NCBI GenBank assembly: GCA_024226255.1
Contig: JAAELU010000395.1
Span: 1-51,500 of the forward strand
Reading direction: 5' to 3'
Length of the DNA stretch: 51,500 nt
Source: a bacterium
Lineage (GTDB): Bacteria; Actinomycetota; Acidimicrobiia; Spongiisociales; UBA5794
Part shown: positions 1 to 51,500 of the stretch, in pieces
Layout of the letters: each line of letters opens with the position of its first letter
How positions within the stretch are numbered: the first letter of the stretch is position 1
Position numbers and translations under genes: made by a program
The notes under the pieces: generated by a model
Seen by the model: only the letters and a program-made list of their open reading frames with translations
The model's database searches: none
What the model was told of the DNA's origin: nothing

Positions 1-232
1 ACTCGCCGGCCTCGGCACGAGCGAGATGCTCGTAGGGGCCGTCCAAGGGCGCTTCAGTTGTCGTCGTCGGGGCGGCCGTTGTGGTCGCTCCTCCATCATC
101 TGGTGCCGCGGTCGTTGTCGCTGCGGCGGTTGTCGTCGGGGCGGCGGTTGTGTCGCCACCATCGTCTGCTGCACAGGCGCCCGCGATGAGCGCAAATGCC
201 AAGACGAAAACGAAGAGCATTCGTTTCCTCAT
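1..232 (-). CDS. Lipoprotein N-terminus, truncated by window edge (possible ABC sugar-binding lipoprotein from operon context)
   Basis: Minus-strand ATG at 232 gives MRKRMLFVFVLAFALIAGACAADDGGDTTAAPTTTAATTTAAPDDGG...: signal peptide, lipobox AGAC, T/A/P-rich linker. ATG overlaps the upstream ROK gene stop (ATGA). Confidence 0.7.
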   Translation of the reverse strand, partial: MRKRMLFVFVLAFALIAGACAADDGGDTTAAPTTTAAATTTAAPDDGGATTTAAPTTTTEAPLDGPYEHLARAEAGE

Positions 233-1197
233 TCGGATACTTCCTCCTGGTTGGGTTTCTGGTTGTTTTCGATTGTGTGCCGAGCGAGCGCAACCGCTCC
301 CTCGACACCGGGATGGAAATCCTCTGGAAGTGTTGTGAGGCGATCCTCACTGAGAACGGAGTGGGCGACGACCGACGTGGCCCGCAGGCGAGCCAGCTCT
401 TCGCGGACCCTCGCCTCGACGGCCTCGTTGCCCGCAACGACGCCGCCGCCGAGAACGATGACGTCGACGTCGTACGTCATCGTCACCAGGTGTACGGCCC
501 AAGCGAGGTGGTGTGTGAGCTTGGCGGAAACCTGGGCCGCCAGTCTGTCGCCGGCATCGGCCGCGGCGAACAGAGCCGCTGTAGTGGTGACGCCGGTTTG
601 GTTGAGCGCCCTCTCAATCGCCGATCCCGAGGCGAAGGTCTCGAGGCAACCGTTGAGTCCACAGGCGCACAGGAGACCAGCGGGGTCAACAACGATGTGG
701 CCGATTTCTCCGGCAAAGCCCGAGCTGCCACGAAAGACCTGTTGATTGAGAATGAGCCCGGCAGACAGGCCAGTGCCGACGCCTATGAACGCGAGATGTT
801 CGATGGGTCGCTGAGATCGCAGATGGTTGTACGCACCAAGGGCGGCGATCCGCATGTCGTGGTCGACCGCGATCGGTACGCCGAGCTCGGAGGCGACTTT
901 GGCGCCGAGTGGGAATCCTTCGCGGTCGATATCGAGATTCACCGCAAGGCGGACATCGCCAGTTGCGTGATCAACGTGGCCGGGAACTCCGAGGCCAACC
1001 GCCTCGAGGTCGGAGCGGCCGGCTCCGGCAGTTTCAAGAGCGGCATCGAGAGCAGCGACTGCGGCAGTGACGGTGGCCTCGCCGCCGTGGCCACTGGGAA
1101 GCTCGGCATAGCCGCGGGCGCCGCCGTCGGCCGGGACGACAAGCGCCTCGGTGGTAGTGCCACCGATGTCGATGCCTGCAAAAAGTTCGCGACGCAT
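229..1197 (-). CDS. ROK family sugar kinase-like protein
   Basis: GIDIGGTTTEALVV phosphate-binding motif; AGEIGHIVVDPAGLLCACGLNGCLETFASG ROK zinc/signature region. Confidence 0.85.
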   Translation of the reverse strand: MRRELFAGIDIGGTTTEALVVPADGGARGYAELPSGHGGEATVTAAVAALDAALETAGAGRSDLEAVGLGVPGHVDHATGDVRLAVNLDIDREGFPLGAKVASELGVPIAVDHDMRIAALGAYNHLRSQRPIEHLAFIGVGTGLSAGLILNQQVFRGSSGFAGEIGHIVVDPAGLLCACGLNGCLETFASGSAIERALNQTGVTTTAALFAAADAGDRLAAQVSAKLTHHLAWAVHLVTMTYDVDVIVLGGGVVAGNEAVEARVREELARLRATSVVAHSVLSEDRLTTLPEDFHPGVEGAVALARHTIENNQKPNQEEVSE

Positions 1198-2357
1198 CAG
1201 GCCACACCCAGTTCTCGGTTGAGCACCAGAGTGGCGGCACCGCGAGTCACCAGATCGGCGCTGCCGGTGCCGAGGTGCAGGACAATGGTCTCCGCCAATG
1301 CGGGCAGAACACGGCGCTGCAGCTCAACCTTTGCTGATTCGAGTAGGGCGGGTCCAGCGGCAGCGATCTCTCCCACGATGGCTACCTGATGAATGTCGAG
1401 AATGCCAACGACGTAGGCGAGGACCGTGCCGAGTGCGGTGCCGGCACGCTCGATGACGTCGACCGTATTGGGGTCTCCAGCGTCCTGTAGATCGCGTACT
1501 CGCTGCCAAGCCTCAGTCGGGTCGGATTCGGGGAAGTCGTCGATGCCGTCTGCGATGGCCGCCAAGATGACAGGAGCACTGGCGATCGCTTCCAAGCAAC
1601 CAGAGTTGCCACAAGTACAGAGGGGCCCGTCGGCGATTGAGATGTGACCGATTTCGCCGGCACCGAAGCCGTCGCCGCGGAATAGGCGGCCCTCGAGAAT
1701 GATTCCGGCGCCGATACCGGGGCCGGCATTTACGACGATCAGGTTGCGGGCGTCAGGACGTGCGGAGAATTCAGCGAGGGCGGCTGCCTGGCTGTCGTTG
1801 ACGACGTGTACGGGCAGCCCGGAGAGCGTGGTCAACTCCTGGCCGAGTGGGCGACGGCGCCATCCGAGGTTGGGGGCATCGACGATGAGACCGCTCGGGT
1901 CGACCACGCCGGGGGATCCGACCCCGACACCGAGAATCGGCGCACTAGCGAGTTCTTGGAGGCCTGCAATCGCGTCGACCAGGTTGTCGACGGCCGCATC
2001 TCCCTGGCCGATCGGGCTATCTCCACCGAGGGTGGCGACAATGTTTCCTCGGAGGTTGACTACCGCCCCTCTGAGTTCGCGCCCGCTCAAGTCGAGTGTG
2101 ATCAGATGGTGGGCGTTGTCGACGAGCTCGAGAAGGACAGGGGGTTTGCCACCTGCCGACGGGCCGGTTCCCGTTTCTCGGACCAGTCCTTCGGCGACAA
2201 GATCCGAGACGAGGGTTGAGACAGTTGCTCGGGTTAAACCACTGCTGCGGGCGATGTCAGCTCGGCTGACACCACGGTTGGCGAAAACCTCCTGGAATAC
2301 CAGACGGCGGTTCTGCTGCCTGGTCCCCTCCCGGGACGCCTTCCTTGCGACACGCAT
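1197..2357 (-). CDS. ROK family transcriptional regulator (NagC/XylR-like) with N-terminal HTH
   Basis: N-terminal winged HTH (VSRADIARSSGLTRATVSTLVSDLVAEGLV) plus ROK domain (GAGEIGHISIADGPLCTCGNSGCLEAIAS). Start chosen at MRVARKAS (2357) rather than the longer ORF start. Stop overlaps kinase start (TGATG). Confidence 0.85.
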   Translation of the reverse strand: MRVARKASREGTRQQNRRLVFQEVFANRGVSRADIARSSGLTRATVSTLVSDLVAEGLVRETGTGPSAGGKPPVLLELVDNAHHLITLDLSGRELRGAVVNLRGNIVATLGGDSPIGQGDAAVDNLVDAIAGLQELASAPILGVGVGSPGVVDPSGLIVDAPNLGWRRRPLGQELTTLSGLPVHVVNDSQAAALAEFSARPDARNLIVVNAGPGIGAGIILEGRLFRGDGFGAGEIGHISIADGPLCTCGNSGCLEAIASAPVILAAIADGIDDFPESDPTEAWQRVRDLQDAGDPNTVDVIERAGTALGTVLAYVVGILDIHQVAIVGEIAAAGPALLESAKVELQRRVLPALAETIVLHLGTGSADLVTRGAATLVLNRELGVA

Positions 2358-2396
2358 TGATGTGATTCGAACCCCTCCCCAGGTGTCTGAACACAG

Positions 2397-2421
2397 TGTT
2401 TGTAAAGTCATTAAACAAACA
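2397..2421. promoter_or_regulatory. Inverted repeat upstream of the ROK regulator, candidate operator
   Basis: TGTTTGT-N11-ACAAACA located 40-64 bp upstream of the predicted regulator start; resembles TTTGTT..AACAAA half-sites of XylR-type ROK repressors. Confidence 0.5.
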
Positions 2422-2494
2422 AAGCACGGGTGATGTCAAGTGATACTTGCCCGGGGGGACAGCAATTCGACCGAATCACCTGGTGAGGGAGTGT

Positions 2495-4021
2495 TTAGCG
2501 GACTGACTGATCGGGTGTGGCAGCCTCATCGGCGAGGGTGTCGATGACGGCGTCATAGCGGTTCTGGGCGTCTTCGGGAGTGTTGCCGACACTGGTAACG
2601 CCAAGCTGACCCTCGACGGGGAGAGCGCTGAGCATGTGGAACACCGTGCCCACCTGACGGGCCTGATCAAAGTGGAGATTGCGCAGTAGAGCCATCTCGA
2701 GAACGTCGTGGGGTGCCAGCTGCGACAGCCCGGGCACCTCGGCATGATCCGATGCCACGTAGTGTTTTTCCTGTCCTCCGGGGGCCGTGAATTGTCCCGT
2801 CTCACCATCGAAATTGCCGTCGGTCAGGAATTGCAGGGTAAGGAACGGATGGGTTGTCCCCCCCTTGCGCAGGTTGAGTTCGATCGCGTTCGTTATCCAG
2901 CTGCCATCCGCCTGCCGGGCGACCACGAAGTCGATGGCGAACCGGCCGATGACACCTCGCGCGGCAAGTTGAGACCCCACCGCTAATGCGCATTCGCTGA
3001 TTGCCGTGCCGTACTCGGCGTCGGCGGGAAAGCGCGATCCAATGAAGACTTGGCCGCTGTCGCCTCCAAGGATCTGATCGTGTGTCGAGAGCAATTCGAC
3101 CTGGCCGAGGGGGGTGATGCGGAGTTGGACGCTGGGCGAACGTATCTCGTCGCCTTCGACCATCTCCTCGACGATGCCTGCTTCCTCCGCCAGGATCTCG
3201 AAGTAGCGCTCCACACTCCCACCCGGCATTTCGATGGGGATGTTCTTGAGTAGCCGCAGTACTTCGCTTGCGGCAGACGAGGATTCGGGAGCGGGCAGGC
3301 CACGCAGGTCGACGGTGGCGTTTCCGTATCCGCTGACTCCTTCGTTGTGTTTGACGACTGCTCGCTGCAAGCCCGGATTAGCAGCGCGCAGCTCAGCAAT
3401 CGCGGACGCCACGTCTTCGACTGTCCGCAGGTCCTCACGACCTGCCGGGTGGGGGACGTCGGCGGCCGCGAACAGACGGCGCCCTTCGGACTTGGTTCCC
3501 AACGACGAATCCTTTGGGTCGGCCCCGTACATCGGGATACCGAGGCGCATCGCCAGCTCGCGGTCCTTCCAGCTGGCCATGAACGGTACGAGGTGGGCAC
3601 GGTCCCGATCAATGATCAGGGATTGGATCTGGTCAAGGAGCCGTGGCCGGTCGAGGAGCTTCTGCGTTAGCGGTCGCGACGTGGCTTCTTGGGGAGAGAC
3701 CAGGAAGAGCCGTTTGCGGGCGTGGCTGGAAATGACGCCCGGCATGAGATCGAAGTAGTAATCGACGATGTCCGGATGGATGGCCTGGCCAGTCACGTAG
3801 ATCATTCGAGCCCTCGGTTGGCGGAGCAGCAGAAGCAAGAAGAGGTACCGCTCCTCGTAGGCCTGCAGGCGGCTCGCCGTCAGCTCGAAGTCGACCTCGG
3901 CCGATGGCACGACAACGATCGTCTGCTCGTCGGTGTTGAGCTTCTCGATCGATTGCCACAGGGGGATCAGCTTGGCTTGCAGCGCGTCGTACGCCGCCTG
4001 ATCCTGCGGGTCTATGTCCAT
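2495..4021 (-). CDS. Peptide ligase PGM1-related protein (ATP-grasp)
   Basis: 508 aa; N-terminal pre-ATP-grasp region, GTKSEGRRLFAAADVPHPAG, AVVKHNEGVSGYGNATVDL, IELNLRKGGTTHP, matching PGM1-type ATP-grasp ligases. Confidence 0.7.
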   Translation of the reverse strand: MDIDPQDQAAYDALQAKLIPLWQSIEKLNTDEQTIVVVPSAEVDFELTASRLQAYEERYLFLLLLLRQPRARMIYVTGQAIHPDIVDYYFDLMPGVISSHARKRLFLVSPQEATSRPLTQKLLDRPRLLDQIQSLIIDRDRAHLVPFMASWKDRELAMRLGIPMYGADPKDSSLGTKSEGRRLFAAADVPHPAGREDLRTVEDVASAIAELRAANPGLQRAVVKHNEGVSGYGNATVDLRGLPAPESSSAASEVLRLLKNIPIEMPGGSVERYFEILAEEAGIVEEMVEGDEIRSPSVQLRITPLGQVELLSTHDQILGGDSGQVFIGSRFPADAEYGTAISECALAVGSQLAARGVIGRFAIDFVVARQADGSWITNAIELNLRKGGTTHPFLTLQFLTDGNFDGETGQFTAPGGQEKHYVASDHAEVPGLSQLAPHDVLEMALLRNLHFDQARQVGTVFHMLSALPVEGQLGVTSVGNTPEDAQNRYDAVIDTLADEAATPDQSVR

Positions 4022-4081
4022 GGAGCCTCCCTCGGCAGAGCAAACTACAGGACGGCGACCGGCGGCGCAGGAGCGCTGCCG

Positions 4082-4702
4082 TTAGCTGGTGATCGTGGCC
4101 AGGAAGTTCTCGAAGGCTCGAAGTTCCTTGTCAGTGGGGGTCTTGCCCGCCATGGCTTCAAGGTAATACGGCAGATATCCGAGGCGGCTGGCCAATGAGT
4201 CGTCCGTGCCGGCCGCGTAGTAGCCGACCTGGCTGTGATAGAGCAGTCTCGCCCGCACGACGCACTCGGGCGTATCGAATCCGTACCGGCCGAACATGAC
4301 GGCGAGTGCTTCGAGCCGAGCTTCGTCGGCGGAGGCGATGCGGACCCCGACGGCCGGGTCACGCCGGCCCCAGTCGCGCACTGCGAGATCGAGTTGGGCG
4401 TCATAGAGGTCTCCATCCGCCCAGCACTCGAACACCCCGAGACACGCCGCAACTGCGGTCGCGGCTTGGCGGTGGGCGCGTTCGACGATCGACCGGGTAT
4501 TCCGCTCCCACACCTCGAGCAGCTCGTGTAGCAGCTCGTCGAGGCCCGTGAAGTACCAATAGAAGCTCGAGCGGGACACGGCCAGCGACTTGGCAAGGGA
4601 GAGGATGCGGAGCCGATCGATCGGCACCTCGCCGACGGCATCGAGGCCGGCGTCGATCCAGTCCTGTTTGGTGACCTTGGTGTGGGGCAGGGTCTTCTGC
4701 AT
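4082..4702 (-). CDS. TetR/AcrR family transcriptional regulator
   Basis: HTH LRILSLAKSLAVSRSSFYWYFTGLDELLHELLEVWE; start overlaps upstream mttB-like stop (TGATG). Confidence 0.85.
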   Translation of the reverse strand: MQKTLPHTKVTKQDWIDAGLDAVGEVPIDRLRILSLAKSLAVSRSSFYWYFTGLDELLHELLEVWERNTRSIVERAHRQAATAVAACLGVFECWADGDLYDAQLDLAVRDWGRRDPAVGVRIASADEARLEALAVMFGRYGFDTPECVVRARLLYHSQVGYYAAGTDDSLASRLGYLPYYLEAMAGKTPTDKELRAFENFLATITS

Positions 4703-6222
4703 CAGTCCGGCTCGGCTCCGCCCTCGGAGATGCGCCGTTCAACGAAGCCTTGCATCGCCGCCATGGCATCGTCCTCGATCGGGGGCGCTTCGTACTGTGC
4801 GATCACCCGCTCCCAGATGGCGGTGGCCCGCTCGTCGGTTCGCTGACTTCCATCCTCGGTCCATTGCTCGAAGTTGGCTCGCGAGAAGACCACCGGCTCA
4901 TAGAACGCAGTGGCGTAGCGGTCAAGGGTGTGCTGGGTCCCAAAGAAATGGCCCCCAGGCCCGACATCCGTAATCGCGTCGAGGGCGAGTTCGGATTCAT
5001 CGACTCGAATTGGCGTCAGCGACTCGGCGATCATCTGGCACATGTCGATGTCGACGATGTATTTCTCGTAGCTGGCCACGAGACCACCTTCTTGCCAGCC
5101 GGCCGAGTGTTGAATCCAGTTGGCGCCCCCCAGGAGGGCGCCGAACGTGCTCATCATCGTCTCATAGCCGGCCTGGGCGTCGACGGACTGGGAGGCACTC
5201 GATCCGGATGAACGCCACGGCAGCCCAACGTGGCGGGCCAATTGCCCGCTCGCCAACGCGGCCTTGAAAGCTTCCGGCGTTCCGAACGCGGGTGCTCCTG
5301 ACTTCATGTCAACGTTCGACGTGAACGCCCCGTACACAACAGGAGCGCCCGGGTTCACCGTCTGCGACAAAGTCAGGCCGGCCAGCAGCTCCATGTGCTG
5401 GAGCACCAAGGCGCCGGCGAGGGTTACTGGCGCCATCGCGCCGGCCAGAGTGAACGGAGTGATGATGCACATCTGCTTCATTCGGGCGAAGTCGATGATG
5501 CCCATCGCCATAGGGACGTCGATCTGCCGCGGCGAGTTCGTATTGATTACGGTCCAGCATCGTGTCTGCGCAGCGAATTCCTCGTCGCTCTCGATTCCGT
5601 GGCGCAATCTCACGAGATCAAAGCCATCTCGAACCCGCCGCCGGCCGCGGGCGTAGACGAACGGGGTCTTGTCGGTAAGTGACATCGTGGCCAACATCGA
5701 TCGCAGGTGGCGGATGTTCAAAGGGATATCGGTTGGCTCGACGCACGGCGCCGCCGCCGCCATCACGTCGTAGCTCTGGGTGAGGCGGAGGAAGTTCTTC
5801 TGATCGTCGAGCGTGCCGGCCCGCCGGCCGCGGTGGCGATCGGAAACGAAGGGAGGCCCCGCCACCGGTATCAGGGCCACGCTGCGGCCGCCGATGGTCA
5901 GGTTGCGTTCCGGGTTGGGCGCATGGAGATCGATGCTCGCCGGCGACGAGGCAACTGCACCGGCGACGGCGTCTGGATCGAATCGGACGATGTCGTCGTC
6001 ATCACTGGTGGCGGCGCCGGCTGCGACGAGGATGTTGCGGGCCTCGTCAAACGTTATCCGGATGCCTTCGTCGGCGAGATAGCGCACAGCCGAGGCGTGG
6101 ATAGCGGCGACCTGGTCTTCGGCGAGGGCTCGCAACGGCTCGTACGGGTTCTCCAGGCGGCGGTGATGCGCTGTGCTGACAGGGGCGCGCTCACGTCGGG
6201 GCCGGTTGCGGCGTCTTGTCAC
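4702..6222 (-). CDS. MttB-family (trimethylamine/glycine betaine-type) corrinoid methyltransferase, non-pyrrolysine
   Basis: N-terminus VTRRRNRPRRERAP; central/C-terminal MttB-family sequence (LVLQHMELLAGLTLSQTVNPGAPVVYGAFTSNVDMKSGAPAFGTPE..., GGANWIQHSAGWQEGG). No in-frame amber codon. GTG start at 6222 preceded by GGAGG. Confidence 0.8.
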   Translation of the reverse strand: MTRRRNRPRRERAPVSTAHHRRLENPYEPLRALAEDQVAAIHASAVRYLADEGIRITFDEARNILVAAGAATSDDDDIVRFDPDAVAGAVASSPASIDLHAPNPERNLTIGGRSVALIPVAGPPFVSDRHRGRRAGTLDDQKNFLRLTQSYDVMAAAAPCVEPTDIPLNIRHLRSMLATMSLTDKTPFVYARGRRRVRDGFDLVRLRHGIESDEEFAAQTRCWTVINTNSPRQIDVPMAMGIIDFARMKQMCIITPFTLAGAMAPVTLAGALVLQHMELLAGLTLSQTVNPGAPVVYGAFTSNVDMKSGAPAFGTPEAFKAALASGQLARHVGLPWRSSGSSASQSVDAQAGYETMMSTFGALLGGANWIQHSAGWQEGGLVASYEKYIVDIDMCQMIAESLTPIRVDESELALDAITDVGPGGHFFGTQHTLDRYATAFYEPVVFSRANFEQWTEDGSQRTDERATAIWERVIAQYEAPPIEDDAMAAMQGFVERRISEGGAEPD

Positions 6223-6258
6223 TCTCCTCCCGCGATCCGCGGGTGACCCGGTGTCTTC

Positions 6259-6286
6259 ATGTTCTAGACAGTAGTGTCTAGAACAT
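6259..6286. promoter_or_regulatory. Perfect 12-bp inverted repeat, candidate TetR operator
   Basis: ATGTTCTAGACA-GTAG-TGTCTAGAACAT, between the divergent mttB-like gene (which is coupled to tetR) and the plus-strand remnant. Confidence 0.75.
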
Positions 6287-6310
6287 CGCTCCTGCACAAT
6301 GCTGTCGGCC

Positions 6311-6385
6311 ATGGGAGGAGACCGAGTGGAGACCGATGCCAATATCGTCGTCATCGGGGCCGGATTCGTCGGCGCAACTGGATAG
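6311..6385 (+). pseudogene. 24-aa remnant of a FAD-dependent oxidoreductase N-terminus
   Basis: MGGDRVETDANIVVIGAGFVGATG*: beta-strand plus GxGxxG dinucleotide-binding motif typical of DAO-type flavoproteins, ended by TAG. Confidence 0.55.
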
Positions 6386-6435
6386 CCGACTGCAATTCTG
6401 ACGGGCGATGCGCCGGGTATGGCGGTCGGCGTGAG

Positions 6436-7980
6436 ATGATCCGGCAGATGCGCTTGCGGATTCTCGTCATGATCACGCTCGCCGTGGCGACCGCGTGTAG
6501 TAGCGCCGATGGCACCACCACCGCGGGTCCTGCGTCGCACGTGCCGACGACGACCGCGGGTTCGACCACATCGGTCCAGCCTTCGGCTCCCACCACGGCG
6601 ATGCCGACGACCACGGCGGCGGCTCCAACAACGTCTTCTTCGACGACGATCGCCCCCGCGGCCGTCGGAGTCCAGTATGGAGAGATCGCCGGCCTCACCA
6701 TGTTCCGGGGCAACCCGACCAGGACCTTCCACGGCACTGGTCCAGTGCCGCAAAATCCAGCCGTCTTGTGGCGATTCCCCGATGCGGCGATGTGCGGAAC
6801 CTCGCGCCTCAGCGGCGAGGACAAGGTGTGGTGTGGCACTGGATGGACCGGCCAACCCGTCGTGTGGGAGCGCCCCGACGGCATCACCGAGGTGATCTTC
6901 GGTGCATTCGACAAGCGGGTCCACTTCCTCAACGCCGCTACTGGGGAGCGAACCCGCCCCGACTTCGTGGTCGGAGACATCGTCAAGGGCTCGGTCGTTC
7001 TCGACCCCGATGGGTTTCCGCTGCTGTATGTGGGGTCACGGGTATCTCGCTACATGGTCATCGCTCTTGACCGCGACGTCCCGACCGAGATCTGGTCTCT
7101 GCACTCGGACAGCGTCAACGGCCGCTGGAACAACGACTGGGACGCATCGGCCGTCATTGTCGACGACTATCTCCTCGAGGGTGGCGAGAACAGCTGGTGG
7201 TTCGCAGTGAAGCTGAATCGGTCGATCGGCGCCGACGGCCTCGTGTCGGTCGATCCTGAAGTGACCGTGGCGATCCCCGCATGGACCGACGAGCTACTCC
7301 GAGAGGTCGGCAATCAACAGTCGATCGAGAGCTCAACTGCCGTGTTCGAGTCAACCGCCTACTTTGGCACCGGAGCCGGCCGCGTGGTCGGTGTCGACCT
7401 TTCGCAGCTGGCTGAGGGAACCGCCGAGATCGTCCTCGACTTCTGGGCGGGCGACGACATCGACTCAACGATCGTCATCGACGACGAAGGCATGCTCTAT
7501 GTGAACCCGCAGGTCGACTTGGCGACGGCCCGCGCCGCCGAACTGGGGCAACTCCTGAAGTTGAACCCGTCACGGCCGGATGATCCTCTCGTGTGGGGGC
7601 TCCATATCCGAACGGTCGGGGCAGCGGTTGGCGGGGCGTGGGCGACCCCGGCCCTCGGTGATGGCATCCTGTACCTGCCCACCAATCCGGGCGAACTATT
7701 GGCGGTGGACACCACTACCGGCGAAGTGGTGTGGCGGGATGATATTGGGTTCCACGCCTGGTCCTCGCCGCTGCTGGTTGACGACGTGCTCGTGGTCTCA
7801 GTCAACTGTGGGTCGGTACCGGCCTTGCGCGCCTATGACCTGGCCGACCCGCAGAATCCGCAGCCGATGTGGGAGCTACCGGTGTCCCAGGGGTGCCTGG
7901 AGTCGACTCCGGCGATGTGGAACGGTCGCCTCTACGTCGGATCACGCGACGGCTACTTCTACGCCATCGGGGACCCCTGA
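6436..7980 (+). CDS. Lipoprotein with PQQ-like beta-propeller repeats
   Basis: Start at ATG 6436: MIRQMRLRILVMITLAVATACSS lipobox, Thr-rich linker, then GDGILYLPTNPGELLAVDTTTGEVVWRDD-type repeats. Confidence 0.75.
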   Translation: MIRQMRLRILVMITLAVATACSSADGTTTAGPASHVPTTTAGSTTSVQPSAPTTAMPTTTAAAPTTSSSTTIAPAAVGVQYGEIAGLTMFRGNPTRTFHGTGPVPQNPAVLWRFPDAAMCGTSRLSGEDKVWCGTGWTGQPVVWERPDGITEVIFGAFDKRVHFLNAATGERTRPDFVVGDIVKGSVVLDPDGFPLLYVGSRVSRYMVIALDRDVPTEIWSLHSDSVNGRWNNDWDASAVIVDDYLLEGGENSWWFAVKLNRSIGADGLVSVDPEVTVAIPAWTDELLREVGNQQSIESSTAVFESTAYFGTGAGRVVGVDLSQLAEGTAEIVLDFWAGDDIDSTIVIDDEGMLYVNPQVDLATARAAELGQLLKLNPSRPDDPLVWGLHIRTVGAAVGGAWATPALGDGILYLPTNPGELLAVDTTTGEVVWRDDIGFHAWSSPLLVDDVLVVSVNCGSVPALRAYDLADPQNPQPMWELPVSQGCLESTPAMWNGRLYVGSRDGYFYAIGDP

Positions 7981-8215
7981 GCTCAGCGAGCCTATCGGTT
8001 GCGAGGGAGCCTCAGCTCTCATAGACACTCGGCCGCCTCCTCTAGAAGGAACACGTCCGCCAGGTCCGAGAGGTGCCCCGGGGCGCTTGGCAGCGCGCCA
8101 GATCCTCAGCGATCGGGCTGCCGAATGGATGCGGATCGGATGGGCGGGGCAAGGAAGGAGGGGCGCTCCTGAGACGCCTACACTCGCTGGACGGACGCGA
8201 TATCGGGAGGGAAGG

Positions 8216-10396
8216 TTGGCCAGCACCGACACGGTTGCAGAATCAACGGAATCAACCGAGAGTGAGGCTCCAGCCAGGTTGAATCTGGCGAGCCTCGTTC
8301 TACTCGGGGGCGTCCTCAGTGCCGCCGGAACCATGGCATTGTGGTGGCTCGGTGGCCTCTCGCCCGAGCCGGAGCTCGAGGTCGGTCGTGAAGTCTTCGG
8401 CAATCTGCCCGAGGTCTTCCTTGCCCCTTTTTACATCGGGGTCTCGGTCGCCATCTTCCTAGCGGCGTATTTCTTCGCCCAACGCGCTAAGAACTGGGCA
8501 CGGGGCGCACCCGAGGACCGCACCCGGATGCTCAAGCAGCGCATCCACAATCTCCGCGAGGGACTCGCGATGAAGACGCTGCTGCGCGACCCTGCCGCCG
8601 GCCTAATGCATGCCGCCATTTACTACGGCTTCATTGTCCTCTTCCTGGGGACGGTGACACTCGAGATCGACCACCTTCTTCCCACAAACCTCAAGTTCCT
8701 CCACGGCACCGTGTATCAGATCTACTCGCTGATTCTCGACTCATTCGCCCTGGTGTATCTCGGTGGATTGGCGTGGGCGGCATTGCGGCGTTTTGGGCGA
8801 CCCCCGTGGCGACTGCGCGGCAAGACCAAGCCGGAGGACATTGCAATCCTCGGGGTTCTGGCCGGTATCGGTGTCAGTGGCCTGCTGGTCGAAGCGGCGC
8901 GGATCTCAATGATGGGTCGGCCCTCGTGGGAGTCATACTCGTTCGTCGGATATGGGCTCAGCTACCTCTTCCCAATGGGTTCGGCGTCGGGAATGCACCA
9001 GCTCATGTGGGTGGTGCACGCTCTGTTGTTTGTCGGCTTCCTCGTCATCCTGCCGACCACCAAGCTGCGCCACATGGTGACATCGCCGGCCAACATGTAC
9101 TTGTCGCCTCGGGAACGTCCCAAAGGGTCGATGCGCGAGATGCCCAACCTCATGGAGGCCGAGGACATCGAGACGGTGGGCGCCTCGGTCATCGGCGAGT
9201 TCACCTGGAAGCAGCTCTTTGATACCGACGCCTGCACGATGTGCGGCCGCTGCACCTCCGTGTGCCCAGCCAACACCACCGGCAAGCCGCTCGACCCGCG
9301 CGAGATCGTGCTGAAACTTGGGGAGGTGGCCGCCCGTACTGCGGCGAGTGGCGTGTCACCGCCCGTCGGCGTCGATGGAGAAATCACCGTCACGTCCGAC
9401 AACGTGTTCGAGCGGATCACGTCTGAGGAACTGTGGTCCTGCACCACCTGCCGGGCGTGTGACGAGGCCTGCCCGGTCAACATCGAAATCGTCGACAAGA
9501 TCCTCGACATGCGCCGCTACTTGTCGCTCATGGAGGCGGATTTCCCCTCGGAGCTTGGCAAGGCATACGTCAGTCTCGAGAACTCGTCGAACGTCTATGG
9601 CATGGGCCAGGCAACCCGCGGCGATTGGACCGATCAGCTCGAATTCCCCGTCAAGGTCCTAGGTGAGCCGGGCGTCGAAGCCGAGTACCTGTACTGGGTT
9701 GGATGCGCCGGGTCCTTCGATGACCGCAATCGCAAGGTCACGATCGCGACTGCCCGCCTGCTCGATGCGGCCGGGGTCGACTTCGCCATCCTCGGACCGC
9801 GAGAGCTGTGCACCGGTGACCCAGCGCGCCGGACGGGTAACGAGTATGTATTCCAGGGTCTGGCGCTGCAGAACATCGAAACCCTCAACGAGCTGGGCAT
9901 CACCAAGATCATCACCCAGTGCCCCCACTGCTTCAACACGCTGGGCAACGAGTACCCGCAGTTCGGCGGAGATTATGAAGTGATCCACCACTCCGAGCTC
10001 CTGCAGTCGTTGGTTGCGGAGGGATTGATCTCGCCCGTTGCCGGAGACGAGAAGATCACCTTCCACGACCCGTGCTACCTAGGGCGGCACAACGATGTAT
10101 TCGTGCCGCCGCGCGATGTTCTCGACCTAGTCGGCAACCGCGTCGAGATGCCCCGCAACGGAACCAACAGTTTCTGTTGTGGAGCCGGCGGAGGACGTTT
10201 CTTCATGGAGGAGCACGTCGGCAAGAAGGTCAACATCGACCGTTCGGAGGAGGCCATTGCCACCGGCGCCGATATCGTTGCGACCGGTTGTCCCTTCTGC
10301 TTCGTGATGATGGACGACGGGGTCAAAGAGATCGGGGCGGAGGGCGTCGAAGTCAAGGACATCGCCATGCTGCTGGCGGAACAGGCGCTCGACTAG
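8216..10396 (+). CDS. Membrane-anchored (Fe-S) oxidoreductase, EtfD/heterodisulfide reductase-like
   Basis: TTG start after GGGAGGGAAGG. N-terminal membrane domain, two CxxCxxCxxxCP clusters (CTMCGRCTSVCP, CTTCRACDEACP), two CCG-type motifs (TQCPHCFN...; HDPCYLGR...FCCGAGGG). Confidence 0.8.
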   Translation: MASTDTVAESTESTESEAPARLNLASLVLLGGVLSAAGTMALWWLGGLSPEPELEVGREVFGNLPEVFLAPFYIGVSVAIFLAAYFFAQRAKNWARGAPEDRTRMLKQRIHNLREGLAMKTLLRDPAAGLMHAAIYYGFIVLFLGTVTLEIDHLLPTNLKFLHGTVYQIYSLILDSFALVYLGGLAWAALRRFGRPPWRLRGKTKPEDIAILGVLAGIGVSGLLVEAARISMMGRPSWESYSFVGYGLSYLFPMGSASGMHQLMWVVHALLFVGFLVILPTTKLRHMVTSPANMYLSPRERPKGSMREMPNLMEAEDIETVGASVIGEFTWKQLFDTDACTMCGRCTSVCPANTTGKPLDPREIVLKLGEVAARTAASGVSPPVGVDGEITVTSDNVFERITSEELWSCTTCRACDEACPVNIEIVDKILDMRRYLSLMEADFPSELGKAYVSLENSSNVYGMGQATRGDWTDQLEFPVKVLGEPGVEAEYLYWVGCAGSFDDRNRKVTIATARLLDAAGVDFAILGPRELCTGDPARRTGNEYVFQGLALQNIETLNELGITKIITQCPHCFNTLGNEYPQFGGDYEVIHHSELLQSLVAEGLISPVAGDEKITFHDPCYLGRHNDVFVPPRDVLDLVGNRVEMPRNGTNSFCCGAGGGRFFMEEHVGKKVNIDRSEEAIATGADIVATGCPFCFVMMDDGVKEIGAEGVEVKDIAMLLAEQALD

Positions 10397-10461
10397 AACC
10401 TTGGTCAGGTCGGTCGCGCCGTCGACTCAAGGGTTATGCGGCTGCAGCCGATACCGCAGTG

Positions 10462-10746
10462 ATGAGTGACACCTCCCGTTCGTGTGCCCGCTGCCGCCGA
10501 CCCGCCGTCATTACCCGGGGGAATGCCGCGTATTGTATGGATTGCAACCGGATAATGGAGTGGTCCCAAGTCATCGCGGTGGTGCAGAACGTTGATGAAC
10601 CAACGTTGCGCAGCCCGGTCAGTGCGGTTGCAGCCCCCCTTCCCGATGGCGTGGCCATTGAATTCGCCACGTCCGGCAAGGAACCGGTTCGCACCGGTGG
10701 AGGCGGCGAGTCAGTTGAGGCCGACCCGTTCTCCCAGCGGCTCTAG
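10462..10746 (+). CDS. Small zinc-ribbon-like protein
   Basis: 94 aa MSDTSRSCARCRRPAVITRGNAAYCMDCNRIMEW...; CxxC-N16-CxxC. Confidence 0.5.
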   Translation: MSDTSRSCARCRRPAVITRGNAAYCMDCNRIMEWSQVIAVVQNVDEPTLRSPVSAVAAPLPDGVAIEFATSGKEPVRTGGGGESVEADPFSQRL

Positions 10747-10804
10747 GAGAGGCACACATTCAGTTGTCTGCCATCTCAGGCAGCGCGGCGCCCTTCACTG
10801 ATCG

Positions 10805-13800
10805 TTATTGAGCGAACGTTTTCTCAATCAACATCTGCTGCTGGCGGGCATGAGCTCGCGGATTCCCCGTCGCCGGGCTCGCCGATTCCTTGCGGTAGAT
10901 CCCGCGGCTCGTTATTCCAGCATCGACAAACAGATACCGCGACATGAATCGCCAGGCCCCCATGTTGGCCGGCTCCTCCTGGACCCAGACGACCTCGGCA
11001 TCGCCGTATGGCGCCAGCGCCTGCCTGATCGCTTCGGCGGGGAAGGGATACAGGATCTCGGTGCGGATCAGAGCGACGTCATCGATGTTGTTTTCCGCCC
11101 TGTGGCCTGCCAGGTCGTAGTAGACCTTTCCGGTACACAACACAACGCGTCGAGCCCCGTCTCGAACCTCACTATCGGGAATGACTGCTTGAAGAGTGCC
11201 GCCGGTGATCTCGGCCATCGGACTGTACGTTTGGCGGGTCCGCAGCAGCGACTTGGCGGTAATGATTATGAGGGGCCGTTTGACGGGATGGAGCGCCTGT
11301 GTCCGGAACAGATGGAAGAGCTGGGCTGGAGTCGACGGCACTGCCACTCGGATGTTGTCTTCTGCGGCATTCGTGAGGAACCGTTCGAGGCGCGCCGATG
11401 AATGCTCGGGCCCCTGGCCTTCAAAGCCGTGGGGGAGCATGAGCACGAGGCTGCAGCGTTGGCGCCACTTGTCGTAGCCGGTAGCTAGGAACTGATCGAT
11501 GATCACCTGCGCCCCGTTGACGAAGTCGCCGAACTGCGCTTCCCACATGACGAGTGTGTCCGGTGAGGCGACTGAATAACCGTATTCGAATCCCATGGCT
11601 GCGAATTCTGACAAGAGGCTGTCGTAGATTCGGAGCGGTGCCTGATCCGGGTCGAGGTGGCGAAGGGGGGTGAATTCGTCCTCATTGTTGTAGTCCACGA
11701 GAACGGCGTGCCGATGGCTGAAGGTGCCGCGCTGCGAGTCCTCGCCGGCGAGGCGTACGGGGACCCCTTGCAGTGACAACGAACCCCATGCGAGCGCCTC
11801 TGCCATGGCCCAGTCGGCGTGTCCGTCGGCAAACAGTTGGTGCCTCTGGTCCATCAGCTTGCCAAGCTTGGGATGCAGAGCGAAACCGTTTGGGTAGGTA
11901 CGAAGACCACCGCTCACACGGTTGGCGACCTCGGCTGAGATGGCTGTCATGAGCGGCGTCGGCGGTTCATCCTCACTCGGCGGTTCCTCCATGGGCGCGG
12001 TTGAATCCTGGGAGTTCCTGAGAGCGTTTTCCATCTCGTCGCGATAGGCAGTGAGGCTCTCAGTTGCCTCCGCTTCGGTCAGGTCGCCGCGTCGCAACTG
12101 CCGTTCGACGTAGATTTGGCGTGGCGACGGATGATCCTTGATGGCGGCATACATCTTCGGCTGGGTGTAACTCGGCTCGTCGCCTTCGTTGTGCCCGAGT
12201 CGTCGGTAGCCGACGAGATCGAGGACCACATCACGGTGGAAGCGGCTGCGGTATTCGAAGGCGATTCGAGCGGCCCGGACACAGGCCTCCGGGTCGTCGC
12301 CGTTGACATGGAGGATGGGGGCTTGGATTGCTTTGGCAATGTCGGTGGCGTAGTGGCTGGAGCGAGCATCGCGACTGGCCGTCGTGAAACCGACCTGGTT
12401 GTTGATGACCAGATGGACCGTACCGCCGGTGAAATACCCATCGAGCTGACTGAGATTGAAGGTCTCGCCCACCACGCCTTGACCGGAAAATGCGGCGTCA
12501 CCGTGCAGCAGGACAGGTAGCACCTGGTCGACTGCGTCGTCGCCCAGAGTGTCTTGGATGGCTCGAGTGATGCCTTCGAGCACCGGGTTGACTGCTTCGA
12601 GATGGCTCGGGTTGGCGGCAACCTGAATGGCCACTTCGGTGCCATCGGGGGCAACGTGGACGCCCGTCGTGCCCAAGTGATACTTCACGTCGCCCGAAAA
12701 ATTGTGATCGTCGGGGAATCGTTCGTGTCCGCGGAACTCTCGGAACAACGATTCGAGGCTCTTCCCGGCGATGTTGGCCAGCACATTGAGCCGACCGCGG
12801 TGGGCCATCCCCATGGTCACCTTGGTGATACCGCTGGTGGCCGCGGCGTTGAGAAGTGCATCGAGCATGGCGATCGTGGACTCGGAGCCTTCCAGGCTGA
12901 ATCGTTTGGCGCCTAGGAACTTCGTGTGGAGGAACCGTTCAAAGGCTTCTGCTTTCCCGAGGAGGCGCAGGATGCGGAGTTTCTCGCCTTTGTCCAGCTC
13001 AGAAGCGCCATCCTCCATTTGCTGCTGGATCCATTGCTTCTGAACGGGATCCTGAATGTGCATGTACTCGATACCGGTTGTGCGGCCGTAGACATCACGA
13101 AGGTGGCCCAGGATGTCGCCGAGCTGCATCTCGTGTTGGCCGGCAAGCCCGCCCGTGGCAAAGCGGCGATCGAGGTCCCAGATCGTCAACCCGTAACTCA
13201 ACGGGTCCAGCTCCGTGTGGATCGAAGGAGGCTGCTGGCGGAGAGGATCCAGGTCGGCGATCAGGTGTCCGCGCACCCGGTACATGTTGATGAGCTGGAA
13301 GACGCGAGCCTGCTTCTCCGTCCACTTCTGACTGCCGCGCAACGGGTTCTCATCCGGGGCCCACACGGCCGGGACATAGGGGATTCCCATGGACCGGAAC
13401 ACCTCGCCGTAGAAGTCGTCGGCTCCCAGCAACAGTTCATGCATCCTTTGCAGGAAAATGCCGCTCTCAGCTCCCTGAATGACCCGATGGTCGTAGGTCG
13501 AGGTGATGTTCATGGTGCGGCCGATACCCGCCAATGCGATCGTCGCTGGATCCGCCCCTTCATATTCGGGCGGGAAGCCAATGGCGCCGACGCCGATGAT
13601 GACTCCTTGGCCGGGCATTAGGCGCGGTACTGACTGCACGGTGCCGACGGTGCCTGGGTTGGTCAGTGTGGCGGTGGTGCCGGCGAAGTCGTCTGGGGTG
13701 ATCCTGCCGCGGCGAGCACGGGTGACGATGTCCTCATAGGCGGCCCAATACGTGCGGAAGTCCATCTCCTCGACCGACTTGATGTTCGGCACCAGCAGAG

Positions 13801-14392
13801 TGCGGCTGCCGTCGCGCCGCTCGATGTCCATCGCCAAGCCCAGGTTGATGTGTTTATAGCGAACGTGATGGGGGACACCCTCCAGAGAGGTGTACGCAGC
13901 GTTCATGGCGGGCCGAGCCTGTAGCGCTTTGACCGCCGCCCAGCCGATCAGATGTGTGAAGGAGACCTTGGAGCCCTCGTCGAGCCGAGTCAGCTGGTTG
14001 TTGATCATCCGCCGATTGACTTCGAGGAGCTTGGCGGGAAGCGACCGCACTGACGTGGCGGTTGGCAGCTCGCGGCTCTCGTCCATCCGTTTGGCAATCA
14101 AAGCCGGCGGTCCAACCATGGGGGTGACCTCGGCGAGATCCTCATCGAACTCGTGTTCCGGCGGCTGCGGGATTCCGTTGGCAGCGCTGCCTTCAAGTCG
14201 TGATCTTCGGTAAGCGTCCACACCGCCGGCTGCGAAGAACTTGCGCCATGCAGAGCTAACCGACATCGGGGCCGTGTCGTACAAGGCCTGCATTTGATCG
14301 ACGAGCCAGCTGTTGCTGCCAAAGGCTTCGTCGAGCTCAGTTATCTCCGGTTCCGCGGGCGCGGGCGACTCGGGAACGGTCATGGCGGGCAT
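10805..14392 (-). CDS. kgd: Multifunctional 2-oxoglutarate dehydrogenase E1/E2 (Kgd-type)
   Basis: 1195 aa; N-terminal SWLVDQMQALYD..., E2 catalytic domain (TSTYDHRVIQGAESG), ThDP E1 domain (MGMAHRGRLNVLANIAGK, HGDAAFSGQGVVGET, NNQVGFTT). Confidence 0.95.
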   Translation of the reverse strand: MPAMTVPESPAPAEPEITELDEAFGSNSWLVDQMQALYDTAPMSVSSAWRKFFAAGGVDAYRRSRLEGSAANGIPQPPEHEFDEDLAEVTPMVGPPALIAKRMDESRELPTATSVRSLPAKLLEVNRRMINNQLTRLDEGSKVSFTHLIGWAAVKALQARPAMNAAYTSLEGVPHHVRYKHINLGLAMDIERRDGSRTLLVPNIKSVEEMDFRTYWAAYEDIVTRARRGRITPDDFAGTTATLTNPGTVGTVQSVPRLMPGQGVIIGVGAIGFPPEYEGADPATIALAGIGRTMNITSTYDHRVIQGAESGIFLQRMHELLLGADDFYGEVFRSMGIPYVPAVWAPDENPLRGSQKWTEKQARVFQLINMYRVRGHLIADLDPLRQQPPSIHTELDPLSYGLTIWDLDRRFATGGLAGQHEMQLGDILGHLRDVYGRTTGIEYMHIQDPVQKQWIQQQMEDGASELDKGEKLRILRLLGKAEAFERFLHTKFLGAKRFSLEGSESTIAMLDALLNAAATSGITKVTMGMAHRGRLNVLANIAGKSLESLFREFRGHERFPDDHNFSGDVKYHLGTTGVHVAPDGTEVAIQVAANPSHLEAVNPVLEGITRAIQDTLGDDAVDQVLPVLLHGDAAFSGQGVVGETFNLSQLDGYFTGGTVHLVINNQVGFTTASRDARSSHYATDIAKAIQAPILHVNGDDPEACVRAARIAFEYRSRFHRDVVLDLVGYRRLGHNEGDEPSYTQPKMYAAIKDHPSPRQIYVERQLRRGDLTEAEATESLTAYRDEMENALRNSQDSTAPMEEPPSEDEPPTPLMTAISAEVANRVSGGLRTYPNGFALHPKLGKLMDQRHQLFADGHADWAMAEALAWGSLSLQGVPVRLAGEDSQRGTFSHRHAVLVDYNNEDEFTPLRHLDPDQAPLRIYDSLLSEFAAMGFEYGYSVASPDTLVMWEAQFGDFVNGAQVIIDQFLATGYDKWRQRCSLVLMLPHGFEGQGPEHSSARLERFLTNAAEDNIRVAVPSTPAQLFHLFRTQALHPVKRPLIIITAKSLLRTRQTYSPMAEITGGTLQAVIPDSEVRDGARRVVLCTGKVYYDLAGHRAENNIDDVALIRTEILYPFPAEAIRQALAPYGDAEVVWVQEEPANMGAWRFMSRYLFVDAGITSRGIYRKESASPATGNPRAHARQQQMLIEKTFAQ

Positions 14393-14602
14393 GCTAACTA
14401 CAACCGTGTGATCTGGGGCGGACCAAGGGCTAGAGCCTCAATCGGGGCCGGCGGCGATAACCCGGCGTCCATGCAGCGTCACGCCGGAGGTCTGGGATGG
14501 AGTCGGCTACGTCGACGTTCTCACGATCGCGGCTGCCGGACCTGCGGTGCTCTCGCCTTTCGGACTTCAGTAGCGGCGGCTGCGTCGGGTACGCTCCTCG
14601 CC

Positions 14603-15430
14603 ATGAGAATTGGGTACCAGGGCGAGCCGTACTCCTATAGCTTCCGAGCAGCCACCGAGCTGTTCCCGGATTCAGTCCATCTGGGTCAAGCGACATTTGT
14701 CGCCGCATTTGCTGCTCTGGAGACCGGCGATGTCGACAGGTTGGTGCTGCCGGTCGAGAACTCAACAACCGGCAGTGTGTTGCCAGTTCTGGACCGGTTG
14801 CCCGGTAGCGCCGATCACGGTCCGATCTCCATCGTGGCGGAGCATCTCGTAGAGGTACGCCACGCCCTACTGGGGCTTCCAGGCTCGACCCTGGCGGGGA
14901 TCAAGACGGTGATGTCCCACCCGCAGGCTTTGTCGCAGGCCGAGGGAAGGCTCCTCGCTCTCGAGGTGGACGAGGTACCCACTCTCGATACGGCCGGGGC
15001 AGTGCGCGAAGTGGCTTCGCGCCGTGACCTGACCATTTCTGCGCTGGCGCCTCCGGAGGCGGCTGGGCCTCACGGACTGGAAGTCCTCCAAGAGGGCGTC
15101 ATGGATCGGGGCCACAACACGACCCGGTTTGTTGTGCTGGCTCCCGGCGAGGCCCAGGTCAACCCGGATGACGACAAGACGACGGTTCTGTTCGTTACCG
15201 CTCACCGCCCCGGCGCTTTGGCATTGGCCCTCACCGAGCTGGGGCTGCGCGGCGCCAACCTCACAAGAATCGAATCGCGGCCGGCCAGCGAGGCCTGGTC
15301 GTATCGCTTTTTCGTTGACCTGGTGCATCCCCCGGGCGCGACCGCTCTGGCTGCCGTCATCGATCCGCCTCCGGCCACCCTGGCGGAGCTGAAGGTGTTG
15401 GGCTCATACAAGGCAGCTCGACTCATCTAA
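14603..15430 (+). CDS. pheA: Prephenate dehydratase
   Basis: GYQGEPYSYSFRAA, LPVENSTTGSV, VMSHPQALSQ, HNTTRFVVL, C-terminal ACT domain. Confidence 0.9.
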   Translation: MRIGYQGEPYSYSFRAATELFPDSVHLGQATFVAAFAALETGDVDRLVLPVENSTTGSVLPVLDRLPGSADHGPISIVAEHLVEVRHALLGLPGSTLAGIKTVMSHPQALSQAEGRLLALEVDEVPTLDTAGAVREVASRRDLTISALAPPEAAGPHGLEVLQEGVMDRGHNTTRFVVLAPGEAQVNPDDDKTTVLFVTAHRPGALALALTELGLRGANLTRIESRPASEAWSYRFFVDLVHPPGATALAAVIDPPPATLAELKVLGSYKAARLI

Positions 15431-15439
15431 CTGGATCGA

Positions 15440-16453
15440 TCAGCTGTCGCGATCGAGCCTGAAGTAGCCGGGGACTTCGTCGTACGGGGTGTCGAGATAG
15501 ATCTTCGCCTCCGGGACTTGGCCGAACTTGCCGTGACTCCAGCGGATCTCGATGTGGCCGGCCGCCCATCGCGGCGCGTCCGTCTCCCGATCACGGAACG
15601 CGGCTCGCCACCCGACGACAGCCTGGGCACGAGCCCCGGCTTCAATCTCGAAACCGAGAAACTCGTACCGATTGCGGACGTCCCACGGTGTGGCGACACG
15701 TACCCTGATCGGAGCGTCGCGGGCACTCCTCCCCAATATGAAATAGGGGGCAGCCTGGAATCGCAGGAGGCGCCACACCATCTCCTCGCGACGTGCTGGA
15801 GTGTCGAGCGCCCTTTTCCACCGCGCCACCGACTCAGCGGTCACCCGCACATTCATTTCTTGATAGGCCTCCGCCAGCTCCCCGCCGAGTCGTCGCGGCA
15901 AGGCCTTGCGGATGATGTCGCGTTGCGGGCGAGAGAGCTCAGTCACCTTGCGGGGAAGTGCTTCGCCGGCCAATTCGTGGCGGACGAGGGAGTACAACGA
16001 CTGATAGGCGTCAGCGGCTACCTCGGCGTACCAATCGACGCTGCCGGCGGCTCGTACCGCCAGACGGTTGTCGAATACGTTGCTTGGCGATGAGTTGATG
16101 AGGATCTTCGATCCGTACTTGCAGCTGATGAGATACACGTGGTCGACCCTCAGGTCGGCCGGGATCTGTTCATACGCCGGAGGGCGATGGCCCCCCTTCC
16201 ACTCCAGCGACCAGGGCGGGCGCCCCCGTAGCCCGTCGGAAGAGCGGGCAAAGACCACACCGTTGTCCCAAGCCGTTGCGAACAGCTCGGGATGCTCTGA
16301 GGACCTGTATGCCGAGGCTAGGCGACGGAAGTGATCATCGGTCACGTTGCGCAGTGCGCCAGGCTGTGCTTCGAGGACACGTTCGATCGACTGGAACCCC
16401 AACATCCCCAGACCCGTGACGATCTCGGTTATCTCTGTCCTGATGCCGGCCAC
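15440..16453 (-). CDS. Putative nuclease-like partner of adjacent DNA methyltransferase
   Basis: 337 aa from GTG 16453, overlapping the preceding stop. DHVYLISCKYGSKILINSSPSNVFDN resembles a D...xxK nuclease core; co-directional with the MTase. Confidence 0.45.
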   Translation of the reverse strand: MAGIRTEITEIVTGLGMLGFQSIERVLEAQPGALRNVTDDHFRRLASAYRSSEHPELFATAWDNGVVFARSSDGLRGRPPWSLEWKGGHRPPAYEQIPADLRVDHVYLISCKYGSKILINSSPSNVFDNRLAVRAAGSVDWYAEVAADAYQSLYSLVRHELAGEALPRKVTELSRPQRDIIRKALPRRLGGELAEAYQEMNVRVTAESVARWKRALDTPARREEMVWRLLRFQAAPYFILGRSARDAPIRVRVATPWDVRNRYEFLGFEIEAGARAQAVVGWRAAFRDRETDAPRWAAGHIEIRWSHGKFGQVPEAKIYLDTPYDEVPGYFRLDRDS

Positions 16454-16773
16454 TAGCTGTCTCGGAAGATCGGCGCGAACTGGAGCTGGGCGCCGACCAA
16501 TTCTGGTGGGGCATCTTGCTCGGTGTAGACGTGGAGATGGGTGTAGACATCGACCGCCACGCCGCGCAGACGCATCCACTGGACAACGGCGTCGGCCCAC
16601 CGTTCGGCGAGAAGCGCCTCGCGCAAAGCAGCACACTCCTCGTTGCCAAGATCACTGCTGGGCGTGCGGCCGACGAGTTCTAGGGCCAGAACCCGATTCA
16701 GTACGTCGACATCCTTGGCGACGAATACCTCAGGCGGATCCTGGCGCACCACGGCGTAGGCAACGCTTGCCAT
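16453..16773 (-). CDS. Conserved small protein between MTase and nuclease-like gene
   Basis: 106 aa; start overlaps MTase stop (TGATG), stop overlaps downstream GTG (TAGTG). Confidence 0.6.
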   Translation of the reverse strand: MASVAYAVVRQDPPEVFVAKDVDVLNRVLALELVGRTPSSDLGNEECAALREALLAERWADAVVQWMRLRGVAVDVYTHLHVYTEQDAPPELVGAQLQFAPIFRDS

Positions 16774-18335
16774 CAGCGGGTGCTGGGGTCGGTGAAGTCT
16801 TCGAAGAGTTCGATGTCGGGCTCGGTCCAGAACCCTGGAAGGGGGGACCGCGCCCCGGCCGCGTACGCCTGAAGGCGGGCCACGCCGGCATGATCGAACA
16901 TCTCGACCGCATCGAAGACGTTCCAGGCCCCGACGGCCCGCAGGGCACGATCACCGGGGCTGTTGGCGCGGGGGAGGTTTGAGGTGAGGACCAACAGGCG
17001 GGGGTGGTTGGCGTCGGAGGCGGCATTGGCGTTGGCCATCAATACGTGGGCCCGGCCCAAGGTCTTCCACAGTGTGTCGGTGCGCATCAGCCCGGGGCGG
17101 ACCGTCGTGAATGCTCCGGACACGTCGACGTAGTAGATGTGTTCGCCCGCCGCGTCCTCAATGAGGAAGTTGAACTGAACGCCGGTCTTGGCGATCTTGT
17201 GGCTCTCGTCGACGACTCGAAAGCCGCACGATTCGAGTACCTGCCGCGCCAGGTCTTGCGCTTTTTTGCCCTCGGATGTGGCCCGAGCCTGGAAGTGCTC
17301 GATGCGCTCCTCGGACTGATCCGGGAGATCGAACGACAGCATCTCACCCTCGCCCCCACTGGGCCGGACCCGTCGTTTGGCCCTTTCGGCTTCGAGCCGC
17401 CTGGTGGCGATATCGACGTATTTGGGATCGAGGTCATATCCGATGCCGCGCCTTCCGGTCCTCTCGGCAGCCACGAGGGTGGTGCCGGCGCCGAGAAATG
17501 GATCGAGCACGATGTCGCCCTGGTATGTGTACAGGTCGATGAGGCGGCGCGGCAGCTCAACGGGAAAGGGAGCCGGGTGCTGTACTCGGCGAGCACTTTC
17601 TGAATCAATGCGCCATACGTCGAGAGTCGCCTCCATAAACTCATCCGTGGTGATTGTGCTGACGTGGGGACGTCCCTCGGCCTCGCGCTGTTTGGCACTC
17701 CGCGCTCGATCAAAGCGACCCTTCGAAGCAACGATTACGCGCTCCGTGATGTCACGCAACACCGGGTTGGCAGCCTTGCGGAAGGACCCCCAGGCCACGG
17801 ATCCGGAGGCGCCTTCTGCCTTCTGCCAAACGATCTCGCCACGCAGCAGCATGCCCAGATCGTCCTGGAGAATCCGGATCACGTCGGCGGCCAGGCTGCG
17901 GTATGGCTTACGACCGAGATTGGCGACGTTCACAGCGATTCGACCGCCTGGCTCGAGCACTCGGTGGCACTCGGCGAACACACCACGCAGCATTGCGAGA
18001 AACTCGATGTATGTGGCCGGGATCTCACCTGATCCGGCGACCTCGTCGCCGGCAACTGCCTGCTCGTATTCCTTGCCGACGAAGTAGGGGGGCGACGTGA
18101 CAACCAACGCAACACTGTTGTTGGGGAGCGCACTCATCGTGCGCGAGTCGCCAACGATGCAGGGCGGCTCGGGAAGATCGACTTCCTCGCTCAACGTATC
18201 GGCCGGCGAGATGACCGGAGCTGGGAATCGCCGGTAGAACTCACGCGAGTCGTGGTTTTCCCTGCGACCGGCGCCGAATGCCGACGTCTCCGTCGACGTG
18301 CGACGTGTCTTTTGGTCTCTGTCCTCCGGTTCCAT
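16773..18335 (-). CDS. Beta-class DNA (cytosine-N4/adenine-N6) methyltransferase with C-terminal extension
   Basis: Motif IV VVTSPPYFVGKEYEQ precedes motif I LDPFLGAGTTLVAAERTGRRGIGYDLD. About 185-aa C-terminal domain (AQDLARQVLESCGFRVVDESHKIAKTGVQFNFLIED..IYYVDVSGAF). Confidence 0.85.
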   Translation of the reverse strand: MEPEDRDQKTRRTSTETSAFGAGRRENHDSREFYRRFPAPVISPADTLSEEVDLPEPPCIVGDSRTMSALPNNSVALVVTSPPYFVGKEYEQAVAGDEVAGSGEIPATYIEFLAMLRGVFAECHRVLEPGGRIAVNVANLGRKPYRSLAADVIRILQDDLGMLLRGEIVWQKAEGASGSVAWGSFRKAANPVLRDITERVIVASKGRFDRARSAKQREAEGRPHVSTITTDEFMEATLDVWRIDSESARRVQHPAPFPVELPRRLIDLYTYQGDIVLDPFLGAGTTLVAAERTGRRGIGYDLDPKYVDIATRRLEAERAKRRVRPSGGEGEMLSFDLPDQSEERIEHFQARATSEGKKAQDLARQVLESCGFRVVDESHKIAKTGVQFNFLIEDAAGEHIYYVDVSGAFTTVRPGLMRTDTLWKTLGRAHVLMANANAASDANHPRLLVLTSNLPRANSPGDRALRAVGAWNVFDAVEMFDHAGVARLQAYAAGARSPLPGFWTEPDIELFEDFTDPSTR

Positions 18336-18575
18336 GGGGCAACCATAACGGCACGATGTGACAGGTTGAGCTGACTGGCCGAATGCCGTCCATTCCGTCG
18401 AAGCTAGTCCGATCCAATCCGGTAGAATGACGCCATGAGGGGTTTATGCGACCACTCTGTGTGACATTCGCCGCCTGACCTGGTTCAATGGCCACAAGGG
18501 CTTGGTGGAGTCCATTCGGGGACGCCCGCGCTGGGTGCCCGAGCGGCGAGGCTGCCAGATGGCAGTAGGGGACAA

Positions 18576-21266
18576 ATGAAGGCAACGATTCTCCGGTTTG
18601 GACTACTGGCGCTCATAGCGTCGACTCTGAGCGCGACTGCCACCGATGCAGACGCGGCCAGCCCTGCCTTCTCCGAGACTGCCGACCAAATCTGGATGAC
18701 AAACGGCGCAGGGCGAGTGCTGTCCTTCGCCAAAGGCGGCAACACGGTCTTTGTCGGTGGCAGCTTCACCGGTATGCGGGCGACCTACGACGGCTCGACC
18801 GTCACTCAGAAGTACGTGGCGGCCCTCGACATGTGGAGCGGCGAGCTGTTGTCGGGATTTGACCCCACCGTCAACAACGAGGTCCGGGCCGTTGCTGTGT
18901 CACCCGACTCGCAAACTGTGTACATCGGGGGCAAGTTCACCTCCGTGAACGGAGAAACCCGCACCAAGGTGGCAGCTCTCGACGCAACAACCGGCAATGT
19001 GCGCAACGGCTGGGATGTCGAGATTCCGTCGGGCAACGTTGAGGCTCTGGCGGTGGACGCCGGCGGCAATGTGTACATCGGAGGAAGCTTCAACATCGTC
19101 CAGAATCAGGGTCAGCGTGCTCTGGCCAAAGTGGACGGCGCCACCGGAGCTCTCAAGAGTTGGGACGCCGGTATCGGGATCGGCAAGGTCAAGTCGCTCC
19201 TGATGAGTCCTGACGGCACCCGGCTCTACGTCGGAACCGAATCCAACGATGAGAACGGCCAGCCGATCCTTGGCGCCTTCCACGCGGTCAACCCTGCCAA
19301 CGCCAACGCGATCTCGGGATTCAATGCGTCGGCAGTCAATCGGCCCGTCTTCGATATCTCAGTCAGCAGCGACAAGATCTATCTCGCGCTCGGTGGAGGT
19401 GGCGGCGCTGCCGACATTCTGCGGGTCTCCAACGGCTCACGCCGAGTCCGCTATTACACCGATGGCGATGTTCAAGGTGTGCAAGTTGTCGGGGATCGGG
19501 CTTACTTCGCCGGACATTGGGTCGATGACTTCGGGCCAACTGATTCTTTCCACTTCACCTCGGTCGACACCGCCACCGACCAGATCGACGACTCCTACTA
19601 TCCGCGCCTCAACGGTGTGTCGGGGGTCCAGGACATGCTCTACGACGGTGCCCACCTCTGGCTAGGCGGCCACATCACCAACGGGAATCCGGTTGCAGTG
19701 CGTGGTTTTGCTCGGTACAGCGCGACCGGTCCCGGTGCCAACCTGACTCCGCTGGTGCGGGCCGGCGCGGAGTGGATCTATCTCGATGACGGATCACAGC
19801 TTGGATCAGGTTGGCGCAATCTCGGATACAACGACTCTGCCTGGTCAACGGGCGATGCCGAGCTGGGGTATGGCGACGGCGACGAGGAAACGGTTGTCAA
19901 TGACGGGCCCAACGGCAACCGCCACATCACCACCTATTTCCGTCGCGTCGTCACGGTGTGGGACCACAATCGCATCGAGCATCTGGAGATCCGTTTGAAG
20001 CGCGATGACGGTGCCGTTGTCTACCTGAACGGTACTGAGATCATTCGAGACAACATGCCGGGTGGCTCCATAGACGGGGCAACGCTGGCGGCATCTGCGA
20101 CCAATGGTGGGGGAGAGGACACGTTCAACCGATGGATCCTTCCGACACAACACCTCGTTGAGGGGGAGAACATCGTTGCGGTCGAGGTCCATCAGGTGTC
20201 GCCGACGAGCAACGATGTCAGCTTCGACATGCGCATGCTCGTCGATCGGACGCCGCAGACATTCGTTGACTCCGGGGCTACCTGGACCTACCTGGACACC
20301 GGCGCCAGCCTCGGAACTGGGTGGCGCAATCTCGGCTACAACGACTCGGCATGGCGTGAAGGCCAGTCCCAGTTGGGTTACGGCGAAGGCGACGAACAGA
20401 AGGTGATTCGAAAGGGTCCCGACGGTGACCGGCATATCACTTCGTACTTCCGCAAGGTGTTCACGGTCTACGACCTCGAGGCCATTCCGACGCTCGAATT
20501 GGAGCTGTTGCGCGACGACGGCGCTGTCGTCTACCTCAACGGGAGCCGGGTGGTTCGCTCCAATATGCCGAGCGGCCCGATCAACAGTGAGACGGTGGCA
20601 GCCGCCGCGGCCAAGAAGCCGTCGGAACAGAACTGGTTTCGATACAGCATCAACCCCTCGAAACTGGTGGTGGGCGACAACATCTTGGCGGTCGAAGTCC
20701 ACCAAAGGGGACCGGGCAGCAACGACCACAGTTTTGACGCCCGCCTGGTGCTGCAGGCATCACCGGAGCAATTGCTCGCTCGCGACGTCAAGTGGCGTTA
20801 CCACGACAAGGGCAAGGACAAGGGCTCGGCGTGGCGCCAGGCCGACTACGCCAACCACAGCAACTGGAAACGAGGCAAAGCCGAGCTCGGATATGGCGAT
20901 GGCGATGAGGCGACCGTCGTCAACTCCGGTCCTGCCGGCGACCACCACCCAACGACCTACTTCCGGCGAAGGTTCATCGTGACGGATCCGGACGTGTTCT
21001 CATTCCTCGACATTGGACTCGTTCGAGATGACGGCGCAGTGGTGTACGTGAACGGGATCGAGGTAATCCGCGACAACATGCCTGCCGGAACGATCTCCTA
21101 CGAGACTCTGGCGAGCGGCGGTGCGTCCGGAGAGGACGTGTTCCACTACTTCTCAGTTCCGGCGTCGATGCTGGTTGCCGGGGGCAATTATGTGGCGGTC
21201 GAGATCCACCAGTCCGGCCCGGGGAGTTCCGACATATCTTTCAATCTGGAGATGACGGCTCGTTAG
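18576..21266 (+). CDS. Secreted protein: N-terminal propeller-like repeats plus three tandem ~160-aa jelly-roll-like domains
   Basis: Signal peptide MKATILRFGLLALIASTLSATATDADA; repeated GGKFTSVNGETRTKVAALDATTG motifs; three copies of W-Y-D-G...GWRNLGYND..LGYGDGDE..YFR..RDDGAVVYLNG..NMP..AVEVHQ. Confidence 0.8.
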   Translation: MKATILRFGLLALIASTLSATATDADAASPAFSETADQIWMTNGAGRVLSFAKGGNTVFVGGSFTGMRATYDGSTVTQKYVAALDMWSGELLSGFDPTVNNEVRAVAVSPDSQTVYIGGKFTSVNGETRTKVAALDATTGNVRNGWDVEIPSGNVEALAVDAGGNVYIGGSFNIVQNQGQRALAKVDGATGALKSWDAGIGIGKVKSLLMSPDGTRLYVGTESNDENGQPILGAFHAVNPANANAISGFNASAVNRPVFDISVSSDKIYLALGGGGGAADILRVSNGSRRVRYYTDGDVQGVQVVGDRAYFAGHWVDDFGPTDSFHFTSVDTATDQIDDSYYPRLNGVSGVQDMLYDGAHLWLGGHITNGNPVAVRGFARYSATGPGANLTPLVRAGAEWIYLDDGSQLGSGWRNLGYNDSAWSTGDAELGYGDGDEETVVNDGPNGNRHITTYFRRVVTVWDHNRIEHLEIRLKRDDGAVVYLNGTEIIRDNMPGGSIDGATLAASATNGGGEDTFNRWILPTQHLVEGENIVAVEVHQVSPTSNDVSFDMRMLVDRTPQTFVDSGATWTYLDTGASLGTGWRNLGYNDSAWREGQSQLGYGEGDEQKVIRKGPDGDRHITSYFRKVFTVYDLEAIPTLELELLRDDGAVVYLNGSRVVRSNMPSGPINSETVAAAAAKKPSEQNWFRYSINPSKLVVGDNILAVEVHQRGPGSNDHSFDARLVLQASPEQLLARDVKWRYHDKGKDKGSAWRQADYANHSNWKRGKAELGYGDGDEATVVNSGPAGDHHPTTYFRRRFIVTDPDVFSFLDIGLVRDDGAVVYVNGIEVIRDNMPAGTISYETLASGGASGEDVFHYFSVPASMLVAGGNYVAVEIHQSGPGSSDISFNLEMTAR
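19761..21263 (+). repeat. Three tandem protein-domain-encoding repeats of ~500 bp
   Basis: Units ~19761-20252, ~20271-20756 and ~20781-21263 sharing LGYGDGDE, RDDGAVVY(L/V)NG, NMP and AVE(V/I)HQ. Confidence 0.8.
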
Positions 21267-21305
21267 GTGTGGGTGACAACTCGCCCACGCTGGTAGCTTC
21301 CGGCT

Positions 21306-21959
21306 ATGGCGCAACTACCGAAGGCGGCTGACCCAGAACCCAACCTCGAGACTGCCAGTGCCCTGGCATTCCCCTTCATGGTTGATGCGCTCGGCATATC
21401 GGCATTGGGTCTGCTCATTCCGACATCGTTTTCGCTGGGGCTCCGTTTTGGGGGTCATCTAGTGCTGTTGGTGGCCTTTGGCTTCTTCCTCGCGCAACGT
21501 CTGTTGGCGAGCACGGATGCACCTTGGTTCAGGGCCTCACCGCTGAGGCGGGACCGTCGCATCATGGCGACCGGCCTAGGAGTCATCATCATTGTCACCG
21601 GCGTTGTTGGTCTGGTGACGTTGGCATCGTCGGCGGCGCTGCGATTCCAGCCGTCAACTCAGTTCCTCCAATTGTTGTCCGCCCTCGACATTGCCTGGGC
21701 GATGACGGCAGTCATGATCGCCGCCTATTGGTTATGGGGGCGCCGCGCCGCGCTGTTGGGAGGGTTGATCGTTGGGGTGGTGTGCATAATCTCGATCGCT
21801 CGCTACCTCGACGCCGTCGGGTTCACTCGGCGCGGCAAATGGCGCCTCGACGCCGAGTCGCTGTGGACCTACGTATTGCCGTTCGACATGGCTGTCGCTG
21901 TCATTGCCATCGGATTGTTTGTATACGCCGCAAGGAAGCGCGCTCGAGTCAGCGGTTAG
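21306..21959 (+). CDS. Hypothetical multi-pass membrane protein
   Basis: 217 aa, several hydrophobic segments; ATG 21306. Confidence 0.6.
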   Translation: MAQLPKAADPEPNLETASALAFPFMVDALGISALGLLIPTSFSLGLRFGGHLVLLVAFGFFLAQRLLASTDAPWFRASPLRRDRRIMATGLGVIIIVTGVVGLVTLASSAALRFQPSTQFLQLLSALDIAWAMTAVMIAAYWLWGRRAALLGGLIVGVVCIISIARYLDAVGFTRRGKWRLDAESLWTYVLPFDMAVAVIAIGLFVYAARKRARVSG

Positions 21960-22738
21960 CCGATCGAGCAGGCGAGTGACCAGTCGTAGGGCCGGAATTC
22001 GATCCTGGGTCCGGAGGTCAACCGCCACGCCTCGATGTCCGGCGCCAGCCAGCGTCCGAGCGCATCGGCAATTGCTGCCTTTCGCGTCGGGAGCATCGTC
22101 GGCATCCGCCGGGGTCGAGTGAAGTCGGCGCCGTACCAGAGGAAGATGCGCGATAGGAGTAGTCGATTCCTCGCCTCGTCACGCACTGCGCCTCCACTGA
22201 CGAGGAAGTGCCGCATCTGATCGTCCAGCTGCTGCTCGAGATCTTCCGCAACAAACGGCTCGAACCGCAACGTTGGACACGAAGCCGATCCACATACCAG
22301 ACCGGCATGAATCCGTGGATCGCTGAAGCGCCGGATCTTGCCGTGTTCAATATCTGTGAGCGATAGCTCTTCCCCGCCGACCGACGCCCAACGCCGGCTG
22401 AAACCGCCGGCCACCCGCAAGACTGTGGGTTCTCCGGTCGCGACGGTTTCAGCTGCGAGATCGAGGGCACCGGCGTTGTAGAGATTTATCCAGAAGGCGA
22501 GGGCTCCTGCTTCGTTCAGCGAGTTGGGGTCCTCAGCCTCCAGGAGGTCCCGGTAGCCAGCGATCGTCTGCCGTTCAGCAACTAGCGCGGCGACACCACC
22601 TTCCTTGAGTGTTGCCAGGACATTGGCAAGCACCGAGTGGTCGACAGTTGCGGATCCCTTCGGCCGCGGCCGTGACACCCTTCTCGCCTTGAGCACGAGC
22701 AGGCCAACCGAGATGGGATTGGGGCTAGGGGATGACAT
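21956..22738 (-). CDS. DUF547-domain protein
   Basis: AFWINLYNAGALDLA, LSLTDIEHGKIRRF, DPRIHAGLVCGSASCPTLR typical of DUF547. Start set at MSSPSPNP (22738). Confidence 0.75.
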   Translation of the reverse strand: MSSPSPNPISVGLLVLKARRVSRPRPKGSATVDHSVLANVLATLKEGGVAALVAERQTIAGYRDLLEAEDPNSLNEAGALAFWINLYNAGALDLAAETVATGEPTVLRVAGGFSRRWASVGGEELSLTDIEHGKIRRFSDPRIHAGLVCGSASCPTLRFEPFVAEDLEQQLDDQMRHFLVSGGAVRDEARNRLLLSRIFLWYGADFTRPRRMPTMLPTRKAAIADALGRWLAPDIEAWRLTSGPRIEFRPYDWSLACSIG

Positions 22739-22820
22739 GAAGCGGATTCGTTCCTTGGCGGGTCTCGGCTGAAACAGAAGTTGTCTCCAATCTGTTCCCG
22801 CGGCGTCCGGAACTGGGGCG

Positions 22821-23297
22821 CTACTGAGTGCTGCGGAAGAAGATGCCGGCAAGGAACCGCCCGACACGACGCATGGTGGCCTGGCGTGGCGCCTCGTTCT
22901 GGTCATCGATCACGAGGCTCAGAAACGTTGCCCTGAGCCTCCACGCCAGGAGCCCGTCCGTCAGCAACTGATCGCCGACGACCACGATCCGGTGGTGGCG
23001 GCCCCGCAACCCGAGGCGGCGGCGCGTTGTCCACGGCTTGTTACCCCGGCTGATCATTCTCTCGACGCCGCGCGGTGGCCCGTTGGTCAGGGCGATGACG
23101 CGCGACACCAGCGGGAGGCCCTCGAATCGGTCGATCGCCTCATTGACAAGGATGACAAACTCGTCGGGGGCAACTCCTTGTGGCGCCAGAGTGTTGTCGA
23201 CGTCAAATACCGCGACGACGTCAGAACCCATCGATTCGATGAATGTTTCGACGTCGTCGAGTGCTCGAACGTGACGGATACGGACTCGATGGAACAC
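22821..23297 (-). CDS. HAD-superfamily phosphatase (YqeG-like)
   Basis: VVAVFDVDNTLAPQG (HAD motif I), ALTNG, VVVGDQLLTDGLLA. Confidence 0.75.
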   Translation of the reverse strand: MFHRVRIRHVRALDDVETFIESMGSDVVAVFDVDNTLAPQGVAPDEFVILVNEAIDRFEGLPLVSRVIALTNGPPRGVERMISRGNKPWTTRRRLGLRGRHHRIVVVGDQLLTDGLLAWRLRATFLSLVIDDQNEAPRQATMRRVGRFLAGIFFRSTQ

Positions 23298-23324
23298 TCA
23301 GCCTCCAAACTCGTGGCAACCAAT

Positions 23325-23355
23325 CACGGGCGGTACCGAGGAGGTACCGCCTGTG
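23325..23355. promoter_or_regulatory. Strong hairpin/inverted repeat in divergent intergenic region
   Basis: CACGGGCGGTACC-GAGGA-GGTACCGCCTGTG: 13 positions pair, with one G:T wobble. Confidence 0.5.
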
Positions 23356-23603
23356 TGATCAGCAACGCCAGGCCACCTGGCCGCGCAGCGGCTAGCTCAT
23401 GGTAGCGGCGCGGGCCTCTCCGACGTCCTCGGCCAAGCGCGGCCAAACGACTCCTGAAAGCTACTCTCGTCCGATCCTAGGTGGTCCAGTAGAGCCGTCC
23501 GGCCCTGGCACACGTTGGGGTGGCCTGTTCCTCCCTGTCAAGATCTGCGCCGACCCCGGTGGCCCTCCGGCTGGTAGCGTCGCGGGCAGAAGACAGGAAT
23601 GTG

Positions 23604-25343
23604 ATGGAGACGCCACCGATCGCCGATACGCCCAGTCCCGAACCGATAGAACGCGGGCTACCAGCCATCGGAGTTCGACGCGAGGTGCGGATCGCGGGGA
23701 TTCGGGTCGCAGGGAGGCGTCGCCGCCCAAGTGGGGAGAGGGCCCCGTTGGAGCGCGAATTGCGCGCCGCAGGCAAGTTGTGGCTGCTCGCCGGCGTAGT
23801 CATGATCGGGCTCTGGATAACGCTGTTTGCGTTCCCGGCGTCAACCGACTGGTGGACACGGAACGACACTCGCCTGCTGCAGCGACTTGTCGATCTACGC
23901 AACGACACTCTGACCTCGGTCTCGGACGTCATCGCCGTACTAGGCACATCGTGGTTCAATCGAGTGCTGCGCATCGGTACGCTGCTGGCGCTGATATTCA
24001 TTCGCCGCTGGCGCCACTTCTTCGCGGTAGTTCTGGCCCTCTTGCTGGTTCAAGGCACTGTCGACATTGTCAAACACGTGGTCGGTCGACCTCGTCCCTT
24101 CGTCCCCCTGATCGGGGACTGGAGCGGACCCTCACATCCGTCAGCGCCTGTTGCCGCCCTCGGCGTCACACTTGGTGCCATGGCTTACTCACTCGTCCCG
24201 ACAGGACGTCGCCGCAGGATCGCTCTGGCTGTATCGGGCGTCTTGGTCCTCCTTCTGGTGCTCGCCCAGCTCTATCGCGGTGTTGACCACCCGAGCGATG
24301 CAGTCGTGTCGGCGATCTTCTCCATCTCCGTCGTGGTTGTTCTCTTTCGTTGGTTTGCCCCTGAGTCCGCGTTCCCCGTCCACTGGAGTCGCGGCGTTAC
24401 TGCCCATCTCGATGTGACGGGTGCGCGAGGTAAGGCAATCTCCGAAGCGGTTGGTGCCCAGCTCGGCTTGCGCGTCATCGATATCAAACCTTTTGGGCTC
24501 GAGGGATCAGGTGGCTCGACTCCGCTGCGCCTCAAAGTGGAATCGGACCCGGACAAATACGTGTTTGCCAAGCTATACAGCCAGACTCATCTTCGTTCCG
24601 ATCGCTGGTACAAAGTCGGGCGCACGATCCTCTACGGCTCTCTGGAGGACGAGGTGCGCTTTGCCACGGTTAGGCGCCTCGTCGAATACGAGGACTACAT
24701 CCAACGCCTCATGCGCGACGCCGGTGTCCCCTGTGCTCAGCCGTTCGGCATCGTCGAGATCGCTCCCGAGCGCGAGTACCTGATGGTCAGTGAGTTCTTG
24801 GAAGGATCTGAGGAACTCACCGACGCCGACATTGATGACGCAATAATCGACAAGGCATTGGAAGTGATCCGCAACATGTGGGATGCCGGGCTGGCTCACC
24901 GCGACGTCAAGCCGGCCAATGTCATGTTGAACGAAGGGCGGGTCGTTCTCATCGACGTTGCCTTTGGGACGGTGCGGCCGACTCCGTGGCGTCAGGCGGT
25001 TGACCTGGCGAACATGATGGTGATCCTGGCTCTGCGAACCAGCGCCGAGCGTGTGTATCAGCGAGCCCTACTGCAGTTCGCCCCAGAGGACATCGCCGAG
25101 GCATTCGCCGCCACCCGAAGTGTCACGTTGCCCTCACAATCGCGAAGCTCGCTGGCGCTTGTGAAGAAGGAACAGGGCGTCGACCTCGTTGAGGAGTTCA
25201 AGCAGTTGGCCCCTCCGGCAGAGCAGATTTCGATTCAACGTTGGAGTTCACGGCGGTTGCGGCTGACCTTCGGAGCGGTCCTTCTCGCGCTCTTCGTTAT
25301 CGCCCAGACTGTATCGGAGTTCACCGGAGGAGGGATATTGTGA
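23604..25343 (+). CDS. PAP2-family phosphatase fused to a protein-kinase-like/RIO-Kdo-like domain
   Basis: PAP2 motif KHVVGRPRP...SHPSAP...YRGVDHPSDAV, then kinase motifs AHRDVKPANVMLNEGRVVLIDVAFG; C-terminal TM segment. GTG 23601 is an alternative start. Confidence 0.75.
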   Translation: METPPIADTPSPEPIERGLPAIGVRREVRIAGIRVAGRRRRPSGERAPLERELRAAGKLWLLAGVVMIGLWITLFAFPASTDWWTRNDTRLLQRLVDLRNDTLTSVSDVIAVLGTSWFNRVLRIGTLLALIFIRRWRHFFAVVLALLLVQGTVDIVKHVVGRPRPFVPLIGDWSGPSHPSAPVAALGVTLGAMAYSLVPTGRRRRIALAVSGVLVLLLVLAQLYRGVDHPSDAVVSAIFSISVVVVLFRWFAPESAFPVHWSRGVTAHLDVTGARGKAISEAVGAQLGLRVIDIKPFGLEGSGGSTPLRLKVESDPDKYVFAKLYSQTHLRSDRWYKVGRTILYGSLEDEVRFATVRRLVEYEDYIQRLMRDAGVPCAQPFGIVEIAPEREYLMVSEFLEGSEELTDADIDDAIIDKALEVIRNMWDAGLAHRDVKPANVMLNEGRVVLIDVAFGTVRPTPWRQAVDLANMMVILALRTSAERVYQRALLQFAPEDIAEAFAATRSVTLPSQSRSSLALVKKEQGVDLVEEFKQLAPPAEQISIQRWSSRRLRLTFGAVLLALFVIAQTVSEFTGGGIL

Positions 25344-26182
25344 CCCGCCGCTTCGCCGTTCTCTCGATTGTGCTGACCATAGTCCTCAGCGCATGCAGCA
25401 ATCTTGGCCTGGGTGAGGCCGGCTGTGCAGCGCCGGCAACAGACGTTTCTCCGGCAAACATACTGACGGTCCAGGCAGTGCCCACTGCCAAGTACACCCC
25501 CTGCCTCAACGAGTTGCGTCTGGGATGGGACTCGGTGACGTGGTTTGCCCGGAGTGGCGAAGCTGGGTTCGCCATATCGCGTTCGGTTAGTCCATTCCTG
25601 GAGGTGACGGTTACTGAGGCTTGCGACGTGGGTGTAGCCACCCTGGTTGACTCGGGGTTCCCCGATATCGCACGCTACGAGGACATCAGCTCCGAGTTGG
25701 GAGCGGTAGAAATCGCCCTGGTGCCATCCGGGGAGTTGCCGCTACAGACCGCCCGGAGTCTGGCTTCTCGGCTCAGCGGAGTTGAGATTGAGGATCGCCC
25801 CGTGAGCTTCATTATCAACGATGAGGTCGACGAGCCCGTCACATTCCGTGTGAACGAGGCTCTGGCCTCCGGCCAGTACGTCTGGATTATCGAGGCGCTC
25901 GGTGCCGAGGAGGGCACCGTCGAGGTGAGGGGCAACAATCCGCGAGCGAACGTCAGCCGGTTGTCGCCGGACGACGCTCTCGATCTGATCGAGGACTTCG
26001 TGCCGGAGCCCCACTACCGGGGAAACTGGTTCTTCACCTTCGACGGGGGTTGCATCACCTACGAGTTCAATGCCAAGGGTGTCCTTGCCGAGTCGGTGGC
26101 GGCCGATGCTGACGACGCGCTCGGCTTCTATCAAGCGGCAGAGCTCCGCCGGGTGGCCCGTGACGCCGGCTTCGATATTTGA
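25340..26182 (+). CDS. Hypothetical lipoprotein, coupled to the PAP2-kinase gene
   Basis: GTG 25340 overlaps upstream TGA; MTRRFAVLSIVLTIVLSACSN lipobox; GGAGGAGGG upstream. Confidence 0.65.
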   Translation: MTRRFAVLSIVLTIVLSACSNLGLGEAGCAAPATDVSPANILTVQAVPTAKYTPCLNELRLGWDSVTWFARSGEAGFAISRSVSPFLEVTVTEACDVGVATLVDSGFPDIARYEDISSELGAVEIALVPSGELPLQTARSLASRLSGVEIEDRPVSFIINDEVDEPVTFRVNEALASGQYVWIIEALGAEEGTVEVRGNNPRANVSRLSPDDALDLIEDFVPEPHYRGNWFFTFDGGCITYEFNAKGVLAESVAADADDALGFYQAAELRRVARDAGFDI

Positions 26183-26215
26183 GTGGCGCGCCGCCATCGT
26201 CATCCGAAGTGGCCG

Positions 26216-26728
26216 CTACAGACGACCCACAATGTCGGCGACGGGCGGATAGTCGCCGATACCCGTGCCGCGGTGTAGATAGGCGATAGAGCCGTCGCGG
26301 TCAACTATCGCGACTGCGGGGACGTTCGAGAAGTGTCCAGTGATCCGGTATTGCCTGCGGTTTCGCAATAGTGCTCGCAAGTAACGCCACCAGGCCCTCG
26401 AGTCGGTAATCCATTCGAACAGGCCGGGGCGCCGCAATTCGAAGAAGTCTCGGAGCTTCTGTTGCTCGTCGAGGAACAGGGGATACGGGAGTCTCTGCTG
26501 GAGCGACACTGCTTGCCCGTGAGCTGCCGGGGCAACCGCCACGACTGTGGCACCTTTGGCGGCGATTGTGCTGTGAGCTGTCGCAACCTGCGCCAGATAA
26601 TCAAGGCAGCCTGCTCACCCAAAGTATCGGACCAGGACGAACACCGTCTTGTCGCTCAGCACTTCGCCGAGGCGGACCGTTTGACCGTCTGGGCTGTGCA
26701 AGACGAGGTCGACGAGCGCCTCGGTCAT
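26216..26728 (-). CDS. SelL/PRXL2-like thioredoxin-fold redox protein, candidate selenoprotein with in-frame UGA at codon 38
   Basis: Translation through TGA (26617-26615): MTEALVDLVLHSPDGQTVRLGEVLSDKTVFVLVRYFG-U-AGCLDYLAQVATAHSTIAAKGATVVAVAPAAHGQAVSLQQRLPYPLFLDEQQ... Homology-like sequence continues across the UGA; U sits in UxxC. ATG overlaps nhaA stop (ATGA). Confidence 0.75.
26578..26596 (-). promoter_or_regulatory. bSECIS-like hairpin downstream of the in-frame UGA
   Basis: Minus-strand RNA CUG-G-CGCA-GGU-UGCG-A-CAG: 3 bp, G-A mismatch, 4 bp, GGU apical loop starting 27 nt after the UGA. Confidence 0.55.
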
Positions 26729-28239
26729 GAAACGGGGGGAGCCTCAGCGGTTTCGGCTCCCTCGATGCCCAACAGCTGGCGCCCTTCTTCGATCTTCTCT
26801 TCAGGAGTCTTGGCAGATCGCAGGATCGAATAGCCGATAACGCCGGCGAGGCCGGATCCGATGAAGATGCCGATCTTGGCCTGGCTGACAAGAATCTCGC
26901 TCTCGAACGCCAGCTCGGTGATGAACAGTGAAACCGTGAAGCCGATACCGGCGATCGCGGCGAGTCCGAATATGTCGCGCCACCCGGTTCGTTTCGGCAA
27001 CTTGCCGATTCCCGTTCGCACAGCGATCCACGTGAACAAGGAGATTCCCGCCAACTTGCCGACCACCAATCCGACGCCAACCCCGAGTGACACTGCACTC
27101 GAAGCGACGGCGACAAAATCGACATCCACTACCCGTACCCCGGCATTGGCCAAAGCAAAGATGGGAACAACTGCGAACGCCGACCAAGGATGCAGCGATC
27201 GTTCCAGCCGATCGAGTGGCGACACAGACTCCCGGGCTATGGCCGCCAAAGTGAGAGCGCTCGAGTCAACCCGCTCCCTGCTGCGAGGTGTGGCCGATTC
27301 GAGATCGTACCGACTCAGGATCCAGCGAGAGCGCTGGAAGTACTCCGCATCGCTGTACCAGGCGCCGACCGGCGTCAGCAGTCCGAGAGCCACACCGGCG
27401 AGCGTGGCATGGACGCCCGACTCGAAGACAAGGAACCACACGCCGATGCCGAGCACCCAGTAGAACCCGAGCGCTCGAATGCCCACACGTTGGGCCACGT
27501 AGACGAGGCCGAGCCCCCCGATAGCTGCTGCTAGATAGCCCAGTGAAAGGTCGGTGGTGTAGAAGATGGCTATTACCGCGATTGCGCCGATGTCGTCGGC
27601 GATAGCCAGCGCCAAGAGGAAGAGCTTCGCTCCGGCGGAAACCCGGCTGCCGAGTAAGGAGATCACACCAATGGAGAATGCGATGTCTGTCGCCATGGGG
27701 ATTCCCCAACCCCGAGTGGCTTCTCCGCCAGTTCCGGCTACAAAGGCGACAAAGATCAGTGCGGGGACAATCATGCCGCCGAGCGCAGCGATGGCAGGCA
27801 ACGCGGCGTGTTTGCGGTCCTTGAGATCGCCGACCACCAACTCCCGTTTGATCTCGAGGCCGACGACAAAGAAGAAGATGGCCATGAGGCCGTCGTTGAC
27901 GACATGTTTGAGGCTCTCGCTGAAATGAAGCCCGCCGATGCTCAACTCAAAGTGGGTATGCCAGAACCGGTCGTAGCTGTCGCCGAAGGGGCCGTTAGCC
28001 CATATCAACGCAACGACTGCGGCGACCAGCAGAACAATTCCGGATGAAGCTGCGATCTCGGTGAATCGAACAAACGGCCGCACAAAGCGGACCGGCACGC
28101 TGCGGTCGGAGTTGACCCAGGTCTGGTGGATTCTGTCGTCCGAGGGGCCTTTAGACATTGAATCAACAACACTAGTTGCCCGAGCGATGCTTCCGGTATC
28201 GGGCATGGTGGATTTGGACTCGTCGTAACGGGTTACCAT
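26725..28239 (-). CDS. nhaA: Na+/H+ antiporter NhaA
   Basis: NDGLMAIFFFVVGLEIKRELVVGDL, GWGIPMATDIAFSIGV, LALAIADDIGAI. Confidence 0.95.
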   Translation of the reverse strand: MVTRYDESKSTMPDTGSIARATSVVDSMSKGPSDDRIHQTWVNSDRSVPVRFVRPFVRFTEIAASSGIVLLVAAVVALIWANGPFGDSYDRFWHTHFELSIGGLHFSESLKHVVNDGLMAIFFFVVGLEIKRELVVGDLKDRKHAALPAIAALGGMIVPALIFVAFVAGTGGEATRGWGIPMATDIAFSIGVISLLGSRVSAGAKLFLLALAIADDIGAIAVIAIFYTTDLSLGYLAAAIGGLGLVYVAQRVGIRALGFYWVLGIGVWFLVFESGVHATLAGVALGLLTPVGAWYSDAEYFQRSRWILSRYDLESATPRSRERVDSSALTLAAIARESVSPLDRLERSLHPWSAFAVVPIFALANAGVRVVDVDFVAVASSAVSLGVGVGLVVGKLAGISLFTWIAVRTGIGKLPKRTGWRDIFGLAAIAGIGFTVSLFITELAFESEILVSQAKIGIFIGSGLAGVIGYSILRSAKTPEEKIEEGRQLLGIEGAETAEAPPVS

Positions 28240-28254
28240 CGCCGCCGCCGCATA

Positions 28255-29190
28255 TTGTCGGGAACCGTCGTGTTTGGCTCCATTTTTCTAGTTGTCATCG
28301 GCCTGGCCGTCTTGGTCGTCGCATCTGATCGTGTCGTAGTTTCGGCCGTGCGGATTTCTCTTCGCCTCGGTATTTCGGCGGTCCTGATCGGCGCATTGAT
28401 CGTCGGGTTGGGCACATCGATTCCCGAATTGCTGGTCTCTTCGATAGCGGCGGCCGATGGTCGCCTCGACCTGGCCGCTGCCAATGTTGTCGGCTCGAAC
28501 GCGGCCAATGTAAGCCTCGTGCTCGGTGCCGCGGCCGTGCTGTCACCGGTGGCTGTGTCCAAGAAGCTGCTGAGGCGAGAGGCAGCTCTAATGGTGGTCG
28601 CGGTGGCGGCGCTCGGTATCGTCGTCTCCGATGGCGCTATCGGCCGACCCGAGGCATTGGGTCTTCTGGGGGGCCTGGTAGTCGCATTGGCGCTTCTCAT
28701 TTTCTGGGCGCGCGGCAACCCGCCGGAGATTGAGGACGACGACAACGTGACGACCCGCGTCTGGGTTGAGTTTGCTCTCGGCGCGATCGGAATCACAGCA
28801 ACTGTCATCGGCGCCACGATCCTGCTCGATGGTGCGCTCGATATCGGCGAGCGGTTGGAGTGGTCCGCCACCTTCCTCGGCTTGCTGCTCGGGGTGGGCA
28901 CGTCGCTCCCGGAGTTGGCGACCGCGTTGGCGGCCGCCAGGCACAAGGAATCCGATCTGATTATCGGCAACGTGATCGGATCAAATATCTTCAACTCACT
29001 CGCGGTTGCCGGTGCGGCCGGAGTGGTTGGTCCGGGAATGCTCAAGGACTTCGATGGCATTGCGGTGGTGGGCATGCTCGTGGCCGTCGCCTTTGCCGGC
29101 GTCGCGATGGTGACGGGCCGGCGGATCTCGCGCATCGAGGGGTCTTTGTTGGTCGTTCTGTTCGTGGTGCTCGGTGTCGTCATGGTCTAG
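28255..29190 (+). CDS. Calcium/sodium antiporter (CaCA family, YrbG-like)
   Basis: Two inverted alpha-repeat motifs: GLGTSIPELLVSSIAA..NVVGSNAANVSLVLG and GVGTSLPELATALAAA..GNVIGSNIFNSLAVAG. Confidence 0.9.
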   Translation: MSGTVVFGSIFLVVIGLAVLVVASDRVVVSAVRISLRLGISAVLIGALIVGLGTSIPELLVSSIAAADGRLDLAAANVVGSNAANVSLVLGAAAVLSPVAVSKKLLRREAALMVVAVAALGIVVSDGAIGRPEALGLLGGLVVALALLIFWARGNPPEIEDDDNVTTRVWVEFALGAIGITATVIGATILLDGALDIGERLEWSATFLGLLLGVGTSLPELATALAAARHKESDLIIGNVIGSNIFNSLAVAGAAGVVGPGMLKDFDGIAVVGMLVAVAFAGVAMVTGRRISRIEGSLLVVLFVVLGVVMV

Positions 29191-29230
29191 CACCAGATGG
29201 TTGCGACTCTCCAACCACGTGCCGGTGTTA

Positions 29231-29476
29231 CTAGCGACTCGCCCAGAAACCTTTGTGCGACTCCGCGGCCTCATCCTGACGCTCAGGTCCGGTGAACAAG
29301 AGTTGGGGGCGACCGGCCGCATGGGCGGTCGAGTCCGAGGTTGGGACAACTCGGTTGCGCGCTTCACACACCACCACGCCATCGACAGACAGGAGTGCGT
29401 CGGAAGGATGGTCGCCCCGTGCTCGAGCCTTGTCAGCCAGGGCCAACACCCGGTCGATGAGTTGATGGTGGTTCAC
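29231..29476 (-). pseudogene. Truncated nucleoside deaminase-like (CMP/dCMP or tRNA adenosine deaminase family) fragment
   Basis: MNHHQLIDRVLALADKARARGDHPSDALLSVDGVVVCEARNRVVPTSDSTAHA resembles the deaminase N-terminus; similarity ends at the TAHA(E) zinc/catalytic motif, followed by an unrelated tail. Confidence 0.6.
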
Positions 29477-29548
29477 ACCTCAAACCCAACGTACCCAACG
29501 ATCCTGCTCGATCTCGGGTTCACTGCGGAACCGGGAGGGAACACACCG

Positions 29549-31003
29549 CTACCGGGTCTCTTCGTCTTGCTTGCGATTGGCCAGCAGCCGTGCTGCCAGC
29601 GCAGTGGCCTCTGTCGCGTCCATGTCTTTGACAGTGACCCGTCCGAGGGGCTGGGCAACCTGGATCTGAACCGTTGCCAGGCCGAGGCGACGCTGAAAAA
29701 AGTTGGCGGCCACCGACAAGCTCTGGATGCGTGACAGCTTCACTATGGACGTGCGCTCCGTGATTGCCCCCCGCCTCGACACGACGACGTCCGGTGTTTC
29801 CCCGTGACCGAGGACTCGCCAGGAACGCCAACCGAGGGCTGCCGCGGGCAATACGAGAAGAACCAACGCGGCCGCGGGCGCCCGGCGAATCAGAGCGAGG
29901 GCGACGAGGGTCACCACGGCAACCGGCCATACCCAACGGATCACTGAGCGTCGCAGCGCACCAGGGGGATGGCGGCGCATTGGGGGGTCGAGCTCGAGAT
30001 TGGGGATCAGCAGGTCGATCACCTCACGCCGAGAGCGGCGCGGCGTGGCCGGCAAGTATGACTCCGTCGATTCGCCGGCGCTCGAGGCGTTGTGAACGGT
30101 TATGCCGGAGGTGCGCGACAGGCGCCCGGCGAGGCTCAACTTGGTAACCAGGGCCTGAATCCGACCTGGGGGAACCTCTAGTTGACGATTGGTGAACAGA
30201 CCGTATGTGAGCCGGAAATCGTTGTCGCTGCGGAGGAGGAGCATGTCGTAGTAGCGGGCTCCATTGAAGGCGGTTGCGCCGGCGAGGCCGAGCAAAGCCG
30301 CCAGCGCGGCGAACCACAGTTGTGATCCATCGGGAAGCCACCCCCACGCTTGCTCCACATCGACGGCGTCATCCAAGGCGCCAATGGCGGCACCAATGGC
30401 AGGCAACATGAACAACGGACTGGAGAAGACGGCCCACCGCAGCAAGTCCCGGTTGGGCTGGCTGTAGACCACTCGGTCACGCTCTGGCGGCACTTCGGTC
30501 CCGACCCGGCGGGCGTCCTGGAGTCGGAGACGGATGCGCTCGGCCTCGTTGCGGGACACGACGCTGAGCTTCACGTCGGGCTCGCTTCCCGCTCCGGCAA
30601 CTTCCACCGACACCTCGGCGAGCCCGAGTACTCGATGCCGCAGTTTCTGGTTCAGGCTCACTTGCTGGACTCGATCAGCCGGGACGCTACGGCTGCGACG
30701 TACGAGCACTCCGGAGCGAACCACCAGAGTCGTGCCCTGCAGCCGGTAGTCGAACCGGAGGAAGCGGAGCACTTCAACAGCGAGAGCGACGAAGCCGCCT
30801 CCGATGAGGATGAAGGCCATCGGCATCCCGCCGCCTTGGTTGAAGACGGCCAGCAGGAAGATTGGCCAGAAACGCAGCGCTGTTGTGATGGCGCTGAGAA
30901 GCGGTGATGCCAAGTGCAGTCGTTTCCAACCGGGCTCCGCCGGTGGGGCCGGGGCCACCGGAGCAGGGGCTTCTTCATGCGGCTCCGTGTCAGACGGCTG
31001 CAT
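29549..31003 (-). CDS. PH domain-containing membrane protein (YdbT-like)
   Basis: Bacterial PH-domain repeats: LRFDYRLQGTTLVVRSGVLVRRSRSVPADRVQQV; DFRLTYGLFTNRQLEVPPGRIQAL; RRGAITERTSIVKLSRIQSL. Confidence 0.85.
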   Translation of the reverse strand: MQPSDTEPHEEAPAPVAPAPPAEPGWKRLHLASPLLSAITTALRFWPIFLLAVFNQGGGMPMAFILIGGGFVALAVEVLRFLRFDYRLQGTTLVVRSGVLVRRSRSVPADRVQQVSLNQKLRHRVLGLAEVSVEVAGAGSEPDVKLSVVSRNEAERIRLRLQDARRVGTEVPPERDRVVYSQPNRDLLRWAVFSSPLFMLPAIGAAIGALDDAVDVEQAWGWLPDGSQLWFAALAALLGLAGATAFNGARYYDMLLLRSDNDFRLTYGLFTNRQLEVPPGRIQALVTKLSLAGRLSRTSGITVHNASSAGESTESYLPATPRRSRREVIDLLIPNLELDPPMRRHPPGALRRSVIRWVWPVAVVTLVALALIRRAPAAALVLLVLPAAALGWRSWRVLGHGETPDVVVSRRGAITERTSIVKLSRIQSLSVAANFFQRRLGLATVQIQVAQPLGRVTVKDMDATEATALAARLLANRKQDEETR

Positions 31004-31460
31004 CGCGCCCGGCCCGTTCGAGAATCCGGAGGCGGAGCTGCTCGGCGGCATCTGCATCGAGTCCGGGGATACTGGCGTCGGTGAAGGCAGACGCAGTCCG
31101 AATCGTCAGACGCTTGAGGCCGAGCCAGCGTTCAAGTGGGCCCTGGCTCAAGTCGACGTTTTGGACACGAAAGTACGGGGTTGTCGACCGGCGCCGGGTC
31201 CAGACGCCGTGCTCGAGGATCAGGACGTCATCTGCCAGTCCGTACTTCCAGTATCGATAACGTAGCGACGCCACGAACTGAAGGCCGCCTCCAATTGCTG
31301 CTGCTGCTACCACAATCAACCCCAATCGACCCCACCACGCGAGGGGCAGCTGAAAGGCGCCTATCACGATGCCGAGAGTGGCCACGAGGCTCGCGGCCAG
31401 AGCCTCAATCCTCCATTGGGTGCGGACTCTGGGATCAAGTGGCGTCATAGCGGCTTCCAT
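30990..31460 (-). CDS. PH domain-containing protein (YdbS-like)
   Basis: YRYWKYGLADDVLILEHGVWTRRRSTTPYFRVQNVDLSQGPLERWLGL; overlaps the YdbT-like start by 14 nt. Confidence 0.85.
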   Translation of the reverse strand: MEAAMTPLDPRVRTQWRIEALAASLVATLGIVIGAFQLPLAWWGRLGLIVVAAAAIGGGLQFVASLRYRYWKYGLADDVLILEHGVWTRRRSTTPYFRVQNVDLSQGPLERWLGLKRLTIRTASAFTDASIPGLDADAAEQLRLRILERAGRDAAV

Positions 31461-31550
31461 GGTCTGCGAACGCTAGCGGCGCACTATTCGTCGGTTGACG
31501 CCCGGGGACTGACGTGTCGGAGCGCGGTGGGGCTCGCTAGTTTCTGGGCC

Positions 31551-33284
31551 ATGAGCACCAACCGCGAGATCGTTCGGATAATCCGGGAGTATGCAGAGCT
31601 CCTCAAACTCGAAGAGGGCAGCCCCCAGGCCTTCCGAGTCCGGGCGTACGACAAGGCCGCCGACGCCCTCGGCGAGTTGATCGAGCCCGCCGCCGACATG
31701 ACGTCTGGAGAGTTGCAGAAGTTGGACGGGGTTGGCCGGGCTACCGCCGGCAAGATCCGCGAGTACGTCGACACGGGATCGATAGCCAAGCTCGACGACC
31801 TGAGGAGGAAGTATCCGCCGGCATTTGTCGAGCTGACGCGGATCCCGGGCCTGGGGCCGAAGACTGTGGTGCTGCTGCGCGACAAACTCAACGTGAACAA
31901 CGTAGAGGATCTCAAGGAAGCGCTGGCTGCCGAGCAGATTCGTGAGCTTCCGGGCTTGGGAGCAAAGTCTGAAGAGAAGATCGCCAAAGCGATCGACCGG
32001 CTCGGCCTCCACGGCAAGGATCGGCGCACTCCGATCATTCGAGTGTTACCAATCGCCCAAGAGGTCGTGGCCGCCCTCGAAGCTGTTCCCGGCGTCAAAC
32101 GAGTTGAGTACGCCGGCAGCCTGCGCCATTTTGCCGACACGATTGGAGATCTCGACGTCCTCGTTGCGGCATCGAGAGCACAATCCGTCATGGAGGCATT
32201 TGTGTCGCTGCCGATCGTCGCCGAGGTTGAGGTTCGCGGCGATACCAAGACGACGGCGCTCACCGCCGAGGGATTGCAGATCGACGTTCGTGTCGTCGCT
32301 CCGGGTGAGTTTGGCGCTGCTCTGCTGTATTTCACTGGATCAAAAGCGCACAACATCGAATTGCGCCAGCTCGCCATCAACCGCGGCTGGACGCTCAACG
32401 AGTACGCGCTTGCCGACGGCGAATCGGGTGAACCGGTGGCGGCTCGCACCGAGAACGCCATTTACAAGGCTCTAGGCCTGAAATACATCCCGCCGGAGTT
32501 GCGCGAGGGCGTCGGTGAGGTCGTCGCGGCGACATCGCGCGATCTCCCCAAGCTGGTTGAGGTTGAGGACATCAAGGGCGATCTCCATGTCCACAGCACC
32601 TGGTCGGGTGATGGCCGTAGCTCACTCGACGACATGGTGGCTACTGCAGCTGGCCGCGGACTCGAGTACATCGCGATAACCGAGCACGGTGAGGACCTGA
32701 CTATCAACGGCCTGAGTCGAGAGCAGATTCGCGAGGAAGGCCTCGAGTTGGCACGGCTTCGGGAGGAGTTCCCCGATCTGACGATCTTGCAGGGCTCCGA
32801 GCTCAACATCGGGGCCGACGGCACAGTCGACTACGACGACGAGTTCCTCGCAGGATTGGATTGGTGTGTTGCCAGCGTCCACTCCCACTTCGACCTATCC
32901 CAGGCCGATCAGACCGAACGAGTCATCCGGGCAATCTTCAACCCGGCCGTCAACGTGATCGGCCACTTGACCGGGCGCAAGATCGGCATCCGCCCCGGAA
33001 TCGAAGTCGATATCGACGCGGTGTTCGATGCCTGTGCAGAAGCGGGGACGTCTCTCGAGATCAACAGCCATCTCCACCGCCTTGATGTGCCGGCCGACTG
33101 GCTGCGCCGGGCACGTGACCGCGACGACGTGACATTCGTCATCAGCACCGACAGCCATCATGTGACCCAGTTCGACAACATCAAGTGGGGAGTCCACAAC
33201 TCCCGTCGCGGCTGGGTGCAAAAGAAGAACGTGGCGAACACCTGGCCGAAGGAGAAGTTCTTGAAGTGGATCAAGGAGCGATGA
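31551..33284 (+). CDS. polX: DNA polymerase/3'-5' exonuclease PolX
   Basis: Pol X HhH (GVGRATAGKIREY, IPGLGPKTV), palm (YAGSLRHFADTIGDLDVLVAA), C-terminal PHP domain (DLHVHSTWSGDG...AITEHGED). Confidence 0.95.
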   Translation: MSTNREIVRIIREYAELLKLEEGSPQAFRVRAYDKAADALGELIEPAADMTSGELQKLDGVGRATAGKIREYVDTGSIAKLDDLRRKYPPAFVELTRIPGLGPKTVVLLRDKLNVNNVEDLKEALAAEQIRELPGLGAKSEEKIAKAIDRLGLHGKDRRTPIIRVLPIAQEVVAALEAVPGVKRVEYAGSLRHFADTIGDLDVLVAASRAQSVMEAFVSLPIVAEVEVRGDTKTTALTAEGLQIDVRVVAPGEFGAALLYFTGSKAHNIELRQLAINRGWTLNEYALADGESGEPVAARTENAIYKALGLKYIPPELREGVGEVVAATSRDLPKLVEVEDIKGDLHVHSTWSGDGRSSLDDMVATAAGRGLEYIAITEHGEDLTINGLSREQIREEGLELARLREEFPDLTILQGSELNIGADGTVDYDDEFLAGLDWCVASVHSHFDLSQADQTERVIRAIFNPAVNVIGHLTGRKIGIRPGIEVDIDAVFDACAEAGTSLEINSHLHRLDVPADWLRRARDRDDVTFVISTDSHHVTQFDNIKWGVHNSRRGWVQKKNVANTWPKEKFLKWIKER

Positions 33285-33319
33285 GTCGGCTGGTGCGGTG
33301 ATCGCTCGGACGTGCCGGA

Positions 33320-33334
33320 GTACGTACTACGTAC
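33320..33334. repeat. Short palindrome in convergent intergenic region
   Basis: GTACGTA-C-TACGTAC between polX and the SDR gene. Confidence 0.4.
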
Positions 33335-33442
33335 CGGCTCGAGCAGGCCGCTGTAGCGTGGCAAGCATGGTCGCATACCAGAGAATGCATCTACACGAGG
33401 TTCCTGCGAATCATCCGTGTGAGTTTCAAACGGCAACCCTGG

Positions 33443-34228
33443 TCACTGCATGAAACCTCCGCCGTTGGGGTTCAGCGTTTGCCCGTGGAACTGGCCGGCT
33501 GCGTCCGAGAGCAGGAAGAGCACGGCATCAGCAACGTCCTCAGGTTCTGGGAATCTGCCGGAAGGGAGTTCCTTGAGACGGCGGTGCCCCGACTCGGTAT
33601 CCACGATGTCGCGGGTCATGTCGGTGATCGTGAATCCCGGTGCTACCGCGTTGACCCGAACACCCTGGGGGCCGAACTCGCGAGCCATCGACTTGGTCAG
33701 GCCGAGCAGCCCGGCTTTTGCGGCTGAGTAGTGAGCTAGTTCCGGCCAGCCGATCTGCCCAAGCCGCGATGAGATCATGACAATCGACCCACTCCTTCGC
33801 TGCAGCATTCCCGGCAAGGCGGCTTGGGAGCAGTAGAACGGACCGAAGAGGTTCGTATGTAATACGGCGTTCCACTCTTCAGCGGTCACGTTGAGGAACG
33901 GACTGGATGGCATGATCCCGGCGTTGTTGACGAGTCCGTCGATTCTTCCGAACGAACTCTCGACGGCCGAGATGAGCTCTTGTGCCTCGCTTCGGTCAGA
34001 TACATCGGCTCGGAAAGCGTCGGCGACGTTGCCTAGCTCCCGGATTCTGGCGACGACGGCCGCTGCGGCATCAGCGTTGTCACGATATCCGACGGCAACC
34101 GTCGCCTTGGCTGCGGCTGCCGCCGTGGCGATGGCCGCACCGATACCCCTACTACCGCCGGTCACGAGCACCACTTGTCCGGATAGAGAGTGGGGGGCGG
34201 CGTTCTCATCCATGTTCGGCGATTGCAC
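33443..34228 (-). CDS. SDR-family oxidoreductase (3-oxoacyl-ACP reductase-like)
   Basis: VVLVTGGSRGIGAAIA, NNAGIMPSSPF, YSAAKAGLLGLTKSMA. Confidence 0.9.
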   Translation of the reverse strand: MQSPNMDENAAPHSLSGQVVLVTGGSRGIGAAIATAAAAAKATVAVGYRDNADAAAAVVARIRELGNVADAFRADVSDRSEAQELISAVESSFGRIDGLVNNAGIMPSSPFLNVTAEEWNAVLHTNLFGPFYCSQAALPGMLQRRSGSIVMISSRLGQIGWPELAHYSAAKAGLLGLTKSMAREFGPQGVRVNAVAPGFTITDMTRDIVDTESGHRRLKELPSGRFPEPEDVADAVLFLLSDAAGQFHGQTLNPNGGGFMQ

Positions 34229-34306
34229 ACAGCACTAGTTCGCCTCCTCGCACCGTGGTCCGATGAGCCTTGATGGCTTCCAAGGTGGTCGGTCAACGTG
34301 CCGGAG

Positions 34307-34332
34307 GCGAATCTCCGGCACGCCCTTCCCAC
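34307..34332. promoter_or_regulatory. Perfect 10-bp stem hairpin in divergent intergenic region
   Basis: CGTGCCGGAG-GCGAAT-CTCCGGCACG. Confidence 0.5.
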
Positions 34333-34417
34333 GAGTTCACCATTTCGTAATCGTCAAAAAGGCGACTTGTGACGTTGTAGGTGATAGAGATATAGGCCAA
34401 CCCTTTCTGGAAGAACG

Positions 34418-35983
34418 ATGACTGACGCGATATCAATTGGAACAGAACGAAAGCCGCTGGAGTATCCGGCTCCGATTGGAGCTGCTGCCGGCGCCGGAGC
34501 GGTCGCAGCCGGGCTCGCTCTCGGCATCACGGAACTACTTGCCGGCCTATTCGAGAGTATCCCTTCGGCTGTTGCCTCGGTTGGTGGCTACATCGTCGAT
34601 AGTTCACCGAACGCCGCCAAGGACTTCGCCATCGATGTCTTTGGTACCGCCGACAAGGGAGCCCTTGCCATCGGTACCGCGATTATCGCGGTCATCGTCG
34701 GCGCTCTTGTGGGTCGTGCCAGCCTGACGCGCCGCTGGCTGAATCCCGTGACGTTCGCGTTGTTCGCGCTGATCGGCATCGTCGCCGCCGTCGGCCAACT
34801 CAACGCCAACTCGGTCCTGACAGTCGTCGGGATCACGTTGGCCGCCGCAGCCGGTTGGCGCGTGCTGTCCTACGTCCTCGAGGCCCTGACCGTCACCGAT
34901 CCATCGGACCATGCCGCAGCCGATCCGTCGCGCCGCCGGCTCATCACCGGTATTGCCGGCGCCGGGGTGGCTGCGGCTGCTGCGGGCGGGGTGGGTCGCC
35001 AGCTGATCATTGCCCGCTCCGAGTCGGTCCGCGACAAGATGGCACTACCGTTGGCGCGGACGACGGTGGCTCCGCCTGGCGCCGGCGCCAGCCTCAATGT
35101 GCCCGGAATCAGCCCGATCGTCGTGCCAAACGACAAGTTCTATCGCATCGACAAGGCGCTCGTCGTACCTCGCCCCGACCCTGACACGTGGCGCCTCCAG
35201 GTAACCGGCATGGTCGACCGCGAGTTGTCACTGTCATTGGATGATCTGTTGGCCATGGACTTGCACGAGCGCTACGTGACGATCGCATGTGTTTCCAACA
35301 AGGTCGGCGGGGATCTGGTGGGCAATGCCAAATGGACCGGGGTCAAGCTCACCGAGGTGCTCGATATGGTCGGTGTGGATCCGGCCGCCACTCAGATCGT
35401 CCCGCGCTCCGTTGACGGGTGGACGGCAGGCTTTCCTACGGAGGCCGCCTACGACGGCCGGGATCCCCTGATCGTGGTCGGGATGAACGGCGAGATGTTG
35501 CCGCCGGACCACGGCTTCCCGGCTCGCCTCATTGTGCCGGGGCTTTATGGATATGTCTCCGCGACCAAGTGGCTCGGAGAGATTGAGCTCACCAGGTGGG
35601 AAGACTTTGATGCGTATTGGATTCCGAAGGGTTGGGCCAAGTCGGGGCCGATCAAGACCCACAGCCGCATCGATACGCCCCGTCACGGAGACAGCGTTCT
35701 CCCCAACGTGACGGCCGGCGGTGTCGCTTGGGCTCCGAGCCATGGGATCGAGGCGGTGCAAGTGCGTGTTGATCAAGGGCCTTGGCTGCCGGCTGAGATA
35801 AGCACTCCGCTCGCCGATACGGCCTGGGTGCAGTGGAAGGCCAAACTCGACCTGGCCCCGGGCAGATACGAGATCCAGGTGCGTGCCTTCGATGGGACTG
35901 GGCTTCCGCAGACGGAGCAGAGCGCTCCGGTACGTCCTGACGGCGCCACTGGGTATCACGGCATCCGAGTCACGGTCAGCTAG
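34418..35983 (+). CDS. Molybdopterin-dependent oxidoreductase (sulfite oxidase-like) with N-terminal TM region
   Basis: VTIACVSNKVGGDLVGNAKWTGVKLTEVLD, GFPARLIVPGLYGYVSATKWLGEIEL; N-terminal TM helices. Confidence 0.85.
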   Translation: MTDAISIGTERKPLEYPAPIGAAAGAGAVAAGLALGITELLAGLFESIPSAVASVGGYIVDSSPNAAKDFAIDVFGTADKGALAIGTAIIAVIVGALVGRASLTRRWLNPVTFALFALIGIVAAVGQLNANSVLTVVGITLAAAAGWRVLSYVLEALTVTDPSDHAAADPSRRRLITGIAGAGVAAAAAGGVGRQLIIARSESVRDKMALPLARTTVAPPGAGASLNVPGISPIVVPNDKFYRIDKALVVPRPDPDTWRLQVTGMVDRELSLSLDDLLAMDLHERYVTIACVSNKVGGDLVGNAKWTGVKLTEVLDMVGVDPAATQIVPRSVDGWTAGFPTEAAYDGRDPLIVVGMNGEMLPPDHGFPARLIVPGLYGYVSATKWLGEIELTRWEDFDAYWIPKGWAKSGPIKTHSRIDTPRHGDSVLPNVTAGGVAWAPSHGIEAVQVRVDQGPWLPAEISTPLADTAWVQWKAKLDLAPGRYEIQVRAFDGTGLPQTEQSAPVRPDGATGYHGIRVTVS

Positions 35984-35998
35984 AGGTAGTCTCCAGGC

Positions 35999-36526
35999 AT
36001 GGAGACTGAACCAACCGAAACGACCGAGTCAGAACAGCCGGGCAAGCCTGTAGAGGCCTTGCCGGAGTCGACCCAACCGGAGCCGGTCCAGGCGCAGGTG
36101 GTCGATGAGCCAGGCGAGGAAGAGGACGACGGCACGTTTGTCTCCGAACCGGCCCGCCTGATCCGGATTGCCTCGATGACAAGAGCGATGCTCGAAGAGG
36201 TGCGCCAGGCGGAGCTGGACGAACCGGGTCGTGCCCGCCTGCTGCAGATCTATGCCTCATCACTGAGCCAGCTGCGCGGTTCGCTCAGTGATGACCTCGC
36301 CAATGAGCTCGACGAGATGTTTCGTCCGTTGGAAGGCACCGACGTCTCCGAATCCGAACTGCGGCTGGTGCAAGCACAGCTGGTGGGGTGGCTCGAGGGC
36401 CTATTCCACGGAATCCAGGCCTCGGTCTTCTCTCAGCAAGCCGCCGCGGCAGCCCAACTCGAAGAGATGCGGAAGAGATTGGCGCTGGATCCATCGTCGG
36501 ACCCCGGTGGCGGGCAGTATTTGTAG
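35999..36526 (+). CDS. bpa: Bacterial proteasome activator (Bpa/PafE)
   Basis: Helical core SEPARLIRIASMTRAMLEEVRQAELDEPGRARLLQIY..., C-terminal GQYL proteasome-docking motif. Confidence 0.92.
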   Translation: METEPTETTESEQPGKPVEALPESTQPEPVQAQVVDEPGEEEDDGTFVSEPARLIRIASMTRAMLEEVRQAELDEPGRARLLQIYASSLSQLRGSLSDDLANELDEMFRPLEGTDVSESELRLVQAQLVGWLEGLFHGIQASVFSQQAAAAAQLEEMRKRLALDPSSDPGGGQYL

Positions 36527-36672
36527 GAGAGGAGTGAGGAAGAGGAGTGAGCGATGAGGCCCAAAGCTCAGAAACTGTCAGTTATGAGTTACCTGCTACC
36601 AGAAGGAACTCGGACTGATAACTGGTAACTGGTAAGTGGTATCTCTCCTCACTCCTCACCCCTCACTCCTGT
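36527..36672. repeat. Imperfect inverted intergenic element built of degenerate heptamers
   Basis: Eight in-phase 7-mers at 36617-36672: GATAACT GGTAACT GGTAAGT GGTATCT CTCCTCA CTCCTCA CCCCTCA CTCCTGT. Inverted counterparts at 36527-36551 (GAGAGGAGTGAGGAAGAGGAGTGAG) and ~36569-36602. Confidence 0.7.
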
Positions 36673-39238
36673 CCTCGCGCAGTGCCGCTTGGGCGGCCGC
36701 GAGGCGTGCGATTGGGATTCGTGGCGGGCTGCACGACACGTAGTCGACTCCGGCAGAGCAGAAGAATTCGATTGATTCGGGATCTGCACCGTGTTCGCCA
36801 CAAACACCCACGATCAGCTCAGGATTAGCCTTGCGTCCCTCGTCGATGGCCAGCTTGATGAGTCGTCCGACACCGTGCGGATCGATCGTTTCGAACGGGT
36901 TTCGTCGATATAGCCCCCGGTCGATGTACTGACTCAGGAATGCCTCCTCGGCATCATCGCGGCTCATGCCCAACGTGGTCTGAGTGAGGTCGTTTGTCCC
37001 GAAAGAGAAGAAGTCGGACTCCAGAGCGATCTCCTCGGCAACCAGAGCCGCTCGCGGCAGCTCGATCATCGTGCCGATTGTCACCTCGAGGAGCCGGCCG
37101 GCATGGTGGACTTCCTCGTCGATCATGTCCTTGATGAGGTGAAGTTCCTCGACGGTGCCGACAAGCGGGATCATCAACTCGAGTCTGGGGTCTCCGGACG
37201 CATCGAGGCGGCGCCGCACCGCTTCGAGGGCTGCCAACACCTGGACCCGGTAGACCTCGGGGATGACGACGGCCAGCCGAACTCCCCGCAGCCCAAGCAT
37301 TGGATTGGCTTCCTCCCACTTGTCGAGGGCGGCCTCGAGGGTCTCGAGTTCGTCGACCGGCTCGCCGAGGGCTCTGGCTTCCGCCAACTCATGCTCGACA
37401 TCGAGACGATCAGGCAGGAATTCATGAAGAGGAGGATCGAGCAGGCGCACCACCACGGGGAGGCCATCCATGACCTCGAGCAGGCGTTCAAAATCCCCAA
37501 CCTGTAGCCGCTCGAGCTGTTCGAGGGCATCTGCTCGTTCCTTGGGATCATCGCTCAGCAGAATTCGCTGCACAACATCGAGTCGGTCTCCCGAGAACAT
37601 GTATTCCGTGCGAGCCAGGCCGATGCCCTCAGCGCCGGCACCACGGGCATATTCGGCATCCTCAGGTGTATCGGCGTTCGCCCAGACTTCCATGCGCCGG
37701 CTCTCGTCGGCCCACTCGAGCAGCGTGGTCACGGCGGGGGTGGAGTGCGCCCGAATCAGTGGTAGCTCACCGGCGTAGATGTTGCCGGAGCGCCCATCGA
37801 TGGTGATGGTGTCTCCGGCGTGAATTTCGACATCACCCCAGGTCACCAGGGCTTCTTCCAGATCTATGAGCATGTCGTAGCTGCCGGTGACCGCCGGCGT
37901 GCCCACTCCGCGGGCCACCAGCGCCGCGTGAGAGGCTCGGCCACCGTGGCTCGTGAGCACTCCGTCGACGGCCCGGATCGTTTCGACATCCTCCGGCGTC
38001 GTCTCCCGCTTGACCAGGATCACGTGGTTGCCTGCGCTTGCGGCGTCCATCGCCGCGCCTGAGTCGAGTACCACCATTCCGGTGGCGCATCCGGGCGATG
38101 CCCCGCTGCCCCCGGCGGTAGGTGGCGGCAGCTCACCGGGAGCAAGGCGCGGATGCAGCATCTCGCCGACGTGGCGAGAGTCGAGTTGCAACAGGGCCTC
38201 CGACTTGGTCAGCAACCCCTCGGCGACGAGGTCGACCAAGACTCTGGTGACAGCTTCCGGCGCACTATCCGCGACACGGCCGTCGACTATCCACAACCTG
38301 CCCTTCTCGCGTACGTAGTCCAACCGCACCAGGTCGCGCCGATCGGCTTCATAACTGGCGAGGGCGGTGACCAACTCATCGTGGCCGGCGGCATCGGCCG
38401 CGGCCAATGCATCGAGGCCTTCGTATTCGTAGGCGGTGGTCGGGTGATCGGCTTCGGCGCGATAACGACCCGAAGGCCTGGCTTCACCAGTTCGTGGGTC
38501 GCGACTGAAGCCGACGCCCACCCCGGACTCCTCGTCGAGATTGCCGAACACCATCAAGTGGACGATGGCCGCGGTGCCGGTGTTGTCCGGGATAGCCGCC
38601 GCTCTGCGGTACGCAGAGGCGGGCCTGGCGTCCCACGAGGCAAAGACCGCCTCTATACCCTCCCGAACCTGCTCCGTACGGTCGGTTGGCACCGGACGCT
38701 GAGTCTCCTCGACGATGAGAGCCTCGATCGAGCGGCCGAGATCGATGATTTCGGTCGGTTCGAGAAGCGATCCGTCCGCTCCCGCCAGGATTCCATCGAC
38801 CCGACTCTTGGGCACACCGCGGATGACCCGGGCATACATCTCAAAGAATCTCAGTTGCGCCAATGCTGCGGCTCGCGGCCCGGCCCACGCGGAGAAAGCG
38901 GAACAGCTGGCGTCGTTGATTCCAAGGTAGAGGGCCGCCTCCATCAGGCCCGGCATGTCGACTGGGGGGCTCGATCGAACGGAGAGGAAGGCGGGTCGCC
39001 TTGGATCAAGGTCATGTGCCGCTTCATCGATGCGAGCGATTGAGTCGACCACCTGGTCCCACATGCCATCGGGAAACTCGCCCGTCTCGACAAATCGGCG
39101 GCAGGCAATATCGGAAATTGCGAATCCAGGGGGCACCTGCGCACCCAGTGATCGGAGAGTCGACAGAGCGCTCCCACGCTTGCCAACGTTGCCCGCGGCC
39201 GCTCCTGTTGGGTCCCCGAAATCGCTCACATATCGCAA
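36656..39238 (-). CDS. ppdK: Pyruvate, phosphate dikinase-family protein
   Basis: GNVGKRGSALSTLRSLGAQVPPGFAIS; phospho-His domain GVLTSHGGRASHAALVARGVGTPAV; C-terminal TIM barrel FFSFGTNDLTQTTLGMSRDDAE, VGVCGEHGADPESIEF. Confidence 0.9.
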   Translation of the reverse strand: MRYVSDFGDPTGAAAGNVGKRGSALSTLRSLGAQVPPGFAISDIACRRFVETGEFPDGMWDQVVDSIARIDEAAHDLDPRRPAFLSVRSSPPVDMPGLMEAALYLGINDASCSAFSAWAGPRAAALAQLRFFEMYARVIRGVPKSRVDGILAGADGSLLEPTEIIDLGRSIEALIVEETQRPVPTDRTEQVREGIEAVFASWDARPASAYRRAAAIPDNTGTAAIVHLMVFGNLDEESGVGVGFSRDPRTGEARPSGRYRAEADHPTTAYEYEGLDALAAADAAGHDELVTALASYEADRRDLVRLDYVREKGRLWIVDGRVADSAPEAVTRVLVDLVAEGLLTKSEALLQLDSRHVGEMLHPRLAPGELPPPTAGGSGASPGCATGMVVLDSGAAMDAASAGNHVILVKRETTPEDVETIRAVDGVLTSHGGRASHAALVARGVGTPAVTGSYDMLIDLEEALVTWGDVEIHAGDTITIDGRSGNIYAGELPLIRAHSTPAVTTLLEWADESRRMEVWANADTPEDAEYARGAGAEGIGLARTEYMFSGDRLDVVQRILLSDDPKERADALEQLERLQVGDFERLLEVMDGLPVVVRLLDPPLHEFLPDRLDVEHELAEARALGEPVDELETLEAALDKWEEANPMLGLRGVRLAVVIPEVYRVQVLAALEAVRRRLDASGDPRLELMIPLVGTVEELHLIKDMIDEEVHHAGRLLEVTIGTMIELPRAALVAEEIALESDFFSFGTNDLTQTTLGMSRDDAEEAFLSQYIDRGLYRRNPFETIDPHGVGRLIKLAIDEGRKANPELIVGVCGEHGADPESIEFFCSAGVDYVSCSPPRIPIARLAAAQAALREDRSEG

Positions 39239-39377
39239 TGGTCACTCCCGGAAGAATTCCTTCTCGGCCCTTCCCAAACAGGCCTGGGCAGACTACTGTC
39301 GCCTCCAAGACGACCGGCGATTCCGCCAGTTATTTCCAATAACGGCGAATGGCCTGGTCAGAGGCTAGGACGGTAGG

Positions 39378-39404
39378 AACGGATCGGGAATAATCCGGTC
39401 CGTT
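39378..39404. promoter_or_regulatory. Inverted repeat upstream of whiB-like gene
   Basis: AACGGATCGG-GAATAAT-CCGGTCCGTT, 10-bp arms with one mismatch. Confidence 0.45.
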
Positions 39405-39453
39405 TAGTCGTTTCCTGGGCGACGTCTTCTCACAAAGGGGGAGCTACACAAAA

Positions 39454-39735
39454 ATGGTATTTGCGCTCAACGATCTCCTTTTCGAGCCCGAAGACAGCTG
39501 GCGTGACCAAGCCGCCTGTTCGGGTTCGGACAACGAACTCTTCTTCCCGGTCGGGGAAGACGAAGAGGTTGTCGCGCCCGCCAAATCCATTTGTGCCGCT
39601 TGTCCTGTCAAAGACGATTGCCTCCAATACGCCCTTGCGACCAACCAAACCGAAGGCGTTTGGGGTGGAATGAGTGCTCCCGAGCGGCGCCGGCTCCGAC
39701 GTCGGATTCGTGACCGTCAGCGGCGGGCTAGCTAG
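39454..39735 (+). CDS. WhiB-family transcriptional regulator
   Basis: WRDQAACSG...CAACPVKDDCLQYAL...GVWGGMSAPERRRLRRR: four conserved Cys, GVWGG turn, basic C-terminus. Confidence 0.95.
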   Translation: MVFALNDLLFEPEDSWRDQAACSGSDNELFFPVGEDEEVVAPAKSICAACPVKDDCLQYALATNQTEGVWGGMSAPERRRLRRRIRDRQRRAS

Positions 39736-39789
39736 CCAGCCGGCCCAGGTGGTAGCTGTTGGGGCGACCCGCAGGTAGCCTCCCGAGCT

Positions 39790-41115
39790 GTGGATCAGAT
39801 ACTTCCCCGTGGAATGCGGTTGATACTCGCGCTGGTGGTTCTAGCGGTTGCGGCGTGTTCGCCGACCGACACCTCTGAGTCCTCGGGCACCTTGCCGACT
39901 ACGACGACGAGCACCACCACGTCGTCGACGACAACTACGACAACGACAACCACCACTACGACGATGGCGCCTCGGTTCGCTCTGGAGGGCCGTGTCTTTG
40001 GTGCGGACGGCGATCCCCTCGGCGATGCCACAGTCACGGTCGGCGACGACGAAGTCGTCACCAGCGCCAATGGGATCTTCAGTTTCGCGGCGGTTCCGGT
40101 TGCCCCGATCGAGATAACCCGGCCGGCATATCGGCCCGTCATTATCGACTGGGACGGGTCCGCCGCGGCTGTTCCGGTGACAATGGAGCCGACTGTCGCC
40201 AAGGCGCTACGGGTCGCCTCAGGCACAGTTCGTGACGACGACAAGTTCCAGGAGTTACTCGACCTGGCCGCGGCGACCGCGGTGGACGCCCTCGTCTTCG
40301 ATACGAAGCAGGAGGGCGGCACCGTCCTGTACGACACGGGGGTGCAAGAAGCTCACGACATCGGAGCCGTGCTCGACATCTACGACCCAGTCGAGCGCAT
40401 CGCCCAGGCCCGTGAAGCCGGGCTCTACACGATCACCCGAGTTGTCAGTTTCGAGGATGCCATACGCGCCCGGGAGCGGCCCGAGGCAAAACTGGCTGGA
40501 GCCTGGATCGACGTTACGAACCCCGATACCTGGGAGTACCCCCTGGACCTTGGTGTCGAGGCGTGCCAGCTCGGCTTCGATGAGGTGCAGTTCGACTACG
40601 TGAGATTCCCAACCGGCAAAGCTTCAGTGCAATCCGCTAAGTCCCATCCGACTACCGGCGAAGAGAGGGTGGCCACGATCGCTGCATTCCTCACCGAAGC
40701 CCGCGATCGGATTCATCCCCTTGGCTGTGCGCTCGGCGCCGCCGTGTTTGCCATCGTCTTTTCGGCGCCCAACGATCAGGGCATCGGCCAGCGCCCCGAG
40801 GACTTTTCGGGGATCGTCGATGTGATGAGCCCGATGATCTACCCGAGCCACTACGGCGACGGCTGGCTCGGCTTCGCAGACCCCAATGATCACCCGGGAG
40901 AAGTGACCGCCGGCGCCCTCGACGACGGGATGCCCCGTGTCGGCGGAGGCACGCTGGTGCGGCCGTGGCTACAGGCGTTCTGGTGGACCGACGCGCAGAT
41001 CCGCGAAGCTATCGACGTAACGGAACTGCGTGGTCTCGGTTGGATGCTGTGGAACGCCGTCGGCAACTACGACGAGGACGCCCTTCCCGGGCTCGACGAC
41101 GAGACGTCCGGCTAG
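39790..41115 (+). CDS. Lipoprotein, putative glycoside hydrolase (DUF4015-like)
   Basis: LALVVLAVAACSP lipobox; poly-Thr linker; ALVFDTKQEGG, LGFDEVQFDYVRFP, DVMSPMIYPSHYG. Alternative ATG at 39814. Confidence 0.8.
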   Translation: MDQILPRGMRLILALVVLAVAACSPTDTSESSGTLPTTTTSTTTSSTTTTTTTTTTTTMAPRFALEGRVFGADGDPLGDATVTVGDDEVVTSANGIFSFAAVPVAPIEITRPAYRPVIIDWDGSAAAVPVTMEPTVAKALRVASGTVRDDDKFQELLDLAAATAVDALVFDTKQEGGTVLYDTGVQEAHDIGAVLDIYDPVERIAQAREAGLYTITRVVSFEDAIRARERPEAKLAGAWIDVTNPDTWEYPLDLGVEACQLGFDEVQFDYVRFPTGKASVQSAKSHPTTGEERVATIAAFLTEARDRIHPLGCALGAAVFAIVFSAPNDQGIGQRPEDFSGIVDVMSPMIYPSHYGDGWLGFADPNDHPGEVTAGALDDGMPRVGGGTLVRPWLQAFWWTDAQIREAIDVTELRGLGWMLWNAVGNYDEDALPGLDDETSG

Positions 41116-41119
41116 CGCC

Positions 41120-41629
41120 TCAGCTCTCGGTGATTGTCACCGACTCCATCACACAGTCCTCGACGGGCTTGTCGCCGCGGCCGGTGGTCGTTCCGGCAAT
41201 GGAGTCGAGGGCATCTTGACCTTCGGCCAGCTTGCCGAAGATCGTGTAGTTGTGGGGGAGCCCGTAGTCGGTGTGCATGATGAAGAACTGAGAGCCGTTC
41301 GTATTGGGCCCGGCATTCGCCATTGCGACTGTTCCCCTCGAGTAGGTGCCTTCACCGTCGAGTTCGTCGCGGAACTTATAACCGGGTCCGCCGGTACCGG
41401 TTCCCGTCGGATCGCCACCCTGGATCATGAAGCCGGGAATCACGCGGTGGAAAATAACGCCGTCGTAGAACCCATCTCTGGCGAGGGCGACGAAGTTGTT
41501 GACCGTGGTGGGCGACCGGCTCGGGTCGAGCTCGATCTCGAGTGTCCCGTGGTTCGTCTTGATGGTCGCCGCGTATGTCTTGTCGAGGTCGAGGGCAAAC
41601 GCAGGTACTTCGGAATATGACTTAGCCAA
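41120..41629 (-). CDS. Cyclophilin-type peptidylprolyl isomerase
   Basis: VIFHRVIPGFMIQGGDPTGTGTGGPGYKF, GTVAMANAGPNTNGSQFFI. Confidence 0.95.
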   Translation of the reverse strand: MAKSYSEVPAFALDLDKTYAATIKTNHGTLEIELDPSRSPTTVNNFVALARDGFYDGVIFHRVIPGFMIQGGDPTGTGTGGPGYKFRDELDGEGTYSRGTVAMANAGPNTNGSQFFIMHTDYGLPHNYTIFGKLAEGQDALDSIAGTTTGRGDKPVEDCVMESVTITES

Positions 41630-41707
41630 CAGGGTCTCCTCAAGTGAAATGGTTGCGATGATTCTATGCGGGTGTGAATGGCTCCGTGGCGGGAAGGACC
41701 GAGACTG

Positions 41708-41892
41708 GTATCAAGTATCACGTATCAAGTGTCAAGACTGGAACCCGGTCACTGCATCAAGGCTGGGACCGGATCACTGCCCCGCACTTTCGGTGCTGGT
41801 TGGCGCCCGCGTCCCCTCGGTTCACTGACGAACCTCGGTGCGCCCGAAGCAGACTAGGTGATACGCAATACGGAATACGTGACCCGTAATAC
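41708..41892. repeat. Intergenic element with two opposed arrays of degenerate heptamers
   Basis: 41708-41735: GTATCAA GTATCAC GTATCAA GTGTCAA. 41858-41892: GTGATAC GCAATAC GGAATAC GTGACCC GTAATAC, whose reverse complement also reads GTATnnC heptamers. Confidence 0.7.
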
Positions 41893-41903
41893 GTTCCTCT
41901 TCT

Positions 41904-41942
41904 GGAGGGCGAAGCCCTCCCAAGGAACGCCTCCGGCGTTCC
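41904..41942 (-). repeat. Two consecutive perfect hairpins directly after the helicase stop (REP-like or terminator)
   Basis: Plus strand GGAGGGC-GAA-GCCCTCC (41904-41920) and GGAACGCC-TCC-GGCGTTCC (41924-41942). Confidence 0.65.
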
Positions 41943-43178
41943 CTACATCCTCCGGCGTCGACTGCGTCCCAGGCGTCTTTGGGTGATCACCTTGAACGGG
42001 GCGGCTGCCGGATCCGGAATGAATGCCGTCAGGTCGTGGAGTCGCTCGTCGTTGGAGAACATCTTGACCACGGGTTCGTTGAGGTCGGCCTGCTTCTGGA
42101 TCCGGAGGACCTCGTTCAGCTGATCCCATTCGACGAGTGTTACCACCAGGCCCGACTCGCCGGCGCGGGCAGTGCGCCCGGACCGATGCAGGTAGGTCTT
42201 GGGGTCGTCGGGCGGGTCGTAGTGAATCACCGTGTCGACGTTGTCGATGTCGAGACCGCGGGCGGCGACGTTGGTGGCCACGAGGACCGGGGCACTTCCA
42301 TCGGCGAAAGCATTGAGGGCCTGCTGGCGTTTGGACTGTTGCAGGTCGCCGTGGATGGCACGAGCTTGGACACCCAGTGCCACGAGCTCGTTGGCCAAGC
42401 GGTCGCAGCCATGCTTGGTGCGGGTGAACATCAGGGTTCGATTGCCGGAATTGGCGACGGCGGCGGCGACCTTGACCTTGTCCATGTAATGGACCTGGAG
42501 GAAGCGGTGATCTGACGTGTCGACCGTTTGGCTGTCGGTCTCCACCTCGTGTTTGACCGGATCGTGCATGTACTTCTGGATAAGAGTGCCAACTTGGCCG
42601 TCGAGGGTCGCCGAAAAAAGCATCGTCTGGCGATCATCGGGCACCTCGCGCATGATTCGGCGCACCTGCGGGAGGAATCCCATGTCAGCCATCTGGTCGG
42701 CTTCGTCGATGACCACGATTTCCATATCATCGAGAAACGCTTCGCGGCGCTCGATGAGGTCAATAAGGCGGCCCGGAGTAGCAATGACGATTTCCACGCC
42801 CCTGCGGAGCTTGTCGATCTGCTTCTGCATCGAGACACCGCCATATACCGCCACGGTGGAGATGCCGCGGATCCGAACCAGTGGCTGCAGCACTTCTGTG
42901 ACTTGATTGGCGAGTTCGCGCGTCGGTACCAATACCAAGCCATTCGGCCGCTGCGGGCGGGCTTCTCCAAGCTGTTGGATCATGGGGAGGCCGAACGCCA
43001 GCGTCTTCCCGGAACCGGTCTGCGCCTTTCCAGTTACATCGGATCCGGCCAAACCGTCCGGGATCGCCACGATCTGGATTCGGAAAGGGTTGATGATTCC
43101 GTCTTTGGCCAGTGCGTCTGCGAGGTCTTGGTCTATCCCGAGATCCGAGAAAGTTGTTTCAGTTGTTCTGTCCAGCAT
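41943..43178 (-). CDS. DEAD-box RNA helicase
   Basis: GKAQTGSGKTLAFGLP, PTRELANQV, VIDEADQMADMGF, FSATL, HRSGRTARAG. Start set at MLDRTTETTF (43178). Confidence 0.92.
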   Translation of the reverse strand: MLDRTTETTFSDLGIDQDLADALAKDGIINPFRIQIVAIPDGLAGSDVTGKAQTGSGKTLAFGLPMIQQLGEARPQRPNGLVLVPTRELANQVTEVLQPLVRIRGISTVAVYGGVSMQKQIDKLRRGVEIVIATPGRLIDLIERREAFLDDMEIVVIDEADQMADMGFLPQVRRIMREVPDDRQTMLFSATLDGQVGTLIQKYMHDPVKHEVETDSQTVDTSDHRFLQVHYMDKVKVAAAVANSGNRTLMFTRTKHGCDRLANELVALGVQARAIHGDLQQSKRQQALNAFADGSAPVLVATNVAARGLDIDNVDTVIHYDPPDDPKTYLHRSGRTARAGESGLVVTLVEWDQLNEVLRIQKQADLNEPVVKMFSNDERLHDLTAFIPDPAAAPFKVITQRRLGRSRRRRM

Positions 43179-43404
43179 GAATCTTCTTCGGCGACATATG
43201 GGTGGGCGGCGGCGAGTCGAGGTTGATGTCGAGATTCTGGCCAGCGCGGCTGCGAGGCAGCTGTGGGCAACGATAGCCGCTATTGGGCCGCCATAGGTTG
43301 CGGGCCGCCTTGCGATGGCCAATTGGCGACGGAATCCGCCGAACATCGTCCACCAGATTCGCCCAGTTGGGAACTATCGTCGCCGGCAGGCCGTCTTAGG
43401 AGCA

Positions 43405-46206
43405 ATGACGAGGCGACCCCGACAATGTATGCGGCATCGATGGTCGCTTGTGGCAACGGCGGTAGCGCTGGCGGTCAGTGCATGCACGAGCGGGGTTGGT
43501 TCAACAACGACGGTCAGTGCGTCCTCTTCGGCGCCGACCGCCATACCGGGGACGACGGGAACGACCACCGTAGTTCTCGGTTCGACGACTACCGCAAACA
43601 CCGTTGCCCCAACCGTGCCCGTTCCAGTCTTTGTCGGGCCCGATGGTTTCAACGACCACTCGGTGCCGGTAATCGCATCGACACCTGAGTTCTTTGCACT
43701 GGCGCGAAATGGGGTTTCTGGCCAGTCCGTCGTGAAGTTCACCATCGCCAACATGCTGGCGGGACCCGAGATCCGGTGGTTGGACAGCGGCTTCTACTCG
43801 CTCCATGACGAATGGTATTGGTTCCGCCTGCTCAACGGAGCTGCCGTGCCGGGCACTGCCAACCTTCCCAGTCAGGGACTGCGGTTCAACTCAATTGCCG
43901 AGGTCTATTCCTGGGCGCAATCCCTGTCACCTACCGGTTTGCCGTACGACCTGCAATGGGTGGGGAGCCAGAGTGTTGGGACCCGGCTCTACTCGGACCA
44001 CTTCTATGACCTTGCTCTGAACGTCGACCCGCGCGTCTACGGGCTTGGATCCGTCGTTCACTTCCCAACTTCCGCCGGCGGCGGTGAGCGATGGGTCATC
44101 GAATTGGAATTCCAAGACGATGCTCCGCCTTCTCAGATTGCCCTGTTCTTCGAGCTGCTCGCGCCCTCTCTGCCCGGCGAGATTGGAGACAGTTTGGAGT
44201 GGGTGATTCGCTCTCCCGAACAGGAGCAGGTGGCCCGGGAGATGGCCGCCGGCTCGCTTCCATATCACGACCGCGTGGTCCGTTTCTCCGAGTTGGTCGC
44301 ACCGGGGCAGGTTGCGGTCTACAACGAAGGGATCGCGGCCGGCCGGCTGCTGTTGATTGGTGAGGGTGGCCGAGAGCTCAGCGATGCTCGAGATAACGAC
44401 ATCCTGCTCGTTGAGAACATACCGGACTGGCTGCCGCCGGGCCGGGCGCTCATTTCGTCCTCACCGCAAACACCGCTCGCTCACGTCAACTTGCTTGCTC
44501 GCAATCGCGGGATCCCCAATGCATCGCAGAGTGGCATTCTTGGCGATGCTGGAATCCGGCAGGCGGCACGAGTTCGTGCCCCGGCGATCGTCAGAGCGAC
44601 AGCGCCCGGAGAGCTCGAAGTCGTCTTGATCACCGAAGAGGAGTACTCGTTGTGGCAGTCACGCAATTCTGTGGCGCCGATCTCCGCGCCGAGTGTCGAC
44701 ATCGCCGGGCTGCCGAATGTGATCGATCTGAGTTCGATCGCTCCTCCGGCTACGGACGCCGACATCGCCCGATATCGGGCCGTGATTGGGGGCAAAGCGG
44801 CCGGGTTCTTCAACCTGTTCGCCGCGAGCCCGGAGCATCTACCCCCCAACCCACTGGCAATCACCGTCAAGCCCTATCAAGAGCACTTGGCCCTTGTCGA
44901 AACCGAGTTGGATGCAATGTTGCGCAACACCAGTTTCGGCAGCTCGGCCCGCACCCGCTATCTGATGCTTGAAGGAGCCGACGCATACCTTTCCTTCTAC
45001 GCGGATGACGATGATCGTGAATTCGCCGAAACCTTTGCTGCGAGCAATCCGGCAGGGTCCCCGGTCGGAGACATTCTGCGTGCAGGCGGGTTTGGTTCGT
45101 ACATGCGAGACCTTCCCCTCGACACGTCCAATCTGCGCGTCATTACGTCCGCGCTCGAGGCGACCTACAGCGAATATGCCCTGAGTCAGGGTCTGCGTTT
45201 TCGGTCATCGAGCACGGTCGAGGACGTTGAAGGTTTCAATGGGGCGGGGCTATACGACTCCAACACCGGGTTCCTCAGGCCTGATGTTCAGCTCGACGGT
45301 GGCGATCACAAGAAGTCGATCGAATGGGCGCTCAAGAAGACCTGGGCGTCCTACTGGGGGTTCGAGGCGTTCGAGGAGCGCCGCAGAGAGAGGGTCGACC
45401 ATCGCAGTGGGGCGATGGCGGTATTGGTCCACGCTGCGTTCGGAGATTCGCTTGAACAGGCCAACGCTGTCTTCACGCTCACGTTGCTCCCATCGTCGGC
45501 CGCGGACGCCGTCATCGTGGCAATCAACGCCCAAGACGGAGCAGTATCGGTCGCTAATCCGGATCCGGCGCTCGGAGCTCTCCCGGAAATCACCATCGTT
45601 CGCCGCGCTTGGCTCGACGCGCCAATGCGCATCGAGCGAACTGCCGAATCCAGCTTGGTCCCGTCCGGAGAGGAGATCCTCACTGACGCCCAATTGCGCA
45701 CGATCCTCGAACAAGCACAGTCGGTGGCGGTGTTGTGGCGTACGCGAATAAACGCCACGCTGCCCGTGGCGCAGCGAATCGAGACCCTGACCCTCGACTT
45801 CGAACTCAAAGAGATGGCTGTCGGCTGGCCGATACATCTCGGTCAATTCCCGAAGCGTCCTGGCAGCCTTGTTATCAAACAGGCCCGATCGCTCGAGCCG
45901 GGCCTACGCGGAATCCCGGACGATGTTGCCGCCCTGCCGATTCCCCGAGACGTCCTGAGTCGCTCGCGGCTGGTCGAGCAGATTCTGTGCACGAGCGATG
46001 GCCTGCGGTCGGTGGCGATCCATGTTCTCACCGACCCGCTGCTTGGCCCCGACGTCGGATTCGCCGAATCGCCGTTCGTAGTCAGTGAGACGGGCGCCAT
46101 GCCCAAGGACCTGTCGGGCTGTGACCGGCAGATCCTCCACAGTACGCCGGATCAGTTCCTGATCGAATTGCTCCAACGCGGAGTGATACTCAACCTCTCG
46201 CCGTAG
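43405..46206 (+). CDS. Exported lipoprotein with phosphohistidine-like and PEP/pyruvate-dikinase ATP-binding domains
   Basis: ATG 43405 after TTAGGAGC; MTRRPRQCMRHRWSLVATAVALAVSACTSG lipobox; TPLAHVNLLARNRGIPNAS (His-domain-like), then VIGGKAAGFFNLF, LRFRSSSTVEDVEGFNGAGLYDS, SLVIKQARSLEP. Confidence 0.75.
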   Translation: MTRRPRQCMRHRWSLVATAVALAVSACTSGVGSTTTVSASSSAPTAIPGTTGTTTVVLGSTTTANTVAPTVPVPVFVGPDGFNDHSVPVIASTPEFFALARNGVSGQSVVKFTIANMLAGPEIRWLDSGFYSLHDEWYWFRLLNGAAVPGTANLPSQGLRFNSIAEVYSWAQSLSPTGLPYDLQWVGSQSVGTRLYSDHFYDLALNVDPRVYGLGSVVHFPTSAGGGERWVIELEFQDDAPPSQIALFFELLAPSLPGEIGDSLEWVIRSPEQEQVAREMAAGSLPYHDRVVRFSELVAPGQVAVYNEGIAAGRLLLIGEGGRELSDARDNDILLVENIPDWLPPGRALISSSPQTPLAHVNLLARNRGIPNASQSGILGDAGIRQAARVRAPAIVRATAPGELEVVLITEEEYSLWQSRNSVAPISAPSVDIAGLPNVIDLSSIAPPATDADIARYRAVIGGKAAGFFNLFAASPEHLPPNPLAITVKPYQEHLALVETELDAMLRNTSFGSSARTRYLMLEGADAYLSFYADDDDREFAETFAASNPAGSPVGDILRAGGFGSYMRDLPLDTSNLRVITSALEATYSEYALSQGLRFRSSSTVEDVEGFNGAGLYDSNTGFLRPDVQLDGGDHKKSIEWALKKTWASYWGFEAFEERRRERVDHRSGAMAVLVHAAFGDSLEQANAVFTLTLLPSSAADAVIVAINAQDGAVSVANPDPALGALPEITIVRRAWLDAPMRIERTAESSLVPSGEEILTDAQLRTILEQAQSVAVLWRTRINATLPVAQRIETLTLDFELKEMAVGWPIHLGQFPKRPGSLVIKQARSLEPGLRGIPDDVAALPIPRDVLSRSRLVEQILCTSDGLRSVAIHVLTDPLLGPDVGFAESPFVVSETGAMPKDLSGCDRQILHSTPDQFLIELLQRGVILNLSP

Positions 46207-47212
46207 CGAGTCGGATTCGCCTGGTCTCGATCGCGGCGTTGAATTCAGCTCCCAGGAGGACGATTAGCCCGGAGATGAAGAACCAGACGAGGAGGACAAC
46301 TACTCCGGCGAGAGCGCCGTAGGTCGCGCCGAAGTTGAAGGCAGTGACCCCGGCCGAGAATCCGGCGGTGGCTGCCAGCCAGACAACCGCAGCTGCGAAG
46401 GCGCCCTGCCAAATGGGATGGTTGCGCCCCGGCGCATCCGACGGCGCAATTCGATAGAGGGCAGCAAGCCCTGTCACAACGAGAACGATCAGGGCCGGCC
46501 ACCGCACGATGTCGGTCAGGGAACTGTCGACCACCTGCGGCAGAATCGCCACGCCGGCCACGACCGAGACGACACCGACGATCATGCCGATCGTGAGCAG
46601 TAGGGCCAGTCCGCGCACGACCAGATAGCTGCGGGTCTCCCGTTCACCGTACGCCAGGTTCACCCCGGTGATCAGCACCTTGGTACCGGCCGATGCGGAC
46701 CAGAGGGCGACGATGACACCGATGGCAGTCGCAATCCCGAGACCTGCCTCGGAGCCGGTCACGATCTTGCCAAGTTCGGTTTCTATCAGCATCGCCGTCG
46801 CGTCTGGGAGGCGTTCTGCGAGCGTCGTGATGAGACTGGTGAGGTCTTCCGTGTCTGCCACAAGGCCATAGATTGAAATCCCGGCGATCGCGGCCGGGAA
46901 CATGGCCAACAGTGCGTAATAGGCCAGGCTGCCGGCGATGACGGTTGTGGTGTGCGTCTTGAGCCGGGCAACCAGTACCCGCACCATCGCCATTGTTGTC
47001 TGCCAACGGGCCCAGGACGGATCGTCGCCCGGAACATCCGGCTGGCGAGCCATGGGCACGATGGGCGAAGCCATGATCAGCTCTTCGCCGGTGTCGACGA
47101 TCGCGGCCGGGGGCTCGGCCGTCGACTGGCCGCGCGAGGTCACCGCCCGGGCGGCGACGCCCACAGCGAGACCGCCGAGTACCCATGAGAGGAACCGTCG
47201 CAGTTGGCTCAC
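46190..47212 (-). CDS. YihY/BrkB-family inner membrane protein
   Basis: TTTVIAGSLAYYALLAMFPAAIAGISIYGL, NFGATYGALAGVVVLLVWFFISGLIVLLGAEFNA. Confidence 0.9.
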   Translation of the reverse strand: MSQLRRFLSWVLGGLAVGVAARAVTSRGQSTAEPPAAIVDTGEELIMASPIVPMARQPDVPGDDPSWARWQTTMAMVRVLVARLKTHTTTVIAGSLAYYALLAMFPAAIAGISIYGLVADTEDLTSLITTLAERLPDATAMLIETELGKIVTGSEAGLGIATAIGVIVALWSASAGTKVLITGVNLAYGERETRSYLVVRGLALLLTIGMIVGVVSVVAGVAILPQVVDSSLTDIVRWPALIVLVVTGLAALYRIAPSDAPGRNHPIWQGAFAAAVVWLAATAGFSAGVTAFNFGATYGALAGVVVLLVWFFISGLIVLLGAEFNAAIETRRIRLATARG

Positions 47213-47218
47213 GATTGG

Positions 47219-48988
47219 CTAGTTGATCGAGCCGGCAAGGTCGATGCCAAACAGTGCGTCTGCCTTGGCAACGGCCGCGGGCAGTAGCCCGGCCGTTTGC
47301 GGAAGGAGCTGCTCGGCATAGAACTTGGCGGTGGTGATCTTGTCGGCCATCCACGTGTCATCGGCAGCCAGGGGAGCTGCCACAAGCGCATGTTTGGCCA
47401 AGTAGTAGCCACATGAGACCAGTCCGAACATTCGGCAATAGGGCGTTGCCCCGGCCAGAGCGTCGTTGGGATTGTCTCGGGACAGGAGTTGTTCGGTGGC
47501 GTCACGCAGTTGACTCGTTGCAGTTGCCAGGCTCGCCGCCATTGCCGCAAAGCCGGCGGCTTCGAGTTCCGGAGCGATGGCTTCGATCTCCTCGAGGTAC
47601 TCCCGTACTGCGTCACCACCTCGCATTGGTAGCTTGCGCATCACGAGGTCCATCGCCTGGATGCCGTTGGTTCCCTCGTAGATCGGGGTAATCCGGGCGT
47701 CTCGGAAGTGTTGCGCCGAGCCGGTTTCCTCGATATATCCCATGCCTCCATGGACTTGGACACCCAGCGACGTCAGCTCGACGCCGAGGTCCGTGGCGAA
47801 GGCCTTTCCAACCGGTGTCAGTAGACCGGCCCTTTCCTCGGCCGCCGCCCGAGAAGCCTCATCCGCGGCATAGCGGGCACGGTCGATCGCAGCGGCGTTG
47901 TCGAAGAGAAGTGCTCTCGAGCCTTCGATGAAGGCTCGCATCGTCATCAGCATCCGGCGGATATCGGGGTGCTCGATGATTGCGGAGCTTTCGGTCTTCG
48001 GCGCTCCGACAGCACGGCCTTGAAGCCGTGTCGTGGCGAATTCGACGGCTTGCTGATAGGAGCGCTCGGCCAGACCCATGCCTTCGAGACCAACATGGAG
48101 GCGAGCGTCGTTCATCATTGTGAACATGTACCGCATACCCTGATTCTCTTCGCCGAGCAGCCAGCCCTGTGCATCCTCGAATGCCAGCACACAGGTAGGG
48201 CTGCCGTTGATCCCAAGCTTGTGTTCGATTGAGACGCAGCTCAGTGAATTGGCCTCGCCGACCCCACCATTGTCATCGGGTATGAACTTGGGAACGATGA
48301 AGAGGCTGATGCCCTTGGTCCCGGGAGGGGCGTCGGGGGTTCGCGCCAGGACCAGGTGCACGATGTTGTCAGCCATGTCGTGCTCGCCCCAGGTGATGAA
48401 GATCTTGCTGCCTGTGATTGCCCAGCTGCCGTCATCGTTTGGGGCGGCCTTGGCTCGGAGTGCGCCAACGTCAGATCCGGCCTCGGGTTCCGTGAGCACC
48501 ATGGTGCCGGTCCATTCTCCGGTGATGAGCTTCTCGAGATAGTGCGCCTTTTGCTCTTCGCTGCCGTGCACGTCCAGGGCGAGGACAGCGCTGGAAGTGA
48601 GCATCGGGCACAGCGAAAACGCCATGTTGGCCGACGTCATCATCTCCAAGACTGCGAGGCCGACGGCGCCCGGGAATCCGTACCCGCCGTACTCCATAGG
48701 CGCCTTCACGGACCCCCATCCGGCAGCGACGTACTGTTGGTAAGCCTTTTTGAACGAATCCGGAGCCGACACCGAACCGTCGTCGTTGCGGACTGATCCG
48801 ATTACGTCTCCGTCACGATTGGTTGGCGCCACAACCTCCGAAAAGAAACGGGCAGCTTCATCGAGGGCGCTAAAAGCGGTGTCAGGGTCGACGTGCTCAA
48901 ACGCGGGAAGGGAAACAAGTTCATCGAGGCCACAGGTGTGCTCGAGAACAAACTTCATGTCACGCAGCGGGGGGCTGTAGGAACTCAT
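47219..48988 (-). CDS. Acyl-CoA dehydrogenase (large, ~590 aa FadE-type)
   Basis: GTMVLTEPEAGSDVGALRAKA, GSKIFITWGEHD, QVHGGMGYIEETGSAQHFRDARITPIYEGTNGIQAMDLV. Start at MSSYSPPLRD. Confidence 0.93.
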   Translation of the reverse strand: MSSYSPPLRDMKFVLEHTCGLDELVSLPAFEHVDPDTAFSALDEAARFFSEVVAPTNRDGDVIGSVRNDDGSVSAPDSFKKAYQQYVAAGWGSVKAPMEYGGYGFPGAVGLAVLEMMTSANMAFSLCPMLTSSAVLALDVHGSEEQKAHYLEKLITGEWTGTMVLTEPEAGSDVGALRAKAAPNDDGSWAITGSKIFITWGEHDMADNIVHLVLARTPDAPPGTKGISLFIVPKFIPDDNGGVGEANSLSCVSIEHKLGINGSPTCVLAFEDAQGWLLGEENQGMRYMFTMMNDARLHVGLEGMGLAERSYQQAVEFATTRLQGRAVGAPKTESSAIIEHPDIRRMLMTMRAFIEGSRALLFDNAAAIDRARYAADEASRAAAEERAGLLTPVGKAFATDLGVELTSLGVQVHGGMGYIEETGSAQHFRDARITPIYEGTNGIQAMDLVMRKLPMRGGDAVREYLEEIEAIAPELEAAGFAAMAASLATATSQLRDATEQLLSRDNPNDALAGATPYCRMFGLVSCGYYLAKHALVAAPLAADDTWMADKITTAKFYAEQLLPQTAGLLPAAVAKADALFGIDLAGSIN

Positions 48989-49250
48989 ATCAACAGAATA
49001 CTCGGCCCGAGTTCGCTCTCCTCTCCCCCCAGCTGTGACCCGCCCAAAGCGGCGTGTCACGGAGAGAGAGACACCGTTTACGCCGCCACGCTCCGCTTTG
49101 TAAGACCGGCTCGGGTTCACGGGCGACGACGCACCAATGTGATCGCACAGTCACCTCGCGGCCTCAGTGCAGCGCACAGTCACCACGCTTGACGGGTGCA
49201 GCGGACAGGCGTGGCGCCACACGGGACGAGAGATTCCAACTAACTTTGGG

Positions 49251-49276
49251 TGTCGATTTGGTGGTTTGCGTTCGTC
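49251..49276 (+). promoter_or_regulatory. Candidate ECF42-type promoter
   Basis: TGTCGA-N16-CGTC upstream of the DGPF/YCII gene that precedes the sigma factor. Confidence 0.6.
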
Positions 49277-49326
49277 GTTTGTGTAAGGCGGCGGGACTGA
49301 GCCGCGTGAGTGAGGAGTCGCAACCA

Positions 49327-49692
49327 ATGAAGTACGCCCTATTGATATACGGAGACGAGTCGATGCAGGCCGACGCCACCTCGGAGCAGCAGATGCAGGT
49401 CATGGCCGAATACGGGGCATTCACCGAGTCGATCAATGAAGCCGGTGTGAATCTCGGAGGCGAGGCTCTTGACAGCACCGGAACCGCGACGACGGTGCGA
49501 GTGCGTGACGGCGAGACGATGACCACCGACGGCCCGTTCGCTGAGACCCGAGAACAGCTTGGAGGTTTCTACCTAATCGACGTACCAGATCTCGACGAGG
49601 CGATTGCCGTGGCGTCTCGGCTGCCCGGGTCCAAGTACGGCTCTGTGGAAGTACGCCCCGTATGGGATTGGGAGAACAACCATCCAGCTTGA
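49327..49692 (+). CDS. YCII-related (DGPF) protein
   Basis: MKYALLIYGDE..., TTDGPFAETREQLGGFYLIDVPDLDEAI..LPGSKYGSVEVRPV. Confidence 0.93.
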   Translation: MKYALLIYGDESMQADATSEQQMQVMAEYGAFTESINEAGVNLGGEALDSTGTATTVRVRDGETMTTDGPFAETREQLGGFYLIDVPDLDEAIAVASRLPGSKYGSVEVRPVWDWENNHPA

Positions 49693-50921
49693 GCGACCAT
49701 GCTCGAGCCCTCGACCAGGTCTTTCGTGAGGAGTACGGGCGTGTCGTTTCGACACTGATTCGACACGTCGGTGACTTCGAGCTTGCCGAGGACGCAGTCC
49801 AAGAGGCGATGGCGGCTGCAATGGTCGCCTGGTCCTCGGGAGTGCCGCGCAATCCGGCAGCGTGGCTGACAACGACCGCCCGCCGTAAGGCGATCGACCG
49901 GCTGCGTCGAGCTCAGACGTTTGCTCGCAAACAGAAGGAGCTCGAGTATCTCGCCAAGCTGGAACAGGTTGAAGAGGACAAGGAGGAGAACGTGGACTCC
50001 CTTGTGCAAGACGACCGGCTCCGGCTGATGTTCACGTGCTGCCATCCAGCGCTGAACCAGGAGGCCCAGGTGGCCCTCACTCTCAAGACGCTCGGTGGTT
50101 TGAGCACTGTCGAAATCGCCAACGCGTTCCTAGCCGCTGAGACAACGATGGCGCAGCGGTTGGTGAGAGCCAAGCGCAAGATCAAGCAGGCCGCCATCCC
50201 GTATCGGGTGCCTCCGGACCATCAACTGCCGGACCGGCTGAGCTCGGTCCTCGCCGTCCTCTACTTGGTCTTCAGCGAGGGCTATTCAGCCAGCGAGGGT
50301 GACGAGTTGATTCGCCACGAGCTGTGCGATGAGGCGATTCGCCTCGGGCGGACCCTGGCTGAGCTGATGCCGGACGAGCCGGAGGCCCTCGGGTTGCTGG
50401 CGCTCATGATGTTGCAGCACTCTCGAGCGACCGCTCGTACCAGCGATGGCGAGTTGGTCCTTCTCGAGGATCAGGATCGCAGCGCGTGGGATCGGGCTGC
50501 TATCGAGTCCGGCGTCGAGCTCCTGGACCGAGCGCTGCGGCGCCATCAGGTTGGTCCCTATCAATTGCAGGCAGCGATAGCCGCGGTCCACACTGAAGCT
50601 GCGAACGCGGCCGAAACTGACTGGAAGCAGATTCGGCTTCTCTATTCGAAGTTGGCCGAAGTCGCTCCGTCGCCCGTGGTGGTTCTGAACTCTGCGGTCG
50701 CGGTCGCGATGGAAGATGGCCCTGGCGCCGGCTTGGACATGATCGAACGACTTGCAGGTGATCTGGACGGCTACTACCTGTTCCACTCGGCGCGAGCCGA
50801 CCTACTGCGACGCCTCGGGCGCGTTGCTGAGAGCCGGGCCGCCTACAGCCGGGCCCTCGAGCTGGCGGAGAACAGCACTGAGAAACGATTCCTGGTTCGG
50901 CGGATCCAGGAGCTTGGCTGA
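49662..50921 (+). CDS. ECF42-type RNA polymerase sigma factor with C-terminal TPR-like extension
   Basis: Sigma2 (DFELAEDAVQEAMAAAM...WLTTTARRKAIDRLRR), sigma4, conserved LMFTCCHPAL..QVALTL, long C-terminal helical extension. Downstream of a DGPF gene; TTG 49689 is an alternative start. Confidence 0.92.
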   Translation: MGLGEQPSSLSDHARALDQVFREEYGRVVSTLIRHVGDFELAEDAVQEAMAAAMVAWSSGVPRNPAAWLTTTARRKAIDRLRRAQTFARKQKELEYLAKLEQVEEDKEENVDSLVQDDRLRLMFTCCHPALNQEAQVALTLKTLGGLSTVEIANAFLAAETTMAQRLVRAKRKIKQAAIPYRVPPDHQLPDRLSSVLAVLYLVFSEGYSASEGDELIRHELCDEAIRLGRTLAELMPDEPEALGLLALMMLQHSRATARTSDGELVLLEDQDRSAWDRAAIESGVELLDRALRRHQVGPYQLQAAIAAVHTEAANAAETDWKQIRLLYSKLAEVAPSPVVVLNSAVAVAMEDGPGAGLDMIERLAGDLDGYYLFHSARADLLRRLGRVAESRAAYSRALELAENSTEKRFLVRRIQELG

Positions 50922-50932
50922 GCGGTGTTGGC

Positions 50933-51500
50933 CTAGTCGCCTAGGAATATCCCGCCGATGACGGCGTTGGCGCCCGCCGTCTTGGTAGCGGTGATCAAAA
51001 CCGTTCCCCCCGCCGGTACGTCAATCGAGAAGTGAGACCACGCCCCATCTGCGAAGCTCTCGGTCAGGTTGACCGTTTGGGGTCCGTTGCCGTCGTCGAC
51101 TGTGATGCTTTGTCGTCGTCCATTGTCATCCCAATCGAGTGAATACAGATGGATCGTGCCTGTGTAATCAGACGCGAACGTGAGCTCGATCTCCACCTTG
51201 GTCTTCTGGTAGTACGTAGCCGCCCGGCGCTCCGAATCGTCCGGCGATGTGAGGGCCCGGTCGTCCGCGGTCGACGATGACCACCTGTATCGGCGCCCCT
51301 TCACTAACGCAATGGCCGGGAAATCGGGTGAGACGAGATCAGTGCGTCGGTTCCATGCGGCCAGCACGTAGCCGTCTGCTCCGTAGGTCCCAACCCAATC
51401 ACCGAGGCCGGGTGGTGGCGGTGGTGGTGGCGGTGACGGGATGTCGTTGCCGAGGAAGATGCCGGAGAGCACCGCGTTGGCGCCTCCCGTCCTGGTCACG
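50933..51500 (-). CDS. C-terminal part of a repeat-domain secreted/surface protein (truncated by window edge)
   Basis: Frame open to the right edge; repeat endings TRTGGANAVLSGIFLGND and TKTAGANAVIGGIFLGD* separated by a PSPPPPPPPPG linker and a ~150-aa domain. Confidence 0.65.
   Translation of the reverse strand, partial: VTRTGGANAVLSGIFLGNDIPSPPPPPPPPGLGDWVGTYGADGYVLAAWNRRTDLVSPDFPAIALVKGRRYRWSSSTADDRALTSPDDSERRAATYYQKTKVEIELTFASDYTGTIHLYSLDWDDNGRRQSITVDDGNGPQTVNLTESFADGAWSHFSIDVPAGGTVLITATKTAGANAVIGGIFLGD

Follow-up and report, generated by a model that had tools for sequence, protein, structure and literature searches.

A probable selenocysteine-containing PRXL2/AhpC-like oxidoreductase gene overlapping nhaA in an Acidimicrobiia genome

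Introduction

SelL is said to have been described by Shchedrina et al. in 2007 as a diselenide selenoprotein defined by the motif UxxU. The gene analysed here likewise encodes a thioredoxin-fold, AhpC-like protein with selenocysteine (Sec) at the first redox position, whereas its motif is U-A-G-C rather than the UxxU with diselenide of SelL. Selenoproteins of PF00578 with UxxC or UxxU and of PF13911 with UxxS are already listed in prokaryotic selenoproteome reviews (PMC9312934, PMC13188914), and the gene therefore adds to a known kind of selenoprotein and does not represent a new system. Among the proteins listed, the Prx-like thiol:disulfide oxidoreductases (PMC9312934, PMC13188914; representative WP_010940744.1) share with it the Pfam domain family and UxxC. 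The table rows covered from the same two reviews include no NF040769 entry, and a literature search combining selenocysteine with Acidimicrobiia returned nothing relevant.

The gene lies in a window of 51,500 nucleotides, corresponding to contig C395 of a 5.0 Mb metagenome-assembled genome (MAG) with 778 contigs (90.7% complete, 4.9% contaminated). The product of the locus is very probably a Sec-containing PRXL2/AhpC-like thiol-selenol oxidoreductase, and its transcript is probably shared with nhaA, a reading of its decoding, transcription and catalysis that draws on sequence comparison and a predicted structure. Features are listed in Table 1.

Table 1. Positions of the selenoprotein gene, its key codons, the candidate hairpin and the upstream gene in the window
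Feature	Position	Strand	Basis
Selenoprotein gene, SelL-related / PRXL2-like redox protein (170 aa including Sec38, TAG stop)	26216..26728	-	Translation; PF00578, PF13911 and NF040769 matches; orthologues; AlphaFold model
In-frame TGA, codon 38, first residue of UxxC, almost certainly read as selenocysteine	26615..26617	-	TGA in close orthologues; Cys in five deeper relatives; sel machinery
TGC codon, putative resolving Cys41 of UxxC	26606..26608	-	Invariant in 10-sequence alignment
Candidate bacterial SECIS hairpin CUGGCGC-AGGUU-GCGACAG	26578..26596	-	Pairing in orthologues; codon constraint; synonymous randomisation
nhaA, Na+/H+ antiporter	26725..28239	-	PF06965, 477 bits; TIGR00773, 396 bits

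Reading frame and in-frame UGA

Translation of the minus strand from 26728 to 26216 gave MTEALVDLVLHSPDGQTVRLGEVLSDKTVFVLVRYFG-U-AGCLDYLAQV...VGRL, with a single in-frame TGA in the motif RYFG-U-AGC (UxxC). The frame runs from an ATG at 26728, past the TGA, to a TAG at 26218-26216, and this is the sole ATG start near the 5' end because the frame opens just five codons before it. The table-11 ORF list holds only 26216-26542, starting from an internal GTG at 26542. Profile searches revealed that the PF00578 alignment was continuous across the TGA (residues 5-150, 40.8 bits, cut-off 26), and the NF040769 'SelL-related redox protein' profile also spanned it (residues 6-168, E 7.6e-27), while PF13911 (AhpC-TSA_2) covered residues 51-154 only and narrowly exceeded its gathering cut-off (28.4 vs 27 bits). 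A PHROGs search gave no match. The original prediction of a minus frame interrupted only by the UGA, of a single AhpC-TSA_2/PRXL2-type fold on both of its flanks, and of an ORF track giving only the post-UGA part was thus borne out by the translation, by the continuous PF00578 and NF040769 alignments, and by the ORF list, respectively.

Conservation of the UGA codon

A scan of the genome contigs with the single protein found no relatives, and an alignment-based scan recovered them. Among 60 relatives, eight loci with 40-48% identity each contained a single TGA, always at the same codon, and the alignment-based scan of genome contigs added a further locus (L096, 49% identity) that also had TGA at codon 38. 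These nine close orthologues (L020-L027 and L096; 40-49% identity, with L027 being a near-copy of L026) came from Acidimicrobiia/Actinomycetota MAGs that belong to different genera and represent two or more families of the order, and their frames were intact downstream of the TGA. In the 10-sequence alignment, the invariant columns included R34, Y35, G37, Sec/Cys38 and Cys41. Moreover, five deeper relatives (L028, L051, L097, L100, and L101) had Cys at position 38, so that a UGA conserved in orthologues and a Cys in homologues occupy the same column, the pattern of a bacterial selenoprotein. This agrees with the earlier placement of the UGA on the first redox Cys of a CxxC motif. The genomes of four Cys forms (L028, L100, L101, and L051 of G220) carried selA, and no selA over the cut-off was detected in that of the fifth (L097, Hoyosella sp. 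YIM 151337; 19 bits only). The Sec letter was masked for a maximum-likelihood tree of 54 proteins. A single clade (support 99) in it unites nine Sec rows (95) with five Cys rows (84), and at least three Sec/Cys changes are needed to explain the tree as a whole.

Selenocysteine machinery and further selenoprotein genes

The genes for Sec synthesis and insertion, for which a genome-wide check had been proposed, were all found in the same assembly, on contigs other than that of the window: a tRNA-Sec over the cut-off (73.1 bits), which ARAGORN called tRNA-SeC with anticodon TCA; selA (430 bits); selB, starting directly after selA (314 bits); and selD (L017, G000:C446:428-1354; 386 bits), which has a UGA of its own at the catalytic site (HGSGUACK). 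The window itself contains no tRNA, and Rfam at gathering thresholds gave no match within it. The selA gene exceeded the cut-off in 53 of the 60 relatives, indicating that the Sec trait belongs to the lineage and speaking against contamination as its explanation.

In addition, a second SelL-related selenoprotein gene was present in one copy in the window's genome (L089, G000:C6:28029-28397; RHFGULTCRERAGQVR), with UGA at the equivalent site and a SECIS-like hairpin of its own. With the PRXL2-like gene, this paralogue and selD, the genome holds at least three selenoprotein genes. Many relatives have a copy of the paralogous family (RHFGUxTCRERAGQVRDRY), with TGA in most of the relatives that have it. 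The two Sec paralogues are close together in G006 and G015 (L079 and L083), a few kb apart at most, an arrangement that suggests local duplication or joint function.

Hairpin and codon constraint downstream of the UGA

The bSECIS model comprises a loop of 3-9 nt with G in its first two positions, lying 16-37 nt after the UGA, and an upper stem of 4-16 bp with a minimum free energy (MFE) of at most -7.5 kcal/mol (PMC13188914). The loop of the candidate hairpin begins 25 nt past the UGA, with G at loop position 2 and one mismatch in the stem; its loop size, G position and spacing fit the model. The consensus in the orthologues was CUGGCGC-AGNUN-GCGnCnG, with 96% of hairpin cells paired across the nine orthologues. 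The energy of seven of nine sequences was within the published limit (-9.4 to -13.9 kcal/mol), and that of the window's hairpin alone (-6.2 kcal/mol) fell short of it, as did that of L024. Furthermore, the SECIS-like hairpin was not the MFE fold of the window's 45 nt (-8.1 vs -13.5 kcal/mol), and a single-sequence test revealed that the 50-70 nt after the UGA in the window folded no better than shuffles, so that comparison between orthologues told more than folding of the window alone. Over nine sequences including the window, the mean hairpin energy was -4.9 vs +1.7 (sd 0.94) kcal/mol after synonymous randomisation, with 0 of 300 randomisations matching it, a comparison in which the hairpin was selected after inspection of homologue folds and the rows are related, so the hairpin is partly common by descent.

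Codon constraint was used as a test because too few pairs varied for covariation to prove the hairpin. Between orthologue pairs, in a 13-codon stretch starting seven codons after the UGA, codons for the same amino acid were identical at a frequency of 0.81, vs 0.44 expected from codon usage, giving an excess of 0.37 after the UGA vs 0.06 gene-wide. The paralogous Sec family showed an excess of 0.35 vs 0.05 gene-wide, with the same peak in a different sequence, and its constrained stretch can fold into the hairpin GCGGGCC-GGUCA-GGUCCGC. The hairpin evidence is supportive of Sec decoding, though not decisive.

Predicted fold and family relationships

An AlphaFold2 model, computed from 23 aligned sequences with Cys put for Sec, had a mean pLDDT of 89.6 and a pTM of 0.86. 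It contains a strand at residues 27-32 followed by a helix at 39-50, with residue 38 at the helix start, which is the usual position of CxxC motifs in thioredoxin folds. The predicted structure is thus of PRXL2 type, a Prx-like thioredoxin fold with U38 and C41 where the first active-site helix begins. The best PDB match was the C44S/C47S form of human prostamide/PGF synthase (PRXL2B; 9usa, E 3.4e-10, TM 0.77/0.80); Bcp/PrxQ peroxiredoxins and ResA-type proteins came next. A sequence alignment with 9us9 placed residues 38 and 41 onto Cys44 and Cys47, the sequence match alone being weak (E 0.16). The protein therefore resembles PRXL2B in its top fold match, in the aligned active-site pair and in a PF13911 score over the cut-off, and differs from it in having Sec for the first Cys and in sharing 17-18% identity in structural alignments; in addition, PF00578 outscores PF13911 for this protein (40.8 vs 28.4 bits).

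NF040769 was the sole NCBIfam family matched, over almost the full length (6-168 of 170), whereas the score of 94.1 bits did not reach the curated cut-off of 120. The ten relatives that were scanned all fell short of 120 too, so automatic annotation with this model would overlook them, and the paralogous Sec family of the same genomes matches the same model. Accordingly, of the SelL/PRXL2-like label given to the protein originally, the PRXL2-like part and membership of the broad SelL-related group hold, and SelL proper does not, given UxxC and the sub-threshold NF040769 score. The gene appears to belong to an unnamed, under-annotated subfamily of Acidimicrobiia.

This adds a well-supported selenoprotein, overlooked by standard ORF reading, together with its Acidimicrobiia subfamily. 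As the NF040769 cut-off misses the protein, the number of selenoproteins counted in these actinobacteria is probably too low. For Acidimicrobiia, selA is nearly universal in the sampled relatives (53/60), with two paralogous Sec redox families coexisting in the same genomes. Moreover, the natural Sec and Cys forms within one clade provide test material for why Sec is retained.

Decoding of the UGA

Several other readings of the UGA were considered. Had a Cys gene suffered a nonsense mutation or been misread in sequencing, a single sequence would look identical, since TGA is one base from TGC, and the MAG is fragmented; however, nine other loci, spread over different genera and two or more families, have TGA at the same codon and intact frames, which leaves a pseudogene or error extremely improbable. 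The retention of TGA in independent orthologues also speaks against a misread TGC or TGT at 26615-26617, which had been named as a point to check. Very hard to sustain, too, is the view that translation truly ends at the UGA, with the 108-aa ORF from the GTG at 26542 as the functional product. That ORF is what a table-11 gene caller yields, but the 62 residues it lacks hold the first strands, RYFGU and Cys41, which are conserved in orthologues and Cys homologues, and the short form would be without the active site. Reassignment of UGA to an ordinary amino acid (a Trp or Gly code) would equally keep the frame open; it is scarcely credible given that nhaA and several orthologues terminate in TGA, that homologues have Cys and never Trp or Gly at codon 38, and that the genome has the full Sec machinery. 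Error, truncated product and reassignment were rejected on the conserved TGA, the loss of the active site and the terminal TGAs, respectively.

The UGA is almost certainly read as Sec, based on the codon itself and its conservation, the sel genes, Cys in homologues, the codon and hairpin constraint and the predicted fold; the original proposal of Sec decoding is supported, and none of the refuting observations named with it was found. In the proposed mechanism, ribosomes would arrive at UGA38, probably coupled from nhaA via the ATGA overlap, and the downstream hairpin would recruit SelB with Sec-tRNA-Sec, leading to Sec insertion at UGA38. Sec38 would then be the selenolate that attacks and Cys41 the thiol that resolves, in a selenenylsulfide cycle with thioredoxin or a comparable reductant as donor, and the substrate may be a peroxide or a disulfide.

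Genomic neighborhood

The nhaA stop and the selenoprotein ATG overlap as ATGA (26728-26725), and, judging from this overlap and the gene order, the two genes are probably co-transcribed. The nhaA gene was also directly upstream of the orthologue in G008 and G025 (one other genus), and at L085 the orthologue's ATG lies 25 nt past the nhaA stop. An Atg22-like MFS transporter gene was upstream of the orthologue in G006, G023, G030, and G015, and a mechanosensitive-channel (MscS-type) gene was downstream in G030 and G015; L080 and L083 combine both neighbors around the orthologous selenoprotein gene. In G049 the neighbors were OsmC- and GYD-domain genes, and neither nhaA nor an Atg22-like gene was seen by the orthologue at L081 and L096.

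The ATGA overlap and the nhaA genes of G008 and G025 would fit a redox partner or regulator specific to NhaA instead of a general antioxidant or disulfide-exchange enzyme. Such a role is unlikely, as the neighbors vary among orthologues, with the Atg22-like MFS gene upstream at four other loci and neither gene at L081 and L096; in addition, no NhaA domain fusion was seen, and the Cys homologues have unrelated neighbors. A literature search for a link between NhaA and selenoproteins returned nothing relevant. Equally doubtful is a broader variant, in which a distinct Acidimicrobiia Sec subfamily (RYFGUAxCL) would act on the membrane transporters of its apparent operons (NhaA, Atg22-like MFS), either as their redox switch or as a partner in their repair.

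Elsewhere in the window, a 607-aa protein in which a PAP2 phosphatase domain is joined to a kinase/APH-like domain is encoded at 23520-25343 (+), and a DUF547 protein at 21956-22906 (-).
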